Part shown: positions 1 to 64,000 of the stretch, piece after piece | Layout: every line of letters starts with the position of its first letter | Position numbering within the stretch: the first letter of the stretch is position 1 | NCBI RefSeq assembly: GCF_000308215.1 | Contig: NZ_CAJE01000012.1 | Coordinates: forward strand, 62,001-126,000 | Direction: 5' to 3' | DNA length: 64,000 nucleotides | Source of the DNA: Methanomassiliicoccus luminyensis B10 | Lineage (GTDB): Archaea > Thermoplasmatota > Thermoplasmata > Methanomassiliicoccales > Methanomassiliicoccaceae | The notes under the pieces: generated by a model | What the model was told of the DNA's origin: nothing | Seen by the model: the letters and a program-made list of their open reading frames with translations, nothing else | The model's database searches: none | Program-made: the position numbers and the translations under genes

Positions 1-399
1 CCCGACGACGCGGTGCTCCTGTCGACGGGGGACCCCATGCTGGCCGGTCTGGGGAAGCACGGCGACAGGATCGTGCCGGGCATATCGTCCCTGCAGGTGG
101 CCGCGGCGCGTCTGCACCTCGACATGGCCAAGGTGAGCGTGGTGGACGGCCACGGGAGGAAGGACTACCAGGAGAACGTCATCGACGAGCTGCGAAGGGG
201 GAAAGTGGTGTTCCTCCTGGCCGACCCCGCCACCGACCTGGAGGACCTGGGAAGCAAGCTCACCGTGCTGGACATCGGGGGCAGGATGGCCCTGTGCCAG
301 GACCTGGGGTACCCGCACGAGGAGATAGTCTGCGGGACCATCAGTTCCCCGCCGTCCAAGACCTCTCCTATGTTCTGCGTCGTCATCGGCAACTGGTGA
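1..399 (+). CDS. cbiE: Cobalt-precorrin-7 C5-methyltransferase CbiE, 3' part only
   Basis: The frame is open from the window edge, so the start lies upstream and only about the last 132 residues are seen. The piece carries the tetrapyrrole (SAM-dependent) methylase features: a STGDPMLAGLG loop near the left edge and a PGISSLQVAAARL stretch, then a C-terminal lobe ending VVIGNW. In the anaerobic corrinoid pathway CbiE methylates C5 of the ring, using SAM in the cytoplasm. The stop codon (397-399) abuts the stop of the convergent cobalt transporter ATPase gene, so corrinoid synthesis and cobalt supply genes sit side by side. CbiE rather than another ring methylase is judged from the C-terminal half and the context. 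Confidence 0.85.
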   Translation, partial: PDDAVLLSTGDPMLAGLGKHGDRIVPGISSLQVAAARLHLDMAKVSVVDGHGRKDYQENVIDELRRGKVVFLLADPATDLEDLGSKLTVLDIGGRMALCQDLGYPHEEIVCGTISSPPSKTSPMFCVVIGNW

Positions 400-1227
400 T
401 CAGGGGAGCTTGCGGCTCAGCGTCTCGATGGCCTCGTCCACCGTCAGGGGCATCTCGAACTCGCGGCCGGTACGTTTCCTCCAGCCTTCCAATGCCCGGA
501 CCAGGGACGGCAGCTCCAGGTTCGCTTCCGTGATCACGTCGGGGCGGGCCATGAGGCCGCGGAAGTCCCCGTCGTAGAGGACCCTTCTCTTCAGAACGAT
601 CACCCGGTCGGTCAGCTCGAACGCCACCGACAGGTCGTGCGTGGCGATCACCATGGTCTTGTTCAGAGACAGGAGCACGTTCACGAGGGCCCGCCTCCCC
701 TGGGGGTCGAGGTTCGCGGTGGGCTCGTCCATCAGGAATATCTCCGGGTCCATGGCCAGGATGCCGGCGATGGCGACGCGCTTCTTCTCCCCGAAGCTGA
801 GGTGGTGGGGCACGCGGTCGGCATACTCCGTCACCCCGGCGAGGGACAGCCCTCGCTCCACTCTCCGCGTCACTTCCTCCTCATCGAGCCCCATGTTGAT
901 GGGGCCGAACGCCACGTCGTCCCACACCCGGGGCATGAAGATCTGGTCGTCGGGGTCCTGGAATAGGAACCCCGCCCTCCTGGTCGCGTCGGGCGCGGTC
1001 TTCTTCGTCACCTTCGCTCCCATGATCTCCAACTCTCCCTCTGTCGGAAGATAGAGAGCGTCGAGGATGTGCAGCAAGGTGCTCTTCCCCGCGCCGTTCG
1101 GCCCCACCAGCGCCACTCTCTCCCCCGCTTCTATGCACAGATCGACGCCGTCGAGCGCCCTCGTCCCGTCCTCGTAGGAGTACACGACCCCGTTCAATCT
1201 CAGAGCGTTGATGACAGCACACCCCAT
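400..1227 (-). CDS. cbiO: Cobalt ECF transporter ATPase CbiO
   Basis: ATP-binding subunit (275 aa) of the energy-coupling-factor cobalt importer. It has a Walker A GPNGAGKST near residue 40, a Q-loop region FQDPDDQIF, a signature LSFGEKKRVAIA and a Walker B IFLMDEPTANLDP followed by the H-loop ATHD. The sequence DPDDQ after the Q-loop is typical of CbiO/EcfA. The frame is open far upstream, but that part is antisense-looking sequence inside cbiQ. The ATG at 1227 was chosen because it overlaps the end of cbiQ by 28 bp and starts a normal CbiO N-terminus. It is last in the cbiM-cbiN-cbiQ-cbiO operon. Confidence 0.93.
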   Translation of the reverse strand: MGCAVINALRLNGVVYSYEDGTRALDGVDLCIEAGERVALVGPNGAGKSTLLHILDALYLPTEGELEIMGAKVTKKTAPDATRRAGFLFQDPDDQIFMPRVWDDVAFGPINMGLDEEEVTRRVERGLSLAGVTEYADRVPHHLSFGEKKRVAIAGILAMDPEIFLMDEPTANLDPQGRRALVNVLLSLNKTMVIATHDLSVAFELTDRVIVLKRRVLYDGDFRGLMARPDVITEANLELPSLVRALEGWRKRTGREFEMPLTVDEAIETLSRKLP

Positions 1228-1934
1228 TGCATCAGTGTAATGATCGCGGCCATGCCGGCGAAGCAGGCCATGTACGCCGCGTCCCTCGCCCGCACTTTCG
1301 GCTTCCGTATCGTCCTTATCTCCCCGCGGTACCCGCGGGATACCAGCCCGTCGTAGATGTCCTGCCCCCTCTTGTACGAGCGTACCAGGACCATGCCCGC
1401 GGTGTACGATATGGTCTTGAACACTTCCCTGGACAGCAGGCTTCCCCTGTTGGAGAACCCGCGGGCCTTGCGGGCCATGCTCATCCTCTCCATCTCGTCG
1501 AGCATGACGAAGATGTACCGGTAGGTGAACAGCAGCAGGGCGCAGATGATGTACGGCACCCTGAACCATCTCAGGGCCCACAGCACGTCGAAGAACGGCG
1601 TGGTGGTCACCAGCAGCAGAAGGGCCATCACGGACGCGGATATCCTCAGGAACATGGCCAGGGCGGCCCCCGGCGTTGACGTCAGCAACATCGCCACCGC
1701 CGCCAGGGCGATGAGCGGCAGCGCCAGGGCGAAGGTCCCGGCGAAATGGCGCAGGGGAACGCGGGACACCGCGAGGACGGCAAGAAGGAATATGATGGCA
1801 AGGACCAGCGCGGCGATGTCCCGGACGAACGACAGCGCCACCACCAAGGCGATCGACCCCACCAGCTTGACGCGGGGGTCGAACCCGTACAGGGTGCTGT
1901 TCCTGGAATAACGGTCCACGTCCGCGGCGCGCAT
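1200..1934 (-). CDS. cbiQ: Cobalt ECF transporter transmembrane protein CbiQ
   Basis: T component of 244 aa with several hydrophobic helices between residues about 25 and 135 and a final one near the C-terminus. It carries the two short Arg-Gly motifs expected in coupling helices that touch the ATPases: KARGF near residue 155 and SRGYRG near residue 198. It couples ATP hydrolysis by CbiO to cobalt capture by CbiM. It follows the cbiN-like gene after about 62 bp, which suggests one transcript with weak internal spacing. Length and motifs are normal for the family. Confidence 0.92.
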   Translation of the reverse strand: MRAADVDRYSRNSTLYGFDPRVKLVGSIALVVALSFVRDIAALVLAIIFLLAVLAVSRVPLRHFAGTFALALPLIALAAVAMLLTSTPGAALAMFLRISASVMALLLLVTTTPFFDVLWALRWFRVPYIICALLLFTYRYIFVMLDEMERMSMARKARGFSNRGSLLSREVFKTISYTAGMVLVRSYKRGQDIYDGLVSRGYRGEIRTIRKPKVRARDAAYMACFAGMAAIITLMQWGVLSSTL

Positions 1935-1996
1935 GTCCTCCTCCGGTGAGCGGATGAGCGATATAAAACGGAATGGGTTTGGAAAAGGAAGGGGGC

Positions 1997-2281
1997 TTAC
2001 TCTTCCCCCGGGGCCTTGATCGACTTCCTGAGCTTGAAGAAGCCCAGCGCCACCACCAGGGTGACGGCGAAGCCGACGATGCCCATGATCAGCGAGGACA
2101 GGTAATCATCGCCGTAGTCCAGGGGCGCGGTGAACAGCGGGTCCCCCGGGTCCACCCCGGACTCCTCCATGGTCCGGTCCAGGCCGTCCGGCAGATCGGC
2201 CGAGAAGGCGAAGAAGCCCACCAGGCCTATGGCGAACGCCACCAGGATGCCGACGCTGGCTATGAGGTACTTCCTCTCCAT
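1997..2281 (-). CDS. cbiN: Cobalt transport accessory protein, CbiN-like (PDGLE type)
   Basis: A 94-aa protein with an N-terminal membrane helix (about residues 5-27), an outside loop and a second helix near residues 64-85. Right after helix one it carries PDGLD, matching the PDGLE signature of the small subunit that accompanies CbiM in cobalt and nickel ECF systems. The gene sits 2 bp after cbiM and before cbiQ, the normal place for cbiN. Whether the protein is a true CbiN or the related PDGLE-domain protein cannot be settled by eye; the role in metal loading through CbiM is the same in either case. Confidence 0.8.
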   Translation of the reverse strand: MERKYLIASVGILVAFAIGLVGFFAFSADLPDGLDRTMEESGVDPGDPLFTAPLDYGDDYLSSLIMGIVGFAVTLVVALGFFKLRKSIKAPGEE

Positions 2282-2283
2282 GC

Positions 2284-2958
2284 TCAGGCCTCCGGGGCCG
2301 CCGCCTTGTTGGCCGCGGGCGACTTCCTAATCCACAGCATCTCCGGCGCCACCTTGGACAGGTACAGTATCACTCCGCTGGTGATGATCGCTTCCCCGAT
2401 GGCGATGAGCACATGGAAGCCGACCATGGTGGGGAACGCCACCACTCCGTTGATGCCGAACGCTCCGCCGGACAGGGCGAAGCTGGCGGCGAGCTGGGCC
2501 GCGCACACGGTGGAGGCGACGAACACGGAAGCCCATGCTGCCACGGGGGTGCTGGCCCGGCGGTGCTTGGCGCCGGCGACGGCAACGACGGCCCAGGTCA
2601 CCGCGGATGCGATGACGGCCATGTTCAGGATGTTCAGCCCCATGGTGGTGATGCCTCCATCGCCGAACAGCAGGGCCTGAATGATCAGTATTACAGTAAT
2701 GATGATGATCGACGCCCACGGCCCCACCAGGAGCGTAGCGAGGGCCGCCCCGATGAGATGCCCGCTGACCCCTCCCCCGATGGGGAAGTTAAGCCTCTGG
2801 GCGATGAAGATGCCCGCCGCCAGAACGGCCATCAACGGTATCTTCCTCTCGTCCAGGTTCTTGCCGACCCTAAGGACCGCTATGCCGATGACCACCAAGG
2901 CGATGATCCATCCGGCCGCCCATACCGCAGGGTCCATCACACCGTCTGGAAGATGCAT
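2284..2958 (-). CDS. cbiM: Cobalt ECF transporter substrate-binding membrane protein CbiM
   Basis: S component of 224 aa. It begins MHLPDG, the N-terminal motif in which Met1 and His2 form part of the metal site, so the start at 2958 is secure. About six to seven hydrophobic segments follow, with the conserved FPIGGGVSGHLIGA block near residues 58-71 and a glycine-rich FGDGGITTMGLNILNM block near residues 98-113 that also belongs to the CbiM/NikM family. It is first gene of the cobalt operon. A TATA-like element and a palindrome lie just upstream (separate entry), so metal- or corrinoid-responsive control is likely. Confidence 0.94.
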   Translation of the reverse strand: MHLPDGVMDPAVWAAGWIIALVVIGIAVLRVGKNLDERKIPLMAVLAAGIFIAQRLNFPIGGGVSGHLIGAALATLLVGPWASIIIITVILIIQALLFGDGGITTMGLNILNMAVIASAVTWAVVAVAGAKHRRASTPVAAWASVFVASTVCAAQLAASFALSGGAFGINGVVAFPTMVGFHVLIAIGEAIITSGVILYLSKVAPEMLWIRKSPAANKAAAPEA

Positions 2959-2975
2959 GTTCCTTATCCCCTTAA

Positions 2976-3024
2976 CACGAACGAACGATTCGTGCTACAG
3001 GATTGGGACCGCCGTATATAATAA
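2976..3024 (-). promoter_or_regulatory. cbiM promoter with palindromic operator
   Basis: Read on the minus strand, an archaeal TATA-like element lies at 3014-3024 and is followed by the inverted repeat CACGAA-N7-TTCGTG at 2976-2994. About 26 bp from the TATA centre puts the transcription start near 2993, inside the palindrome, 35 bp before the cbiM ATG. A repressor bound there would block initiation. NikR-like metal regulators are one candidate class, but the regulator is not identified here. No cobalamin riboswitch is recognisable in this 140-bp gap. Confidence 0.5.
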
Positions 3025-3098
3025 CTGCGTGTTACTATCGAATATTTCATGCTACGGCGGAATAATCCGGCGGTGAAAAGGCCCTCAGCCCGCGGCGG

Positions 3099-3875
3099 TC
3101 ATCTGCCTGTGGCTTCCTTTAGCGAGCGGACCAGGGCGCTGACCCGCTCGGGGCTTTCGCCGTCGATGACCTTCTGCAGGATCGCGCTGCCGACAATGGC
3201 GGCGTTCGCGCCGGTGGCGAGGACCTCCCTGACGTGCTCGGGGCGGGATATCCCGAAGCCCACGGACACGGGGAGCGGGCCGGCCGCCTTCTTGGCCCGG
3301 GCCACCAATCCTCCGACCGAGGAGGGGACGTCCCCCCTCGCGCCGGTGGTCCCCAGTGAGCTCACCACGTACAGGAACCCGGACGACCTCGCGGCGATGC
3401 GTTTCATCCTCTCCTCAGAGGTGGTCGGGCCCACAAGCTGTATGAGGTCCACGCCCTCGGCGGAGCAGGACCGTTCCAGCGAAGCGGACTCCTCCATGGG
3501 CAGGTCGGGAACGATGAACCCGTCCGCCCCGGCCGCCTTCGCTCCCCTCACGTACCGCTCCTCGCCGATGCGGAAGATGGGATTGTAGTAGCCCATGATC
3601 GCTATGGGGACGTCGCTCCTCTCCCTGACCTTTCTCACGAGATCGAACACCTTGGCCGGGGTGGTGCCGTTCTCCAGGGCCTTCTGGGAAGTGTACTGTA
3701 TCACCTTCCCGTCGGCCACGGGATCGGAGAACGGCGCCCCGATCTCCACCACGTCCGCTCCGCCCTCCACGCAGGCCAGGACGTAGTCGAGGTCCCTGCC
3801 CTCGGAGGGGAACCCGGCGGTGAGGTAGCATACCAGTCCGCCGCCGTTGCTCAGGCGTTGAGAGATGCGGCTCAT
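3099..3875 (-). CDS. trpA: Tryptophan synthase alpha subunit
   Basis: TIM-barrel subunit of 258 aa that cleaves indole-3-glycerol phosphate to indole and glyceraldehyde 3-phosphate. The catalytic acid region [14 protein letters not shown] (Glu near residue 44, Asp near 55) is intact, as are [19 protein letters not shown], the mobile-loop GTTGARG and the phosphate-binding VGFGIS segment. It is the last gene of the trp operon; its ATG overlaps the end of trpB by 4 bp, matching the physical coupling of the two subunits. Length is normal. Confidence 0.97.
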
Positions 3876-5062
3876 CTCGCTCCCTCCATCAGCCCTATGA
3901 CGGTCTCCAGGTCCTTGTCCCCGCGGCCGGAGACGGTAATGACCACGATCTGGTCATTCCTCATCCCCTTCGCCCTCTCCATCCCCGCGTGCACGGCGTG
4001 CGACGATTCGAGCGCGGGGATGATTCCCTCCACCTCGCTGAGGGTGTGGAACGCGGCAAGGGCCTCATCGTCGGTAACGCCGACATACTCGGCCCGGCCG
4101 ATGTCCTTGAGCATGGAGTGCTCCGGCCCCACTCCCGGGTAGTCGAGCCCGGCGGAGATGGAATGGGTGTTCTTGATCAAGCCGTTCTCGTCCTGGAGCA
4201 GATAGGACTTGCAGCCGTGCAGAACGCCTATCTTCCCGCCGCTCAGGGAGGCGGCGTGCTTGCCGGTGGGGATGCCGGCGCCCGCGGCCTCGGCGCCGAG
4301 GAAGCCCACGCCCTTGTCGTCGATGAACGGATGGAACGTCCCGATGGCGTTGGAGCCGCCGCCCACGCAGGCCACCAGGAGATCGGGCAGCCTGCCCTCG
4401 AGCTCGTTGAGATCGGAGCGTATCTCGTTGCCGATAACGCTCTGGAAATCGCAGACCATCCGGGGGTAGGGATGCGGTCCCGCCGCCGTGCCCAGCAGAT
4501 AATAGGTGGTCTCCACCGAAGCGGCCCAGTCTCGGAACGCTTCGTTGAGCGCGTCCTTGAGGGTCTTGGAGCCTGACTCGACGGGATGTACCTTCGCTCC
4601 CATGAGCTTCATGCGGAACACGTTCATCTCCTGCCGCTTGATGTCCTCGCTGCCCATGTAGATCTCGGCCTTGAGGCCGAGGACCGCGCAGGCCATCGCG
4701 GTGGCGGTGCCATGCTGCCCCGCTCCGGTCTCGGCGATCACGCGCTCCTTGCCCATGCGCTTGCACAGCAGCGCCTGGCCCATGACGTTGTTGAACTTGT
4801 GCGCGCCGCCGTGGCAGAGGTCCTCCCTCTTGAGGTAGATCTTGGCACCCCCGCATCTCTCGGTGAGGCGCCGGGCGTAGTAAAGGGGCGTGGGCCTCCC
4901 GCCGTAGTAGCGCATGTACCACCGAAGCTCGTCGTGGAACGTCCTGTCCCTCTTCACCGCCTCGTACGCTTCCTCCAGCTCTTCCAGGGCGGGCATGAGT
5001 ATCTCCGGGACGTACTGTCCCCCGAACTCCCCGAACCTGGTCCTGTCCTCTTTTACTGACAT
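3872..5062 (-). CDS. trpB: Tryptophan synthase beta subunit
   Basis: PLP enzyme of 396 aa that condenses indole with serine. The PLP lysine lies in GAHKFNN within the block [15 protein letters not shown]; the glycine-rich phosphate cup [10 protein letters not shown] and the [14 protein letters not shown] segment are present. Length and the HKFNN block fit the TrpB1 class that works in a complex with TrpA, not the longer TrpB2 class. It overlaps trpF by 10 bp upstream and trpA by 4 bp downstream. Confidence 0.97.
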
Positions 5063-5676
5063 AGTCTCACCACGTCGATGAACTTCCTGACCCGTTCCGG
5101 GTCCTTGGCGCCGCCGACCTCGACACCGCTGGACACGTCCACCGCGAACGGCCCCACAGCTCTGACGGCGTATTCAACATTATCGCTGTCCAACCCTCCC
5201 GCCAGGATGATAGGCGCGGGGTCGGCCAGTTCCTTCAGCCTGGAGCTGGCGCTCCAGTCGTGGGAGAGGCCCGCTCCCCCGCCGGCGGGGGAGTAGGTAT
5301 CGAGCATCACCGCGTCGGCGATCCCCTTGATCATCCTGACCCTTGGTCCCTCGTCCCCGCTGCCGACATGCGCCACTGCCCACAGCTCGCACCCCGCGCC
5401 CGCCTTGACAGCGGCCAGCGTCCCATCGCCGACGGGGGCGCTGATCTGCAGCACCTCCGGCTCCAGGGAGGAAGCGAGGTCGATGAGCATGCTCGCATCC
5501 CTGAAGTTGGTCACCACCACTCTGGAGCGGGAGCAGACGGACATGAGATCCCTCGCTTTCTCCACAGTAAGAGAGCGCCTGGTGCCGGCGTTCACCACGA
5601 ACCCGTTGTAATCGGCGCCGGAGGACATCTCCACGTCCTGGGGGCGCATCATGCCGCATATCTTCACCTTGGTCAT
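5053..5676 (-). CDS. trpF: Phosphoribosylanthranilate isomerase
   Basis: TIM-barrel isomerase of 207 aa catalysing the Amadori rearrangement of phosphoribosylanthranilate. The N-terminal [11 protein letters not shown] contains the catalytic Cys of the family, and the general acid Asp lies in VMLDTYSP. The C-terminal phosphate-binding parts [10 protein letters not shown] and VDVSSGVE are intact. It sits between trpC and trpB with short overlaps on both sides. The protein is monofunctional: there is no fusion with TrpC as in enteric bacteria. Confidence 0.95.
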
Positions 5677-6440
5677 CTCGGCACCGCCATCGATCGGAGC
5701 TTGGCCCCGGGGTCGGGGGAGGATGACAGAGAGGTGCCGACGAGCACGGCATCGGCCCCGGAGTCCTTCAGGGCCACCACCTGCTCGCGCGAGCCGATCC
5801 CGCTCATCACCACCACCGGCCGGCCGTCCTTCTTTAGCCGGGGAAGGTTCCTCGCCCCCGCTCCCGGGTCGATGGTCAGCGTTCGCAGGTCCCTCTGGTT
5901 GAATCCCAGGACGTCCGCCTCGCTGCTCATGATCCCGTTGATCTCCTCGGCCCTGCCCGCTTCCAGGACCACCTCGACCCCTAACTCGTGCGCGTAGGCG
6001 ACGAGATCGTCCCGGTCCTTTCGGCCGGTGGCGCCGAACGCGCCCTCGATCAGCAGCAACGCGCTCGCCCCTCTGGTGGCGCCGGCCCGTATCTGCTCCC
6101 GGGACACGATGATATCTTTCATCAGTACAGGCGCGTTCTCCGCCGAAGCGAGCAGCAGGGAGTCCAGCGAGCCCTTGAAACGGTTCGGCTCCGTGAGCAC
6201 GGACAGCGCGGCGGCCCCCGCCCCCATGTAGTCGCGCACCAGCTTCCGCGGGGAGTGGGAGGAGATGTCCCCCTGCGACGGCGAGGACAGCTTGACCTCG
6301 GCGATGATGGGGAACGAGGCCGAGGAGCGCAGCGCCCTGCTCAGCGAGGGACCCGGGGACGACGGGCCCACGAAGTCGTAATATCCGCCTGCCGCCAGGC
6401 CGCGGGCGTTCTCCACCAGCTGCTCCAAGTGATCAGCCAT
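5673..6440 (-). CDS. trpC: Indole-3-glycerol phosphate synthase
   Basis: TIM-barrel enzyme of 255 aa that closes the indole ring. The substrate-binding block IIAEVKLSSPSQGDI is the normal EVKxxSPS motif; LMKDIIVSREQI, LGFNQRDLRTL and VVMSGIGSREQV supply the later active-site and phosphate-binding segments. The ATG at 6440 lies 4 bp after the trpD stop, and its end overlaps trpF by 4 bp. It is fifth in the transcript order E-G-D-C-F-B-A counted from the far end, that is, fourth gene after trpD. Confidence 0.96.
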   Translation of the reverse strand: MADHLEQLVENARGLAAGGYYDFVGPSSPGPSLSRALRSSASFPIIAEVKLSSPSQGDISSHSPRKLVRDYMGAGAAALSVLTEPNRFKGSLDSLLLASAENAPVLMKDIIVSREQIRAGATRGASALLLIEGAFGATGRKDRDDLVAYAHELGVEVVLEAGRAEEINGIMSSEADVLGFNQRDLRTLTIDPGAGARNLPRLKKDGRPVVVMSGIGSREQVVALKDSGADAVLVGTSLSSSPDPGAKLRSMAVPR

Positions 6441-6444
6441 CGTA

Positions 6445-7428
6445 TCAGCTCGTTACGGCGTTGCTGCGGGAGATGTATTCCTCCAGCTTGGCCAGCGCCT
6501 TGCCGGAGTCGATGGCCCTCTCGCACTTCCTTATCGCCACGTTGAGGTCGTCCGCCGCGCCGTACGCAATGAGGCCGCAGGCCGCGTTCATGACCACCAT
6601 GTCACGCCTCGCCCCCCTCACGCCGCTGAGCACTTCACGGGTGGCCCGCGCCGCCTGGGCCGGGGGCAGGTCCCGGACCTCCGCCGCGCAGGGGTGGTAC
6701 ATGCCCATCACCCGGGGGTCGATGACGTATTTGTCGACGCTGCCGCGGTCGATCTCGACCACCCTGGTCTGGTCCAGGACCGATATCTCGTCCATGCCGG
6801 GGCGCCCGTGGACGATGAGGGCTTTCTCCACGCCGATGGCGTCCAGCACCGGGGGCAGGAGTTCCAGGAGATCGGCCGAGTACACTCCGATGAGCTGCCT
6901 GCGCTTGGCCCGCACCGGGTTCAGCAGAGGTCCGAGCATGTTGAAAACCGTCCGGGAGCGCAGCTGCTTCCGAACCGGGGCGGCGTTGCGCATCGCCGGA
7001 TGATATACTTGGGCGAACAGGAAGGTGAAGCCGATCTCGTCGAGGATGGCCCCGGCCGCTCCCGGACCCAGGGCAATATTGGCGCCCAGGGCCTCGAGCA
7101 CATCGGCACTCCCGCACGGCCCCCGGTTGGAGCGGTTGCCGTGCTTCGCCACCGGGACTCCCAGCGACGCCACCACGAACGAGGAAGTGGTGGAGACATT
7201 GAAGGTGCGGAACGGAGCGCCTCCGGTGCCGCAGAGGTCCAGGACCGCATCGTGGCAGGTGTACACCGGTATGGCGGCGTCGCGGAAGGCGTTCACCATG
7301 GCGGTCACCTCCCCGGGGGTCTCCCCTCGGCTGGCCATGCGCGTAAGGGTCTCGGCCATTGCCGAGGGCTCGAAATCCCCGGCCACCAGGCGGTGGGCCA
7401 GCGCGTCGGGGTGTTCGGTGATCATCAT
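6445..7428 (-). CDS. trpD: Anthranilate phosphoribosyltransferase
   Basis: A 327-aa transferase that moves phosphoribose from PRPP to anthranilate. It shows the PRPP-binding DLCGTGG segment, the KHGNRSNRGPCGSADVLEALG block (residues about 97-117) and the anthranilate-side HPAMRNAAPVRKQL segment. The frame is open farther upstream, but the extra part is an out-of-frame shadow of trpG. The start is ATG 7428, which overlaps the trpG stop as ATGA. A second ATG follows directly at 7425. Confidence 0.95.
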   Translation of the reverse strand: MMITEHPDALAHRLVAGDFEPSAMAETLTRMASRGETPGEVTAMVNAFRDAAIPVYTCHDAVLDLCGTGGAPFRTFNVSTTSSFVVASLGVPVAKHGNRSNRGPCGSADVLEALGANIALGPGAAGAILDEIGFTFLFAQVYHPAMRNAAPVRKQLRSRTVFNMLGPLLNPVRAKRRQLIGVYSADLLELLPPVLDAIGVEKALIVHGRPGMDEISVLDQTRVVEIDRGSVDKYVIDPRVMGMYHPCAAEVRDLPPAQAARATREVLSGVRGARRDMVVMNAACGLIAYGAADDLNVAIRKCERAIDSGKALAKLEEYISRSNAVTS

Positions 7429-8006
7429 GCCTCTGCCTCCCTCAGGAAGTTCATCAGCAGCTTCTTGCCGAGAGGAGTGAGCACCGACTCGGGGTGGAAC
7501 TGCACCCCCACGATGGGATACTCCTTGTGGCGCAGGCCCATTATGATGCCGTCCTCGGTGCGGGCCGTCACCTCGAGGCAGGAGGGCAGCTCCGGCGCGA
7601 CCATGAATGAGTGGTAGCGGCCGGCCACGAAGGGGTCGGGAAGTCCGGAGAACGGTCCCTCTCCGTTGTGATGCACCAGGGAGGCCTTGCCGTGAACGAG
7701 GGACGGCGCCCTGACCACATGCCCGCCGTAGAAGTGGGCGATGCCCTGGTGGCCCAGGCACACTCCCAGGGTCGGGATATCGTGGGACAGGGTCTGCAGC
7801 ACCTCGCCGCAGATGCCGAAGTCTCGGGGTACGGAAGGCATGCCCGGTCCGGGGGAGATGACGATGGCGCCGGGGTCCAGCGCCTTAACGCCTTCGACGT
7901 CGACGGCATCGTTGCGGAACACCGCGCACTTCGCGCCCAGCTCCTCCAGGGCGTCCTTGAGGTTGTACACGAACGAATCGTAGTTGTCGATCAGGACCAC
8001 CTTCAT
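7425..8006 (-). CDS. trpG: Anthranilate synthase glutamine amidotransferase subunit
   Basis: Class-I glutaminase of 193 aa that delivers ammonia to TrpE. The catalytic Cys is in GVCLGHQ, with the His-Glu pair in VQFHPES; the oxyanion segment SPGPGMP is also present. The N-terminus MKVVLIDNYDSFVYNL fixes the ATG at 8006, which overlaps the end of trpE by 4 bp. A PabA role in folate synthesis is formally possible, but the operon position argues for tryptophan. Confidence 0.95.
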   Translation of the reverse strand: MKVVLIDNYDSFVYNLKDALEELGAKCAVFRNDAVDVEGVKALDPGAIVISPGPGMPSVPRDFGICGEVLQTLSHDIPTLGVCLGHQGIAHFYGGHVVRAPSLVHGKASLVHHNGEGPFSGLPDPFVAGRYHSFMVAPELPSCLEVTARTEDGIIMGLRHKEYPIVGVQFHPESVLTPLGKKLLMNFLREAEA

Positions 8007-9364
8007 GCCATCCCCTCCCCGGCCTGGCGGAGGGCGGACCTGAGCGCGCCGAGCTTCTGCTCGGTTTCCTGAAACTCCTTGGCGGGGTCGGAATCGGCGA
8101 CGATGCCCGCTCCCGCTTGAAAGTACAGCTTGCCCCCGGTGGCGAAGGCCGAGCGGATCGTTATCGCCGAGTCGAGGTTGCCGTTCATGGAGATGTAGCC
8201 CACGCCGCCGGCGTACGGCCCCCTGCTGACGCCCTCGACCTCGCCGATGATCTCCATGGCGCGGGGTTTGGGCGCGCCGGACACCGTCCCGGCGGGGAAG
8301 ACCGAGCACAGCGCGTCCACCGGCTCGCAGCCCTTGGCCAGGGTGCCCTGGACCTTCGATACGATGTGCTGCACGTGGGAGAACTCCTCCACCCTCATGT
8401 ACTCCGGGACCCCCACCGAACCGCCCTCGCACACCCGGCCCAGATCGTTGCGGGCCAGGTCCACCAGCATGGCGTGCTCGGCCCTCTCTTTCTCATCGTG
8501 CAGGAGGTCCTCGCGGTACCTCTTCCTCTCCCGGAGGCCGCTGCCCAGCGGCCTGGTCCCGGCGATGGGGAAGGTGGTGGCCTCCCTCCCGCGCACGGTC
8601 AGCAGCGTCTCCGGGCTGGAGCCGAGCACGGTCCTCTCCCCGAAGTCTAGGTAGAACATGTAGGGGGACGGGTTCAGGGTCCTGAGCGCCTCATACAGGT
8701 TCAGGAGGTCGCCCCGGTAGCCGGAGGCGAGCCTCCGGGAGATGACGGTCTGGAACGTCTCTCCGTCGGTGATCCTAGACTTCACCGTCTGCACCCCCTC
8801 CTCGAACGCCTCCTGCGTCGTCTCGGACCTGGGAGCATCGGCCTTGAAGCCCCTGGGATCCGGTTCTCGCAGCGCTGCCACGTGCTCCAGGAGCGCTCCC
8901 TCCTCCTTGCCGATCCCCAAGTAGTATGCCTGGAAGTTGGAATGGTCGTAGATCAGGCACTCCCGGTACAGCCCGAGCTCGAACTCCGGGAACTCGGAGG
9001 GGAACGGCCGCACCGAGGCGGGCTCGGCCTGCCTGGCGAACTCGTAGGAGAAGTAGCCGACCAGCCCGCCGGCGAAGGGGAACATGGTGATGGGGAGGGT
9101 GAAGTCCTTGCATGTCGCCCGGAGGAAGTCCACCGGCCTCTCCCTCAGATGGTCCAGGCCGATGCCGCCGCTCACCTTCCCGTCCTTGCAGGAGATGATC
9201 TCGGAGGGACCGAACCCCATGAACGAGTACGCCACGGTCTTGGCGCCTCCCACGGCGGACTCGAGCATGAAGGAGCTCTTGAAGCCGGGGCGCAGGCGCC
9301 TGTAAGCTTCGAAGGGAGGGAGAGCGAGATCGAGCCTCTGGAGCTTGATATCGATGGGTTCCAT
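8003..9364 (-). CDS. trpE: Anthranilate synthase component I
   Basis: Chorismate-binding enzyme of 453 aa. The N-terminal domain has SSFMLES, the position of the tryptophan feedback site (LLES in many homologues), so feedback inhibition is likely. The C-terminal chorismate domain shows PYMFYLDFG, SSPETLL, PIAGTRPLG, HAMLVDLARNDLGRV, FPAGTVSGAPKPRAM and GGVGYISMNG. Two in-frame ATGs exist, at 9382 and 9364; the second is chosen because a TATA box lies 24-30 bp before it, implying a leaderless mRNA. It heads the seven-gene operon. Confidence 0.96.
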   Translation of the reverse strand: MEPIDIKLQRLDLALPPFEAYRRLRPGFKSSFMLESAVGGAKTVAYSFMGFGPSEIISCKDGKVSGGIGLDHLRERPVDFLRATCKDFTLPITMFPFAGGLVGYFSYEFARQAEPASVRPFPSEFPEFELGLYRECLIYDHSNFQAYYLGIGKEEGALLEHVAALREPDPRGFKADAPRSETTQEAFEEGVQTVKSRITDGETFQTVISRRLASGYRGDLLNLYEALRTLNPSPYMFYLDFGERTVLGSSPETLLTVRGREATTFPIAGTRPLGSGLRERKRYREDLLHDEKERAEHAMLVDLARNDLGRVCEGGSVGVPEYMRVEEFSHVQHIVSKVQGTLAKGCEPVDALCSVFPAGTVSGAPKPRAMEIIGEVEGVSRGPYAGGVGYISMNGNLDSAITIRSAFATGGKLYFQAGAGIVADSDPAKEFQETEQKLGALRSALRQAGEGMA

Positions 9365-9384
9365 GATTCTCCCGTACAACATTA

Positions 9385-9397
9385 CACATATATAATC
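9385..9397 (-). promoter_or_regulatory. trp operon TATA box
   Basis: On the minus strand an AT-rich element with core TTATATATG lies at about 9387-9396. Its distance from the ATG at 9364 (about 25-30 bp) is that of an archaeal TATA box from a transcription start, so the trpE mRNA is probably leaderless. Two hexamers one base off the TGTACA TRP box known from Methanothermobacter lie at 9373-9378 and 9413-9418; this resemblance is weak. Confidence 0.55.
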
Positions 9398-9476
9398 AAT
9401 ATTGAACGTATTAGTACACTTTAACATTTGAACGCATGAGCAGGGCCGATATACCCGGAACGCCGTTGGCGGGAAC

Positions 9477-10052
9477 ATGAAGGTCGTCGCGTTCAACGGG
9501 AGCCCCCGCCGGACCGGGAACACCAACCGGGCGCTGGAGATCGCGCTGGAAGAGCTGAGGAACGAGGGCATCGGGACCGAACTCGTTCAAATGGGCAGCG
9601 AGGACTTCGCCCCCTGCCAGGCCTGCTACGCTTGCCAGGCCAACAAGAACCGCCGGTGCAAGATTAAGACCGACAAGGTCAACGAGTGGGTGGAAAAGAT
9701 CGCCGCGGCGGACGGCGTCATCATCGGCTCCCCGGTGTACTTCGGCAGCATGAACGGGCAGACCAAGGCCTTCATCGACCGGGTCGGGCTGGTCGGACGG
9801 GTCAACGGCGACCTCTTCGCCAGGAAGGTGGGGGCGGCGGTGGCGGTGAACCGCCGGGCCGGATCTCTCGCCACTTTCCACGAGATCAACGACTTCTTCT
9901 TGATCGGCCACATGGTCGTCATCGGTTCGAGCTACTGGAACGTGATCAACGCTCACAAGCCCGGGGACACGGACGCGGACACCGAGGGACAGGAGATCAT
10001 GAGGAACCTGGGGAAGAACATGGCGTGGGTGCTAAAGAAGCTGAATGGGTAA
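9477..10052 (+). CDS. NADPH-dependent FMN reductase-like iron-sulfur flavoprotein
   Basis: Flavodoxin-fold protein of 191 aa. The FMN phosphate loop is the N-terminal NGSPRRTGNT. The cysteine motif CQACYACQANKNRRC (residues about 43-57) matches the compact cluster motif of archaeal iron-sulfur flavoproteins or the related FMN reductases. GSPVYFGSMNGQTKAFIDRV forms the second flavin-contact region. It is probably a cytoplasmic redox carrier or reductase; the partner is unknown. It is transcribed divergently from trpE with about 110 bp between, and there is no sign that it belongs to tryptophan synthesis. Confidence 0.85.
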   Translation: MKVVAFNGSPRRTGNTNRALEIALEELRNEGIGTELVQMGSEDFAPCQACYACQANKNRRCKIKTDKVNEWVEKIAAADGVIIGSPVYFGSMNGQTKAFIDRVGLVGRVNGDLFARKVGAAVAVNRRAGSLATFHEINDFFLIGHMVVIGSSYWNVINAHKPGDTDADTEGQEIMRNLGKNMAWVLKKLNG

Positions 10053-10210
10053 ATCGCATGAAATGTCAGCGGATTACACTTCTGCTTGACGGCGATCTGG
10101 GGATGCCAGGAGAGGATAAATTCAATTCGTAGTCGCCAATCCAACACCTCAGAAGGATCTAGGGACTGATCTGGAATGCATTGGTTATAAATCTAGGAAT
10201 TCCAAAATCT

Positions 10211-10266
10211 TAAATATTTAAAACAAGTTTGTATTCTTCTGAGAATACGGGGTAATGAAGTATTCT
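10211..10266 (+). promoter_or_regulatory. TA-like operon promoter and palindromic operator
   Basis: A TATA-like AT stretch at 10211-10222 is followed by the inverted repeat GTATTCT-TCTG-AGAATAC at 10231-10248 and another copy of the half-site GTATTCT at 10260-10266. The palindrome overlaps the expected transcription start near 10240-10248. The layout fits autorepression by the small protein encoded next. A strong ribosome-binding sequence AAAGGAGGTGG at 10280-10290 precedes the ATG at 10295. A further TATA-like element is at about 10183-10190. Confidence 0.5.
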
Positions 10267-10294
10267 CTAATAATTAACGAAAGGAGGTGGATGA

Positions 10295-10450
10295 ATGGCG
10301 AAAAAGATTGAATTGGGCCTTGAGCTTTCTGGACAGGATGCCAAGGATTTCCATGAATACATTAAAAATCCAAAATATCCACCACATGGTGTGCAAATGT
10401 TAAAACGTGCCTTGGAGTTATCCAAGGAGCGTGCAGGAAAGAAGAAGTGA
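10295..10450 (+). CDS. Small basic protein, candidate antitoxin of a GNAT toxin
   Basis: A 51-aa protein preceded by the best Shine-Dalgarno sequence in this part of the window (AGGAGGTGG, 4 bp before the ATG). It begins with a KIELGLELSG strand-like segment, then DAKDFHEYIKNP, and ends in a lysine-rich tail after MLKRALELSKE. A short beta strand followed by two helices is what a ribbon-helix-helix DNA binder would look like, but no family is recognised with certainty. It overlaps the downstream acetyltransferase gene, the usual arrangement of an antitoxin before a GNAT toxin. The region is AT-rich compared with neighbours, which suggests acquisition. Confidence 0.65.
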   Translation: MAKKIELGLELSGQDAKDFHEYIKNPKYPPHGVQMLKRALELSKERAGKKK

Positions 10451-10967
10451 ACTGCCAATCGCCGAAGTTTTAACAGGCGCTCACAACCTTGGTGATTTTT
10501 CTTCAGAAAACAACGAGCTTACTGCTTATTTAAAAGAGAACGCTCTCGAAGAGCAGCGAGAGAAGACCTCTACTACTCATGTTCTCCTCGATGATAGCAG
10601 AGATATAATCGGCTACTTTACATTACTGAACGATTCAATCCGGGTCGCCAATATCAACGAAGAAGATAAGGTTGAAGGCTATTCTTACGGAGCATATCCC
10701 GCAGTGAAAATTGGACGACTAGCTGTACACAAGGATTATGCAAGGAAGGGCCTGGGCACTTTCATGCTCTCACTATCTGTCAGCTACATTTTTGACATTC
10801 ACAGGTACTCAGGTTGTAGGATGGTGACCGTCGACGCAAAGAAAGGGGCTGAGGGTTTTTACGAAAAGTTTGGCTTTAGGAAGACGACCGTAAAAGGCAA
10901 AGACAACGAGACTGTAAAAATGTATATGGACATCGCGGCCTTCCTAATGGCTCACGATAACGGGTGA
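10431..10967 (+). CDS. GNAT acetyltransferase, candidate toxin
   Basis: About 178 aa from a GTG at 10431 (an earlier GTG at 10407 is possible; no ATG is available). The N-terminal pattern HNLGDFSSENNELTAYLKENA followed by EEQREKTSTTHVLLD is that of the toxin branch of GNAT proteins (TacT/AtaT-like). The acetyl-CoA loop is in RLAVHKDYARKGLGTFML, and AEGFYEKFGF is the C-terminal GNAT signature. Known relatives acetylate the amino group of charged tRNAs and so stop translation; here that is inference. It overlaps the small candidate antitoxin gene and has the same low GC. Plain metabolic acetyltransferase is the alternative. Confidence 0.75.
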   Translation: MQERRSELPIAEVLTGAHNLGDFSSENNELTAYLKENALEEQREKTSTTHVLLDDSRDIIGYFTLLNDSIRVANINEEDKVEGYSYGAYPAVKIGRLAVHKDYARKGLGTFMLSLSVSYIFDIHRYSGCRMVTVDAKKGAEGFYEKFGFRKTTVKGKDNETVKMYMDIAAFLMAHDNG

Positions 10968-11038
10968 TTCATGGGCAGTGTGCTCAACACAAACCGCAAG
11001 TCTATTTTCTTGATGGGACATTACTTCAATGGATCATA

Positions 11039-11587
11039 ATGTCCGACCGCCGAGAGACTATCAGGGAGAAGCTGGGCCTGGTGCATGTGTACACCGGCGA
11101 CGGGAAGGGGAAGACCACCGCTGCTCTGGGATTGGCGATGAGGGCCATCGGCAACGGCCTGAACGTCGCCATGGTGCAGTTCATGAAGTCACCGGAGCAG
11201 TACGGGGAGTGGGAGATGTCCGACCACATCGATAACTTTCTATTGCTGCCGATGGGCCGTTCCTGCCTGGTCGAGCCGGGAAAGCCCGAGAAGGACGATG
11301 TCGAGGCGGCCGAGGCCGCACTGAGGAAGGCCGAGGAGATCCTGTGCTCCGGTAAGTACGACCTGGTGATACTTGACGAGGTCAATGTAGCCTCCGCCTG
11401 GAAGCTCATCCGGAAGGAAGATGTGGTCAGCCTCGTGAAAGGTCGCCCGCCCAACGTCGAGATCGTACTGACCGGCCGCTACGCTCCGGAGGAGTTCATC
11501 GACCTCGCCGACCTGGTCACCGAGATGCGGCTCGTAAAGCACCCCTTCCAGAGAGGGATCCCGGCCCGGGCCGGAATAGAACGTTGA
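11039..11587 (+). CDS. Cob(I)alamin adenosyltransferase, CobA/BtuR type
   Basis: P-loop enzyme of 182 aa that transfers the adenosyl group of ATP to cob(I)alamin or its precursors. The P-loop is GDGKGKTTAALG near residues 20-31; VILDEVNVA and the C-terminal VLTGRYAPEEFIDLADLVTEM block are typical of CobA/CobO/BtuR. The frame opens at 10964, but the ATG at 11039 gives the normal N-terminus. It matches the corrinoid demand implied by the methyltransferases at 55-61 kb and the cobalt transporter at 1-3 kb. Codon use returns to high GC directly after the low-GC island. Confidence 0.93.
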   Translation: MSDRRETIREKLGLVHVYTGDGKGKTTAALGLAMRAIGNGLNVAMVQFMKSPEQYGEWEMSDHIDNFLLLPMGRSCLVEPGKPEKDDVEAAEAALRKAEEILCSGKYDLVILDEVNVASAWKLIRKEDVVSLVKGRPPNVEIVLTGRYAPEEFIDLADLVTEMRLVKHPFQRGIPARAGIER

Positions 11588-11917
11588 TCAGCGGAACAGC
11601 GTGAGCAGGAACACCAGATCCTCCACCGCGTCCACGGCGTGGCGCTGCTCCTTCGGCATGTAGATCCACAGCCCCGGGCCGCCCTCGTGCTTTTCATCCC
11701 CAAGATGAACGACCGCCTTCCCCTGCAGCACGTGTATGGCCGCCGGCATCCCCGAGGTATGCTCCGAAAGGCTCTGCCCCTCGGACATGCAGAACAGCAC
11801 CATCTTGACGTCCGGGCGCTCCAGGAAGGTCTTGGACACGATTCCTCCCTCGGCGAACTCCACCAGCTTGCTCAGGTCCTTGACCGCGGGCCCCTCGCCC
11901 CTCTCCACTTCGATCAT
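11588..11917 (-). CDS. Small cupin-domain protein
   Basis: Single-cupin protein of 109 aa. The first motif region EHTSGMPAAIHVLQGKAVVHLGDE and the second region GPGLWIYMPKEQRHAVDAVED keep His residues able to hold a metal. Such small cupins bind a metal or a small ligand and have very varied roles, so no reaction is proposed. It is convergent with the adenosyltransferase gene (the stop codons abut) and divergent from the ZIP transporter gene across about 97 bp. Confidence 0.8.
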   Translation of the reverse strand: MIEVERGEGPAVKDLSKLVEFAEGGIVSKTFLERPDVKMVLFCMSEGQSLSEHTSGMPAAIHVLQGKAVVHLGDEKHEGGPGLWIYMPKEQRHAVDAVEDLVFLLTLFR

Positions 11918-12014
11918 GGTCAGGGGAACGGTCGTCCAGGCTAATAAGCGAGGCGCTGGGTTTCTGCCCCGACAAGTTATTTATCGTTAATTACCGTTGG
12001 ACGCCGGGAGCGGA

Positions 12015-12776
12015 ATGGAGCCGTTGTTGCTTCTGCTGATATATTCGATCGCGATCATAGCGGTGTCGCTGATAGGCGCGGCCCTGCCCCTGTCCAGGAG
12101 CTGGACCTCGGTACAGCTCCATCTTCTCACCGCTCTCAGCGCCGGTGTGTTCATCGGGGCCACTTTCATCATCCTGATCCCGGACGCCGTGGAGGCCATG
12201 GACCCCGCCGGCGCGCTCATGCTGGTGATGATCGGCTTCGTGGCCATCCTTCTGGTGGAGGTGTACCTCAAGGCACGCCACGAGGACGAGTGCGACGAGC
12301 ACACCGACGAGCACAAGCACGCCCTTACATCCATGACCGCGTTCATCGGGCTCAGCGTCCACTCCGCCCTGGACGGGTTCGCGCTCGGAGTGGCGGTCGT
12401 GGTCGACCAGGAGATCGGGCTCGTGGTGTTCCTGGCCGTGCTCGCCCACAAGGCCATCGACCTCTTCTCCCTCTCCACCACCTTCTGCCTCGCCAACATG
12501 CCGCGCAAGAGGGCGATGCGCGTCCTGGCCCTGTTCTCGCTCATCACCCCGGCGGCCGCGGCGGTGGCCTTCCCCCTGCTGGAGGTCCTGCAGGGTATGT
12601 CGGTCGGCATCCCCCTGGCGCTGGCGGGAGGCACCTTCATGTATGTGGGCATCTACGACCTCCTGCCGGAGGCGTTCCACGAGGAGCACAACGACTTCAA
12701 GGCCTATGCCCTGGTGATACTGGGGATAGCCCTCATGTATATCGTCGGCACCGTTCTGGGCTCGGCCGGGATCTGA
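12015..12776 (+). CDS. ZIP family divalent metal transporter
   Basis: Membrane protein of 253 aa with about eight hydrophobic segments. A histidine- and acid-rich cytoplasmic loop (HEDECDEHTDEHKH, near residues 84-97) separates helices three and four. The metal-site helices carry HSALDGFALG and HKAIDLFSLS, the two His-containing ZIP motifs, so zinc or iron import is likely. The start at 12015 lies about 30 bp after a TATA-like element (11975-11986), fitting a leaderless mRNA; an in-frame TTG at 11997 is less likely. Confidence 0.9.
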   Translation: MEPLLLLLIYSIAIIAVSLIGAALPLSRSWTSVQLHLLTALSAGVFIGATFIILIPDAVEAMDPAGALMLVMIGFVAILLVEVYLKARHEDECDEHTDEHKHALTSMTAFIGLSVHSALDGFALGVAVVVDQEIGLVVFLAVLAHKAIDLFSLSTTFCLANMPRKRAMRVLALFSLITPAAAAVAFPLLEVLQGMSVGIPLALAGGTFMYVGIYDLLPEAFHEEHNDFKAYALVILGIALMYIVGTVLGSAGI

Positions 12777-12825
12777 GGCCCGACCGACAAACGATTATGA
12801 ACGCGTGGTTGCAAATATCATCGAC

Positions 12826-13971
12826 ATGCGAGCCTCGCTGCGCCTGGGCAGGCTGTATGGCATCCCCATAATGGTCCATGTCACCTTCCTGCTGATCCTC
12901 CCGCTGTTCGGACTTTCCTTCGCCTTCGCCGACTTCAACTATTTCGGCTTCCAACTGGGGTTCGGGGCGCTCCCCATTGGCGACCTGGAGAAGCTGGCCC
13001 TCGGCCTCTTCGCCGCGGCGCTGTTCTTCATCGCGGTGCTGCTGCACGAGCTTGCCCACTCCATCGTGGCGTTGCGCAACGGCTACGTGATCTCCGGCAT
13101 CACCCTGTTCTTCTTCGGCGGGGTGTCGGAGATAGAGAAGACCCCGCCCAATGCCCCGGGCGAGGCGTTCATGGCCTTCGTCGGCCCGGCCACCAGCTTC
13201 GCCATCGGCCTGGTGCTGCTGCCGTTCTGGTACGTCGCCAACAACTTCGTGGACGGCCTGGGCGGCGAGATACTCACCGTCATGCTGGGCCTGATGAGCT
13301 TCTACAACCTTCTGCTGGGCGCGTTCAACATAATACCGGCGTTCCCCATGGACGGCGGCCGGGTGCTCCGGTCGGTCCTGGCCAAGAGGGTCGGGTTCAT
13401 GCGCGCCACCAGGATCGCGGTGAACGTGGGCAAGGTCATCGCCGTGGTCATGGCCCTAGTGGGGTTCCTGTTCCTCAACCTCTGGCTCGTCATCATCGCC
13501 TTCTTCATCTACATGGGGGCGGGCGAGGAGGGTCGGGGGACCGAGATCTCTCACGCCATGGAAGGGGTGAGCGTCCGGGAAATCATGACCTCTGAGGTCT
13601 CCACCGTCATGCCAAACATGAACGTGGCCGCGTTCATGGAGAAGATGATGGCGGAGCGCCATCTCGGCTACCCCGTCATGGACGGCGGCCGCCTGGTGGG
13701 CATGGTCACCCTGCAGGACGCTCAGAAGGTGCCCCTTTCCGAGCAGCCCACGGTGTCAGTCGGCCAGATCATGAGCCCGCAGGTGATCACGGTATCGTCC
13801 GCCACTCCGGCCATGGATGCCATCCAGCTGATATCTTCCAAGAAGATCGGTCGCCTGGTGGTGGTCGATGACGACCGCGTGGTAGGCATCATCTCCCGCT
13901 CCGACCTGCTGAGGGCGATGGAGATCAGGGCCGCCGAGAAGGCGGGGGTGGAGGTCCGCACCAGGAGCTAA
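12826..13971 (+). CDS. Site-2-protease family (M50) membrane metalloprotease with two CBS domains
   Basis: A 381-aa intramembrane protease. The zinc site is HELAH at residues 74-78, with the third ligand Asp in FPMDGGR near residues 173-179. About five or six membrane helices fill residues 15-240. A tandem pair of CBS domains follows (about 250-370: VREIMTSEVSTV and VGQIMSPQVITV begin the two repeats), which in relatives bind adenine nucleotides and tune activity. The start is taken as ATG 12826; an in-frame GTG at 12805 would add seven residues. The substrate is unknown. Confidence 0.92.
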   Translation: MRASLRLGRLYGIPIMVHVTFLLILPLFGLSFAFADFNYFGFQLGFGALPIGDLEKLALGLFAAALFFIAVLLHELAHSIVALRNGYVISGITLFFFGGVSEIEKTPPNAPGEAFMAFVGPATSFAIGLVLLPFWYVANNFVDGLGGEILTVMLGLMSFYNLLLGAFNIIPAFPMDGGRVLRSVLAKRVGFMRATRIAVNVGKVIAVVMALVGFLFLNLWLVIIAFFIYMGAGEEGRGTEISHAMEGVSVREIMTSEVSTVMPNMNVAAFMEKMMAERHLGYPVMDGGRLVGMVTLQDAQKVPLSEQPTVSVGQIMSPQVITVSSATPAMDAIQLISSKKIGRLVVVDDDRVVGIISRSDLLRAMEIRAAEKAGVEVRTRS

Positions 13972-13975
13972 CATC

Positions 13976-14063
13976 CAGCCGCTCACGAACGAGTTCGTGA
14001 GCTTGCAACTGAGCTCGGCCTCATCGATCGCCGCGTTCGGCTCGCTGACACGGAGCCTGCTGC
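13976..14063 (+). repeat. Dispersed hairpin-bearing repeat, copy A
   Basis: This segment, directly after the protease stop codon, is similar to 43727-43838. The first 47 bp align without gaps. Both copies keep an exact GGCTTGCAACTGAGCTCGG-like core of about 22 bp and a second block of about 45 bp ending GGAGCCTG. The copy opens with an almost perfect hairpin at 13981-14002 (10-bp arms). The rest of the 315-bp gap up to 14286 shows no gene; a TATA-like element at about 14253-14260 serves the next gene. Confidence 0.6.
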
Positions 14064-14286
14064 TCACGGAGATAATGGGAATGGCGATGTTCGGGACCAG
14101 AGTATCGGAACTTCAGCCGTTTTGCTCTCAGGGAGAGTGTCTCCCCCCTCCTGCGAGACATCCGATGGTCCCGCGTGTCCAGTGCAATGCTGTTCTGCAA
14201 ATATGTTGATTGTATTCAATCCACGATTTAGAAGGCGGTTTTCCGACGATGCTTTTTATAAGTGGCCGCCTGGATACTCCTCTCCA

Positions 14287-15348
14287 ATGAGGTTCGGAGT
14301 GGTCATCCACGGCGCCGAGGTCATCGACTCCGGAACGGCGGCCCGGGCGTTGGACGCTCTGGGGGAGAGGGGCGAGGTCATCGCCACCCTGGGGGGCGCG
14401 ATGGGCGCCACCGCCGTCCTCGACGCTGGCCTGGAGGACCGCGTGGCCATCGTGCCGGGACAGCTCGTGTCCGACGCCCTTCTGGACCTGGCCTCGGGAT
14501 GCGACGCCCTTTTGCTGCTGAACCATGCGAAGAGCCGCGCCTCCGGCCTGGCCCTCGGCGGCATGGTGGCGCGCAAGGTCTCCAGCAGGATAAGGGTACC
14601 CATGGTGCACCTGGACGACGGCTTCTTCGTGGTGTGGTCCGGCCGGCCCCCCGAGGGCCTGATGAAGGTGGTGCGCGAGCTTGCCCCCTCGGAGGCGAGC
14701 GCTCCCGCTCTCGGGACGGCGGATGAGGGAACAAGGCCCGTTTACGGCGTCATTCCGGGCGAGAACGTGTGGATCAACGGGACGGTGGTGGGAAGGGCCA
14801 CATCCTCGAAAGTGGTGATATCCTCCCGCGGCGGCCTGCTGTCCTTCGAGGGCTTGGAGATCAAGCAGCACGGCCTGGGCAAGCTCGGTGAAGTGGACCT
14901 TTTCCGGGCCATCATACGCTCCGGCTCGGTGCGCAGGACCTCATCGAGGCCCCTGACGGCGCCGCGCGGCACCGGCACTAAAGTCATCCTGGTGGACCAT
15001 CGCGCGGAAAGCTCGGCGTTCCGCTGGGAGGGCGTCAGGGCCGCGGTGTCGGTGGGCGACGACACCACCCGCATCACCACCGCCCTGCTGGCCCGGAGGG
15101 GCATCCCCGTCATCGGCATCACCGACGGCGACGAGGACGGGATATGCTCCGACCGAACCGCGGCGGAGGGCTCGGCGGCGCTGAGGCTCCGGCCGGGCAA
15201 CGACGATCAGCTGGGAGCGCTGGTGCGCCGGGAGGTCTTCCGCGGCCGGGACAGCGTGGAATACGAGGGCACCCTGGACGACCTGATCGGCTCCATAAAA
15301 GAACTGGCAGGGGACAAGCTATTGAGCGTCGAGAGGAAAGAGGTTTGA
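14287..15348 (+). CDS. DUF2117 family protein, archaeal, function unknown
   Basis: A 353-aa protein whose N-terminus (GVVIHGAEVIDSGTAARAL, then ATLGGAMGATAVLDAGLED) is the recognisable start of the DUF2117 family of methanogens and relatives. A central DALLLLNHAKSRASGL and a C-terminal VGDDTTRITTALLARRGIPVIGITDGDEDGI follow. No catalytic motif is known to me. The frame opens at 14122, but the ATG at 14287 is preferred: a TATA box (TTTTTATAAG, about 14252-14261) lies about 30 bp before it, so the transcript is probably leaderless. Confidence 0.8.
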   Translation: MRFGVVIHGAEVIDSGTAARALDALGERGEVIATLGGAMGATAVLDAGLEDRVAIVPGQLVSDALLDLASGCDALLLLNHAKSRASGLALGGMVARKVSSRIRVPMVHLDDGFFVVWSGRPPEGLMKVVRELAPSEASAPALGTADEGTRPVYGVIPGENVWINGTVVGRATSSKVVISSRGGLLSFEGLEIKQHGLGKLGEVDLFRAIIRSGSVRRTSSRPLTAPRGTGTKVILVDHRAESSAFRWEGVRAAVSVGDDTTRITTALLARRGIPVIGITDGDEDGICSDRTAAEGSAALRLRPGNDDQLGALVRREVFRGRDSVEYEGTLDDLIGSIKELAGDKLLSVERKEV

Positions 15349-15375
15349 AAAAGGCATCGGCCCGAACTCTTGACC

Positions 15376-15699
15376 TCAGCCCTTCTTTCCCATCTCGATC
15401 AAAGACCCGCTGAGGGTGCCTATGTCGGCGTCCAGCTGGACCACGTCGGAGAAGATCTTCACGCGGCTCGTGGGGATCCTGACCTTGGAGGACCTAAGGG
15501 CGTGCTTCTTCACCGCCAGCTCCTCGACGGCCCTCTTGTCCAGCTCGATCACCAGGTCCGACACCGTCCAGTTGGACGGGTCGATCCATCCGCCCAGCAG
15601 GTTGCCGATGACCCTCCCGTCGGTCGTGAGGACCTCTCGGGGCTCCATGCATCCAAGTTCCAAGTATCGAGTGGCGCTCGTTGTCTCGGTTCGAGCCAT
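15376..15699 (-). CDS. PRC-barrel domain protein
   Basis: A 107-aa protein with one PRC-barrel: EVLTTDGRVIGNLLGGWIDPSNWTVSDLVIEL and the end VRIPTSRVKIFSDVVQLD. Archaeal one-domain PRC-barrel proteins are common and probably bind other proteins or RNA; some are linked to cell division, but nothing here fixes the role. The start is preceded on the minus strand by a GGTGAT ribosome site and an AT-rich TATA-like element near 15712-15723. It is convergent with the DUF2117 gene. Confidence 0.85.
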   Translation of the reverse strand: MARTETTSATRYLELGCMEPREVLTTDGRVIGNLLGGWIDPSNWTVSDLVIELDKRAVEELAVKKHALRSSKVRIPTSRVKIFSDVVQLDADIGTLSGSLIEMGKKG

Positions 15700-15754
15700 T
15701 TTGATATCACCTTAGATAATTATTACCAGGCACCATTCATAATCCTTTGCCAAT

Positions 15755-17221
15755 TCAGGCCTCCTTCTTCAGTATCTTGACCAGGATCTCCTTGTCCTCC
15801 TTGTTCAGCGCCCCCACCGCCAGCATGAGGGCGAAGTACACGACGACGCCGACTATGATCCAAGGGATGAAGCCGAGCCCCGGGAACAGGCCCGGGAGCA
15901 CCACCAGCACCAGCCCCATGCCCAGCCCTGCCACGGACGGTTTTATCAAGATGTCCAGCAGGTCGACCTTGAACACGTTCTTGGTGAGGAAGTGCAGCCC
16001 CGTGATGGTGAGGGCGAGGAAGGATATCGTGAAGGCGAGGGCCGCCCCTATCGCCCCCAGGAACGGTATTAGGACCAGGCACAGGACGAGGTTCACCGTC
16101 GCCCCCACCCCCGAGGCCATGGTATTGAGCCTGATCAGCTTGGCCGACGCCAGCACGCTCCCTATCCCGGTGCCGAAGTAGCTGATGGCGATGACCGGAA
16201 CAAGGTACTGGAACACCCGGGCGGACTCCCAGAACTCCGGCGCGTAGAAGAACTGGATGATGCCATCCGCCAGGATGATGCCCCCTATGCTCATCGGCAG
16301 CCCCAGGGAGAACATGTACTTCATGACCTTCTGCTGGGTCAGCTTGGTCATTTCCGTGGAGGTCTTGTACATCCTCGATATCACCGGCAGCAGGGCGGTG
16401 ATGAGGATGGTCGGAACCGCTATCAGCGCCACCACCAGGTTGAAGCTCAGGTTGTACAGCGCGGTGGCGTGGGCTGCCATGTAGCTGCCCTGCCCGGTCC
16501 ACATGATCACGTTCCACACCAGGACGGCGTTCAGGGAGTACAGGGAGGTGGTCAGCACCCCGGTGAGGGCGTAAGGCACCCCCGTCCTGATCTGGTGCTT
16601 CGACTGCGCCAGATCGGGCCGGCGGGCCGGCTTGGTGATGTACTTGGAAGTGGTGAGCCAGCTCAGCACCACGTTGAGCATCGAACCGGTGAGCACGACC
16701 AGGACGATGGCCTCCAGCCCGAAGCCCAGGGTCAGCAGCGCGATGGCCACGCTGACGGTGAATACGCGCTCCACCAGATTGGTGTACAGCACATAATGCA
16801 TGCGCTCGAACGCGGTCATCATGGACGTGAAGGTGAGCGATATCCAGTTGAATGCGGTGGACAGCGCGATGATCATGATGGCCAGGGACACGTCCTGCGG
16901 CAGGGCCGATATGATAACGATGACCAGGGTGATGATCATGCTCGCCCCGCCCAAGAGGGCTCTCAGGAACAGGGTATTGGTCAGGTACTGGGAGGAGATC
17001 TTGTGGTTGGGGGACACGTCCACCACCATCTGGAACCCCAGGCCGAAGTCCGCCAGGATGAAGACGAGGGACGCCAGGGAGAAGGCGTAGGAGTAGACGC
17101 CGTACGCATTGCCCAGGTGGTACTGGAGGAAGATCGACAGAATGAAGGTGGAAATCTGACTGGCCAACTGCACCGAGCCCATGGCAAGAGTGTTCTTGGC
17201 GACGCTTCTTACGAGACCCAT
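15755..17221 (-). CDS. Polysaccharide flippase, MOP superfamily (Wzx-like)
   Basis: Integral membrane protein of 488 aa with about 12-14 hydrophobic segments. The N-terminus (VAKNTLAMGSVQLASQISTF) and the FADFGLG-like segment LADFGLGFQMVV near residues 57-68 are typical of oligosaccharide flippases. It would move lipid-linked sugar units across the membrane for surface glycans or glycoprotein glycosylation. It lies near an epimerase, GalU and a UDP-glucose dehydrogenase, and a second flippase is encoded at 23790-25109. Confidence 0.88.
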   Translation of the reverse strand: MGLVRSVAKNTLAMGSVQLASQISTFILSIFLQYHLGNAYGVYSYAFSLASLVFILADFGLGFQMVVDVSPNHKISSQYLTNTLFLRALLGGASMIITLVIVIISALPQDVSLAIMIIALSTAFNWISLTFTSMMTAFERMHYVLYTNLVERVFTVSVAIALLTLGFGLEAIVLVVLTGSMLNVVLSWLTTSKYITKPARRPDLAQSKHQIRTGVPYALTGVLTTSLYSLNAVLVWNVIMWTGQGSYMAAHATALYNLSFNLVVALIAVPTILITALLPVISRMYKTSTEMTKLTQQKVMKYMFSLGLPMSIGGIILADGIIQFFYAPEFWESARVFQYLVPVIAISYFGTGIGSVLASAKLIRLNTMASGVGATVNLVLCLVLIPFLGAIGAALAFTISFLALTITGLHFLTKNVFKVDLLDILIKPSVAGLGMGLVLVVLPGLFPGLGFIPWIIVGVVVYFALMLAVGALNKEDKEILVKILKKEA

Positions 17222-17324
17222 GATACAGCCTGACCTCTAGTGAATCTTGATACTATTGCGAACCCCCGGTATATAACGGGAAGCGGAGCGGAAAAAAGGG
17301 ACCGGCGGGACGGGGCCCGGCCCG

Positions 17325-17561
17325 TCAGCGCCTGGCCAGCTTGACCAGGACGGCCACGATGATGAACGCGATGACCGCGTAGAGGAAGTTGCCGCCGCTG
17401 AGCAGCCACACGATCACTGCCACGATGGTGGCGGGGAGCAGGAACAGCAACGCCCCCACGATCAGTGCCAGGATGAAAATCACTATTACAATGAACACGA
17501 CAAGAGCGATAAGGCCAAGTCCTATCCCGCTGATCAGCGTCCCGCATCCCTCCTGACCCAA
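17325..17561 (-). CDS. Small hydrophobic membrane protein
   Basis: A 78-aa protein that is almost all hydrophobic, with two to three predicted helices (about residues 10-35, 36-55 and 58-73) and a basic end KLARR. No family is recognised. It is preceded by a divergent epimerase gene and followed after about 100 bp by the flippase gene on the same strand. The high Ile/Val/Leu content and the normal codon choice support a real membrane protein; the function is unknown. Confidence 0.6.
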   Translation of the reverse strand: MGQEGCGTLISGIGLGLIALVVFIVIVIFILALIVGALLFLLPATIVAVIVWLLSGGNFLYAVIAFIIVAVLVKLARR

Positions 17562-17653
17562 ATAAGGAGCGGTCCTTAATCATACTTTTGACGGTGTTGT
17601 CCCGCGCGTCCATCGAAAGCGTTTTTATCAGCATCGCTCCATATGCAGGCTCC

Positions 17654-18544
17654 GTGAACGTTCTGGTCACGGGGGGATCGGGCCAGCTGAGCTCGTACGT
17701 CTTCGAGGAGCTGGCAGGGAAGCATGATGCATGGGGCGTGGACACCAGGCCCGCGGTGCACAAGAGCGCGATGGGGAAGGTAGAGGTTGCGGACATCCGG
17801 GACACCGAGGCGATGCGCAGGGCCATGAAAGGGGCCGACGCGGTCATCCACACCGCCGCGCAGGTATCGGTGCAGCGCTCCACTGAGGACCCCGCCTTCG
17901 ATGCCGATCAGAACGTTATGGGGACCATAAGCGTGCTCAGGGCCGCCAGGGACTCGGGGGTCAAGAAGTTCATATATATCTCCAGCGCGGCGGTGTACGG
18001 GAACCCCCTATACATCCCGGTGGACGAGAAGCACCCCGCCGCCCCGCTGTCGTTCTATGGCACCAGCAAGCTTTCCGCTGAGGCGTACACCCGGGCGTTC
18101 GGGTCGTCATTCGGGATGAAGGGCACGGTGGTCAGGCCGTTCAACTTCTACTCCTCGCGGGCCGATCCCTCCAGCCCATATTCCGGAGTGATAACCAAGT
18201 TCACCGAGAGGGCCAAGAGCGGCGAGGCCCTGCGTATCGAGGGAGAAGGGGATCAGACCCGTGACTTCCTGCACGCCTCGGACGTGGCCAGGATGCTCCG
18301 CCTCATACTCGAGTCGAACGTGGACGGCCTCACCCTCAATTGCGGCTCGGGAGCGGGGACCACCATCAGCGAGCTGGCGGAGACGGTGAAGAGAATAGCG
18401 CCGGGAGAGGTGCGGATAGAGCACGTGGCCCCCCGCACCGCCGACATCAAGCACTCCGTGGCGGAAGTTTCACTGGCAGAGAAAGAACTGGGGTTCCGGA
18501 CCCGCGTCACCCTGGAGGACGGGCTCCGGACCTTCTTCCAATGA
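17654..18544 (+). CDS. NAD-dependent nucleotide-sugar epimerase/dehydratase
   Basis: Extended short-chain dehydrogenase of 296 aa from a GTG start. The NAD-binding loop is VTGGSGQLSS at the N-terminus; IYISSAAVYG and the catalytic FYGTSKLSAEAY (Tyr-x-x-x-Lys near residue 137) are intact. FLHASDVARML is the usual C-terminal motif. It resembles UDP-glucose 4-epimerase and related sugar enzymes, but the exact substrate cannot be read. The GTG at 17654 lies about 30 bp after the TATA-like TTTTTATC near 17620-17628, so a leaderless mRNA is likely. Confidence 0.88.
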   Translation: MNVLVTGGSGQLSSYVFEELAGKHDAWGVDTRPAVHKSAMGKVEVADIRDTEAMRRAMKGADAVIHTAAQVSVQRSTEDPAFDADQNVMGTISVLRAARDSGVKKFIYISSAAVYGNPLYIPVDEKHPAAPLSFYGTSKLSAEAYTRAFGSSFGMKGTVVRPFNFYSSRADPSSPYSGVITKFTERAKSGEALRIEGEGDQTRDFLHASDVARMLRLILESNVDGLTLNCGSGAGTTISELAETVKRIAPGEVRIEHVAPRTADIKHSVAEVSLAEKELGFRTRVTLEDGLRTFFQ

Positions 18545-18550
18545 ACGATC

Positions 18551-18922
18551 TCAGATATCGACCACGCTGGAGGTGCCTGGCTTCACGAAGACGTTCATGT
18601 CTATGTTGTAGTTGTAGTCCTCGGTGGTGCCGTCGATCATCTCGATCTTGGCCTTTATCTTGTTCTTCTCGAAGGTGATCTGCGCGTTCTTCACCCGAGC
18701 CTTGTACAGGTTGATCCGCTTGCCCGCGCGGGTCAGCTTGCGCTCGTCGCAGTAGATCAGGCCGGCCGATTCCAGCAGGTTGATCTTGCGGTAGCATGCC
18801 GCTATCGGTATTCCCAGCTTCTCAGAGAGCTCGAAAGCGCTCTTGGCCTTGCCCATGGTCGCCAGAAGGATCTTGGCGGAATATTCTTCTGTCAGGAGTC
18901 TGGAGGTTTCTAGTGCGTGCAT
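18551..18922 (-). CDS. Winged helix-turn-helix transcription regulator
   Basis: A 123-aa protein. Residues about 8-65 form an ArsR-like winged helix: SAKILLATMGKAKSAFELSEKLGIPIAACYRKINLLESAGLI. The C-terminal half (about 70-123) is strand-rich with charged residues and ends in a short hydrophobic tail; no metal-binding cysteine cluster is present. Archaeal proteins of this kind control neighbouring or distant genes. A TATA-like element on the minus strand at about 18955-18965 lies 35-45 bp upstream. The target is unknown; the polysaccharide genes are a guess. Confidence 0.82.
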   Translation of the reverse strand: MHALETSRLLTEEYSAKILLATMGKAKSAFELSEKLGIPIAACYRKINLLESAGLIYCDERKLTRAGKRINLYKARVKNAQITFEKNKIKAKIEMIDGTTEDYNYNIDMNVFVKPGTSSVVDI

Positions 18923-19150
18923 CCCATTACACCTGCGGCCTGAATCCCGTTATATGAATATATAAGCTATCAGGGTTGATTATCAAAAGTGAATTTTCCT
19001 TTGGAGCTCATGCCAGACGTGCTAGCTCGCCCTGTTTTTCACCCTCAGTCTCGATATCAATATCAAGAACCGGCTATCATCATCAGGGAGAAACGCTCCC
19101 GCGGCGGGAGGAGGGGGGATGCATATGTTTTATAAATCCAGGATGATATA

Positions 19151-19231
19151 ATGTCCCGAGGTTCTTCAATGGCTTGCGCCTCTAAGGCTGCCGAAAAGAA
19201 GAAGGACGAGAAGAAGGGCAAGAAGAAATAA
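19151..19231 (+). CDS. Tiny lysine-rich protein in its own transcription unit
   Basis: A 26-codon frame (ATG 19151, or 20 codons from ATG 19169) whose second half is almost wholly Lys, Glu, Asp and Ala, ending KKGKKK. It has a clear TATA-like element TTTTATAAATC at 19128-19138 and a T-rich terminator at 19265-19271, so the 150-bp unit looks transcribed by itself. From the TATA position, transcription should start near 19155-19160, which favours the second ATG or a short leader. A small RNA is the alternative. The 228 bp before it hold only the regulator promoter and a GC hairpin at 19096-19110. Confidence 0.45.
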   Translation: MSRGSSMACASKAAEKKKDEKKGKKK

Positions 19232-19260
19232 TTCTTCCGATGCCTTGCCCGCTCGGCGTA

Positions 19261-19271
19261 AACCCCTTTTT
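19261..19271 (+). terminator. T-rich transcription terminator
   Basis: A run AAACCCCTTTTTTTC ends the small transcription unit at 19128-19231. Seven T residues in a row after C-rich sequence match archaeal intrinsic terminators. It also separates this unit from the convergent EamA transporter gene. Confidence 0.5.
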
Positions 19272-19273
19272 TT

Positions 19274-20200
19274 CTACCTCTCGCCAGGCCGCGCCGTCGG
19301 TCCGCGGGGGCGGTAGGCCACCAGGAATATGGCCGCGAAGACCAGGACCGCACCGGCTATGGTATGGAGATCGGCCGGCTCCCCCAGCAGGATGATGCCA
19401 AAGATCACGGCGAAGACCGACTCGGACAGCAGCACCGTCGCCGAGGTGGCCATGGTGATGGAGCGGAGGCCGCGGGCCCACAGCATAGTGGGCAGGGAGG
19501 TGCACAGCAGGCCGACGTACAGCGCCGCCAAGGCCACCCCCTGGTCCGCCCCGTAGCTCCCGCCGGCCAGGAGCGACAGCGCCAGGAGGGGGGCGATCGA
19601 CAGCAGGTGGAAGGCCATGATCCACTCGTCGTACCCCATGTGGCGGACCGCCAGCTTGGTCATGGGATAGTTGGCGGCGATGCAGAACGACGCCACCAGC
19701 AGGAGGAGGTCGCCCATGAACATGCCGGTATCGAGGCTATCGGCGTCCCATCCGGTGGTGATGGTGACGAGTCCGAGCAGGCCCAGCGCCAGGCCTATTG
19801 CCCTTCCCCGCCCCAGGGGCTCCCGGAACAGGACCACCGACAGCGGCACCACGAAGATGATGTTGCTCCCCACGATGAGGCCGCCCACCGACGCCGAGGT
19901 CATGGTCAGGCCGATGTACTGGCAGGAGATCATGACCACCGAGATCAGGGCGCCCGCCCACACCTCCCAGTGCCTGAAGATCCGCCGGTCCACGCCCCTG
20001 CGCCGATGCACCACGAGGAATGCCAGGAGGCCTCCCACGGTCATGGTCATGGCCCCGAACATCAGGGGGTCGAAGGACCCCAGCCCGGTCTTTATGACCA
20101 CGTACTGGGAGGCGAACAGCAGGCTCGCCAGGAGCGTCGCGGCCACCGCGCCCCTCTCGCTCTTCCGGATGCCCTCGCCGGCCGGCTCTCCCGCCCTCAT
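19274..20200 (-). CDS. EamA (DMT superfamily) transporter
   Basis: A 308-aa membrane protein with ten predicted helices in two EamA repeats (about residues 17-145 and 165-295). Typical sequence includes FASQYVVIKTGLG at the first helix, GLTMTSASVGGLIVGSNIIFVVPLSVVLFREPL at the end of repeat one and SATVLLSESVFAVIFGIILLGEP at the end of repeat two. Such permeases export or exchange metabolites such as amino acids or sugars; the substrate is unknown. The frame is open farther upstream; ATG 20200 is the first sensible start. Confidence 0.85.
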   Translation of the reverse strand: MRAGEPAGEGIRKSERGAVAATLLASLLFASQYVVIKTGLGSFDPLMFGAMTMTVGGLLAFLVVHRRRGVDRRIFRHWEVWAGALISVVMISCQYIGLTMTSASVGGLIVGSNIIFVVPLSVVLFREPLGRGRAIGLALGLLGLVTITTGWDADSLDTGMFMGDLLLLVASFCIAANYPMTKLAVRHMGYDEWIMAFHLLSIAPLLALSLLAGGSYGADQGVALAALYVGLLCTSLPTMLWARGLRSITMATSATVLLSESVFAVIFGIILLGEPADLHTIAGAVLVFAAIFLVAYRPRGPTARPGER

Positions 20201-20486
20201 CCTCCCCCTCCGATGGAGCTTAGCAATAGCTTGATGGACATAGTCTTTTCGAACGCTTTCCCGCCGTCCGGCCTCTGAGCTAAGAAATCTATATGGCCTC
20301 CCGATTCCCAAGCTCGTTCGGTCCCATGTCGAAGATGCCGAGGAGCGAACCACTGGAAGCTGGCCGCGCCGCATCGCCGGCGCTCCAGCCTGAGCGCCGG
20401 GAGGGGCCGTCCTGTCGCTGAGATCGCTGTACCTGCTGCTCGCGGCGTCCCTGGCATCCCTGGCCTGGGCCGCGTGGACCTCCCGC

Positions 20487-20963
20487 GTGGAGTGGGAGTT
20501 CCTCGCCGTCCTGTCCCTCGCTCTGGCCGTCGCGTGGGTCCGGGAAAGGAGGGACCCCGGCGCCGCGATCTCGTTCATAGTGGCGGCCATGCTGGCCCTG
20601 CCGGCACTGGGCCTCCTGGGGCTGGGGGACGACATCCTGTCGCCGCTGGCGGTCCTGGCGGGGGTGGCGGTCCTTTACCTCGTGTGCCTCTCCTTCATGG
20701 TCCTGATCGGCCTGAGGGGGGCCTTCCGCGTTGAGCCCCACGGGTTGCTGGTGATCGCCCTTTTAGCCTCGGTCTCGGTGGCCACCCTGTTCCAGCTCGG
20801 GGGATACTATTCCGACCTGATCCTGGGCACTTCGTTCATAAACGGCAGCGGCGGCCTCATGTGGCCGCTGTTCTTCAACCTGTGGGGCTCCCTCCTCATC
20901 ACCATTTCCCTGGCGTGGTCGGAGCCGGCCCTGCGCCTGCTCGATCTTCCGGAGGCGGGCTGA
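20487..20963 (+). CDS. Membrane protein, probably broken by a one-base indel at its start
   Basis: The 158 residues from GTG 20487 contain three to four hydrophobic helices. The same frame is open back to 20394 and already encodes a good membrane helix (about 20412-20478), but no ATG, GTG or TTG is found there. A separate frame beginning with ATG 20326 runs into a stop at 20419. One extra G in the GGGG run at 20403-20406 would join the two into a single 212-residue gene starting 20326. That start has a TATA-like element at about 20284-20294. The family is not recognised; the next membrane gene overlaps by 1 bp. Confidence 0.6.
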   Translation: MEWEFLAVLSLALAVAWVRERRDPGAAISFIVAAMLALPALGLLGLGDDILSPLAVLAGVAVLYLVCLSFMVLIGLRGAFRVEPHGLLVIALLASVSVATLFQLGGYYSDLILGTSFINGSGGLMWPLFFNLWGSLLITISLAWSEPALRLLDLPEAG

Positions 20964-21565
20964 TGAGCGAGGAGGACAATGAGCTGTGGTGCCTGGTGTT
21001 CTTCGGCACCCTGATGGCCGCGAACTTCGTCCTCAGCGTGGCGTTCATGAAGCCGTACCCGGCGTTCTTTTCTCTCGTCGGGATAGGCATGACCGCGATC
21101 CCATGGGCGCTGCGGAGGCGCCGCCTCCTCACCCTCCCGTGGTCGCTGACGGCCATAACCGGGCTGGTGAACATACTGCACGTGTCCGGCATCCTTCTCC
21201 ACATGTACGACCTGGTGTGGTGGTGGGACATCATGACCCACATGCTGGCGTCCATGGTCATCGCCGCCGTAATCGTGATCGGATTACTGCTGGTGGAGGA
21301 CCACTATTCGTTCCTCCGCCTCCCTCCGCGAGCGTTCCCGGCCCTGGTAGTGGGGACGGTCGTATTCGCCGGGGTGATCTGGGAGGTGCTGGAGTTCTCC
21401 TTCGACATGATCCTGAACATGACCATGCAGTACTCCCTCGACGACAGCGCCACGGACCTGTCGTTCGACATACTGGGGGGAGCGGTCGTCGCGCTGATGG
21501 CGCCGTTCTACCTTCCGAAGCTGCGCGAGGGCCTGGAGAACGGCCGGTGGGCCCAGCGGGCCTGA
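20963..21565 (+). CDS. Membrane protein, YjdF/DUF2238-like
   Basis: A 200-aa protein with five to six hydrophobic helices. The ATG overlaps the stop of the previous membrane gene (TGATG), so the two are translated together. Conserved polar residues sit inside the membrane part: DLVWWWDIMTHMLASM, then VIWEVLEFSFDM and the late SATDLSFDILGGAVVAL, a pattern like that of the DUF2238/YjdF family (His, Trp-Glu, Asp-x-x-x-D). The role is unknown. Assignment to this family is from memory of the pattern and is moderate. Confidence 0.65.
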   Translation: MSEEDNELWCLVFFGTLMAANFVLSVAFMKPYPAFFSLVGIGMTAIPWALRRRRLLTLPWSLTAITGLVNILHVSGILLHMYDLVWWWDIMTHMLASMVIAAVIVIGLLLVEDHYSFLRLPPRAFPALVVGTVVFAGVIWEVLEFSFDMILNMTMQYSLDDSATDLSFDILGGAVVALMAPFYLPKLREGLENGRWAQRA

Positions 21566-21571
21566 GCAGTC

Positions 21572-22432
21572 TCAATACTTTTTCATCAGCTCGGCGACGT
21601 ACGGCCGGAGCTGCGGCCCCAGTTCGGGATCCTGCAGCGCCAGATCAATGGTGGCCCTCAGCCACCCTGGCTTGTCGCCGACATCGTACCTGGTGCCCTC
21701 GAAGACGTAGCCGTAGATGGGGTCGGTGGTGTTCAGCAGCCGCAGGGCGTCGGTGAGCTGTATCTCGCCCCCGCGGCCAGGCGGGGTCCTCTCCAAGCAG
21801 TCAAAGATCTTGGGCGTGAGAACATAGGTGCCGGTGATGCCGAGATTGGACATGGCCTCCTCCGGCCCGGGCTTCTCGATGAGGTCCAGGACCTGGTACA
21901 GGCGGTCGGATATCTTCTTGGCCTTGATGTTGCCGTAATCCTTGAGCTTCTCCTGGGGGACCGCCTCCACCGAGATCACGGACCCGCCGACCTGCTCGTG
22001 CACATCTATCAGCTGCTTCACCACGGGGACCTCGGAGCGGTGGATGTTATCGCCCAGCATCACCGCGAACGGCTCGTTCCCCACGTGCCGCCGGGCCAAG
22101 TGGATGGCGTCGCCGAGCCCGTTGGGGTTCTTCTGGCGGATGTAATGGATGTCGGCCATGTTGGAGATCTTCCGGATCATGTCCAGCTCCTTCGTCCTCC
22201 CCTGCCGCTCCAGCAGCATCTCCAGGTCCAGGGAGCGGTCGAAGTGGTCCTCCAAGGAGCGCTTTCCCCGGCCGGTTATTACCAATATATCGGTGATGCC
22301 CGCTGCCACCGCCTCTTCCACCACGTACTGGATGGTGGGCTTGTGCACCACCGGCAGCATTTCCTTGGGCTGGTCCTTGGTAAGGGGGAGGAACCTCACC
22401 CCGAACCCGGCTGCAGGTATCACCGCTTTCAT
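21572..22432 (-). CDS. galU: UTP-glucose-1-phosphate uridylyltransferase
   Basis: Nucleotidyltransferase of 286 aa making UDP-glucose from UTP and glucose 1-phosphate. The N-terminal PAAGFGVRFLPLTKDQPKEMLPV is the nucleotide-binding signature with its Lys residues, and FAVMLGDNIH (near residues 132-141) holds the metal-binding Asp. VFEGTRYDVGDKPGWLRA is the typical C-terminal block. The UDP-glucose dehydrogenase gene lies 4 bp upstream on the same strand, so the pair would supply UDP-glucose and UDP-glucuronate for surface polysaccharides. Confidence 0.94.
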   Translation of the reverse strand: MKAVIPAAGFGVRFLPLTKDQPKEMLPVVHKPTIQYVVEEAVAAGITDILVITGRGKRSLEDHFDRSLDLEMLLERQGRTKELDMIRKISNMADIHYIRQKNPNGLGDAIHLARRHVGNEPFAVMLGDNIHRSEVPVVKQLIDVHEQVGGSVISVEAVPQEKLKDYGNIKAKKISDRLYQVLDLIEKPGPEEAMSNLGITGTYVLTPKIFDCLERTPPGRGGEIQLTDALRLLNTTDPIYGYVFEGTRYDVGDKPGWLRATIDLALQDPELGPQLRPYVAELMKKY

Positions 22433-22436
22433 CTAA

Positions 22437-23708
22437 TCACCAACAGATGCCTTCGTAGTTCTTCGTCCTCACTACCCCCCTTCCGTCCACGACCAGTACA
22501 TTGCCGTAAAGGGAGGGGTCCTCGAACTCCCTCCATTCAGTCACGATGAGGATGGCGTCGGCGCCCCTGACGCATTCGGAGGGGGAAGAGCAATAAGTGG
22601 GCGCGTCGAATTCCCTGCGGAAGTTGTCCATGGCCTTGGGGTCATAGCACCGCACCTCCGCGCCGCGGTCCAGCAGCCCCTTCACGATCCTCAGGGAGCT
22701 GGCCTCCCTGATGTCGTCGGTCATGGGCTTGAACGCCAGACCGAGGACCGCCACGCGCTTGCCTCTGACGTCCATGTTCTTGTCCAGGAGGGACAGCATG
22801 ACCTCGGGCTGTCTCTCGTTGACCTCCAGGGCAGCGCGCATGAGGACGGGGTCGTAGCCCCTCCTCCCGGCCTCAGCCACCAGGCCGGCCACGTCCTTGG
22901 GGAAGCACGAGCCGCCGAACCCGCACCCCGCCCGCAGGAAGTGCGGCCCGATGCGCTTGTCCATGCCCATCCCTTTCGCCACGTCGCGGACGTCGATGCC
23001 CATGAGCTTGCAGATGTTGCCGAGCTCATTGACGAACGAGATCTTCGTGGCCAGGAAGGAGTTGGAGGCGACCTTGACCATCTCCGCCGTAGAAGGCGTG
23101 GTCAGAAGGAACGGGCAGTCGAAGCTGGCGTACAGCGACCTCACTGCCTCGGCGGCCCTCTCGTCGACCGCACCGATGACCACTCGGTCGGGGTTCATGA
23201 AGTCGTCCACGGCCATCCCCTCCTTCAGGAACTCTGGGTTGACGGCCACGCCGAGGTCCCGCCCCGCTCTCCTGCCGGAGGCGCGCTCCAGCGTGGGGAT
23301 GACCAGGCACTCGGTGGTGGTCGGGGTCACCGTGCTCTTCACCACGACGACATGATATCCGTCCTTCCTCGACAGCACCCCGCCGATGCCCTCGGCGGCC
23401 TTCTCCACGTACCGGAGGTCCAGGGACCCGTCATCTTTGGAGGGCGTACCGACGGCGATGAACGTCACGTCCGTCCCCGCGATCTCCTTGATATCCAGGG
23501 TGGCGCGGAAATCCCCTCTCTCCAGGTGCTTCACCAGGAGGCCGTCCAGCTGGGGCTCGAATATGGGCGAACGGCCGGCCTTGATGGCGGCCACCTTCTC
23601 CGGCACCACGTCTACGCACACCACGTCGTGCCCCAGCTCCGCCAGGCAGACCCCTGTCACCAGGCCCACGTATCCAGTTCCGAGGACGGACACCTTCAGG
23701 TTCAGCAC
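22437..23708 (-). CDS. UDP-glucose 6-dehydrogenase (UDP-glucose/GDP-mannose dehydrogenase family)
   Basis: A 423-aa NAD-dependent enzyme that oxidises a nucleotide sugar twice to the uronate. The Rossmann loop is VLGTGYVGLVTGVCLAELGHDV at the N-terminus; the catalytic Cys is in GCGFGGSCFPKD near residue 260. FKPMTDDIREASS is the usual C-terminal block. The start is set at GTG 23708, about 35 bp after a TATA-like element at 23741-23750; the frame is open to 23753. The neighbour GalU makes UDP-glucose, which favours that substrate. Confidence 0.93.
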   Translation of the reverse strand: MLNLKVSVLGTGYVGLVTGVCLAELGHDVVCVDVVPEKVAAIKAGRSPIFEPQLDGLLVKHLERGDFRATLDIKEIAGTDVTFIAVGTPSKDDGSLDLRYVEKAAEGIGGVLSRKDGYHVVVVKSTVTPTTTECLVIPTLERASGRRAGRDLGVAVNPEFLKEGMAVDDFMNPDRVVIGAVDERAAEAVRSLYASFDCPFLLTTPSTAEMVKVASNSFLATKISFVNELGNICKLMGIDVRDVAKGMGMDKRIGPHFLRAGCGFGGSCFPKDVAGLVAEAGRRGYDPVLMRAALEVNERQPEVMLSLLDKNMDVRGKRVAVLGLAFKPMTDDIREASSLRIVKGLLDRGAEVRCYDPKAMDNFRREFDAPTYCSSPSECVRGADAILIVTEWREFEDPSLYGNVLVVDGRGVVRTKNYEGICW

Positions 23709-23789
23709 CCCGATATATCGTGGTCTCGCAAAGAATATCGGCCATATTAACATTTCCAGCTTTCTGCCGTCAAGGCAAGGATTAAGAAG

Positions 23790-25109
23790 GTGAGGGTGAT
23801 TGGCTCGGGTGTCATGTTCAGGAAGATGCTCGGGTCATTGAACGCCGAGGGGATGGGCGGCCCCGCGTTCATCATGCTCGTAGCCACGGTCGTGGGGGGC
23901 GGGTGCAACTTCCTGTTCCAGATAAGCATGCAGAACTACGCCTTTCCCTACGTTTCCGAGATAAACACCCTTCTGGCGATCCTGTACATAGTCTCCGTCC
24001 CCTCCAGCGCGATAGCCAACGTCATGATCCGGTACGTTTCCAAGTACAAGGCGGAGGGGCAGGAGGGAGCGATCTCCTGGCTCATGCGGCGCACTATGGT
24101 GGTGGCGACGGTGGCGGGGACGGCCCTCGGACTGATCATCGTCCTGATGCTCACCATCCCCCAGGTGCGCGAGGCGCTGATGCTGACCTCCTATCTGCCC
24201 AGCGTTCTCATCGGCATCGGCGTCCTGGTGTCCCTGATGTCGCCGGTGGGGGCCGGCCCCCTCCAGGGGCTGCAGTGGTTCACCCGATACGGCCTGCAGA
24301 GCGTGGTGAACTACGTCCTCAAGCTCACCGTGGGCCTGGGCCTGGTCCTCATGGGATACGGCGTCTCCGGCGCGGTGGGCGGCGTGGTCATCGGCCTGGC
24401 CTTCGGGGCGGGGCTGTCGTTCATCATGGTACGCAAGTACCTCCGGGCGCCGGGCACCGCCGTGGAGACGAAGGAGATCTGGCGGTTCACCGTGCCCTCG
24501 ATGATCGGCGTGCTGTGCTTCACCATCCTCACCCAAGTGGACGTGATATTCGCGGCCCTGCTCTTCGACAAGGACGTCGCGAACATATACACCGGGGCGT
24601 CCATGCTCGCCAAGATCGTGCTGTTCCTGCCCCAGGCCATCGCGGCGGTGATGTTCCCCAAGATCGCCAAGGCCCACGCCGAGAAGGGGTTCACCCACAG
24701 CATCCTGAAGAGCGCCGTCCTGCTGACCCTGGTGCTGTCCAGCATCGTAACGCTGGCCTACCTCCTGGCCCCCGAGTTCATCCTGGGCATCCTAGTGCCG
24801 GGCAAGTACCCTCTGGACCTGACCATCCCGGTGCTGCAGATACTCGCGGTGGCCATGATGCTCCTGGGCCTGGCGAACCTGTTCATGCTGTACGGCCTCG
24901 CTACTGACGGCCACGCCTACATAGTCATCATGGGCCTCACGGTCGTCTTCATGGGCGCGCTGATGGCGATAACGGCGGGAGCGGTGAGCCCGTACACCCC
25001 CGAGGTACTGGCCGGCGTCATGGTCGCCACCGGTGCGTTCAATATCATCCTGAGCGTGTTCTATCTGTTCCTGGTGGAGCGGGAGAGGACTCTGAGGCTG
25101 CCTCTCTGA
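23790..25109 (+). CDS. Second polysaccharide flippase (MOP superfamily)
   Basis: A 439-aa protein from a GTG start with an AAGAAGG-like ribosome site just before it. It has about 12 hydrophobic segments. The first helix region GPAFIMLVATVVGGGCNFLFQISM and the later VDVIFAALLFDKDVANIYTGASMLAKIVLFLPQ segment are typical of polysaccharide transporters. It is divergent from the UDP-glucose dehydrogenase gene and converges on a histidine kinase gene, whose end it overlaps by 65 bp. Confidence 0.86.
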   Translation: MRVIGSGVMFRKMLGSLNAEGMGGPAFIMLVATVVGGGCNFLFQISMQNYAFPYVSEINTLLAILYIVSVPSSAIANVMIRYVSKYKAEGQEGAISWLMRRTMVVATVAGTALGLIIVLMLTIPQVREALMLTSYLPSVLIGIGVLVSLMSPVGAGPLQGLQWFTRYGLQSVVNYVLKLTVGLGLVLMGYGVSGAVGGVVIGLAFGAGLSFIMVRKYLRAPGTAVETKEIWRFTVPSMIGVLCFTILTQVDVIFAALLFDKDVANIYTGASMLAKIVLFLPQAIAAVMFPKIAKAHAEKGFTHSILKSAVLLTLVLSSIVTLAYLLAPEFILGILVPGKYPLDLTIPVLQILAVAMMLLGLANLFMLYGLATDGHAYIVIMGLTVVFMGALMAITAGAVSPYTPEVLAGVMVATGAFNIILSVFYLFLVERERTLRLPL

Positions 25110-26148
25110 TCCTCTTGGGCAGGACGATGTGGACCACGCTGCCCTGAGTGTGGTCGCCGGGAACGCGGTTCTCCACCCAGATGCGGCCGCCGTGCCTTTC
25201 CACCAATGCCCGGGCCAGCGCCAGGCCCAGCCCGCTGCCCCGTATCTTCTTCTGCTTGTCCAGGCGGTCAAAGCGCAGGAACACGAACTCTTTCTTGTCG
25301 TCCGGTATGCCCCGGCCGTTGTCCTCGAACCTCAGATGCCACTTCGCCCCGTCGTCATCCGCCTCCACCGCGATCTCGGGGGCGTCGGAGTAGCGGATGG
25401 CATTGTCCAGGACGATGGTGAAGGCCTGGGGGAGCGCCGTCTCCGCGTCGATCACGTGCTCTCCGGGAGGCATCCGCACCTCCACGGCGGCGCCCTTGCC
25501 CCGGTTGGCCTCCCGGGCCGCCCCCACGCTCCTGGCGATGGCCTCGTCCAGGTCCAGGGGCCCCACCTCCTTCAGGGGTGAGGTCTCCAGCTGGCGCAGC
25601 GTCCTGGCGGTGTCGATCAGCTGGTTGAGCGCCTCGGTCTGCTCTATCGAAGCATCCACGTACCTGCGGAGCTTTTCCGGCGGGAGGTCCTGGGACTGCA
25701 TCATCTGGAGGTAGCCGTACACCGCAGTGATGTAGTTCGGGGCGTCGTGCGTCAATAGCTCGTGATATACGTCCAGGCGGTCGTTCCGTCTGGCCGCGGT
25801 CTCCGCTGCCGCCAGGAAGGCGCAGAACAGCCGGACGTAGTCCTCGGCGCCGGCCCGCCCGTCGGCCGGGCACAGCAGCATGGAGCCGCCCCTCAGGCCC
25901 AGGAGCACCATTCCCTCCGGCGCGGGGGGCGAGGATATAACTGCCACTCGGCCGCGCTGGAGCGGAAGTTCGATGCCGGGGGCCGCCAGAACGGTCTCGG
26001 CGCCGCCCCGCCGATCCAGCCACTCCTGCCCGGGCGCGTTGGCGGCCGCGACCTTCCTGTCCTTGTCCAGGATGGCCGCGGGAAACTTCGCCTCGGAAAA
26101 TGCCTTGCGCCACGCTTCCCTCAGGGCCCCGACAAGCTCCCCGGTCAT
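25045..26148 (-). CDS. Sensor histidine kinase
   Basis: A soluble kinase of about 367 aa without membrane helices. Residues about 10-90 form a degenerate PAS-like sensor (FPAAILDKDRKVAAANAPGQEWL). The phosphoacceptor region is LTHDAPNYITAVYGYL near residue 125, and the ATPase part has the N-box VLDNAIRYSD, G1 FEDNGRGIPDD, F-box and G2 RGSGLGLALARALVERHGG. The start is set at ATG 26148, which has a GGTGAG ribosome site; the frame extends to 26277 with another ATG at 26235. No receiver-domain partner is encoded nearby. Its 3' end overlaps the flippase gene. Confidence 0.88.
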   Translation of the reverse strand: MTGELVGALREAWRKAFSEAKFPAAILDKDRKVAAANAPGQEWLDRRGGAETVLAAPGIELPLQRGRVAVISSPPAPEGMVLLGLRGGSMLLCPADGRAGAEDYVRLFCAFLAAAETAARRNDRLDVYHELLTHDAPNYITAVYGYLQMMQSQDLPPEKLRRYVDASIEQTEALNQLIDTARTLRQLETSPLKEVGPLDLDEAIARSVGAAREANRGKGAAVEVRMPPGEHVIDAETALPQAFTIVLDNAIRYSDAPEIAVEADDDGAKWHLRFEDNGRGIPDDKKEFVFLRFDRLDKQKKIRGSGLGLALARALVERHGGRIWVENRVPGDHTQGSVVHIVLPKRIREAASESSPAPPGTDRTRSG

Positions 26149-26245
26149 GATCTCACCGACCGGTATAGTAGACCCCTCGGGGGGTCTTATCTTTTGCCCA
26201 CGGACCTCGGTTTCCCCGGGAATGTTTATCTTCATTGAGAGCGGT

Positions 26246-26255
26246 CGAACGTTCG
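26246..26255. promoter_or_regulatory. Palindrome in the kinase/aldehyde dehydrogenase promoter region
   Basis: The perfect palindrome CGAACGTTCG lies between the divergent histidine kinase and aldehyde dehydrogenase genes, 11 bp before the dehydrogenase ATG and after its TATA-like element (GTTTATC at 26223-26230). The same ten bases recur inside a 14-bp palindrome at 48325-48338. It may be a regulator site; the evidence is position and symmetry only. Confidence 0.35.
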
Positions 26256-26266
26256 GAGCGCTGGAC

Positions 26267-27832
26267 ATGCCTTTCATGAACGAGGAGACCTACGAGAGGG
26301 AGGCCTCGGAGGGCGGGGAGGCCGCCTTCCACACCGCGTACGAGCGCGCCGCAGAGGAGGTTCTTTCCTCCGGCGGCACCGAACATCCCAACCACATCGG
26401 AGGCAGGGCGGCACGCGGGAAGATGTTCAAGGACCTCAGCCCCACTGACGAGAGCAGGGTGGTGGGGACCTTCGGCCTGGGCAATGCCGATGAGGCCAGG
26501 GAAGCGGTGCGGTCCTGCAGGGAAGCCTTCCCCTCCTGGTCTGGCACGGACTGGATGGAGCGGGTGAGGATATTCGAGCGGGCCGCCGGCATAATGCGGG
26601 AGCGCAAGTACGAGCTGGCGGCGTCCCTGACCCTGGACAACGGCAAGAACCGCCATGAGGCCATGGGCGAGGTGGACGAGGCCATCGACTTCATGGAGTA
26701 CTACGGCAGGGAGATGCGGCGGAACGACGGGTACGAGGTGGCCAGGGATGCCCCCTATCCCGATGAGGAGGTGCGCCTGAAGCTTCGCCCCTATGGCGTA
26801 TGGGCGGTCATCTGCCCGTTCAACTTCCCGCTGTCTATCACCGCGGGGATGACCACCGCGGCGCTGATCACCGGCAACACCGTCGTGCTGAAGCCCACCT
26901 CGTCCGCCCCGCTCCCGGCCTGCCAGTTCTTCGACGTAATGGTCGAGGCGGGCATGCCGCCGGGAGCGCTGAACCTGGTGGCCGGCCCGGGGGAGGGAGT
27001 GGGGGACGCTCTGGTAGGCAACAAGGATGTGGACGGGGTGGTGTTCACCGGCTCCCAATCGGTAGGGGAAAGCATCATGCGCAACCCGCCCCGCCCGGGG
27101 CAGAGGCCCGTGATCGCCGAGATGGGCAGCAAGAACCCCATCATCGTGACGGCATCGGCGGACCTGGAGGCCGCGGCGGACGGGGTGGCGGCGTCGGCGT
27201 TCGGCTACTCCGGGCAGAAGTGCTCGGCATGCTCCCGCGTGTACGTGGAGTCGTCGGTAAAGGACCGGTTCACGGACATGCTGGTAGAGAGGGCCGAGGA
27301 AATGGCGGTAGGCGACCCCTTCGACAAGGGCACCTACATGGGGCCGGTGATCACCCGCAAGGCCATGGACGACTTCGTAAAATGGTCCGAGCTGGGCAGG
27401 CGGGACGGTCGCGTCAGGGTCGGGGGGAGGAGGGTCGAGGGGGGCCTCTCCCATGGCTACTACGTCGCGCCGACCATCATCGACGGTCTGCCGGAAGGCC
27501 ACGAGCTGATGAGACGGGAGCTGTTCGTCCCCATACTGTGCGTCCAGGGGTTCGGGTCCCTCGATGACGCAATAAGGAGAGCGAACGATACTGAGTTCGG
27601 CCTTACCGCCGGCATCTTCACCGGCAGCGAGGCCGAGGCGGAGAGCTTCTTCGACCGGGCCGACTTTGGGGTGGTGTACGCCAACCGCCGGAGGGGCGGG
27701 ACCACCGGGGCCATGGTGGGAGGGCAGTCCTTCGTGGGATGGAAGGCCTCCGGCTCCACTGGCAAGGGCACGGGAGGTCCTCACTACCTCCCGCAGTTCA
27801 TGAGGGAGCAGAGCCGGACCATGGTGCGCTGA
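26267..27832 (+). CDS. Aldehyde dehydrogenase, 1-pyrroline-5-carboxylate dehydrogenase type
   Basis: A 521-aa NAD(P)-dependent aldehyde dehydrogenase. Family blocks are present in order: GVWAVICPFNFPLSI, NTVVLKPTS, VFTGSQSVGESI, the catalytic-Glu region AEMGSKNPIIV and the catalytic-Cys region FGYSGQKCSACSRVYV. The SGQKCSACSR form and the length above 500 aa are typical of L-glutamate gamma-semialdehyde (P5C) dehydrogenase rather than of glyceraldehyde or succinate semialdehyde enzymes. ATG 26267 is about 40 bp after a TATA-like element. No proline dehydrogenase lies nearby, so the physiological aldehyde is uncertain. Confidence 0.85.
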   Translation: MPFMNEETYEREASEGGEAAFHTAYERAAEEVLSSGGTEHPNHIGGRAARGKMFKDLSPTDESRVVGTFGLGNADEAREAVRSCREAFPSWSGTDWMERVRIFERAAGIMRERKYELAASLTLDNGKNRHEAMGEVDEAIDFMEYYGREMRRNDGYEVARDAPYPDEEVRLKLRPYGVWAVICPFNFPLSITAGMTTAALITGNTVVLKPTSSAPLPACQFFDVMVEAGMPPGALNLVAGPGEGVGDALVGNKDVDGVVFTGSQSVGESIMRNPPRPGQRPVIAEMGSKNPIIVTASADLEAAADGVAASAFGYSGQKCSACSRVYVESSVKDRFTDMLVERAEEMAVGDPFDKGTYMGPVITRKAMDDFVKWSELGRRDGRVRVGGRRVEGGLSHGYYVAPTIIDGLPEGHELMRRELFVPILCVQGFGSLDDAIRRANDTEFGLTAGIFTGSEAEAESFFDRADFGVVYANRRRGGTTGAMVGGQSFVGWKASGSTGKGTGGPHYLPQFMREQSRTMVR

Positions 27833-27916
27833 GCAGCGGGATCGCGGCGCCCCGGCCAGCTTCGTGCGGGTCATCTGCGAAACCATTTTTAGGGCGGAGG
27901 CCCCGTAATAACGCCG

Positions 27917-28585
27917 ATGCTGGGGCTGGAGGAGATAATCGGACTGGAGGTGATCAGCTCCGATGCCAGGGTCGTGGGCACCGTAGAGGGGGTGGGAGTG
28001 GACCTCCTCCAGTGGAAGGTGCCAGCGCTATCCGTAGGTCTGCGGCGGGGGGTCGAGGACCTTGCCGGCATCAAGAAGCGCCCGTTCTCCGTGGAGAAGG
28101 TGTACATGCGGACCCAGGACCTCGAGGCCATCTCCGACACCGTCATCATGAAGCTGCCCCTGTCCTCGGTGGGCGAGACGATCTACCAGGAGCAGGAAAC
28201 GGTGACCCCGGCCGGCTCCCTGATGGGGATGCGGGTGATCCTCCGAAACGCCCGCTACATCGGGATGGTCGACAACATGCTCTTCGACCCCGCCGGCGAC
28301 TGGAGCGTTCCGTACCTCCAGGTGAAACCGGACCGCTCCACCGTTGAAGAGCTGAACATGTCGCGCTCCTTCATGACCTCTCCCCTGGTCCCCGTGCGCA
28401 CCGCGGACATACGGGCCATCGGGGACATGGTGATGATGGGCATAGATATGGGCGAGCTCAAGGAGTCGCTGAGGAACCGGGGCGCTCCCTCTGGCGGGCC
28501 CCCTCCCCCGCCCCCCGGCCCACCCCAGGAAGAGCGCTGGGAGCCCCCGGAGCAGTACCGGGACCAGTACCGTCAGGGTCCCTGA
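27917..28585 (+). CDS. Protein with two PRC-barrel domains and a proline-rich tail
   Basis: A 222-aa protein. Two PRC-barrels are visible: residues about 4-85 (EIIGLEVISSDARVVGTVEGVGVD to SDTVIMKLP) and about 98-178 (GSLMGMRVILRNARYIGMVDNMLFD to IRAIGDMVMMG). A tail of about 35 residues rich in Pro, Gly, Gln and Glu follows, which is unusual and probably flexible. No catalytic residues are expected; a scaffold or RNA/protein-binding role is likely for this fold. A TATA-like TTTTTAGG lies about 28 bp before the ATG. Confidence 0.82.
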   Translation: MLGLEEIIGLEVISSDARVVGTVEGVGVDLLQWKVPALSVGLRRGVEDLAGIKKRPFSVEKVYMRTQDLEAISDTVIMKLPLSSVGETIYQEQETVTPAGSLMGMRVILRNARYIGMVDNMLFDPAGDWSVPYLQVKPDRSTVEELNMSRSFMTSPLVPVRTADIRAIGDMVMMGIDMGELKESLRNRGAPSGGPPPPPPGPPQEERWEPPEQYRDQYRQGP

Positions 28586-28653
28586 GCCAGCCAGGTCCCC
28601 CGGATCGCACGATGGTGCGATACTTTTAATTCTCTCTTTTCGATGTGCGAAGC

Positions 28654-28890
28654 ATGCTGTTCAATGAGAGGACCTGCTCTCACTGCCTGCGGACCTTCAA
28701 GCCCCGGGCCTTCGGCATCAACCTGCTGGTCAAGCGCTACGAGATATGCCCGTCCTGCCACCGGCTCACCGAGGTCCATTTCGCCCCTCCGGCCGCCGCC
28801 GAGGCGCTGAAGGAGGAGCACGGGGCGCCCCTCTCCGAAGAGGAGGCTCTCAGGAAGCGGCTGAACGACAGCAAGTACGAGGAGATGTAA
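28654..28890 (+). CDS. Small zinc-ribbon protein
   Basis: A 78-aa protein with two CxxC pairs spaced about 29 residues apart (CSHC near residue 9 and CPSC near residue 38), forming a zinc ribbon. The C-terminal half is acidic and helical. The ATG at 28654 is preferred over a GTG at 28645 because it lies about 28 bp after the TATA-like ACTTTTAAT at 28622-28630. It ends 4 bp before the ABC transporter ATPase gene and is probably cotranscribed. No function is known. Confidence 0.72.
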   Translation: MLFNERTCSHCLRTFKPRAFGINLLVKRYEICPSCHRLTEVHFAPPAAAEALKEEHGAPLSEEEALRKRLNDSKYEEM

Positions 28891-28894
28891 GGGA

Positions 28895-29818
28895 ATGATC
28901 GAGACCTCCGGCCTCACCAGGCGCTTCGGCAACATCACCGCCGTGGACGGCGTGGACCTATGCATACGGGACGGCGAGGTATTCGGGTTCATCGGGCCCA
29001 ACGGCGCCGGGAAGACCACCACCATCAGGATGCTGACCTGCCTCATCGCGCCGACCAGCGGGACCGCCTACGTGGGCGGGCTGGATGTCGCCAGTCCGGA
29101 GAACGCCATCACCATACGGTCCAAGATAGGCCTGCTGCCGGAGATGCCCGGGCTGTACGACACCCTGTCGGCGAACCAGAACCTGGAGTTCTACGCCAAG
29201 CTGTACGGCGTCCCCGAGGCCAAAAGGGCCGAGCGCATCAGGAGCCTGCTGACCACCCTGGGCATCTGGGACCGCCGGGACGACATCGTGGGCAAGTTCT
29301 CCAAGGGGATGAGGCAGAAGATCGCCATCTCCCGGGCCCTGGTCCACGAGCCGGAGTACCTGTTCCTGGACGAGCCGACCTCGGGGCTCGATCCCGAGGC
29401 CTCCCTGACGGTACGGAACTACCTGCTGGATCTGAAGAAGGAGGGGCGGACCATATTCATCAACACCCACAACCTCGATGACGCGGAGAGGCTGTGCGAC
29501 AAGATCGGGGTCATGAAGACCCGCATGCTCGCCACCGGCTCCCCGGAGGAGCTGTCCAGGATGTTCTGGGGCAGGACCACCGTCCTGCACCTCCGGTCCG
29601 TCACCCCGTCCATGGTAGCGGCGGTGCGGTCCATCAGCGGGGTCACCGACGTGAAGCAGATCGACAACAAGCTGCTGGTGGAGGTCACCGACCCCGAGAC
29701 GGTGAACCCCGTGATAGTGGCCGAGATCGTCCGGCAGGGCGGGCAGGTGGAATTCGTGAACGAGCTCAAGCGCGGGCTCGAGGACGTGTACCTCCGTCTC
29801 CTGGGGGGAAGGCAATGA
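28895..29818 (+). CDS. ABC exporter ATPase (CcmA/NatA type)
   Basis: A 307-aa ATP-binding protein. Walker A GPNGAGKTTT (near residue 38), signature FSKGMRQKIAISRAL, Walker B YLFLDEPTSGLDPEA and the H-loop NTHN are intact. The C-terminal 80 residues form the extra domain common in drug, sodium or lipid exporters. The permease gene overlaps by 4 bp (ATGA). The substrate is unknown. Confidence 0.92.
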   Translation: MIETSGLTRRFGNITAVDGVDLCIRDGEVFGFIGPNGAGKTTTIRMLTCLIAPTSGTAYVGGLDVASPENAITIRSKIGLLPEMPGLYDTLSANQNLEFYAKLYGVPEAKRAERIRSLLTTLGIWDRRDDIVGKFSKGMRQKIAISRALVHEPEYLFLDEPTSGLDPEASLTVRNYLLDLKKEGRTIFINTHNLDDAERLCDKIGVMKTRMLATGSPEELSRMFWGRTTVLHLRSVTPSMVAAVRSISGVTDVKQIDNKLLVEVTDPETVNPVIVAEIVRQGGQVEFVNELKRGLEDVYLRLLGGRQ

Positions 29819-30834
29819 GGTGGGACAAGGTCTGGACGGTGGCGAGGAAGGACCTCGCGGAGTTCAGGAAGAACAAGTACATCATGTATACGATACTCCT
29901 CATGCCCATGCTCATGGGCATAGTGCTGCCCCTGATCTACATGACCCCCTTCGCCATGGTCACTCCCGAGACCGAGCCTCACGACCTGGGGCTGAATACC
30001 CAGTTCACCATGACGGGGGAGAACGTTACCGGCACCTATTCCAACACCACCTTCGTGAACTGCAATATCACCAATGCCGTGATCACGGGATCGGTCATCG
30101 AGGGCGGGAACGTCGGATCGACGCTGGTCCGCAACTCCTACCTGGGCAATACCACGCTGACGGACAGCGCGATGTTCCATTCCAATCTCAACAACGTGAC
30201 GTACATAGGCAGCGCCGCCTCGGACGTGGTGGTCCTGGGACAGGAGCCCCCGGACCTGGAGTTCCTGGGGCAGTTCATCGATTTCCTGCTCATGTTCTTC
30301 ATCATCATACCGGTGACCATCCCCACGGTGATAGCCTCGTACAGCTTCGTCGGCGAGAAGGTCAGCAAGAGCCTGGAGCCTCTGCTGGCGACGCCGACCA
30401 GCGACTCCGAGCTGCTGGTCGGGAAATCGCTGTCCATATTCCTGCCGTGCATGGCCGCCACCTGGCTGTCGTTCATTCCCTTCGCGGCGATCGTGACCGT
30501 CATGGCCTCTCCGGTCCTCGGCTACACGCCGATACTGAGCCCGGTCTGGCTCGTCGGGGTGATCCTGCTGGCGCCGCTGTTCTGCGTCATGAGCATCGCC
30601 CTGAACGTGATCGTCTCCTCCAAGGTGAGCGACGTGAGGGCCTCGCAGCAGATCGGCTCCCTGATCGTGCTGCCGGTAGTGCTGATCTTCGTCGTCGTCC
30701 TGCTCGGCGGGCTGCAGCTCACCGTCCTCAATATGCTCCTGGTGACGGCGCTGGTGCTGATCATCGATATCGGCATACTCCTCCTGGCGGTGAAGACCTT
30801 CCGCAGGGAGAGCATACTGGTGAACTGGAAGTGA
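29815..30834 (+). CDS. ABC-2 type exporter permease with repeat-rich outer loop
   Basis: A 339-aa permease with one helix at residues about 22-45 and five more from about 155 on, the ABC-2 layout. Between them an extracytoplasmic region (about 60-135) is rich in Asn, Thr, Ser and Gly and has a five-residue-like periodicity (SNTTF, NCNIT, NAVIT, GSVIE, GNVGS), resembling pentapeptide or beta-helix repeats. That is uncommon for an ABC-2 permease, whose outer domain is usually alpha/beta. ATG 29815 overlaps the ATPase stop. The frame is open upstream only as a shadow of the ATPase gene. Confidence 0.88.
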   Translation: MRWDKVWTVARKDLAEFRKNKYIMYTILLMPMLMGIVLPLIYMTPFAMVTPETEPHDLGLNTQFTMTGENVTGTYSNTTFVNCNITNAVITGSVIEGGNVGSTLVRNSYLGNTTLTDSAMFHSNLNNVTYIGSAASDVVVLGQEPPDLEFLGQFIDFLLMFFIIIPVTIPTVIASYSFVGEKVSKSLEPLLATPTSDSELLVGKSLSIFLPCMAATWLSFIPFAAIVTVMASPVLGYTPILSPVWLVGVILLAPLFCVMSIALNVIVSSKVSDVRASQQIGSLIVLPVVLIFVVVLLGGLQLTVLNMLLVTALVLIIDIGILLLAVKTFRRESILVNWK

Positions 30835-30856
30835 GAGGCCCCCGCGAGCGGCCGTC

Positions 30857-31918
30857 TCAGTACGTCCAAAGGTCGTGAGCAGCGCCCACCATGGCCCTGA
30901 CATGGTCCAGGGGCATCCCGCGGTGGAGGGAGCAGGAGGGCATGAGAACGAACCCTCCTCCCGGCGCGCAGCCGCGCAGGCACTCCTCCACCTCGCGGCG
31001 GATGCGCTCCTCCGGGCCGAACAGCAGGGTAGTGAAGGTATCGATCCCTCCCAGTACGCACACCCCATCGCCCCAGCGCTGCTTTGCCGCTGCCAGATCG
31101 TTGTCCTCAGCGAACTGGAACCCTCTTACCCCCTGCGCGAGGGCCTCGTCCACCAGGTCGTGGAAGGATGGATCGGTGAAGTTGCCGTGAGGGTGGAAGA
31201 TGGTGGGCAGCTCCCAGGGCCGTCCCGCTTCGGTAAGGCGGCGCAGGCCGGGGAGGGTCAGTTCCCGGAACCACTGCGGGCCGATGAGGTCGGGGTTGTC
31301 GGTCGCGGCGGCCAGGAACGTCGCGCAGTTCACTCCGTTGAGGGCCAGGGCCCCGATGAGGTCCGTTCCCAGCCGGGTGGCGAACTCTACGGTCTTCCGG
31401 CCCAGGGCGGGCTCTTCCATGAGGTCCATGAGCAGGCGGTCCAGCCCCCTCAGGACGCCCGCCTTGGTGACCGGACCTTCTATGTTCCCCAGGATGGCGA
31501 CCTCCCTGCCTAGGCGGTCCGCGGTCAGCCGGTACGCGCGCACCACGTTGCAGAGCGGCGCGTCCGTGAGAGGATCGGGCAGCTCCGCCTCCTCCACGTC
31601 CCAGGGGGTCTTGAAGGCCGGTTCCGCCACCGAGGGGACCCCCCACTGGGGGAATTTCAACTTCCCGCCCAGCATCTCCGTTTCCAGCCCCACGAACTGG
31701 ACGCTCCCCACCATCGCGTCATGTCCCAAAGCCCGCTGGGCCGCCACCATGGCTTGAGACGAGGCCTCGGCATCGAAGTCCCCGGCGCAGACCTGGGGAG
31801 TGGGGACCCCCGTAACGTTCAACCCCAGGGTGAGGTCCCGGGGGAACACCGGCACCCGGTCGGGGATGCCGCCTTCAAGGGCACCGCGCATGCGCTCAAG
31901 AGCGGTCATCGCCTTCAT
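30857..31918 (-). CDS. UroD-superfamily methyltransferase in a transporter operon
   Basis: A 353-aa TIM-barrel protein of the uroporphyrinogen decarboxylase superfamily, which includes MtaA, MtbA, MtsA and CmuA. It starts ALERMRGALEGGIPDRVPVFP, a family N-terminus. Possible zinc ligands lie in IFHPHGNF (where MtaA has His-x-Cys) and in the late Cys of LMPSCSLH. True UroD uses an N-terminal Arg cluster that is not seen, and methanogens of this group do not need haem UroD in this context. It begins 12 bp after the substrate-binding protein gene, so it is the fourth gene of the importer operon. The methyl donor is unknown. Confidence 0.8.
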   Translation of the reverse strand: MKAMTALERMRGALEGGIPDRVPVFPRDLTLGLNVTGVPTPQVCAGDFDAEASSQAMVAAQRALGHDAMVGSVQFVGLETEMLGGKLKFPQWGVPSVAEPAFKTPWDVEEAELPDPLTDAPLCNVVRAYRLTADRLGREVAILGNIEGPVTKAGVLRGLDRLLMDLMEEPALGRKTVEFATRLGTDLIGALALNGVNCATFLAAATDNPDLIGPQWFRELTLPGLRRLTEAGRPWELPTIFHPHGNFTDPSFHDLVDEALAQGVRGFQFAEDNDLAAAKQRWGDGVCVLGGIDTFTTLLFGPEERIRREVEECLRGCAPGGGFVLMPSCSLHRGMPLDHVRAMVGAAHDLWTY

Positions 31919-31930
31919 CCTAATCCCACC

Positions 31931-32917
31931 TCAGCGGTCTCCCTTGGCGGCCCGGAGGAAGGTCATGTCAGTGCTGGCCACAACGTCGGGCAGGACGTTG
32001 ATCTTCCCCGCGCCGAGCAGGAACTCGGCGGTGATGTTCAGGCTCTCCAGGTCCGTCGCGTTCAGTCCGAGATGGTAGTCCAGCGACGAGAGGCACTTCT
32101 CCTCGTTCGCCGCGCTTATGCCGATGATCTCGGCACACATCTCCACCGCCTGGGACGGGTTCGCCTCCATATACTCGATGGCGCGGTCGATGGCCTTGAG
32201 CACCGCGGTTATGGCCTCGGGCTTCTCCGCCACCGCCTTCTGGGACGCCATTATGGACAGCGGGTAGGTGCTGCCCAGCCCTGCGGAGGTGGCGATCTCA
32301 TGCACTTCGCTTCCGCAGTAGTTCTCCACGTTGAGCGGCCAAGGTTCGCTCCCCATGACGGCGTCGACCTGGTCGGTCTTGACCGCCGCGGGCATGTCGG
32401 CGGGGGCAAGAGGCACGATCATATTCTCTATCTGGGACTGATCGAACCCGTTGGTCTCCAGCAGCCTTATCAGCGCGCCTTCCGAGCTCGATCCCGCCTG
32501 CACCCCTACCTTCTTTCCCGCCAGGGAGGCCACGTCCGGTATGGTCGCATTGCCCACCAGGCGATGCATTCCTTCGCCTCCCCCGTAGCTCGCTACCAGC
32601 CTGGCGCCGGGGAGGGTGGACATCATCGTCACCGCGGGAGCGTCGCCCATGGCCGCGAGGTCCGCGGAACCGGTGGCGATGGCCTCGGCGGACTGCACCC
32701 CTCCGCTGACTATCAGCGGAGTGACGTTCAATCCCTCGTCCTCGAAACAGCCCAGAGCGCTCGCGATGATGAACGGTTCGTAGTCCACCTTGTTGGAGTA
32801 GGTGATCCTTATGTCCATGCCATCGTCCTCCGAAGGCGCCAGCACGAACGCCGCGGCGAACAGCGAAGCCACTATCACCACCACGGCCAATGCCGCGACG
32901 GCCAATTTCCTCTTCAT
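31931..32917 (-). CDS. ABC importer substrate-binding protein, NitT/TauT (SsuA-like) family
   Basis: A 328-aa protein with an N-terminal membrane anchor or signal helix (residues about 4-25) and no lipobox Cys. The mature part begins DIRITYSNKVDYEPFIIASALGCFEDEGLNV, the pattern of nitrate/sulfonate/taurine/thiamin-precursor binding proteins, followed by SGGVQSAEAIATGSADLAAMGDAP. ATG 32917 overlaps the ATPase stop as ATGA and is preferred over the ATG 15 bp upstream. The ligand is not evident; the family binds small sulfonates, hydroxymethylpyrimidine and other compounds. Confidence 0.88.
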   Translation of the reverse strand: MKRKLAVAALAVVVIVASLFAAAFVLAPSEDDGMDIRITYSNKVDYEPFIIASALGCFEDEGLNVTPLIVSGGVQSAEAIATGSADLAAMGDAPAVTMMSTLPGARLVASYGGGEGMHRLVGNATIPDVASLAGKKVGVQAGSSSEGALIRLLETNGFDQSQIENMIVPLAPADMPAAVKTDQVDAVMGSEPWPLNVENYCGSEVHEIATSAGLGSTYPLSIMASQKAVAEKPEAITAVLKAIDRAIEYMEANPSQAVEMCAEIIGISAANEEKCLSSLDYHLGLNATDLESLNITAEFLLGAGKINVLPDVVASTDMTFLRAAKGDR

Positions 32918-33759
32918 TCCTGGATCTTCCATCTTTCTTCACCTGGTATCGTTCTTTCAAGCCCCGGCACGATGGGCGCGTAGGTCTCCGACCGCTTGCA
33001 CCCGCACTCCTCCAGGACGGCCTGGAGGGCCCGGGACAGTTCCATCTTCAGATCGGTCACTTCTTTCTGGAAGGGGTCACGGGGGCGGGGGATGCCTACC
33101 TTCCACTCCCGGACGATCCGGCCGGGGTGGGCGTCCATCAGGACTATCCGGGTGCTCAACATGACCGCCTCCTCGATGTTGTGGGTGACGAACAGCACCG
33201 TCCGGCGTTCCTTCTCCCAGATCTTCAGCAGTTCCAGGTCCATATGCTTCCTGGCCTGCTCGTCGAGGGCCCCGAAGGGCTCATCCATGAGGATGATCTC
33301 CGGCTCCAGCACCAGGGCGCGCGCCAGCGCCGCCTTCTGGCGCATCCCTCCCGAGAGATCGGTGGGGCGGGCGTCCCTGAAGTCCGCCAGGCCGACCATC
33401 TCCAGCATCCCCAGGGCCTTCTCCCTCCGCTGTCCCTTCGGCAGCCCCTTCCCCTTCAGCCCGAACTCGACGTTGCCGAGCACCGACAGCCACGGGAACA
33501 GGCCGGGCTCCTGGAACACCATCCCCACCCGGGGGTCCGGCCCGGTTATGTCGGTCCCGTCGATGCTGGCCTGCCCCCTGGAGGGACGGACCAGGCCCGC
33601 GGCGATGTTCAGCAGGGTGGACTTGCCGCACCCGCTGGGCCCGATGAGGCACACGAACTCGTTCTCCCCTACCTCCAGGTCCACATCCCGGACCGCCAGG
33701 ACCCCCGCGCCCCTTCCCCGGTCGATGAACGCTTTCGTCACATCGGTGAAGCGGAGCAT
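32914..33759 (-). CDS. ABC importer ATPase, NitT/TauT family
   Basis: A 281-aa ATPase with Walker A GPSGCGKSTLLNIAAGL (near residue 38), Q-loop FQEPGLFPW, signature LSGGMRQKAALARAL, Walker B IILMDEPFGALDEQ and H-loop VTHNIEEAV. The FQEPGLFPWLSV form and GALDEQ are typical of SsuB/TauB. The last 40 residues extend past the usual domain and contain one Cys (EECGCKRSE holds two); their role is unknown. It starts directly after the permease stop and overlaps the binding-protein gene by 4 bp. Confidence 0.92.
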   Translation of the reverse strand: MLRFTDVTKAFIDRGRGAGVLAVRDVDLEVGENEFVCLIGPSGCGKSTLLNIAAGLVRPSRGQASIDGTDITGPDPRVGMVFQEPGLFPWLSVLGNVEFGLKGKGLPKGQRREKALGMLEMVGLADFRDARPTDLSGGMRQKAALARALVLEPEIILMDEPFGALDEQARKHMDLELLKIWEKERRTVLFVTHNIEEAVMLSTRIVLMDAHPGRIVREWKVGIPRPRDPFQKEVTDLKMELSRALQAVLEECGCKRSETYAPIVPGLERTIPGEERWKIQE

Positions 33760-34647
33760 TCAATCACCTTTCTCCAGGCCGAGCCTTTCCCGGACCCGCC
33801 GCTCGATGGCGCTGAACAGGCATTTCTCGATGAACAGGCCCATGATGCAAATCACCATGATGGAGACGAAGGCCGCCTCGAAGTCCAGGGACCACCGGGC
33901 CTGGATCAGCACGTAGCCGAGCCCCAGGGCCGCCCCCACCACCATCTCCGCGGCGATGAGCACCTTCCAGCCGCTGGCCATCCCCACGCGCAGGCCGTCG
34001 ATCACCTGCAGGGACGCCGCGGGGACCAGGACGCGGAAGAAGGTGGCGGCCCTTCCCACGTTCATCATCCTCGCCGACCTCAGGTAGATCTCCGGCACCG
34101 ACCTGATGGCGCCCGCGGTGCAGATGATGATGGTGGGCAGGACGGTCATGAAGATCATGAACACGGTGGCTGACTCCCCTAGCCCGAAGATCAACAGGGC
34201 CACGGGTATCCAGGCCAGGCCCGGGATGAGCTGGAGTATCGATGCGGGGACCATCATGATGTCGTGCACCGTGGCGTTCGTCCCCATGGCCGCCCCTATG
34301 AGGATGCCCAGGACCACCGCGAGGGAATAGCCGGAGATCCACCTGACCAGGCTGTTGTAGAGGTGGTCGAATATGGTGTACCTGTACAGCTTGTCCCCTG
34401 ACAGGAGGTCCGCCAGCCGGGAGACCGTGTCGAGCGGCGTCGGGAAGGTGACCCCTTTTATCGCGAACACCAGCATTGACACCGCCTGCCATACCAACAA
34501 GAGCAGCAGCAAGCCGGCCGCCCCCACCAGCACCCTGCGCAGGAGCGAGGATTTGGCATCCCCCTCGAACGTGAAATGGACCGCATCATCGGCGATAGCC
34601 CGGTCCAGGACGGCGGATTCCTTGGCAAGGGAGCCAGTCGGCATCAT
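33760..34647 (-). CDS. ABC importer permease, NitT/TauT (SsuC-like) family
   Basis: A 295-aa permease with six membrane helices. The ATPase-contact EAA loop is near residues 170-200 (GAIRSVPEIYLRSARMMNVGRAATFFRVLVPAA), and TFPTPLDTVSRLADLL after helix one is typical of SsuC/TauC. Two ATGs start the protein (34647 and 34644). A hairpin abuts the start codon and a TATA-like element lies about 115 bp upstream (separate entry), so this first gene of the operon has a leader unlike most genes in the window. Confidence 0.92.
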   Translation of the reverse strand: MMPTGSLAKESAVLDRAIADDAVHFTFEGDAKSSLLRRVLVGAAGLLLLLLVWQAVSMLVFAIKGVTFPTPLDTVSRLADLLSGDKLYRYTIFDHLYNSLVRWISGYSLAVVLGILIGAAMGTNATVHDIMMVPASILQLIPGLAWIPVALLIFGLGESATVFMIFMTVLPTIIICTAGAIRSVPEIYLRSARMMNVGRAATFFRVLVPAASLQVIDGLRVGMASGWKVLIAAEMVVGAALGLGYVLIQARWSLDFEAAFVSIMVICIMGLFIEKCLFSAIERRVRERLGLEKGD

Positions 34648-34649
34648 TG

Positions 34650-34772
34650 TCGCACCATCGGCGTGAGAATACGGTGCGAAAGAGGGGCGATCTCGGCGCG
34701 CGGCGTCCCGCCGTCGCAGGGTCTTTCTGTGCTCATCCGCAACCCCACTTTGATTCGAGAGTATAATAATTG
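34650..34772 (-). promoter_or_regulatory. Leader of the importer operon with start-codon hairpin
   Basis: On the minus strand a TATA-like element (ATTATTATACTC) lies at about 34760-34771, giving a transcript with a leader of roughly 90 nt. Its end forms a 7-bp stem TCGCACC/GGTGCGA at 34650-34679 with a 16-nt loop; the stem stops 2 nt before the first ATG and would hide the ribosome-binding site. A smaller stem CGGCG-GGA-CGCCG lies upstream near 34698-34712. No known riboswitch class is recognised. Confidence 0.4.
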
Positions 34773-34827
34773 CGTACGAATTCAAGACCTTTCTGGCTAT
34801 TTAACGATGGTGAATCGTAACAATAGT

Positions 34828-34836
34828 GAAAAAAAT
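34828..34836 (-). terminator. T-run terminator after the PadR-linked exporter genes
   Basis: On the minus strand a GC-rich stretch is followed by seven T residues, about 90 bp after the ABC-2 permease stop (34928). It fits an archaeal terminator. The remaining gap 34648-34927 holds this, the leader of the importer operon and GC-rich sequence near 34880-34915 that can form hairpins; no gene is seen. Confidence 0.45.
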
Positions 34837-34927
34837 GTCCCGCGGCGGCCGAGCAACCTCTAGGCATGCCCGGCAAGGGGCACCGGCGCCGCTGGGCGCC
34901 GGCGGCCTCGCCGCCTGAAGGGTAGCT

Positions 34928-36025
34928 TTACTTCTCCTTCCAATTGGTGAGGTACACCGCCGCGGCCATGAACACGACCATCAGGACCGTCAGTATCAGC
35001 AGGTTGTCGATGGCGCCGGCGCTGTTGCCGAATATCATGGCGTCGCGGAGCCCCTCGTTGACATAGGTCAGGGGCAGTACCGTCGCCAGGGACTGCAGGA
35101 AGCTCGGCATCTGCTCCAGGGGGAAGAAGCTTCCCGACAGGAACATCATGGGGAAGGTGATGGCCCCCGCGGCCGCCCCGGCCGCCTCTTCGTCCTTGAT
35201 GAAGCGGGCGATTATCAGCCCTATGGCCGAGAACAGCATCGTGGCGACCACCATGATGGCCACCGAGATGATGTCGAGGTTCACGTGAATGCCGAACGCC
35301 AGCACGCCCACGATCAGACAGGTCGCCACCGAGATGGCCACCACGACCAGCTGGAACACCGCCTGGGATATCAGCCACTCGAACTGGGTGAGGGGGGTGG
35401 TGGCAAGCTTGTGGAATATACCGTTGGTGCGGTACCGGGTCTGGGTGCCTATCACGAAATTGACGGCGTCCTGCATGACCATGATGGCGATGACCCCGGG
35501 CAGGAAGAAGTCGATGTAGTTAAGCTGGCTGGACACGATGTTCTCGGTATCCACGGTGAGCAGCGGCGAGCCGCCCGCCATCTCCAAGTTCACGCCGTCG
35601 GCCACCGCGCTGACGATGGAGAAGATAACGTTCGCCGAGCTGCTGGACTGATCCATCCGGAGCTCCAGTGCGGCGGGGTCATGATTGATCAGCTTGTCAA
35701 TGGAGCCTTGAGGGATGATGAGGAGCGCGGACACCGAATTGTCCTTGATGTACTGCTCCACGTCCGTGGAGGTGTCGACCTCCACTATCTTCAGCGCCCC
35801 GGTCTGTTCCAGGGCGTCTATGAATTGCTGGGACCCAACGGCCTCCTCGTCGAGGTTCTGCACGTACAGCGTATAGGTGGACCCGCCGCTGTCCGAAAAG
35901 ATGGCCCCGAACAGCAGTATGAGCACCACGGGGAAGAACACGGTCCAGAACACCGAGCTCTTGGAACGGAAGAACATCTTCGCCTGGCTTTTTATGTTGA
36001 CAATGATGCGGTTGGCCATGCTCAC
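34928..36025 (-). CDS. ABC-2 type exporter permease (YhgE/YadH-like)
   Basis: A 365-aa permease. The N-terminal helix (about 22-42, FWTVFFPVVLILLFGAIF) is followed by an extracytoplasmic domain of about 130 residues and five helices from about 175 on, ending at a short lysine tail. SGSFFPLEQMPSFLQSLATVLPLTYVNEGLRD is the family block near the last helices. Overlap with the ATPase gene is 4 bp. With the PadR regulator upstream the system probably exports a toxic compound or lipid; this is inference. Confidence 0.9.
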   Translation of the reverse strand: MSMANRIIVNIKSQAKMFFRSKSSVFWTVFFPVVLILLFGAIFSDSGGSTYTLYVQNLDEEAVGSQQFIDALEQTGALKIVEVDTSTDVEQYIKDNSVSALLIIPQGSIDKLINHDPAALELRMDQSSSSANVIFSIVSAVADGVNLEMAGGSPLLTVDTENIVSSQLNYIDFFLPGVIAIMVMQDAVNFVIGTQTRYRTNGIFHKLATTPLTQFEWLISQAVFQLVVVAISVATCLIVGVLAFGIHVNLDIISVAIMVVATMLFSAIGLIIARFIKDEEAAGAAAGAITFPMMFLSGSFFPLEQMPSFLQSLATVLPLTYVNEGLRDAMIFGNSAGAIDNLLILTVLMVVFMAAAVYLTNWKEK

Positions 36026-36936
36026 TCCTCCAGGATGCGCTTGCCGGTGAGCCCCAGGAACACGTCCTCGAGGGTGGACTTCTTGAGCTGGATCTCGTCA
36101 TAGTACGCCCTGCTCGCCTCCAGCCTCTTGATGATCTCGGGAAGGACGTCCCTTCCGCTCACGTGGATGAAGACGTCGTTCTCCCGCAGCTCGGCGCCGG
36201 AGTTGATGTCCTTGAGCGCGGCGTGCGCCGGCGCCCCTCCTCCCCTGACGACGCACACCGTCCCGGTGCCATACTCATCTATCAGCTGCCTGGGCGTTCC
36301 CAAAGCGATGAACTTGCCGGAGTCCATGATGGCGACGCGGTCCGAGAGCACTTCGGCCTCCTCCATGTAATGGGTGGTCAGGATGACCGTCTTCCCTTTG
36401 TTCCGGAGGCCCTTTACGACGTCCCAAACTTCCCTCCGGGCCTTGGGGTCCAGCCCCGTGGTCGGCTCGTCCAGGAATACGATGTCAGGGTCGTTGACCA
36501 TGGAGATGGCCACGCCGACCCTCTGCTTCAGCCCCCCGGACAGGTTCTTGAAGTACTCGTCCTTCTTCTTCCCGAGCTCGACGAGATCTATCAGCTCGTC
36601 CACGTCCAGGCGGCGATCGTACATGTCGCCGAAGAACTGCAGGTTCTCCTTGACCGTGAGGAGATCGAAGGAGTTGAAGGCCTGGGGGAGCACCCCGATC
36701 CTCTTCTTGATCTCCCTGACCTGGGTGTCGATGCTCATCCCCAGTATCTCCACGGTGCCGGACGTCTTGGTCTTCAGGCACTCCAGTATCTCCACGGTGG
36801 TGGTCTTCCCCGCGCCGTTGGGGCCGAGTATGGAGAACACCTCTCCCCTCTGGACGCTGAAATCGATGCTGTTGACGGCGGCGAGATCATCGTACCTTTT
36901 GACGAGATCATGAACAACGATTACCTGCTCGGACAA
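36022..36936 (-). CDS. ABC exporter ATPase (DrrA-like)
   Basis: A 304-aa ATPase with Walker A GPNGAGKTTTVEIL (near residue 39), signature LSGGLKQRVGVAISMV, Walker B IVFLDEPTTGLDPKARREVWD and H-loop TTHYMEEAE. A C-terminal domain of about 80 residues is typical of drug-export ATPases. No ATG is available; TTG 36936 is chosen because the TATA box (CTATATATAG, 36968-36977) lies about 35 bp upstream and the protein then starts with a normal N-terminus. Confidence 0.91.
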   Translation of the reverse strand: MSEQVIVVHDLVKRYDDLAAVNSIDFSVQRGEVFSILGPNGAGKTTTVEILECLKTKTSGTVEILGMSIDTQVREIKKRIGVLPQAFNSFDLLTVKENLQFFGDMYDRRLDVDELIDLVELGKKKDEYFKNLSGGLKQRVGVAISMVNDPDIVFLDEPTTGLDPKARREVWDVVKGLRNKGKTVILTTHYMEEAEVLSDRVAIMDSGKFIALGTPRQLIDEYGTGTVCVVRGGGAPAHAALKDINSGAELRENDVFIHVSGRDVLPEIIKRLEASRAYYDEIQLKKSTLEDVFLGLTGKRILEE

Positions 36937-37084
36937 TCCTGGTACCCTGGCCCCAATCTCGGGATTGCTATATATAGAATTCCGACATAGAAACCCGGTT
37001 GGTTCGCCCCCTCCCACTGGACGGGGCCTCGGCCCACCGGCCTCCGGACGCCGAGAGGGCGCCGGCAAGAGCGTACGGTAAATG

Positions 37085-37468
37085 TCAGCGGCCCTTTTTG
37101 CCGTCGGCGTCCTCATACTTGTAGCTCAGTATGTTCTGGATGTTCTGCAGGCCCGCCTGAACCTGCTGGATCGCCTGCATCAGCATGTCATTTCCCAGGG
37201 GAGTAATATGGTAGACCCGCTGCCTCCCGTCGACGCTGAGATGGATAAGACCGTTGTCCTGGAGGCTCTGCAGCGCCGGGTACACCGACCCGGGGCTGGG
37301 CTTCCAGCCGCTCCCGGTGATCCGCTCTATCTCCCTGATGAGCGCATAGCCGTGCAGCGGCCTCTCGGACAGTATCCGGAGGATGGAAAGCTTCAGGAAC
37401 CCCGCCCTGAACGTCTGGGTCCCGAAAGCTTTTCTTAGATCGTCTTGGGCATCGTCCCAGCTGATCAA
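37085..37468 (-). CDS. PadR family transcription regulator
   Basis: A 127-aa winged-helix repressor. Residues about 20-95 form the PadR domain: LKLSILRILSERPLHGYALIREIERITGSGWKPSPGSVYPALQSLQDNGLI. The remainder is the C-terminal dimerisation helix, shortened as in the PadR-s2 group. It lies just upstream of the ABC-2 exporter genes on the same strand and is the likely local repressor, released by the exported compound. A separate promoter for the exporter lies between (TATA at 36968-36977). Confidence 0.9.
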   Translation of the reverse strand: MISWDDAQDDLRKAFGTQTFRAGFLKLSILRILSERPLHGYALIREIERITGSGWKPSPGSVYPALQSLQDNGLIHLSVDGRQRVYHITPLGNDMLMQAIQQVQAGLQNIQNILSYKYEDADGKKGR

Positions 37469-37477
37469 CCGGAACCC

Positions 37478-38203
37478 TCAGATGAAGTAGAAGCGCGCGC
37501 CGTGCTTTGCACAGAGGTCTGCCAGGACTTCCAGTCTGTCGACGACCCCGCCATACCGGTGCGCGGGCCCCTTTCCCTCCTCGGGAAGCTTCGCCTTGAG
37601 GACCTTGCACTCCTCGGCCAGCTTCTTGGCGTCCTCAACGCCCAGCTTCTCCCGGCTCTTGGCCAGCTCAGGGATCCGGGCCACGATGGCGCAATTGTGC
37701 TTCTTGGCGATCTCGGGCAGCTGGGAGTTGTCGGGGCCGAACGACCCGATACAGCCGCGGCCCTTGTCCCAGGACATCTGGCACTTTCCGCAGATGACAT
37801 TGGTCTCATCGAGAGGAACGGTGTCCCACTCAGTCATGATGTTGTCGGGGCCGGCCTTCTTTACTACTTCGACGGCCTTGTCCTCGGGCAGCTTGGTAAG
37901 GGAGATCCACCCGGTGTACTCCCTCTGCACGAACGGCCTAAGTTTGGAGATGTCCTCGTCCTTCTTCACCTTGCTCAGAAGGAAGCTCTCCCTCTCCGCG
38001 TCCAGGCGGTTCCTCTTTAGGAAGCCCTCCCAGTCTGACTCGAAGGCTTTCTTGGCATCGGCGGTCTTTATCACCTCGTCGAAGTCGGCGGCGGCCTCAT
38101 ACCCCTCGATGGAGCCGAGCCTCGCTTTCAGAATGGTCTGCTTCCCCTTCTTGCATAGGGAATCGTCGGTGTCAAGCTCGCAGATAGCCATGCTTATACC
38201 CAT
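37478..38203 (-). CDS. Cysteine-containing protein of unknown function
   Basis: A 241-aa soluble protein not recognised as a known family. It has seven to eight Cys residues, including ICGKCQMSWDKGRGC (near residues 136-150), which looks like a metal or redox site, and single Cys at the ends of predicted helices (HNCAIVA, EECKVL, LCAKH). Lys and Glu are abundant. The end, with PAHRYGGVVDRLEVLADLCAKHGARF, looks like an alpha/beta element. ATG 38203 follows a TATA-like element (GCTATATACC, 38237-38246), so the gene has its own promoter. The PadR gene starts 9 bp after its stop. Confidence 0.65.
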   Translation of the reverse strand: MGISMAICELDTDDSLCKKGKQTILKARLGSIEGYEAAADFDEVIKTADAKKAFESDWEGFLKRNRLDAERESFLLSKVKKDEDISKLRPFVQREYTGWISLTKLPEDKAVEVVKKAGPDNIMTEWDTVPLDETNVICGKCQMSWDKGRGCIGSFGPDNSQLPEIAKKHNCAIVARIPELAKSREKLGVEDAKKLAEECKVLKAKLPEEGKGPAHRYGGVVDRLEVLADLCAKHGARFYFI

Positions 38204-38306
38204 AACCAAGCACCTTTGGCCTCCGTCTAGTTCGGGAAAGGTATATAGCTGTTTTCTTGAAAGATACCAAGACCTATTATATGGGGCGAGAAAGAGGACC
38301 GACGTT

Positions 38307-38837
38307 TCAGGGGGCTGCCGCTCCTCCGCCCGCTCCCCCGACGGCTGCCGGAGCGGCCTCTTTCGGAGCGAGCCACTCCTTCCGGTACGAGGACATCTCC
38401 GCCACATAGTACAGCCCTTTCAGAGCCGCCCCCGCCAGGAGCAGGTAGATGAAGCCGGAGAAGTCGACGGTCGCCCCCGCCTCTCCCAGGTCGATGGTCA
38501 GCAGCCCTCCTTGCGTGACCAGCCACAGCCACAGGCCCGTGAGCGCGGCCACCCCAACGCCCATAATGGCCCGGGGGATCGATCCTTTCGGATAGAATCC
38601 CCGGAAGAAGCTCAGGACGGCAATGGGAATGCCGGCCATCAGGACGGAGCTCATCACGGCATTCAGGCCGAGGCGCTCTGCCATCTCGACCGCCTCGGAA
38701 CCGGCCACCATGGGGATGATGAGGAGCACTGCCGCCGGTATCACCACGAACTTCACCCCATCCGCCACCGCGGCGGCGATCCCCCTGCCCACCGATCCTC
38801 TCTTCGGAGAGAATTCGCTCAATGCTGTCCCGGTCAA
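38307..38837 (-). CDS. Membrane protein with five helices, unknown function
   Basis: A 176-aa protein with hydrophobic segments at about residues 20-48, 58-80, 88-112, 125-145 and a short C-terminal part rich in Ala, Pro and Gly. No family is recognised. It follows the secreted-protein gene by 13 bp on the same strand, so the two are probably one transcription unit. No charged catalytic motif is seen inside the membrane part. Confidence 0.65.
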   Translation of the reverse strand: MTGTALSEFSPKRGSVGRGIAAAVADGVKFVVIPAAVLLIIPMVAGSEAVEMAERLGLNAVMSSVLMAGIPIAVLSFFRGFYPKGSIPRAIMGVGVAALTGLWLWLVTQGGLLTIDLGEAGATVDFSGFIYLLLAGAALKGLYYVAEMSSYRKEWLAPKEAAPAAVGGAGGGAAAP

Positions 38838-38850
38838 AGTAGCACCCCCA

Positions 38851-39693
38851 TCATCCCGATATCCCTCCCCAATAGATCTGGTACTCCCGGTGGAGCGTCA
38901 TGCCCGCGAACGTCATGTCAAGTCCCACCGTCAGCTGCTGGCCTGGGTTCGCCATAAGCTCCTGCGCCGTGGTCCCATCTATGATGAATGACAGCATGCC
39001 CTGGTACCGCCCTTCGGGGAGCGTAATGCTCATGTCGGAGCAGGATAGCTCAGAGGTCGCGTTGCTCAGGGTGGCGTTCACCTCCACGGTGCTGCCCTGG
39101 ATCATGGATGATGCCTGGAATGAGAACGGTACCCGGATGTTGATATCGGGGCCCTCCTGGCAAAACTGGGCGGCATCGGTGTTCACTTGAAAATCACCTA
39201 CCAAGGGCTCCCACTCCATCTCCCCGGCGATCCTGAGGGATGCGCTGGCCAGTCCGAGCGCGTAGCCCGCCTCCACCGTGATGTTCCGTTCCAGATCGGC
39301 GCTCTCGAAAACCAGCCTCTCCCAATCCTCCTGGCTCATCCTGCTGAGGTCTATCGTCATCGTCAAGATAACACGCTGGTCCGCCCCTGCCGCGATGGTC
39401 GTTGGCACGGAGGAGGATTCCACGATGGTCCGGCCGTCCTTGCCCACCGTCATGTGGAGCCGGAGGTCCTGGATGGCGAAGAACCCCCCGTTGCTGATGT
39501 CCAGCGGAATGGACACCGTGATCACGCCGTCCTGGTAGGACGGCTCTATGCCATCGCCCCCATCGTCGGAATCGGGCACCTCTACCTCGAGCCCTCCCGA
39601 AGCAAGTGGCATTATGCTGAGAATGACCATTGCCACCACGAATGTGGATATGACCGCGATGCCGGCCCGGACCGCCAAGAGGCTCCAACGCAT
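38851..39693 (-). CDS. Membrane-anchored extracellular protein, unknown function
   Basis: A 280-aa protein with one N-terminal membrane helix (residues about 10-32) and a large outside part that alternates short strands with Asn/Thr/Ser-rich turns, as in beta-sandwich domains (two repeats seem likely, about 50-150 and 160-275). Several N-glycosylation sequons (NIT, NAT) are present. The ATG at 39693 lies 25-30 bp after a TATA box (AGTATATAAT, 39714-39723), giving a leaderless mRNA. The five-helix membrane protein gene follows by 13 bp. Confidence 0.65.
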   Translation of the reverse strand: MRWSLLAVRAGIAVISTFVVAMVILSIMPLASGGLEVEVPDSDDGGDGIEPSYQDGVITVSIPLDISNGGFFAIQDLRLHMTVGKDGRTIVESSSVPTTIAAGADQRVILTMTIDLSRMSQEDWERLVFESADLERNITVEAGYALGLASASLRIAGEMEWEPLVGDFQVNTDAAQFCQEGPDINIRVPFSFQASSMIQGSTVEVNATLSNATSELSCSDMSITLPEGRYQGMLSFIIDGTTAQELMANPGQQLTVGLDMTFAGMTLHREYQIYWGGISG

Positions 39694-39898
39694 GAGGCGA
39701 TATTCTTTATTTTGATTATATACTTTGGTTTCAGATGAATTTTCCCGGGCTGGGAATGGCGGGTTTTCAAGTATGAGGACATTATTCTCGTCCTCGTGCT
39801 AGCGAGCGAGGGATCACGAATGCGCGCAGTATTATCAGGACGAGTATTGGAGGGGCCCGCCCCGCACGCGGCCCCTTGCCTGGCTGGAGGTCCCTGAT

Positions 39899-40786
39899 AT
39901 GGTGGACCTGTCCTTCCTTGACTTCGTGGTGTTCGGAGACATCACGGCCATGCAGCTCATCGAGTTCATTCTCATACTTACTCTGTTCATCGCCATCGGC
40001 AGGGCCGCGTACATGCTCATCCGCAGGTATCTGGACGACCTGACCGGAAAGAGGCAGTCCAAGAGCGTGGCCAGGGCTGTCCAGTACATAATATTCGCCT
40101 TCGGCATCTATGCCAGCTTCGGGTGGATACTGAACATCGACTTCACCGGGTTCGTACTGTCCCTGGGGATCGTCGGTATCGCGATCGCGTTCGCGTCGCA
40201 GCAGATAGTGCAGAACGTGCTGTCCGGCATACTCATCTCCATCATCCGGCCGGTCCAGCTGGAGGATTGGGTGGACGTGGGCGGCGTGCCGACCACCGGA
40301 GTGACCAGAGTGAAGGATATCACCCTCATGAACACCGTCCTCAGGGAGGATGACGGGAGGATTGTAATAGTTCCGAACTCCTCCATCATGAACGGCAAAT
40401 TGGTAAATTATACCCGGGCCGGCTTCGTGGCGGTGTCCGCGCCGATGTGGGTGGGTCCGGGGGTGAACATGGACAAGATACGCCGGATCGTGCACGAGGA
40501 AGCTGACCGGGACCCCCATATCCTTCCAGAGGTGACCGGCGACGAGAAGAAGGCCGTGGAGAGGTTGATCGAGCGGAGGTCGCTTTCCAACCTGTTCGAG
40601 CGCGGTGACGATCTCACGTCGCTCAACCCCCAGGTCAACCTCCTGGACATCCAGGGCAGCAAGATCAAGGTCGAGATCAAAGTGTGGATACGGGAGATCC
40701 AACGGAAGGACGAGATCATGGGGGACTTCCTGGAGGCCATCAGGGCCCGCTTCACCGCGGAAGGCGTCGAGCTCAGGGACTCCTGA
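39899..40786 (+). CDS. MscS family mechanosensitive channel
   Basis: A 295-aa channel. Three N-terminal helices end with the pore helix SLGIVGIAIAFASQQIVQNVLSGILI (residues about 87-112), the MscS glycine/alanine zipper, followed by the beta domain IIRPVQLEDWVDVGG and FNTVLREDDGRIVIVPNSSIMN. It releases osmolytes on membrane tension. GGAGGT 8 bp before the ATG marks the start. The 205-bp gap before it holds the promoter of the divergent gene and a GAGGAC-N9-GTCCTC hairpin at 39775-39795; no other gene is seen. Confidence 0.92.
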   Translation: MVDLSFLDFVVFGDITAMQLIEFILILTLFIAIGRAAYMLIRRYLDDLTGKRQSKSVARAVQYIIFAFGIYASFGWILNIDFTGFVLSLGIVGIAIAFASQQIVQNVLSGILISIIRPVQLEDWVDVGGVPTTGVTRVKDITLMNTVLREDDGRIVIVPNSSIMNGKLVNYTRAGFVAVSAPMWVGPGVNMDKIRRIVHEEADRDPHILPEVTGDEKKAVERLIERRSLSNLFERGDDLTSLNPQVNLLDIQGSKIKVEIKVWIREIQRKDEIMGDFLEAIRARFTAEGVELRDS

Positions 40787-40859
40787 GCGCACCCGGGCCT
40801 GCTCTTTCGAGGGTCCGGCCCGGAAAGACTTTATTATTGCATTCAGGGATGGCTAGAGC

Positions 40860-41354
40860 ATGAGCGAGATCAGGATCCGGAAACGCCATCGCCTCAGGGA
40901 GAAGGAGATCAAGGTCCTGGACGATGAGATCCGGGAGCGCCTGGGGGCCGAGGCCTTTAGCCCGGGAGAAGCAGTGGACCGGGCAGAGAGCTCGGAATAT
41001 GACGTCCTGTTCATCGGCAACCAGGTTCAGGGGATCGTATACCAAGGAAAGGCCTTCCTGACCGTGAGGGGGCTGCTGAAGCACCCCGCCACCAAGGCCT
41101 GGGTCACCGTGGACATGGGAGCGGTGCCGTTCGTCACCAAGGGAGCGGACGTCATGGGGCCAGGGATAGTGGACGCCGACCCCGCGCTGAAGGCGGGCGA
41201 CCTGGTGTGGATCAGGGACATCAAGAACGGCCGGCCTCTGGCGATCGGCGAGGCCCTGGTCCCCGGCTCGGAGCTGGGCACCAAGGTCCCGGGCAAGGCG
41301 ATAAAGAGCATCCATTACGTCGCCGACAAGCTTTGGAAGCTGGACGAGGAGTGA
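40860..41354 (+). CDS. PUA domain RNA-binding protein
   Basis: A 164-aa protein. The N-terminal part is basic (RIRKRHRLREKEIKVLDDEI). The C-terminal PUA domain spans about residues 80-160: KAWVTVDMGAVPFVTKGADVMGPGIVDADPALKAGDLVWIRDIKNGRPLAIGEAL, with VMGPGI as the RNA-contact loop. It matches the archaeal group related to MCT-1/DENR-partner and tRNA-modifying proteins, so a role in translation or RNA modification is likely. It follows the MscS gene with about 70 bp between. Confidence 0.87.
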   Translation: MSEIRIRKRHRLREKEIKVLDDEIRERLGAEAFSPGEAVDRAESSEYDVLFIGNQVQGIVYQGKAFLTVRGLLKHPATKAWVTVDMGAVPFVTKGADVMGPGIVDADPALKAGDLVWIRDIKNGRPLAIGEALVPGSELGTKVPGKAIKSIHYVADKLWKLDEE

Positions 41355-41432
41355 AGGGGCCCCGGCGATGGCTTCACCGCCATCGTCGAAAACATAAAAA
41401 TAAACCAGGCCCATTCTCCCCGAGGGAAGACG

Positions 41433-42926
41433 TTGCCGTACTGCATCCACTGCGGGAACCCGGTCAGACCTGAGGATAGCTTTTGCATCAGCTGCGGGGC
41501 CAAGTTGAATGTCGTGCCCCCGTCGCCGGCGCCGCAAGACAAATGGGGCAAGGCGCACAAGGCGAGGAAAAACCCCGCGCCCGCCGTGCCGCCCGAACCG
41601 GTGGAAGGGCCTGAGGAAATGCGGAAGAGGGTTGGATCGTCCTCGCCGAGGATCGATGAAGCGAAGGTACCGGACAAGCAGTTCCTCTTCGTTATATGGG
41701 CGCTGAGAGCGCTTTTCGTCTACATTGTAGGGATGTTCTTGTTCGCGGGCGATGCCATGCTGGCGAACTCCGTGTGGCAGCAAATCGTCATGATCGCTTT
41801 CGTTACGGTCCTGTCAATATCCGGGTCAGAGTACTTCTACTGGCTGATGAGGTCCCGCATGGCCGGAGCACGCCTCACCCCGGAAGGGCTGGACGTGCAG
41901 CCTATCAAAATGTACGGCGACCTGCTCCGCCGCAAGGGCTATTTCATCAACAAGGACCTAATCGAAAGGGTGGATATTGTCAGGACCAGGGACGCCCCGC
42001 CCGGGACCTTGAAGGCGTCCCCGACCGAAGGGGTGCCCTCCTCCCTGGCCGTGTATCTCAAAGGAGGGAAGGTGCGCAGTTTCGTCAGGAGGTCCCCCGA
42101 ACAGCTCCTGGCCGCCAGGGAATATGCGGAAGCGATGTGGGGGGCCAAAGCTACGGACGAGGGCGACCGTAAGGAGCTGTTGCCGGAGGAATTGTACAAG
42201 ACCTTTTTCAACGTGCATAACTCCAATCACTTCAGGTCCTCTGCGCTGCTGTTCATCGGCCTCACCGTGATGTTCGGGTACCTGATCGTGGACATGAACC
42301 TGTCCAGGATCTCCACAGTCAATATCGTCCTGTCCCTGGTGCTGGGAGGGCTGATCGCTTACGTGTGGTCGATCGGCTACCTGATCTATCGCCAGACCTA
42401 CGGCGTCAAGGAGGTCAGGGTCACCAGGGAAGGGTTCGAGCTCATGTTCAAGAACAAGAGCAGGTTCTACGACTGGTCCAAGGTCAAAGCGCTCAACATG
42501 GCCAAGTCGGATCAGATAAACAACAAGAACGAAAGGATCGCCTCGGTGAGCCTCGTCCCCCGCGGATCATACCTCGTGAGCTGCGATATCGGCCGGGCGC
42601 TGGAACAGGCTTATGCGGAGAACGCCGGGAAACCTGCTCCCAACGGCTACAACGCCATCCCGAAAAAGGGAGCTTACAGCACGGAGGAGATGAACTCCCT
42701 CAAGTACGAGCGCCCTGACCTCTACAGGAAGAACATTTTGGTGTCCGTTGCCTTTTTCGTTCTTGGCATACTGCTGCTGATCAACGTCGCCCTTCATATT
42801 CGTCTGGTCACGCTGGTCGGCCTCGTGGCGATCATAGTGCTGATGTTCCTCCGGCTGCAGCTGTCCAAGGAGATGAAAGAGCACATCAGGAACGGAAGGT
42901 CCGGGGGCTTTCCCCCCGTGAATTAA
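41433..42926 (+). CDS. Zinc-ribbon membrane protein, unknown function
   Basis: A 497-aa protein from a TTG start. It opens with a zinc ribbon (YCIHCGN and FCISCGA, residues 4-24), then a proline-rich linker, a pair of membrane helices (about 85-130), a soluble domain of about 130 residues that resembles a bacterial PH-like fold, a second helix pair (about 265-310), another such soluble domain and a final helix pair (about 435-475). So the helix-pair plus soluble-domain unit seems to occur twice. The TTG lies about 35 bp after a TATA-like element (41395-41403); no ATG is nearby. Function is not known. Confidence 0.75.
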   Translation: MPYCIHCGNPVRPEDSFCISCGAKLNVVPPSPAPQDKWGKAHKARKNPAPAVPPEPVEGPEEMRKRVGSSSPRIDEAKVPDKQFLFVIWALRALFVYIVGMFLFAGDAMLANSVWQQIVMIAFVTVLSISGSEYFYWLMRSRMAGARLTPEGLDVQPIKMYGDLLRRKGYFINKDLIERVDIVRTRDAPPGTLKASPTEGVPSSLAVYLKGGKVRSFVRRSPEQLLAAREYAEAMWGAKATDEGDRKELLPEELYKTFFNVHNSNHFRSSALLFIGLTVMFGYLIVDMNLSRISTVNIVLSLVLGGLIAYVWSIGYLIYRQTYGVKEVRVTREGFELMFKNKSRFYDWSKVKALNMAKSDQINNKNERIASVSLVPRGSYLVSCDIGRALEQAYAENAGKPAPNGYNAIPKKGAYSTEEMNSLKYERPDLYRKNILVSVAFFVLGILLLINVALHIRLVTLVGLVAIIVLMFLRLQLSKEMKEHIRNGRSGGFPPVN

Positions 42927-42949
42927 GGGCAAATGGAAGAGGACATGGC

Positions 42950-43213
42950 ATGCGATACAAGCTAAAGAGGCAGGCTACAACAGGGGACATAGCTCGCCTG
43001 TCTTTCCTGATCCTTTGTGCCTGTGTCATGCTGTGGGCCGCCACTGCCTTCGTTATGTACCGGCCAGAAGCGTTCATGTTCACCTCGATCCTGCTCCTTG
43101 AGCAGATGGCCATCGTCGGCATCTTCGCTCTGAGGGGCAGCATCTTCGATTTCACCGACGCCCCCCAGGAGCCCAAAGGCTGGGTGGCGTCCACATTCTT
43201 AGAAAGAAAGTGA
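42950..43213 (+). CDS. Small membrane protein with two helices
   Basis: An 87-aa protein with two hydrophobic helices (about residues 15-38 and 42-62), a basic N-terminus (MRYKLKRQ) and a short polar tail. It starts 23 bp after the zinc-ribbon membrane protein gene and probably belongs to the same transcript. No family is recognised; a partner role for the larger protein is only a guess. Confidence 0.62.
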   Translation: MRYKLKRQATTGDIARLSFLILCACVMLWAATAFVMYRPEAFMFTSILLLEQMAIVGIFALRGSIFDFTDAPQEPKGWVASTFLERK

Positions 43214-43300
43214 TCCCGATCTCGCTGTCGTCGCGACCGATATTAGAATACAGTAGTGATAAATATCCAACACTTTATACCCAGGAGGGAGGGATGCAAT

Positions 43301-43681
43301 TTGCCTTTGCTCAGGAAGCCTTTTGCCCGGAACAGGGAGGACGTTCAGACCGTTGAGACAGACCAGTACATCGACCTCGGCGCCATGCACTTCGATGACG
43401 ACAGCATCGCCGGGACCAGGGGGGCTGTCAAGCTGGCCGAGATCTACCGGTACGAGGACATCTCCGAGATCACTCAGCCCGTGTACGACGGAAGCACCGT
43501 GATCATCGACTACGCCGCCGTCGCCAATGACACCGACACCCTGAGGCGCGTCACCAGCGAACTCAAGGCGGTGGCCAGGGACTGCAACGGTGACGTGGCC
43601 GCTATCGGGCATGATCTGATCGTCGTCACCCCTCGGGGCCTCAAGATAGATCGGAACAAGATCAAGGGCGGTTTCCACTAA
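43301..43681 (+). CDS. sepF: SepF cell-division protein
   Basis: A 126-aa protein. Residues about 45-125 form the SepF core: VKLAEIYRYEDISEITQPVYDGSTVIIDYAAVANDTDTLRRVTSELK, then GDVAAIGHDLIVVTPRGLKID. In archaea SepF anchors FtsZ at the membrane through an N-terminal amphipathic segment; here LPLLRKPFAR at the start fits. TTG 43301 is chosen because AGGAGGGAGG (43281-43291) sits about 10 bp before it; the frame opens at a GTG at 43256. ftsZ is not in the window. Confidence 0.85.
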   Translation: MPLLRKPFARNREDVQTVETDQYIDLGAMHFDDDSIAGTRGAVKLAEIYRYEDISEITQPVYDGSTVIIDYAAVANDTDTLRRVTSELKAVARDCNGDVAAIGHDLIVVTPRGLKIDRNKIKGGFH

Positions 43682-43726
43682 CCGTGCCAAACCCCTTTCT
43701 TTAGGTTTTCTTGCGCTAACAGGGGT

Positions 43727-43870
43727 CAGCCGCCCACTATTGAACTCATGGGCTTGCAACTGAGCTCGGCCTCGATTGTCCAATGACCTTCGGCCTCGTC
43801 GATCACTGCGTTCGGCTCGCTGACGCGGAGCCTGCCGCCTTCCCGCGTGAAGAAGGCGGCGATGTTCATC
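43727..43870 (+). repeat. Dispersed hairpin-bearing repeat, copy B, in a 458-bp gene-free gap
   Basis: The segment matches copy A at 13976-14063, with an extra insertion of about 26 bp after position 43773 that partly repeats TCGGCCTC. It begins with a weaker version of the hairpin (43732-43753) and is followed by a strong hairpin GCCGCCTTC/GAAGGCGGC at 43834-43860. The rest of the gap 43682-44139 shows a T-rich stretch after sepF (43690-43711), sequence without a supported gene, and the TATA-like element of the next gene at about 44115-44124. Confidence 0.6.
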
Positions 43871-44139
43871 GAGGCGTTCGAGCCAGCGTCAGAGCGAGCC
43901 CGCACTAAACGCGGCTGAATGCTGTCCCGTTCTATCGATCCAAGACACGCCGATGCGCCTCGCTGACACGCTGACCGTCTCGACGATCTCGGCGGCGCGT
44001 TCCAAAATGTGTCGTGATGGTGCGGAACATCTGAATAGGGGTTGGATCTGGCGATTTGATACGTTTGGCTGCATGTAGTTACTTCCCTTGAGAAGGTGGG
44101 GCTTTCTGGCGATAATTAATATAATCTGCTGGCCATTTT

Positions 44140-45459
44140 GTGCCTGTGCCCGGCTTCAAGGTCATACACGACAGCGTCCACGGCAGCGTCAAGGTCGATG
44201 GGCTGTTCCTTGATCTTCTGGAGCGTCCGGAGATGCAGCGGTTGCACGGCGTGCACCAGCTCGGCCTTGCCCATCTGGTCTTCCCGGGAGCGAACCACAC
44301 CCGCCTGGAGCATTCCTTGGGCACCTACCACCTCGCCAGGACCATGAGCGGGGCCCTGGAGCTGGACGACCAAGACCGGTCAACGGTGCTGGCCGCGGCG
44401 CTCCTGCACGACCTCGGCCACTCGCCTTATTCTCATACCCTCGAAGAGGTCATCCACAACCGTACCGGAAAGGACCATACTGGCATCACCCGGGACATCA
44501 TCATGGGCTCCCTTCCGATAATGAGCGAGGCCTCCGCCGAGGTGCTCGGCCGCTTCAACCCCATCGCCGAGGTGCTGGAAGGGGAAGGCATCTCCCCACA
44601 GGACGTCACCGGTCTCATCTCCGCATCTCACCTCGCCAAGGACTCAAGGCAGCGCACCCTCGACGTGGACGCGGGGCAGGCTCACTTCGGCCAGAAGAAC
44701 TACCTAAAGCAGATCATCTCCGGACCGCTGGACGTCGACCAGATGGACTATCTCCAGAGGGACGCCTATTACACCGGGGTGGCGCACGGCACCATCGACA
44801 TCGACCGCCTCATGCAGACCGTGGCGGTGTTCCATGGGGACCTCGTGATCAGCAAAGGCGGGATGGTGGCGGTGGAAGGCCTCATGGTAGCCCGCTCCCT
44901 GATGTACACCTCGGTGTACTTCCACAAGACCGCGCGCATAGCGGAGATGATGCTGTGCAAGGCCGTGGAGATGGCACCCCCGTCGGTGCTGGACGACATC
45001 CACATGGCTACTGACTGCGAGCTCGACTCCAAGCTCACCGAGGCGGGGGGCGACGCCGCGCGCCTGATGACCCTGCTGCGGTTCCGCAAGCTGTACAAGA
45101 AGGCGGTGATGCTCCCGGTGTCCGGTCTCGACGAGCATCAGATCGAGCATCTCATCGAGCTGTCCGATTACAATAGGCGCAAGGCCGCCGAGAGGGAGAT
45201 CGCCGACCGCGCCGGGCTCAAGGAGTCGGAGGTCCTGGTGGACATCCCGGACCGCGCCCTGCTCCTCGGCGAGCCGCGCATCGGAAAGACCGACGTGGCC
45301 ATCCTCGACGGCGACAGGGTCAGGCCGCTGTCCCGTTACAGCCCCCTGGCCAAGGCCATCCAGTCCCGCGGCGTGCACGACTGGGCGGTCATGGTCTCCA
45401 CCCCCGCCAAGAACCGCGAGGAAGTGGAGAAGGCCACCCTCAAGACGCTGTTCGCCTAG
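44140..45459 (+). CDS. HD-domain phosphohydrolase (dNTPase-like)
   Basis: A 439-aa protein from a GTG start. The N-terminal pattern KVIHDSVHGSVKVDGLFLDLLERPEMQRLHGVHQLGLAHLVFPGANHTRLEHSLGTYHLA and LLHDLGHSPYSHTLEE give the four HD metal ligands (His in RLEH, HD in LLHD). Later DQMDYLQRDAYYTGV is conserved in this HD family of SAMHD1/dGTPase-like proteins. It probably hydrolyses a nucleotide; the substrate is unknown. A TATA-like element lies about 20 bp before the GTG. It is the one clear TAG-ended gene noticed, and its stop overlaps the convergent rtcB end by 4 bp. Confidence 0.88.
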   Translation: MPVPGFKVIHDSVHGSVKVDGLFLDLLERPEMQRLHGVHQLGLAHLVFPGANHTRLEHSLGTYHLARTMSGALELDDQDRSTVLAAALLHDLGHSPYSHTLEEVIHNRTGKDHTGITRDIIMGSLPIMSEASAEVLGRFNPIAEVLEGEGISPQDVTGLISASHLAKDSRQRTLDVDAGQAHFGQKNYLKQIISGPLDVDQMDYLQRDAYYTGVAHGTIDIDRLMQTVAVFHGDLVISKGGMVAVEGLMVARSLMYTSVYFHKTARIAEMMLCKAVEMAPPSVLDDIHMATDCELDSKLTEAGGDAARLMTLLRFRKLYKKAVMLPVSGLDEHQIEHLIELSDYNRRKAAEREIADRAGLKESEVLVDIPDRALLLGEPRIGKTDVAILDGDRVRPLSRYSPLAKAIQSRGVHDWAVMVSTPAKNREEVEKATLKTLFA

Positions 45460-48254
45460 CCCTTCATGACGCCCAGCGGAGTGAGGCGGGCCACCCTCCG
45501 GGAGAGCCCCGCGCCGGCCACCACGTCGATGACCTGCTCTATGTTCTTGTACGCCTCCGGGGCCTCTTCGAGGATGCCGTCCTTGGTGGCCGACTTCAGG
45601 AATATGCCGCGGTGCTCCATGTCCTGCTTGATCCCCTGGACGGTGAACTTCCTGAGGGCCTCGGTCCTCGACATCATGCGCCCGGCGCCGTGGCAGGTGG
45701 AGCCGAACGACTCGGCCATGCCCCGCTCCGTGCCGACCAGGACGTAGCTGCCGGAGCCCATGTCCCCGGGGATGAGGACGGGCTGCCCCACTGAGCTGTA
45801 CTGCCTCGGTATCTCGGGGTGCTCGCGGGGGAACGCTCTCGTAGCACCTTTGCGGTGAACATACACCTCCCGGCGCCTCCCGTCCACCTGGTGCTCCTCC
45901 ACCTTGGCGATGTTGTGGGCCACGTCGTACACCTGGTGTAGCCCCATGCTCTCGGCGTCGCGCTTGAAGTGCTCCTCGAACGACTCTCTGATCCAGTGGA
46001 GGATCATCTGCCGGTTGGCCCAGGCATAGTTGGCGCCGCAGGCCATGGCCTTGAAGTAATCCTCACCCTCCTTGGAGTGCACGGGGGCGCAGGCCAGCTG
46101 GCGGTCGGGCAGGTTCATGTCCCGCTGCCGCATGGCCTTCTCCATCACCTGAAGGTAGTCGGTGGCGATCTGGTGCCCGCAGCCGCGGGAGCCGCAGTGG
46201 ACCATCACGGTCACCTGCCCCTCCCTCAGCCCGAAGGCCCTGGCCGCTTCCTCATCGAAGATCTCGTCCACCACGTCCACCTCCAGGAAGTGGTTGCCCG
46301 AGCCAAGGGAGCCGACCTGCGGAACGCCTCTCTGCTTGGCCTTGCCGCTCACCTTGGTCGGGTCGGCGTTCTTCATCCGGCCGCCCTCCTCGGTGACAGT
46401 GAGGTCCTCATCCCACCCGTACCCGCTGCGCACGGCCCACTCCGCGCCCTCCACCAGTATGTTGTCTATCTGACCCTCCACCGCTCCCACGATGCCCTTG
46501 GAGCCCACTCCGGCGGGCACGTTCTTGAACAGCGTGGAGATCAGGTCCTTGATGCCGGGCTGGACGTCCTTGGCCTCCAGCTCGGTGCGGACCAGGCGCA
46601 CCCCGCAGTTGGACACGATCATCCCGTCGGCGACGAAGTTGTGGGTCTCCGGTACGGTGAAATCATAGACGAAGCCCTTGTAAGGCACCTCCTTCACGGC
46701 CGTGACCCGGTCGTACAGGAACCCGGTGGCCTTCAGCATGTCAAGCTCCTGGTCTAGGAACTCGCTGAACGAGGTGAAGTCGACGGACGGCCTCTGCCCT
46801 TCCCCGTTGTACTGTTTCTCCACGAAGCGCGGGGTGATGCCGTAGCCGACCAGGAGGGTCTGCACCTCCTTGAGCTTCAGTCCCTTCTTCTTCAGCTTCC
46901 TGGCCCTCTCCGCCGCCTTGACCCTGCTGTCGTTCAGCTCCTTCTTGAGCAGCATGTACTTTACGGCGGCCTCGGCCATCTTGCTCTTCATCTCGGAGTA
47001 CTCGAACCCGATGATGCGGTACAGCCTGATCAGGTTGTCCTCGTTGGCGCAGATGCTCATGGTGAGGCGCGAGATGCTCCCGTTCCTGTGGCGGAGGTCC
47101 TTCCTTTCACATATCTGGGTCTTCTCCACCCCCAGGTCCTCCAGGAGCATCATCACGTCGATGTAGAACATCCTGGCATCGTCCAGTCGCGCGTCGTCCA
47201 GCTTCTGCACCAGCATGGGGGGGTCAAAGGTGGTCTTGGTGTCGGCCTTGGGCATGGTCAGCTCGGCGCCGAACAGCCCGGCCAGGAACGCCCTCTTGAT
47301 CGCCGGGGCCGCCTTGGTGACCCACTCCGGGACCCGCTGGTCGGAGATGGTCTTGCTTCCCACCGGCATGCCCCTCTCCACGAGCAGATCGGAGAACTCC
47401 CGCGAACTCACCCGGATCTCCGGTCCGGCGACGGTCGAGTCATATCCCAGATCGGCGAGGTCCCTCTTCATCTTCTCCAGGTCGGTCCTCTGGCCGCAGA
47501 CGCTGGCGATGATGCCCCCCTCTTTCAGGTCCAGCGAGCCGGCCCCCAGCATGTAGCCGAAGAGCTTGGCCAGGACGACCTCCCTCCGGTCCACGTTCTG
47601 GTCCACTTCGACGCCCTGGAAATAGGTCACCGCCACCTGGTCCCCAGGCGCGATGAGCGCCGCATTCTTCATGCCGATGCTGGTGAGCACCGGGTGGTCC
47701 TCGGAGGCCCGGAGCTCGATGCCGGTCCTGGTGGTGATCAGGAACACCCTCTTGTCGCTCTCCTTCCTTATGAAAGCGGCGGGCTTCCTGGCGACCAGCC
47801 CCCTCTCCAGCGTCATCACGGAGGTCGTTCCGCCCATCATTCCCACGGTGAACCCGTCGTTCGTCTGTATGGTGGTCCCGAACTCCTCCTCGAAGTCCTC
47901 TATCCTCATCCACCCGCCCAGGTCGGTGCTGATCCTGGAGCCCTCGCAAAGGCAGTTGATGTCGAACCCGATGCCTCCGGGGGAGATCACCCCCTCCTCG
48001 GCATCAAGGGCGGCCACGCCCCCGATGGGGAACCCATACCCCCAGTGGATGTCCGGCATGGCCAAGGAGTTGCCCACGATCCCGGGGAGGAAGGCGACGT
48101 TGGCCGCCTGCTCGGGCGCATTGTCCTCCTTCAGCTTAGGTACCATGCCCTCGTCGGCGAACACGATGGCATCGGTGCGCATACCGCTCTTATATGTCCG
48201 CGGGATCTTCCAGCGAAAGTCGTCGACCTTCTCGAGGGGTCCATTATATGTCAT
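45456..48254 (-). CDS. rtcB: tRNA-splicing ligase RtcB precursor with intein
   Basis: A 932-aa precursor: 483 residues of RtcB interrupted by a 449-residue intein (separate entry). RtcB joins 2',3'-cyclic phosphate and 5'-OH RNA ends using GTP and Mn2+, for tRNA exon joining and RNA repair. The mature sequence has [14 protein letters not shown], the metal site [45 protein letters not shown], the histidine of the guanylate site in [10 protein letters not shown] and the end MKG. A TATA-like element on the minus strand near 48288-48296 gives a short leader. Length after splicing is normal. Confidence 0.96.
   Translation of the reverse strand: [932 protein letters not shown]
46608..47954 (-). 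other. Intein in RtcB with degenerate LAGLIDADG endonuclease
   Basis: The intein covers residues 101-549 of the precursor. It begins with Cys ([11 protein letters not shown], the usual N-terminal block A) and ends [12 protein letters not shown] before the extein Cys, so His, Asn and the +1 Cys needed for splicing are present. It sits at the metal-binding Cys of RtcB, exactly inside [10 protein letters not shown]. The homing endonuclease motifs are recognisable but altered: LFGYMLGAG (Ala where the catalytic Asp is expected) and LAGLFGAEL (Glu instead of Asp). Splicing looks functional; DNA cutting is doubtful. Confidence 0.92.
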
Positions 48255-48324
48255 TACTCCACCGGATTCGCCTATGGGGTGTCTGGGATATAATCTCTTT
48301 CAGCGGTCACAACGTCCTCTCGGA

Positions 48325-48338
48325 TACGAACGTTCGTA
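48325..48338. promoter_or_regulatory. Perfect 14-bp palindrome between rtcB and the DUF835 gene
   Basis: TACGAACGTTCGTA lies in the 179-bp region between the divergent rtcB and DUF835 genes. The rtcB TATA-like element is at about 48288-48296 (minus) and that of the DUF835 gene at about 48397-48412 (plus). The inner ten bases recur at 26246-26255. It is probably a dimeric regulator site; no regulator is known. Confidence 0.4.
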
Positions 48339-48433
48339 GGCCAGACCGCTCCGGCGTGCGTTGTTATTCCGCCCATCGTTATTCTGTCCGTCGCATTTAT
48401 TATATATAATATTTTTCGGAGAATCGGGTCGTT

Positions 48434-49615
48434 ATGGACGGGATCTTGATGGGGGTGATGCCGCTGGCGGCGGGCGCGATAGTCCTCGCTCTGGGCACTG
48501 CCAGCCTGGTCCGGAACCCCGGGCTGAGGGTCTCTCGGACCTTCTTTGCCAGCATGTTCTTCGCGGGGGCCTTCAACATCGCTCTGTTCGCCCTCCTGGC
48601 TCTGTCGGATCCATCGTCCGCGCCGGTGCTGTCGAAGGTCCTGATGTTCATGGCCGTGCTGGCGGCGGGCGCGAACATATTCCTGGCCTCATCTTTGTCC
48701 ACATGGAAGGGGGAGAGCTGGACCAGGGACCACCCCGTCGTCGTCCTGCTCGCGGTCCTGGCGATGGCCTCCGCCGCGGGCGTCCTGGGCAGCGCCGCCG
48801 CGGCCCCCGGGGCGCTTGCGTCCCCCGTCGGGACATGGTGGTTCCCGGTGCTGCTGGGAGCGGCCCTGGCAGGGGCCAGCGTATGGGCGGTGTATTCGGC
48901 CAGGAGGACCTCCACCGACCAGTACTTCAGGCGCGCCACCACCTGGCTGGGGGCGGCGTTCATGCTGCCCGCCATCTCCCTGTCGGCAGTGTTCGGCGGG
49001 GGCGGCGGCATCGCCTCCACACTGGTGGTCTCCTTCGCCCCCCTCCTCTCCGCGATGGTGTTCGTATACGTGGCCGTCCGCTACAGGACCTTCACCCAGG
49101 TCCCCGCTGCGGCCAAGGACTCCGCCCGCGCCCTCCTGGACAGCATGTCGCCGGGCAGCTCCATCCTGGTGGAAGGGAAGAGCACCGACGCCGCCTTCTC
49201 CATGTTCATGTCCGAAATAGGGCGGGGAGGCGACGGCCTGGTGATATCTAGGAAGCATCCCGGGCAGGTCAGGGAGGTGGTGGGACTGGAAAGCGCCTCG
49301 GTCCTGTGGCTGTGCAGCCAGCCTGGTCCGGGGAGGATCGACCCGGCGTCCCTCTCCCTGCTGCAGAGCACCATGTCGGACTTCCTGAGGAGGGGGAAGC
49401 GATCAGTGGTGCTGCTGGATGGGCTGGAGTACCTGGTCTCGGAGAACCGCCCGGACAAGATCCTGCGCCTGGTCTACAGCGTAAAGGACGTGGTGACGAT
49501 GTCCGGCTCCAAGCTCATAGTCCCCCTGGACCCCGAGACCCTTGGGTCGAAGGACCTCGCTTTCTTCGAGAGGGAGTTCAAGGTGCTCAGGCCGGAACCG
49601 GGTCAGGCCGGCTAA
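48434..49615 (+). CDS. Membrane sensor-like protein with DUF835 domain
   Basis: A 393-aa protein. Residues about 5-215 hold seven or so membrane helices, like the sensory part of archaeal membrane kinases. The C-terminal 160 residues are a DUF835 domain: GSSILVEGKSTDAAFSMF, GGDGLVISRKHPGQVREVVGL, RSVVLLDGLEYLVSENRPDKILRLVYSVKDVV and KLIVPLDPETLG. DUF835 occurs in archaeal signalling proteins and has no proven activity. The ATG lies about 25-30 bp after a strong TATA box, so the mRNA is leaderless. Confidence 0.86.
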   Translation: MDGILMGVMPLAAGAIVLALGTASLVRNPGLRVSRTFFASMFFAGAFNIALFALLALSDPSSAPVLSKVLMFMAVLAAGANIFLASSLSTWKGESWTRDHPVVVLLAVLAMASAAGVLGSAAAAPGALASPVGTWWFPVLLGAALAGASVWAVYSARRTSTDQYFRRATTWLGAAFMLPAISLSAVFGGGGGIASTLVVSFAPLLSAMVFVYVAVRYRTFTQVPAAAKDSARALLDSMSPGSSILVEGKSTDAAFSMFMSEIGRGGDGLVISRKHPGQVREVVGLESASVLWLCSQPGPGRIDPASLSLLQSTMSDFLRRGKRSVVLLDGLEYLVSENRPDKILRLVYSVKDVVTMSGSKLIVPLDPETLGSKDLAFFEREFKVLRPEPGQAG

Positions 49616-49694
49616 TTTACAGATTATGATGCAATGACCATCGCACCATCCGAGAACGCCCGGGGAGCGAGCGGTCCGTCAGAACAGTCAAAGG

Positions 49695-49768
49695 GGCCGG
49701 GCCCGAGATTTGAACTCGAGTCTAGGGATCCACAGTCCCACAGGATACCAGGCTACCCCAACCCGGCC
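49695..49768 (-). tRNA. tRNA-His (anticodon GTG)
   Basis: Read on the minus strand this forms a cloverleaf: acceptor GCCGGGT/GCCCGGC, a D arm, anticodon loop CTGTGGA with the anticodon at 49731-49733, and a T arm with GTTCAAATC. A G at position -1 (49768) is encoded and faces the discriminator C73 (49695), the identity pair of tRNA-His. CCA is not encoded. The top pair of the anticodon stem is U-U. No intron is seen. The rest of the gap 49616-49938 holds no other gene. Confidence 0.93.
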
Positions 49769-49938
49769 ATGATGGGAACTCCACAATACATGGCTGTAAA
49801 TAAACCTTCCGACGGCTCCCGGCACAGACTGGCTATGCCCTCGCCGGGCATTCTCCGAACGGTCATCTCTCCCGTCGTGCTCCTCAGGTCAACGCTTCCG
49901 CAATCATCTTAACCTCCCGAGGCGTTTTTCCTCCGGGG

Positions 49939-50196
49939 ATGGGAATGAGAACAGTTTGTTTCGTAGATGAATCCATATTAGGCGCCAGGAAAGAGGAGGG
50001 CGCCCTGGGGCTGAGACGCTTCGTGAGGATGCTCCAAGATCTGCTGGACGAGGAGGGGCTGCCTATAGATGTGCGTATCGGCGTGGCCCCCGGCAACAGG
50101 AAGATCGCTCAAGGGCTGAAAGGCCTCAAGGACCACGTCCCCGAGTGGATCCTGAGCGAGGCCAGGCAGCTCTTTCAGGAAGAACTTCCCGGCTAA
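49939..50196 (+). CDS. Small conserved-looking protein, unknown function
   Basis: An 85-aa soluble protein (ATG 49939; a second ATG follows two codons later). It has a hydrophobic first strand (TVCFVDES), a basic helix (GLRRFVRMLQDLLDEE), a strand DVRIGVAP and a C-terminal amphipathic helix. GGGGATGG-like sequence before the start may aid translation. No family is recognised. It lies between the tRNA-His gene and argF. Confidence 0.55.
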   Translation: MGMRTVCFVDESILGARKEEGALGLRRFVRMLQDLLDEEGLPIDVRIGVAPGNRKIAQGLKGLKDHVPEWILSEARQLFQEELPG

Positions 50197-50239
50197 GCGG
50201 CATTTCACGCCGGGGTACGGCCGTACCGCCAAATCCAGA

Positions 50240-50271
50240 CATATACCGTCCGGTTTGTACGCACCTGTACA
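50240..50271 (+). promoter_or_regulatory. argF promoter region with repeated TGTAC sites
   Basis: A TATA-like ACATATACC at 50240-50248 is followed by two TGTAC units at 50256-50260 and 50266-50270, one helical turn apart. They fall between the TATA element and the expected transcription start near 50270-50275, a good place for an operator. The argF ATG is at 50312, so the leader would be about 40 nt. Confidence 0.4.
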
Positions 50272-50311
50272 TAACGGTTAAGTCTGTTGTCAAAATTCCA
50301 GCTCGGAAATC

Positions 50312-51220
50312 ATGAAGAGGGACATACTATCAGTGCTCGACCTCGCCGGCGACCTGGACGAGGTGCTTGCTTTGGCGGCCGACCTCAAGAGGAGGACCGA
50401 CGGCCCCCAGACGCTCAAGGGCAAGAGCGTCGCCATGATCTTCGAGAAGTCCAGCACCAGGACCAGGGTATCGTTCGAGGTCGGTATCGTCCAGCTCGGC
50501 GGCCACCCCGTGGTCCTGAGCCAGAAGGACACTCAGCTCGGACGGGGTGAAACGATCGAGGACACCGCCAGGGTGTTGAGCCGCTACGTCGATTGCATCA
50601 CTTACCGCGCCTTCAGCCACGTGGCCGTGGCCGATCTGGCCAAGCACGCCACCGTCCCTGTCATCAATGCGCTCGACGACCTCGAGCATCCCTGCCAGAT
50701 CACCGCCGACCTTCAGACCATCAAGGAGTGGAAGGGGGACCTGCGCGGCCTCAAGATCGCCTACATCGGCGACGGCAACAATGTATGCAACTCCCTGATG
50801 CTGGGAGCCGCTTTGACCGGCATGGACTTCGTGGCCGGGTGCCCCGCTGAGCACTCCCCGGACAAAGCCATCGCCAAGAAGGCCGCTGCCATCGCCGCCG
50901 AGCACAAGCGCGCGTCCAAGGTGGTCACCGATCCCGCCCAGGCCGCCGAGGGCGCCGACGTCATTTACACCGACGCCTGGATCTCCATGGGGCAGGAGGG
51001 AGAGGCCGGCTCCAAGGTGAAGACCTTGAGGCCGTACCAGATCAACGAAGCACTGGTAAAGAATGCCGACCCGGACCACCTATTCATGCACTGCCTCCCC
51101 GCTCACCGGGGAGAGGAAGTGACCGCTGAGGTCATGGACGGCCCCAACAGTGTGGTGTTCGATCAGGCGGAGAACCGCCTGCACGCTCAGAAGGCGATCC
51201 TGATCAAAGTGCTCGGCTGA
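50312..51220 (+). CDS. argF: Ornithine carbamoyltransferase
   Basis: A 302-aa transferase making citrulline from ornithine and carbamoyl phosphate. The carbamoyl-phosphate loop STRTR is at residues 48-52; HPCQ (near residue 129) and the ornithine-side FMHCLPAHRGEEV (near 262) are intact, which distinguishes it from aspartate carbamoyltransferase. GDGNNVCNSLM is the usual central block. Length is normal. It stands alone, without other arg genes, and its stop overlaps the convergent recJ-like gene by 17 bp. Confidence 0.96.
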   Translation: MKRDILSVLDLAGDLDEVLALAADLKRRTDGPQTLKGKSVAMIFEKSSTRTRVSFEVGIVQLGGHPVVLSQKDTQLGRGETIEDTARVLSRYVDCITYRAFSHVAVADLAKHATVPVINALDDLEHPCQITADLQTIKEWKGDLRGLKIAYIGDGNNVCNSLMLGAALTGMDFVAGCPAEHSPDKAIAKKAAAIAAEHKRASKVVTDPAQAAEGADVIYTDAWISMGQEGEAGSKVKTLRPYQINEALVKNADPDHLFMHCLPAHRGEEVTAEVMDGPNSVVFDQAENRLHAQKAILIKVLG

Positions 51221-52778
51221 GCTGATCTCCCACGATGCGGTCGAGGGCGAGGAGGAACTCGTCCTCCCTCCCCCCAGGTATGGTAGCCCCGGCGGCGATG
51301 TTGTGGCCGCCCCCGGTGCCTCCGGCCGACTCGGCGGCCCCGCGCAATGCGATGGAGAGGTCAAGCCCGCGCTTCACCAGATCTCGGGTGCCCCTCGCGG
51401 ACACCTTCACCGAGCAGGTGCCGTCCATGGCCTGAGCGAATCCGATGAGGGGACGGTCGGCGAGCCTGGCGTCCGAGCCGAGCACCATGCCGGCCACGAT
51501 ACCCACGATGGTGTCCTCGATGCGGTCCCCGCTGTGGAAGTACCTGATGTTGCTCAGCCCCTCCCCGCCGCCGGTGACATCAGTGGGCCGGTTGCCTTCC
51601 CCGTTCTTCACCAGCTCGATGGCGGCCTTGAGCTTTTCCCGATGATCGTCCTGCTGCTCGATAGCTTCCCTGAACGCCTCGGCGCGGTCGCCCTGGCATA
51701 CCGCCCTCCCGAGATCGGCCTTCTCGTGGCGGCCGCAGGCGTTCAGCAGGGTGGCGAACTCCTTGGCATCGAAGATGGCCCTGAGCTTGACATCGTCGCC
51801 CTTGAACCACCCCGGGGGAGCTCCAGGCAGGTCCTCGGAGAGCGTATATGCCTCCCCGATGACCTTGCGCACCTGGGCGACGCCCTTCCCGGAGTCGATC
51901 ATGCGGTCCACCAGCCTGCTTACCACGGCCTGCCTCTCCTCCCAGCTCAGTTCGGACCAGTACCTGAGGCGGCCGCCTTCGGAGACAGGGACCCCGCACT
52001 CGGTCACGAAGTCGATGCAGGCCATCTTATCCTCGTCCTGCTTCACGGGGTCCTCGCCCAGAGGGTTCGCGCCCGCCCGCCTCCTGGTGATGTACGGCAG
52101 CAGCGGCGGATCGGAGGAGTGCTGGAGCAGGGTGTGCAGCGGGCGGGTCTGGCGCCCGAACAGGCGGAGGTCCTTTTCCGCCCGGACCAGGCCGGCGTCG
52201 ACGGCGTCCTGCAGGATGGTGCGGTTGTACCCCGTCAACCGTCCTTCCGCGGAGTCCTGGAAGTCCCCCACCGCCCCGATCACCGCAAGGACCGCGAGGT
52301 CCCGGTTGCAGGGGTCCATGGCCTTGGCCACGGCATAGGTGGCGCCGGCCCCGGAGATCTCGGTGGAGCCGTCCAGCCCGTAAAGGTGGGGGTTGACGTG
52401 ATACCCGGCGAAGGAGAACAGATCCGCCTGTCCCCTGGTCCGGGGATGGGAGTCATCGGGGCGGTGGTGGTCCGAGACCGCCGACCGTTCAGGATCCAAC
52501 CTGGAGAACATGCCGCTGCCGAGGTCCACGAACCACAGCCGCTCCATGGGGGACGCCTTCGCTCTATCCAGCTCGGCGTCGTCCAGCTTCTTAACGAAGC
52601 GCACATTGTGCTCGATGCCGGCGCGCCGAAGCGCCACGGATGCGATGGAGGAGGCTGTGATGCCGTCGGCGTCGATGTGCCCGATCACCAGGACGGACTT
52701 CGAGCCGAGCAGGAACCTGGCGGCCTCCGCCGCGGCCTTCTCGAACCCCCTGATGTCCCTGACCTTCTCCTCTGCCAT
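51204..52778 (-). CDS. Archaeal RecJ-like DHH phosphoesterase (single-strand exonuclease)
   Basis: A 524-aa protein with the DHH domain: GHIDADGITASSIA (motif I, near residues 32-45), LWFVDLGSG, SDHHRPDD (the DHH motif) and an Asp in AVIGAVGDFQDS. The C-terminal DHHA1 domain ends with GGTGGGHNIAAGATIPGG. Archaeal RecJ proteins of this type are 5'-3' nucleases, some bound to GINS at the replication fork (GAN); others are RNases. The start is ATG 52778; the RNase H-like gene stops 2 bp upstream, so the two are cotranscribed nucleases. Confidence 0.9.
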   Translation of the reverse strand: MAEEKVRDIRGFEKAAAEAARFLLGSKSVLVIGHIDADGITASSIASVALRRAGIEHNVRFVKKLDDAELDRAKASPMERLWFVDLGSGMFSRLDPERSAVSDHHRPDDSHPRTRGQADLFSFAGYHVNPHLYGLDGSTEISGAGATYAVAKAMDPCNRDLAVLAVIGAVGDFQDSAEGRLTGYNRTILQDAVDAGLVRAEKDLRLFGRQTRPLHTLLQHSSDPPLLPYITRRRAGANPLGEDPVKQDEDKMACIDFVTECGVPVSEGGRLRYWSELSWEERQAVVSRLVDRMIDSGKGVAQVRKVIGEAYTLSEDLPGAPPGWFKGDDVKLRAIFDAKEFATLLNACGRHEKADLGRAVCQGDRAEAFREAIEQQDDHREKLKAAIELVKNGEGNRPTDVTGGGEGLSNIRYFHSGDRIEDTIVGIVAGMVLGSDARLADRPLIGFAQAMDGTCSVKVSARGTRDLVKRGLDLSIALRGAAESAGGTGGGHNIAAGATIPGGREDEFLLALDRIVGDQLSRAL

Positions 52779-52780
52779 GT

Positions 52781-53542
52781 TCAATCCGCCCCATGCACCA
52801 GGCCGCTCTTAAGGATTGCATATACACGTTCGGCGATGGGCTCGAGGTTCTTAGTATCCTCCTCGTTGTAGCGCTTGAGCAGGTTGAGGGCGTTCTCCCG
52901 CCCGGACCGTTCCCACACCCTCCAGAGGTACACCGCCTCCTCCCCGGTGACGTACTCCACCTCCCTGGCGCGGCCGATACCCATCCGCTTCTCGATGTGC
53001 TTCAGCCCGCCCTCGTAGCCGGCCCGGCGGCAGGCGTGCCGAAGGTCGTAGTGAGGCACCTTGGGCACGGTGAATGGAAAGTGGTACTCCAGGATGGGGA
53101 GGTCGAAGGAGCTGCCGTTGAACGTCACCAGCATCTTCACTCCCTCCAGCGCCTTGGCCAAGTTCTCCCTGTTGAGGTCCTGCCCGCGGACCAGGGCTAC
53201 GGTCTCCCCGCGGCGGTGTATCCCTACCACCGTGACACTGGCGTGACGGTAGCACCCATCGGTCTCGATGTCCAGGTAGGCGGCATCATCCCTGAAGCGG
53301 TCGTACATCCTCCAGTGCTCGACGGTGGGCAGGATCTTGGAGAAATATTCGGTCTTCCCGCCGGAGAGGAACTTGTCCGCCCGGTCCACCGCCTCGTCCA
53401 TGCGGGCCTTCCGCTCCCTGGAGATCCCGGGGACCTTGGGCGCAGAGAGGAAGGCGTCCCAGTCAGATATCCCGGCCTTCCAGAGGGTCATCTCCTTGCC
53501 CTTGCCCACCGAGGGGAGGATGAGGAAGGTCCGGCGTATCAC
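52781..53542 (-). CDS. RNase H-like exonuclease, YprB type
   Basis: A 253-aa protein from a GTG start. The N-terminus IRRTFLILPSVGKGKEMTLWKAGISDWDAFL is the helix-hairpin segment common in this family, and it fixes the start at 53542 despite a downstream ATG. The DEDD-type nuclease core follows: YLDIETDG (near residue 90), TFNGSSFDLPIL and YNEEDTKNL, which supply the acidic metal ligands. It probably trims DNA or RNA and is cotranscribed with the RecJ-like gene. Confidence 0.87.
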   Translation of the reverse strand: MIRRTFLILPSVGKGKEMTLWKAGISDWDAFLSAPKVPGISRERKARMDEAVDRADKFLSGGKTEYFSKILPTVEHWRMYDRFRDDAAYLDIETDGCYRHASVTVVGIHRRGETVALVRGQDLNRENLAKALEGVKMLVTFNGSSFDLPILEYHFPFTVPKVPHYDLRHACRRAGYEGGLKHIEKRMGIGRAREVEYVTGEEAVYLWRVWERSGRENALNLLKRYNEEDTKNLEPIAERVYAILKSGLVHGAD

Positions 53543-53656
53543 GGGCTCAGGATGACAGGAGGTCTTGATACTGTTTTCGGGCGGTCCCCCGAAAGCCGCC
53601 GGCGGAAATTTATTTAGGTCTTCGAATCATGACCTGTCGGATTTGCTGGAATCACG

Positions 53657-54625
53657 ATGACCCAGGCGTACTGCGTCTCCGCTCACAAGAACCCCCAACA
53701 GGTCAGGATGCTGGTGGACCACCTCTGCGAGGAGGACCTGGTCTACATGAACGTGTTCAACCACAGGGGCGCCGGGGAGCGGGCCGCCTGGGGCAAGTGG
53801 TTCTCCGACATCCCCCCGGACCGACTGTTCATCAGGTACCGGTACAAGCGGGGGTGGGGAACCTTCTCACAAGTCCAGGCCGCCCTCGATGCCATGAACT
53901 ACTTCAAGGATGCGAAGTACACGCATTTTGTGAACCTCAGCGGGCAGTGCTATCCCATCAAGCCCATGGATGAGGTGAGGGATTTCTTCCGTCGCAGCCC
54001 CGAAACATCGTTCATGGAGGCCCAGGCGGTGGTGTACGAGGAGGGCGAGGAAGGTTACAACCCGGACATCCTGGGCCGGCTGGGGTACTGGTGGATACGG
54101 TACCCCGACATCTACTTCCGCCTCACCGGGCGCAGCAACTTTGGTTTCCGGAACAAGTTCCTCAAGGTGCGGCGCAGGTGGAACAAGGAGGTCCCCGGCG
54201 GCCTGAGGCCGTACAAGGGCAGCTCATGGTTCATGCTGAGCAAGGACGCGGTAGATCATGTGCTGGAGGCGATCGCGGGGGACCCCCGGATCATCGGCTT
54301 CTTCCGAAGGTCGGGCCTTCCGGACGAATCCTTCTTCCACACGATATTGATGAACTCCGCTTTGCCCGTGGTCTCCGAGCCCCAAGGTCTCCACTACATC
54401 GACTGGTCGAGGGACGATGTCCCCAACCCGCCGGTGCTCGACGGCAGGTACTTCGATGCTCTGAGATCCTCCCCCAAGCTTTTTGCCAGGAAGTTCGACA
54501 TCGTGGCGGAGCCCGGCATATCAACGGGTCGAGCGCGAGCTCGTGGCGAGGACCTCGGGGGAGCAGCTCCCGCCCGCCCCGGGCGAGGCCTGAGGCGTCC
54601 TGCTCCGCCGTCCGTCGATAGCTAG
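53657..54625 (+). CDS. GT14 (core-2/I-branching) glycosyltransferase, 3' end possibly frameshifted
   Basis: A 322-aa protein. Blocks of the Branch family are clear: AYCVSAHKNPQQVRMLVDHL, HFVNLSGQCYPIKP, YKGSSWFMLSKDAVDHV, LPDESFFHTILMNS and KLFARKFD. Such enzymes transfer N-acetylglucosamine or xylose onto glycans. After KLFARKFD (about residue 280) the frame reads into Arg/Gly/Pro-rich sequence, whereas another frame gives VERELVARTSGEQLPP ending at a TGA at 54591-54593. So a one-base indel between about 54500 and 54530 is likely. ATG 53657 is the start. Confidence 0.83.
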   Translation: MTQAYCVSAHKNPQQVRMLVDHLCEEDLVYMNVFNHRGAGERAAWGKWFSDIPPDRLFIRYRYKRGWGTFSQVQAALDAMNYFKDAKYTHFVNLSGQCYPIKPMDEVRDFFRRSPETSFMEAQAVVYEEGEEGYNPDILGRLGYWWIRYPDIYFRLTGRSNFGFRNKFLKVRRRWNKEVPGGLRPYKGSSWFMLSKDAVDHVLEAIAGDPRIIGFFRRSGLPDESFFHTILMNSALPVVSEPQGLHYIDWSRDDVPNPPVLDGRYFDALRSSPKLFARKFDIVAEPGISTGRARARGEDLGGAAPARPGRGLRRPAPPSVDS

Positions 54626-54659
54626 AAATAGCGTTGCAAGGTTGGAAACCCGGGGCCGC

Positions 54660-55385
54660 ATGGACCGGATCGAGGCTTTCAAGGGCGTGTACATGACATC
54701 GGAGCAGTGCCTCCTCATCCCCGAGGAGAGGACCGCCGTGGTGGCGGACCTCCACATCGGGTACGAGTCTGCCCTGGAGGCGGAGGGCATCCATATACCG
54801 CACGTGCAGACCGCCTCGGTGAAGGAGAACCTCCTGAAGATCATCGACAAGTATGCCCTGGACCGCATCATCCTGCTGGGCGACCTGAAGCACGAGTTCT
54901 CCAGGAACCTGGGGCAGGAGATGAGGGACGTGCGGTCCGTCATGGAGATGCTCTCCAATCTGGTGGAGGTCATCCTGGTGAAAGGGAACCATGACAACTA
55001 CATCGAGAACATAGTCTCCCGCATCCAGGTACCGGTGGTGCCGTTGTACCGCGCCGCCGGCCTCACCTTCGTGCACGGCCACCAGCCCTGTGCCGACAGG
55101 CCGCTGGTCATGGGGCACGAGCATCCCTCTGTCAAGATATTCGACCGGGTGGGAGCGTACCTGAAGCTGCCATGCTTTGTGCATCTGAGGGAGGAAGGGG
55201 TCCTGGTCCTTCCGGCGTTCAGCCCTCTTGCTGCCGGCACCGACCTCACTAGGGTGTCGAAGAGGGACTACCTCTCCCCGATCCTCAAGAACTATGATGT
55301 CGGGGAGGCCGAGATAATCGGCTGCAGTGACATCGGTCTGCTCCCCCTAGGAAAACTGTCGACGCTAGAGGGCCTGCGGCTGTGA
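54660..55385 (+). CDS. Metallophosphoesterase
   Basis: A 241-aa calcineurin-like phosphoesterase. Metal ligands are in VVADLHIGYE (Asp, His near residues 31-33), ILLGDLKHEF (Asp), VKGNHDNY (Asn-His) and VHGHQP. It matches the archaeal group with a C-terminal domain ending in a Cys-containing segment; relatives include phosphodiesterases linked to DNA ligase/helicase Lhr contexts, but the substrate here is unknown. ATG 54660 is the start; the 232-bp gap after it holds a GC hairpin (55453-55477) and the leader of the corrinoid protein gene. Confidence 0.86.
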   Translation: MDRIEAFKGVYMTSEQCLLIPEERTAVVADLHIGYESALEAEGIHIPHVQTASVKENLLKIIDKYALDRIILLGDLKHEFSRNLGQEMRDVRSVMEMLSNLVEVILVKGNHDNYIENIVSRIQVPVVPLYRAAGLTFVHGHQPCADRPLVMGHEHPSVKIFDRVGAYLKLPCFVHLREEGVLVLPAFSPLAAGTDLTRVSKRDYLSPILKNYDVGEAEIIGCSDIGLLPLGKLSTLEGLRL

Positions 55386-55617
55386 CTGCGATTTTCACAG
55401 CGCCCTCTTGGGAACATGTTTAATAAAAATACGTCGATAATGTACTGTCGTTCGGCCCCCGGACCATCGCCGGGCCGAGACATCTTCGAGGCCGCGTTCA
55501 GATGCTGATAAACGGCGGAAAAATTTCGTCCCGATAAGCCATCCATCTCTAAAAGGCTAAATAATCTGCTAACATATCCAGTTCAATCTGTTGATTGTCT
55601 GAGGAGGGAATCAGTCC

Positions 55618-56259
55618 ATGAGCAACGAAATACTTGACAAATTATCCGATGTCGTAGTCAAGGGCAAAATAAAGGAGGCCAAGCCGCTGGCGGAGCAGGC
55701 CCTTGCCGCCGGGGTCGACCCCAAGATCATCATCTTCGACAGCTTGAGCAAGGCCATGGCCACGGTGGGCCAGAAATACGAGAGCAAACAGTATTTCCTG
55801 CCCCAGGTCCTTTTGGCCGCCCAGACCATGTACCAGGCCCTCGACGTGGTCCTTCCCAGGATGAAAGTGGATACCAAGGCCAAGCAGCCCGGAAAGATCG
55901 TTCTGGCAGTGGTGGAGGGCGATGTCCATGACATCGGAAAGAACATCCTCAAGGCCATGCTGACCGGGGCCGGCCTTACCATCTACGACCTCGGCAGGGA
56001 TGTGCCGGTAAAGAACATAATCGAGAAGGCCAAGGCCGAGAGCGCCCAGATCATTGCCACCTCCACTCTTATGACCTCCACATTGGTCGCCATGAGGGAG
56101 ATCGAGAGGATGCTGGCGGAAGAGAACCTGAAGGGAAAGATGAAGACCATCATCGGCGGTGGAGCTACCAACAAGGAATACTCCGCGCAGATCGGCACCG
56201 ACGCCTGGGCCCATGACGCCATTGAGGCGGTCCGGGTCATCGACGACCTCCTCGCCTGA
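55618..56259 (+). CDS. Methyltransferase corrinoid protein (MtmC/MtbC/MttC type)
   Basis: A 213-aa carrier of methyl groups. Residues 1-90 are the helical cap (LFDSLSKAMATVG-like, FLPQVLLAAQTMYQAL), and from about 91 on the B12-binding fold has DVHDIGKN at 102-109, where His105 is the lower cobalt ligand, plus STLMTST and GGGATNKEYSAQIG. GAGGAGGGA (55601-55609) gives strong translation. Methylamine/methylthiol/other substrates cannot be told apart by eye; no MtmB, MtbB, MttB or MtaB gene is beside it. Confidence 0.93.
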   Translation: MSNEILDKLSDVVVKGKIKEAKPLAEQALAAGVDPKIIIFDSLSKAMATVGQKYESKQYFLPQVLLAAQTMYQALDVVLPRMKVDTKAKQPGKIVLAVVEGDVHDIGKNILKAMLTGAGLTIYDLGRDVPVKNIIEKAKAESAQIIATSTLMTSTLVAMREIERMLAEENLKGKMKTIIGGGATNKEYSAQIGTDAWAHDAIEAVRVIDDLLA

Positions 56260-56386
56260 GGTCGTCGTCCCAAACCTGATAAACCCCTTCGTCCAATTTT
56301 ATTCACACTGCAGTGCCGGGCCCTGCCCCTTATGCTCACCAATTCTTGGGGTGGAAAGGGCCCCGCGCTCAGAACACGGAGCGGAT

Positions 56387-57295
56387 ATGGACAACGATCG
56401 CTCTTTTGGCGGGATCACGGTCAAGCTGACCCGCCAGGACAAGGTCCTCTTCCCCGGGGACGGCCTGACCAAGGGCGATCTGGTGGATTACTACTCCCGC
56501 ATCTCCCCGACCATGCTGCCCCACATGCGCGGCCGCCCCGTAATGTTGTCCAGGTACCCCGACGGCATCACGGGGGAGGGCTTTTATCAGAAGGAAATGC
56601 CAGACCGCCATCCCGCATGGTTGCGGACGGTGACGATCAGGAAGGAGGGCGGGACGCTCCGTCAGATGGTGTGCGAGAAGGAGGCCGACCTCGCCTACCT
56701 TGCGAACCTCGCCTGCATCACCCCCCACATATGGCTGAGCAGGGAGGACCGCCTGGACCGGCCCGACAGGCTGATCTTCGACCTGGACCCCCACGAGCAG
56801 GGGTTCGACCTGGTCCGGCACGTCGCCCTGAGGCTGAGGGATCAGCTCGGCGAGCTGGGCATGACCGCGTTCGTAATGACCACTGGCTCGAAGGGGCTGC
56901 ATGTGGCGGTGCCTTTGGACCGGTCGGCGTCCTTTGATGAGGCAAGGGCGTTCGCTCGGGAAGTGGCCTCCCGGGTCGCCAAGGAGGGACCCGATAGTAT
57001 GACCCTCGACCCTTCCAAGGAGGGGCGGGAGGACCGGCTGTTCATCGACATATACCGGAACGCCTACGGGCAGACCGGGGTTGCCCCCTACGCGGTCCGG
57101 GCGAGGAGCGGGGCGCCGGTGGCCGCCCCCTTGGAGTGGGGCCAGGTCGAGGATGGCGGGGCGGGACCTCAGAGCTACAATATCCATAACGTATTCAGGA
57201 GGCTGGAGCGGAGCGGCGACCCGTGGAAGGAGATCGACGACCGACCCGCCTCGATCGCCCGGGCGGCGGCCGCGTTGAAGGGGTCCCAGGGCTGA
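56387..57295 (+). CDS. LigD-type polymerase domain protein (archaeal NHEJ primase-polymerase)
   Basis: A 302-aa protein of the archaeo-eukaryotic primase family. KLTRQDKVLFPGDGLTKGDLVDYY opens the protein; GEGFYQKEMPDRHP, the metal site IFDLDPHEQGFD (DLDP at 132-135), TTGSKGLHVAVPL and EDRLFIDIYRNAYGQTGVAPYAVRARSGAPVAAPLEW are the LigD PolDom blocks. Relatives add ribonucleotides at double-strand breaks. No ku, ligase or phosphoesterase gene lies nearby. A TATA-like element sits near 56293-56300. It is oddly placed inside the methyl-corrinoid island. Confidence 0.92.
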   Translation: MDNDRSFGGITVKLTRQDKVLFPGDGLTKGDLVDYYSRISPTMLPHMRGRPVMLSRYPDGITGEGFYQKEMPDRHPAWLRTVTIRKEGGTLRQMVCEKEADLAYLANLACITPHIWLSREDRLDRPDRLIFDLDPHEQGFDLVRHVALRLRDQLGELGMTAFVMTTGSKGLHVAVPLDRSASFDEARAFAREVASRVAKEGPDSMTLDPSKEGREDRLFIDIYRNAYGQTGVAPYAVRARSGAPVAAPLEWGQVEDGGAGPQSYNIHNVFRRLERSGDPWKEIDDRPASIARAAAALKGSQG

Positions 57296-57442
57296 CCCAT
57301 ACGGGTAGTCATTATCGTTCTGGGTAAACTGCGCCAGAATATTCCCGATAGCGGGAACGCACCGTCGGCAGTACGAAAAAAATTTTATATGGTGTTTCCA
57401 TTAAGCGATTTAACTCGTTTAATAATTTAGGAGATGAGTATT

Positions 57443-58441
57443 GTGACGACCCCAAAGGAGCTTGTAATGGCCGCCCTGTCTAAGCAAAAGACAGAGAGGA
57501 CGCCCATAGGCATTTTCACCCAGAGCGCGACTGTTGACCAGATGGATGCCGTTGGCGCCCAGTGGCCCGATGCCCACAGCAATGCCGACCTCATGGCCAA
57601 GCTTGCCGCCGCTGCTGCTACCACCCTTAGCTTCGACACCATCAGGATCCCCTTCGACCTGACCGCCGAGGCTGAGGCTTTCGGAGCCACCGTGGACCTT
57701 GGAAAGCAGGACAGGACCCCTATGTTGAAGGCCCACCCCTATGAGTCCGGTTCCGACCCCGTGATCCCCACCGACCTCAGCAAGGGCCGCGTAGGCGTTG
57801 TCATCGAGGCCACCAAGAAGCTGAAGGCCCAGTACGGCAACGAGTACCCCATCGTGGTCGGCGTCGCCGGCCCCTTCACCCTCGCTGGCCACCTCGTGGA
57901 GACCGGCAACCTGCTCCTCTGGTGCATCACCGAGCCGGACAGCGTCCACAAGTTTGTTGAGGCCGCTACCAAGTTCGAGGAGAAGTACATCGCCGCGCTG
58001 GTCGCTGCCGGTGCCGATGTGATCGTGTTCGTGGACCCTTCTGCCTCCACCGACATGATGCACCCCGATATGTTCGACGTGTTCGCTCTGCCCTACCTGC
58101 AGAGGTGCAACGCCGCCGCCAAGGGCGCTAAGACCGTCCTGCACATCTGCGGCAACACCACCGAGCTGCTCGACCACATGATCAAGACCGGAGTGGACGG
58201 CGTGTCCATCGAAGAGAAGGTCACCCCCGAGTCCGCTGTCAGCATCGTGAACGGCAGGGTCGCCCTGGTCGGCAACGTCGGCGTCGTCAAGCCCCTGTTC
58301 CAGGGCAACGCTGCCGATACCACCGAGGCTACCAAGCGCGTGGTTGCCGCTGGCTTCAACATCGTCGCCCCCGGCTGCGGTCTGGCCGCCAAGGTTCCCA
58401 AGGAGAACCTGGTCGCAATGGTCAAGGCCGTCAAGGGCTGA
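57443..58441 (+). CDS. Methylcobamide:coenzyme M methyltransferase (MtaA/MtbA)
   Basis: A UroD-fold zinc enzyme of about 332 aa that moves the methyl group from the corrinoid protein to coenzyme M. The zinc site is VLHICGNT (His and Cys near residues 234-236) with a later Cys in IVAPGCGLA. The GTG at 57443 is preferred because GGAG at 57430-57433 is correctly spaced from it; the ATG at 57434 would follow that sequence directly. Strong TATA box (TTTTATATGG, 57383-57392) and a very uniform codon choice suggest high expression. MtaA and MtbA cannot be told apart here. Confidence 0.92.
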   Translation: MTTPKELVMAALSKQKTERTPIGIFTQSATVDQMDAVGAQWPDAHSNADLMAKLAAAAATTLSFDTIRIPFDLTAEAEAFGATVDLGKQDRTPMLKAHPYESGSDPVIPTDLSKGRVGVVIEATKKLKAQYGNEYPIVVGVAGPFTLAGHLVETGNLLLWCITEPDSVHKFVEAATKFEEKYIAALVAAGADVIVFVDPSASTDMMHPDMFDVFALPYLQRCNAAAKGAKTVLHICGNTTELLDHMIKTGVDGVSIEEKVTPESAVSIVNGRVALVGNVGVVKPLFQGNAADTTEATKRVVAAGFNIVAPGCGLAAKVPKENLVAMVKAVKG

Positions 58442-58477
58442 AAGGAACATAGTTCAACTTGTGTTCCTGACCTCAAA

Positions 58478-58506
58478 CCCCTTCCTTTTACCAATTTTTA
58501 TTTCTG
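58478..58506 (+). terminator. T-rich terminator after the coenzyme M methyltransferase gene
   Basis: Several T runs (CCCCTTCCTTTTACC, then AATTTTTATTTC) start about 37 bp after the stop codon. Archaeal transcripts end at such T-rich tracts. The convergent UroD-family gene ends at 58530, so the tract may serve both. Confidence 0.5.
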
Positions 58507-58529
58507 AGGGAATATTGTGGCCGCAGCCG

Positions 58530-59567
58530 TCAGTACCGGCCGTGCTTCTCGCAGGCCTGCCTCAGCATGACGATGTTCTCCAGGGGGCTCTTGAAGGGGA
58601 CCTCGCAGCCGGGAGCGATGATGAGCCCCGGCTCCTTTCCATATATATCGATGGTGCTCCTGACTGCGGCTTCCACCTCCTGCGGGCTCTTCTTGAACAT
58701 CAGCTCCTGGTGGTTGATGCCGGCCATCAGGCATACCTTGCCCCGGTGCTTCTCGAACATCCCGGCCAGGTCCACGCAGTCGTTGTTGAAGTGGGAGCAG
58801 GCTGCCCCGGTGGCGATCTGCATGTCGACGAACGGCTGCTGGGCGTCGTTGTGGATGATGGTCCTCAATCCCAGTTCCTTGTACCTATCCACCAGTTCCT
58901 TCAAGTGGCGGACGTCGAACCTCTCGGACATCTCCGGGGGGAGCATGCTCTCGGAGGCGCTGCTGTCGTCCACGAACACCGCGTCAAGGCCGAGGGCCGC
59001 CGCCCGCTCGCCGTAGGTCTTCAGAGACGCGGTCGCTACCTCGGTCATCTTCTCCACCGCCTCGGGGGCGGCGAAGGTGTCCATCAGCAGGTTCTCGTAG
59101 CCACGAAGTTCGGAGGCCAGGAAGAACGGCGAAACAATGGAGCCAATCACCGCCACCTCCTTCCCCACACTCCCCTTGAGGATCCCCCCGGCCTTGAGCG
59201 GCACCGACCAGAAGCGGTCCTCCAGGGGGTCGACCGGGCGGAGCTTGTCCACGTCGGCAAGGTCCTGTACCACGTGCCGCTCCATCTGGGGGTAGAAGTC
59301 CCTCTCTGGAAACCTCCACACGCTCCCGTGGGCCTGCGCCTCCGTCAGCAGGTCGCCCCAGCCTGCCATGACGTTGTCGTAGCCGAACAGCCGGCGGGCC
59401 TGGAGACAGATCTTGGCGAACACGGCGGGGTCCTGGAACCCTTCCCTGATGGTAAGCCCTGACGCATCCAGCACGTGCCTCGCGCCTCCGAGGTGCTGGT
59501 AGAACACCGGCACTCGGTCAGGGGTGTCCAGGTCCAACGCCGACAGGAACCTTTCCCGGGAGTTCAT
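58530..59567 (-). CDS. UroD-superfamily methyltransferase divergent from ramA
   Basis: A 345-aa TIM-barrel protein beginning NSRERFLSALDLDTPDRVPVFY, as in MtaA/MtbA/CmuA relatives. The zinc-site equivalents are IIHNDAQ (His-x-Asp where MtaA has His-x-Cys) and APGCEVPFKSPLENI with the Cys. The altered second ligand suggests a different methyl donor or acceptor from the coenzyme M methyltransferase encoded at 57443-58441. It is divergent from ramA across 162 bp that carry a tandem repeat. A demethylase for an unknown methylated substrate is the working idea. Confidence 0.8.
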   Translation of the reverse strand: MNSRERFLSALDLDTPDRVPVFYQHLGGARHVLDASGLTIREGFQDPAVFAKICLQARRLFGYDNVMAGWGDLLTEAQAHGSVWRFPERDFYPQMERHVVQDLADVDKLRPVDPLEDRFWSVPLKAGGILKGSVGKEVAVIGSIVSPFFLASELRGYENLLMDTFAAPEAVEKMTEVATASLKTYGERAAALGLDAVFVDDSSASESMLPPEMSERFDVRHLKELVDRYKELGLRTIIHNDAQQPFVDMQIATGAACSHFNNDCVDLAGMFEKHRGKVCLMAGINHQELMFKKSPQEVEAAVRSTIDIYGKEPGLIIAPGCEVPFKSPLENIVMLRQACEKHGRY

Positions 59568-59605
59568 GAAGGGGATATGCTCGCGGCGACAATAGAACGT
59601 TCCGC

Positions 59606-59635
59606 CCGTCCGAACTATCGCCGTCCTAACTATCG
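59606..59635. repeat. Tandem 15-bp repeat in the uroD-family/ramA promoter region
   Basis: Two adjacent 15-mers, CCGTCCGAACTATCG and CCGTCCTAACTATCG, differ at one base. They lie 39 bp before the UroD-family start (minus) and about 95 bp before the ramA start (plus), whose TATA-like element TATTTATATTC is at about 59690-59700. They look like iterated binding sites for a regulator. Confidence 0.5.
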
Positions 59636-59729
59636 TGAGCCCCCAACGCCTCTCTGGCCCGTCTTGTCCGGGAGATTGCCGGCGTCGCTCTATTTATATT
59701 CATATTCTCATTTTCGGGAGGCGACCAAT

Positions 59730-61370
59730 ATGGGCTTGGGAGTAGCGTTAGATGTCGGGACCAGCGGATACCGGTCCCAGATCGTGGACTTGTCGAACAA
59801 CGGTAAGATCATCTCTACCGCCATCACCATGCGGCACCCGCTCCCGGGCGCGAACATCATGGACCACCTGACCTTCTGGCTGGAGAACGGCTCCGAGGTC
59901 GGGCACAAGATCATCATGGATACCGTGAGCCGCCTTATCGAGGCCCACGGCGTGGACACCGGGAAGATAGAAAGGCTGGCGGTGTGCGGCAACCCTGCGC
60001 AGGTCTCCATGTTCGAGAACATCGAGGTAAGGGACCTCGCGTTCGCCGGCCAGTCGATGCTGAGCCGCCTCAACGTGAAGGTGCCGGACCGTCGGGGCAA
60101 GCTCATCACTGCCGGCGACATCGGCCTGAACGCCCTGAGATCGGAATGCGCGGTGATCATCCCGCCCTCCATAAGGCACGAGATCGGCGCCGACGCGCTG
60201 GCCATGATCATCAAGTCCAAGCTGCTCGAAAAGAAGGAAACGTGCATGGTCACCGACTACGGGACCAACGCGGAGATGGGCCTGTTCCACGACGGCGAAC
60301 TGTACACCGGTTCGGCAGCAGCGGGTCCGGCCATGGAAGGGCAGGCCATCGACCACGGCATGCTCGCCGCCCCCTTCGCCATCAGCGATCTCAGCTTCGC
60401 CGGGGACGGCTCGTGGAACAACTATGTTCTGAACGAGACCCTCAAGCCCCAGCTCGGCACCGTGGTGGACCCCTCCACCGGGAGGTCGAGAGCGGCCAAC
60501 GCCATCAAGGCAAGGGGCATCACCGGGACCGGCGTGGTCGCGGCGGTCGCGCTGGGCTTGGAGTCCGGCCTCATCACTCCGCCCAAGATCAACACCCGGG
60601 ACCATGTCCTCCACCTGCAGGACGGGATTGATTTCAACGAGCATGACCTGATGGAAGCGGGGAAGGCCATGGGGGCCATAAGGGCCGGCCACCGCACTCT
60701 CATCGCGGAGGTCGGCATCGACGAGAACGCCGTCAAGACCATGTACCTGGCCGGTGCGTCAGGCACCTACGTGGACCCCCTCAAGGCCCAGACCGCGGGG
60801 ATGGTGCCGCGCATCATCGAGAAGACGGTGCAGATCGGCAATACCTCGCTCATGATGGCCTACGACCTCGTGAAGGACGAGGAGACCCTGGACCGCATGC
60901 AGAGCGTAGCGGACTCCATAGCCTCGAAGCACATCATGTTCGCCACCAGCAAGATCTTCGAGAACATCTACCTCAACGAGCTGTCCTACTGGACCGAGGC
61001 CATGCCCATGGAGATGTACAACGAGATGCTGAAGGGCTACGGCCTCGCCCCCCTGCCCAAGATCGTAAGGCCCAAGAGCGTGGAAAGGATAGTGTCCTCG
61101 GACATCCCCGTCCTCGGCAGCGGCGGGCTCAAGATCCTTGACAACGTGGGCGTGTACCTGACGAGCAGCTTCGAGGGCTGCACCGGATGCGGCACTTGCG
61201 AGCAGCAGTGCCCCGAGAACGCCCTCACGGTCATCGATGGCGGGAAGAACGGGTACACCGTCAAGATCGCCACGGAGTTCTGCCTGGGCACCGCGTGCAA
61301 GAAATGCGAGGCGGCCTGCCCTGAACACGTGTACCGCTTCGCCGATCACAAGGTGACCGAGAGGGACTGA
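59730..61370 (+). CDS. Corrinoid reductive activation protein, RamA type
   Basis: A 546-aa protein that reduces inactive Co(II) corrinoid to Co(I) at the cost of ATP. The N-terminal ASKHA-like domain starts LGVALDVGTSGYRSQIVDL; TDYGTNAEMGLF is its second nucleotide motif. The C-terminus has two 4Fe-4S motifs: CTGCGTCEQQCPENA and CLGTACKKCEAACPEHV (residues about 483-530). ATG 59730 has GGGAGG 9 bp upstream. RamA serves methylamine and other corrinoid proteins, so it fits the carrier encoded at 55618-56259. Confidence 0.94.
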   Translation: MGLGVALDVGTSGYRSQIVDLSNNGKIISTAITMRHPLPGANIMDHLTFWLENGSEVGHKIIMDTVSRLIEAHGVDTGKIERLAVCGNPAQVSMFENIEVRDLAFAGQSMLSRLNVKVPDRRGKLITAGDIGLNALRSECAVIIPPSIRHEIGADALAMIIKSKLLEKKETCMVTDYGTNAEMGLFHDGELYTGSAAAGPAMEGQAIDHGMLAAPFAISDLSFAGDGSWNNYVLNETLKPQLGTVVDPSTGRSRAANAIKARGITGTGVVAAVALGLESGLITPPKINTRDHVLHLQDGIDFNEHDLMEAGKAMGAIRAGHRTLIAEVGIDENAVKTMYLAGASGTYVDPLKAQTAGMVPRIIEKTVQIGNTSLMMAYDLVKDEETLDRMQSVADSIASKHIMFATSKIFENIYLNELSYWTEAMPMEMYNEMLKGYGLAPLPKIVRPKSVERIVSSDIPVLGSGGLKILDNVGVYLTSSFEGCTGCGTCEQQCPENALTVIDGGKNGYTVKIATEFCLGTACKKCEAACPEHVYRFADHKVTERD

Positions 61371-61373
61371 GCC

Positions 61374-62207
61374 TCACTCGGTGATGACGCAGCCCCACCG
61401 GTCGTAGAAGGGGTCCCGGTCGTTCTCGAACTTCCGGACCTTCTTCCCCATTCCCAGGGCCCACATCCTCACCAGCTCCGACTCCTTCTCTGTTTCCACC
61501 GTCACCAGCGTTTCCTCGGTCATATCGAGGAGTTCGCCGAGCACCGCCTTCCAGATCATGGCGGTATGATCGTTGATGGTCCCTGCCATGAGCGCGAGGC
61601 CCAACGGCGCCGGCCTCATGTAGTGGGAGGCGAGCGCGCCGTCGATGCACATGGTGCCCTCCGGCTCCAGCCTGCCATCCTTAAGTCCCCGGGCCAGCAG
61701 CGAGGGGTCGTTGTCGTAGGAGACGGGCACGAGCCCGGCCTCCCGGAGCATGGCCGAGCCCATCCCCGAGCCGCACCCGCAGTCCAGGCATACCTCGCCC
61801 CTGCGGTCCCGCCACAGCTCCTCGAGGAGGTCCTTCACCTTGGCGGCGCGGTCGGGGGAGAAGTCCTCCACCGCCGCCGGCACCATGTCGATGATGTCCT
61901 TGGAATAGTATTCCCTGCACGCTTTGGCCCACTCCTCCTGGGTGGTGGTGACGACATCGCCGTCGACGCTCTCGAAGAACTCCACCACTGCCAGGGAGGG
62001 AGGCCTCAGAAGGAACGATGTCCCCTTCCACTCCTTGGCGTCACGGACGGCCAGGGCCACCGGCCACTCGTCCTCGTCCACGGCCAGGCGGGCCTCCTCG
62101 GCCGGAGAGCTGAGCAATAGGTCGGTGAACGACCCTTCGGGAAGATGCTGGTAGGACGGCTCTATGAACTTGAGCGAGGGGACCTCAAAGATATCAAAGG
62201 CTTTCAA
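61374..62207 (-). CDS. SAM-dependent methyltransferase, substrate unknown
   Basis: A 277-aa protein. The N-terminal 130 residues are of no known family (KAFDIFEVPSLKFIEPSYQHLPEGSF). The SAM-binding core starts VCLDCGCGSGMGSAMLREAGLVPVSYDNDP (near residues 138-168), with the glycine-rich loop and the acidic end of strand two. TTG 62207 is chosen since GGAGG at 62214-62218 precedes it with good spacing; no ATG is near. It is convergent with ramA (3 bp between) and divergent from ycaO. A role in modifying methyl-coenzyme M reductase is possible but unproven. Confidence 0.82.
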   Translation of the reverse strand: MKAFDIFEVPSLKFIEPSYQHLPEGSFTDLLLSSPAEEARLAVDEDEWPVALAVRDAKEWKGTSFLLRPPSLAVVEFFESVDGDVVTTTQEEWAKACREYYSKDIIDMVPAAVEDFSPDRAAKVKDLLEELWRDRRGEVCLDCGCGSGMGSAMLREAGLVPVSYDNDPSLLARGLKDGRLEPEGTMCIDGALASHYMRPAPLGLALMAGTINDHTAMIWKAVLGELLDMTEETLVTVETEKESELVRMWALGMGKKVRKFENDRDPFYDRWGCVITE

Positions 62208-62323
62208 CTCTAAACCTCCGCGGCAACCTCGCACGCCTTCCTCGATATAAGTGGTTTGCCGCCCCCGCCTCAGGGGGCTGGGCCCGAGAGAGGTTTATTA
62301 CCGTTCATGAGCATGGCCGGGGC

Positions 62324-63529
62324 ATGAAGTTGGGCCCCTCCCCCAAAGGCTACAGCGCGGACGGGCAGAGGACCGCGGATCCCGCCGAGACGCTCAAGCG
62401 GATCGAACCCCTGCTGAAGACGGCAGGCATCACCAGGGTCGCCGAGATCACCGACCTCGACCGCATCGGGGTGCCCGTCTTCTCCAGCATCCGTCCGGCC
62501 GCGGAGAGCGGCGCGATATCGGTGTACAACGGCAAGGGCCTTACCAAAGAGGAGGCCAGGGTGTCCGCGATCATGGAGGGTATCGAGCGGTACAGCGCCG
62601 AGGTCCGAGGCGATACCATCATCCGGCAGGGCGCCGACGAGTTCATGTCCTCCCGGAACGCCGTCGATCCCATCGACCTCATCCTGCCGAGGGGGGTGGC
62701 CTACTGGGTCATGCAGCAGCAGGCCGTCGGCTGGGTCAAGGGCACCGAGCTGAACACCATGGAGGACATGTGGGTGCCTGCCAGCGCGGCATTCCATCCT
62801 TATGCCTCCAGGGCCGACCTGATGATCTTCCGCACCTCCACCAACGGCCTGGCCTCCGGCAACAACCTCGAGGAGGCGATCCTTCACGGGCTGTGCGAAG
62901 TGATCGAAAGGGACGCCTGGTCATTTGCGGAGGCGCACCGGAAGACCGGCCGGCGCATCGCTCCGCCCGCCTCCGGCCGGGTGAGGGAGATCATCGACAG
63001 GTTCACCTCGCAGGGGGTAGAGGTCCACCTGAAGGACCTCACCTCTGACATCGGCATTCCCACCGTCGCCGCGGCCGCCGATGATGCGGCCATGCAGGAC
63101 CCCGCGCTGCTGAACCTGGGATTGGCGACGCACCTTGACCCCGAGGTCGCGGCCTTGAAGGCGCTGCTGGAGGTGGCCCAGAGCCGCCTCACCCAGATCC
63201 ATGGGGCCAGGGAGGACACCGTCAGGGCGGAGCAGACCAGGAAGCTCGGGTACGAGCGGATGAAGCGGCTCAACAAGATGTGGCTGGACGAGGAGGGGGA
63301 GGCCGAGGAGCTGACCGACCTGCCGTCCCTGGCGACCGACGACGTGTTCGACGACCTGCAGCTCGTCCGCGCCAAGCTCAACTCCAGAGGGCTCACCCGC
63401 ACCGTGGTGGTCGACCTTACCAGGAAGGCGCTGGGCATACCGGTGGTCCGGGTGATCGTGCCGGGGCTGGAAGTGTACGCCATCGATGAGGACCGCATCG
63501 GACCCCGGCTCATGGGCAGCTCGACATGA
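62324..63529 (+). CDS. YcaO protein for McrA-glycine thioamidation
   Basis: A 401-aa YcaO enzyme. The ATP-binding parts are visible: SVYNGKGLTKEEARVSAIMEGIERYSAE (residues about 66-93), TNGLASGNNLEEAILHGLCEVIERDA (about 165-190) and the late VVDLTRKALGIPVVRVIVPGLE. In methanogens YcaO with TfuA converts a McrA glycine to thioglycine, using ATP and a sulfide source. The tfuA ATG overlaps its stop by 4 bp. ATG 62324 has a TATA-like TTTATTA about 30 bp upstream (62295-62301). Confidence 0.94.
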   Translation: MKLGPSPKGYSADGQRTADPAETLKRIEPLLKTAGITRVAEITDLDRIGVPVFSSIRPAAESGAISVYNGKGLTKEEARVSAIMEGIERYSAEVRGDTIIRQGADEFMSSRNAVDPIDLILPRGVAYWVMQQQAVGWVKGTELNTMEDMWVPASAAFHPYASRADLMIFRTSTNGLASGNNLEEAILHGLCEVIERDAWSFAEAHRKTGRRIAPPASGRVREIIDRFTSQGVEVHLKDLTSDIGIPTVAAAADDAAMQDPALLNLGLATHLDPEVAALKALLEVAQSRLTQIHGAREDTVRAEQTRKLGYERMKRLNKMWLDEEGEAEELTDLPSLATDDVFDDLQLVRAKLNSRGLTRTVVVDLTRKALGIPVVRVIVPGLEVYAIDEDRIGPRLMGSST

Positions 63530-64000
63530 GGCCGGTGGTGTTCGCGGGCCTGAGCATCGCCGAGGAGGAGGCGGCGAAGATCCTCGACGCCGACTACCGC
63601 CCCCCGTTCGGCGGGGCGATCTGCTGGACCTCCCCAAGGGCACCAGGACCGTGGGCATTATCGACGGCGTCATCCTCAGCGATGCCGCGGTGGGCCACCG
63701 CGAGATACTGGACGTGATGAGGTCCGGGATCACCGTCATCGGCGGGGGCAGCATGGGAGCGCTGCGGGGGGCCGAGCTGAAGGACTTCGGGATGATCGGC
63801 GTCGGGAGCGTGTACGAGGAGTACGCGAGCGGCCGTGTGGAGGGTGACGACGAGGTCCTCCTGGCCTATGATCCATCCACCCACGCCCCCCTGTCCGTTC
63901 CCCTGATCAACCTGCGGCTGAACCTCCGGAAGGCCGTGGAGCACGGCGTTCTCGACGCGGGCAAGGCCGAGGGTATATTGAGAGATCTCAAGCGGCAGTT
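63526..64000 (+). pseudogene. TfuA protein, frameshifted and cut by the window edge
   Basis: The start RPVVFAGLSIAEEEAAKILDADYRPP matches TfuA, the partner of YcaO in McrA thioamidation. At the C6 run 63600-63605 the frame changes; a further C would restore RRGDLLDLPKGTRTVGIIDG and then GGGSMGALRGAELKDFGMIGVG and GDDEVLL, all standard TfuA sequence, open to 64000. The gene is therefore real but carries a one-base deletion in a homopolymer, more likely a sequencing error than decay because the downstream part is intact. The end lies outside the window. Confidence 0.88.

Follow-up and report, generated by a model that had tools for sequence, protein, structure and literature searches.

IS200/IS605 elements move as single strands via a Y1 transposase, and a 2023 paper in Nature on TnpB and selfish spread is said to treat PATEs. 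Protein-less derivatives of IS605 elements are already known as PATEs, archaea included (PMC3119063, PMC7290912). In Haloquadratum walsbyi, PATEs encode no protein, carry near-terminal palindromes and lie beside a conserved target oligonucleotide, and some of them arose from IS605-type elements through deletion of the core (PMC3119063). A PATE-like element of Halanaerobium hydrogeniformans, about 271 nt long, consists of a left end, the last 58 nt of tnpB and a whole right end (PMC7290912). In ISDra2, TnpB together with an RNA from the right end of the element cuts element-free sites that carry a TAM (PMC8612924).

A comparable family is present in the archaeon Methanomassiliicoccus luminyensis B10, where it was recognised from two repeats in a stretch of 64,000 nucleotides (the window; contig NZ_CAJE01000012.1). 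A preliminary description of the window, based on its letters and open reading frames, had aligned these repeats, here called copies A and B, with a first block of equal length. This alignment holds: the block of 47 bp (13976-14022 and 43727-43773) has 39/47 identical positions and no gaps, and a second block of 49 bp (14015-14063 and 43790-43838) is 89.8% identical. The two blocks score 50 and 67 bits, respectively; the best score over 30 shuffled windows was 32.8. The description had also singled out a hairpin in which one pair differs between the copies while pairing is kept. Copy A indeed has T-A as pair 3 (GCTCAC/GTGAGC), where copy B has C-G (GCCCAC/ATGGGC), and across 17 copies this pair is C-G in nine, T-A in six, T-G in one and broken in one. 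The repeats as first delimited are only the right ends of larger elements, which span 13974-14257 (A) and 43725-44120 (B) and read on the minus strand. What copy B has in addition between these blocks is one omega-RNA stem-loop, the third, which is missing in copy A and in five other copies; the gap in A is 26 bp, and in B that segment sits between two GAGGCCGA repeats.

The pair is not an isolated one, as the genome (2.62 Mb, 26 contigs) contains 19 copies. Searching the genome with a covariance model derived from the repeats gave 20 matches at E<=0.01, of which 19 are the repeat family and one belongs to a separate tnpB on contig C9. Followed on the opposite strand, copies of the repeat continue into the zinc-ribbon end of TnpB, and two full-length elements, both outside the window, lie on contigs C12 (1226 bp) and C14 (1241 bp). 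Their tnpB genes are open from an MFRT start for 378 and 381 codons, respectively, and end with a TGA stop codon inside the terminal GCTGAC; the proteins are 79% identical to each other, carry PF07282 and PF01385, and have the zinc-ribbon cysteines. The columns of the RuvC residues D170/E249/D327 are invariant in all nine TnpBs of a protein alignment from which one locus with a stop codon (L132) was left out. The possibility that these proteins are TldR, that is, nuclease-dead TnpB, was rejected because the RuvC acidic residues are retained. The remaining 17 of the 19 copies have no working tnpB. Among them, A and B share the left end of the full elements, preceded by an NTTAT target. Left ends were located in 14 of the 19 copies with a left-end profile and reading by eye, and five copies are without a clear left end. 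In 11 of these 14 the left end is bordered on its outer side by TTAT, and the other three have another target. A near-terminal palindrome is visible by eye in several left ends (e.g. C15_45k), and its counterpart at the right end, helix 5 of the structure described below, is paired in 94.9% of cells in 17 sequences and 93.4% in 46. The middle of A differs from that of B and is partly common to C22_31k, C21_33k, C13_107k and C3_25k; the part common to these five, around GCTGAAGTTCCGA, is not recognisably tnpB. The repeat has no Rfam match at the gathering score; the sole match of the copy B stretch at E<=1, TCV_Pr, is sub-threshold and was taken as chance.

The right ends of the repeat family are predicted omega-RNA scaffolds, as shown by covariation, and the hairpin first noticed is the last stem of the TnpB omega-RNA scaffold. 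In an alignment of 17 sequences, which includes A and B themselves (as does the model built from it) and from which seven of 24 right ends were dropped as truncated or divergent (C13_207k, C13_107k, C7_10k, C21_33k, C21_49k and two of the relative G003), 97.3% of the cells of a five-helix structure are paired, and both partners have changed in 12 of its 30 pairs. None of 500 shuffles reached this level of covariation, and when the structure was slid along the alignment pairing fell to 22-42%. A broader alignment of 46 archaeal sequences joined repeat copies to tnpB loci of Methanothrix, Bathyarchaeota, Asgard and other archaea (without C21_33k, C21_49k, L177 and L180); there the structure is paired in 95.4% of cells, and 20 of 30 pairs show changes on both sides (177 cells), with helices 1, 3, 4 and 5 leaning towards the model because this alignment was fitted to it. 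A pseudoknot between the loop of stem 1 and the last six bases lies outside the model and is paired in 95.3% of cells of the 46 rows, its fifth pair being A-U in 24 and G-C in 19. Covariation is strong on both alignments; part of this evidence comes from full elements, in which the region is also protein-coding.

The position of the scaffold is consistent with this assignment. In both full elements of the genome the model matches the 3' end of tnpB plus the right end, on the tnpB strand. The same holds for the 3' end of tnpB in 28/28 archaeal loci given to the search, a figure valid for this choice of 26 of 78 tnpB loci plus two of the genome G130; the matches of L177 and L180 were at a cut-off or weaker score. 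The 78 loci came from a contig search with a 9-sequence TnpB alignment; a contig scan with one TnpB as query had returned no matches. Like the ISDra2 RNA, the predicted RNA would derive from the tnpB 3' end and the right end, with the guide position in the 3' flank (PMC8612924), and like the ISDra2 omega-RNA it has a stem 1 enclosing a strand that pairs with the bases just ahead of the guide, as well as stems 2-4 (PMC10097598). In contrast, ISDra2 has a tnpA and the TAM TTGAT, whereas here there is no tnpA, the target is NTTAT and the sequences differ (PMC8612924, PMC10097598).

Both copies in the window lie directly after a gene, as the preliminary description had stated: A about 4 nt past a gene for a peptidase M50 with CBS domains (12805-13971, plus strand; PF02163, PF00571), and B about 43 nt past a gene for a SepF-like protein (43256-43681, plus strand; PF04472 on 43295-43678). 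Element A (284 bp, minus strand) has its right end at 13974/13976 and its left end at 14257, both of the kind common to the full TnpB elements. Its predicted scaffold, without the third stem-loop, spans 13974-14061 on the minus strand (model R1, 85 bits, E 3.2e-21, with copy A among the 17 sequences used to build the model). Within it, on the same strand, are the covarying terminal hairpin at 13981-14002, the last stem before the guide, and stem 1 at 14039-14057, whose loop, GTCAGC, pairs in most copies with the right-end GCTGAC as the pseudoknot. In A itself one of these pairs fails and one turns G-U, since its end reads GCTGGA. The presumed 16-nt guide (13958-13973, minus strand) is placed by position only, through the analogy with ISDra2 (PMC8612924), and would consist of flanking host sequence, antisense to where the M50 gene ends. 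The target, or presumed TAM, CTTAT adjoins the left end at 14258-14262 on the minus strand; read on the opposite strand, it belongs to a likely TATA box some 30 nt ahead of the gene for a DUF2117 protein (14290-15348, plus strand; PF09890).

Element B (396 bp, minus strand) has the same two ends and a complete predicted scaffold at 43725-43836, minus strand (R1, 122 bits, E 3.5e-31, B likewise being among the 17 training sequences), including the third stem-loop at 43778-43788 (minus strand). Judged by reading frame, the scaffold overlaps what is left of the tnpB 3' end. Pieces of the beginning and the last part of tnpB, without the lost core, occupy 43849-44030 on the minus strand, with the MFRT start at 44030 and NIAAF near 43866. 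The presumed 16-nt guide (43709-43724, minus strand) is again set by position only, and the target, or presumed TAM, ATTAT (44121-44125, minus strand) adjoins the left end, with an AT-rich box ahead of an HD-domain gene (44140-45459, plus strand; PF01966, PF19276). Within the window, no second match to TAM plus guide of A or B was found with up to three mismatches. An RtcB ligase gene split by an intein-like segment lies at 45459-48254 on the minus strand (PF01139 and PF14890).

Comparison with same-family relatives indicates that both slots can be empty. In 10/13 relatives the DUF2117 gene comes straight after the M50-CBS gene, with no element, and in 12/13 the HD-domain gene comes straight after the SepF-like gene, the thirteenth locus being unreadable (a run of N). 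A model search of 26 relative loci found the element at the slot in none, and only a weak match elsewhere in one locus (L143). Joining the flanks of A leaves a gap of 36 nt, and in nine relatives measured from the gene start the gap is 21-74 nt (31-35 nt in seven of them), figures that compare lengths, since the divergence of the relatives precludes placing the junctions to the base; L146, which matched only from residue 47, was left out.

Overall, the repeats are best read, with a probability of about 90%, as the right ends of PATE-type miniature, protein-less derivatives of an IS1341-type element of the IS200/IS605 group. The full form of the parent has tnpB as its only gene, and complete copies keep the left end, inserted 3' of NTTAT, together with the scaffold right end with GCTGAC at the host junction. 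In the miniature copies an internal deletion removed most of tnpB, and a Y1 transposase acting in trans would have spread them. No Y1 transposase (PF01797) was found in the M. luminyensis genome at E<=1, and PF01797 matches occur in 1/15 genomes of the family at E<=0.01; for these reasons the miniature elements are presumably immobile now, and further movement is unlikely. They are most likely ageing relics. Some copies may still be transcribed into omega-RNA with the host DNA on the 3' side of the right end as guide, and the intact TnpBs could still use scaffolds from any copy. The absence of a Y1 transposase, the GCTGGA end of A, the three targets other than TTAT and the five copies without a clear left end count against this reading. 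Two of the three identities first suggested for the repeat, a structured RNA and an IS200/IS605-derived end, are both borne out, the former by the strong covariation, whereas a terminator-type element is unsupported. That the copies might be decayed remains of a single protein gene is correct to the extent that, in full elements, the right end and the tnpB 3' end overlap; nevertheless, the right end is more than a gene remnant, because it has paired changes and is accompanied by a left end.

Other explanations give the copies a present role. If they are live elements, omega-RNAs with their own flanks as guides would serve the two intact TnpBs in trans across the genome, and TnpB would cut element-free alleles so that sites stay occupied (homing or retention in trans), which appears unlikely. 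In a wider form of this reading, again improbable, as many as 19 scattered omega-RNA genes, mainly in elements without tnpB, would each guard their own site as a homing network; the miniature elements would then persist through the cutting of element-free alleles by TnpB and not through movement. The intact catalytic residues of TnpB agree with homing in trans, as do the scaffolds with paired changes and pseudoknot retained in tnpB-less copies and the fact that only 2/19 scaffold copies have an intact TnpB in cis. Even the third stem missing from A resembles the trimming of stem 3b in ISDra2, which is harmless to activity (PMC10097598). However, the closest miniature copies (C15, C5 and C4_117) share 83-88% of their scaffold against 86-96% of their middle, and because the scaffold is no better kept than the rest they give no clear sign of selection on it; over copy pairs in general, the scaffold is more conserved than the middle in some and not in others. 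The right ends of A and C12_199k are, moreover, damaged.

It is very unlikely that the repeats are host regulatory elements, whether for the upstream genes, as a terminator or 3'-UTR RNA, or for the downstream ones, as a promoter part. A and B do lie between the end of one gene and the TATA-like box of the next, all 14 left ends face a gene that points away, and at 9/14 the start of such a gene is 10-70 nt off, a count that may be low because gene calling missed starts beside A and C12_199k. In comparison to all TTAT sites (31/143) this is a clear excess (p 0.0015), but intergenic TTAT sites are similar (18/37; Fisher p 0.36), so that the proximity to gene starts is explained by the target motif, which resembles a TATA box. 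A promoter preference of the insertions was rejected, as the excess vanishes against those intergenic sites. Against host regulation there are also the relatives that lack the element between the same genes, and the structured RNA, which at A and B runs antisense to the gene upstream. A DDE-transposase MITE of the classical kind, with terminal inverted repeats, would likewise be small, dispersed, non-coding and palindromic, yet in the copies read the left and right ends differ and are not inverted repeats of each other, and both come from the TnpB element; the full-length TnpB parents refute this explanation, whose probability is negligible.

Further TnpB loci were noted as well. A distinct TnpB lies just upstream of tRNA-Pro(CGG), on the same strand, in 6/6 loci examined from two families: L122 (G004), L125 (G011), L126 (G010), L127 (G009), L132 (G000:C9:1726-2826), which has one in-frame stop, and L123 (G125). 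In the five loci that were aligned, these proteins are 39-44% identical to the TnpB of the element and keep the RuvC residues. The omega-like scaffold of these loci retains stem 1, and a retained pseudoknot whose sequence has changed can be made out by eye (strands ATCTAC/GTAGAT, ATCTAT/ATAGAT, GCCAGT/ACTGGC and GCCAAC/GTTGGC). This TnpB is a candidate for a long-kept, perhaps domesticated, locus. The relative G003 (79% complete) is another genome in which scaffolds outnumber nucleases, with ten scaffold matches versus only two TnpB C-terminal matches. In G130, from another family of the order, two TnpB copies (L121 and L131) are 73-74% identical to the TnpB of the element. Because they are far closer than those of nearer relatives, the protein sequences suggest that they arrived by horizontal transfer.

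No description of this repeat family was found in the open-licence literature on the host group or on miniature elements with an RNA-guided TnpB. Similar to the PATEs of H. walsbyi, these are protein-less archaeal elements with a near-terminal palindrome and a fixed target oligonucleotide (PMC3119063). Unlike in that paper, which predates omega-RNA, the right end was tested here as a scaffold by covariation, and in contrast to the description given there, full-length parents with intact TnpB are present in the same genome (PMC3119063). The composition of the H. hydrogeniformans element implies the same design as copy A; in the part of that report cited here, however, there are one ends-only copy and many tnpA, whereas 17 of 19 copies are tnpB-less here and no tnpA was found (PMC7290912). 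The solo tnpB of Sulfolobus islandicus is likewise archaeal and without tnpA, and has a predicted TAM, TTTAT, beside the left end, but belongs to a different host group, and the cited part of PMC10640517 describes no miniature copies. What is added here is the covariation evidence for the scaffold and its setting of 19 scaffolds, two intact TnpBs and no transposase. Covariation in an unannotated repeat, read from raw sequence, can thus point to an RNA-guided nuclease system. The omega-RNA consensus, with a pseudoknot that covaries across several archaeal phyla, allows guide RNAs to be sought by model beyond the neighbourhood of tnpB, and the M. luminyensis family offers a clean case for testing whether tnpB-less IS605 derivatives supply guides in trans and so retain themselves without a transposase.
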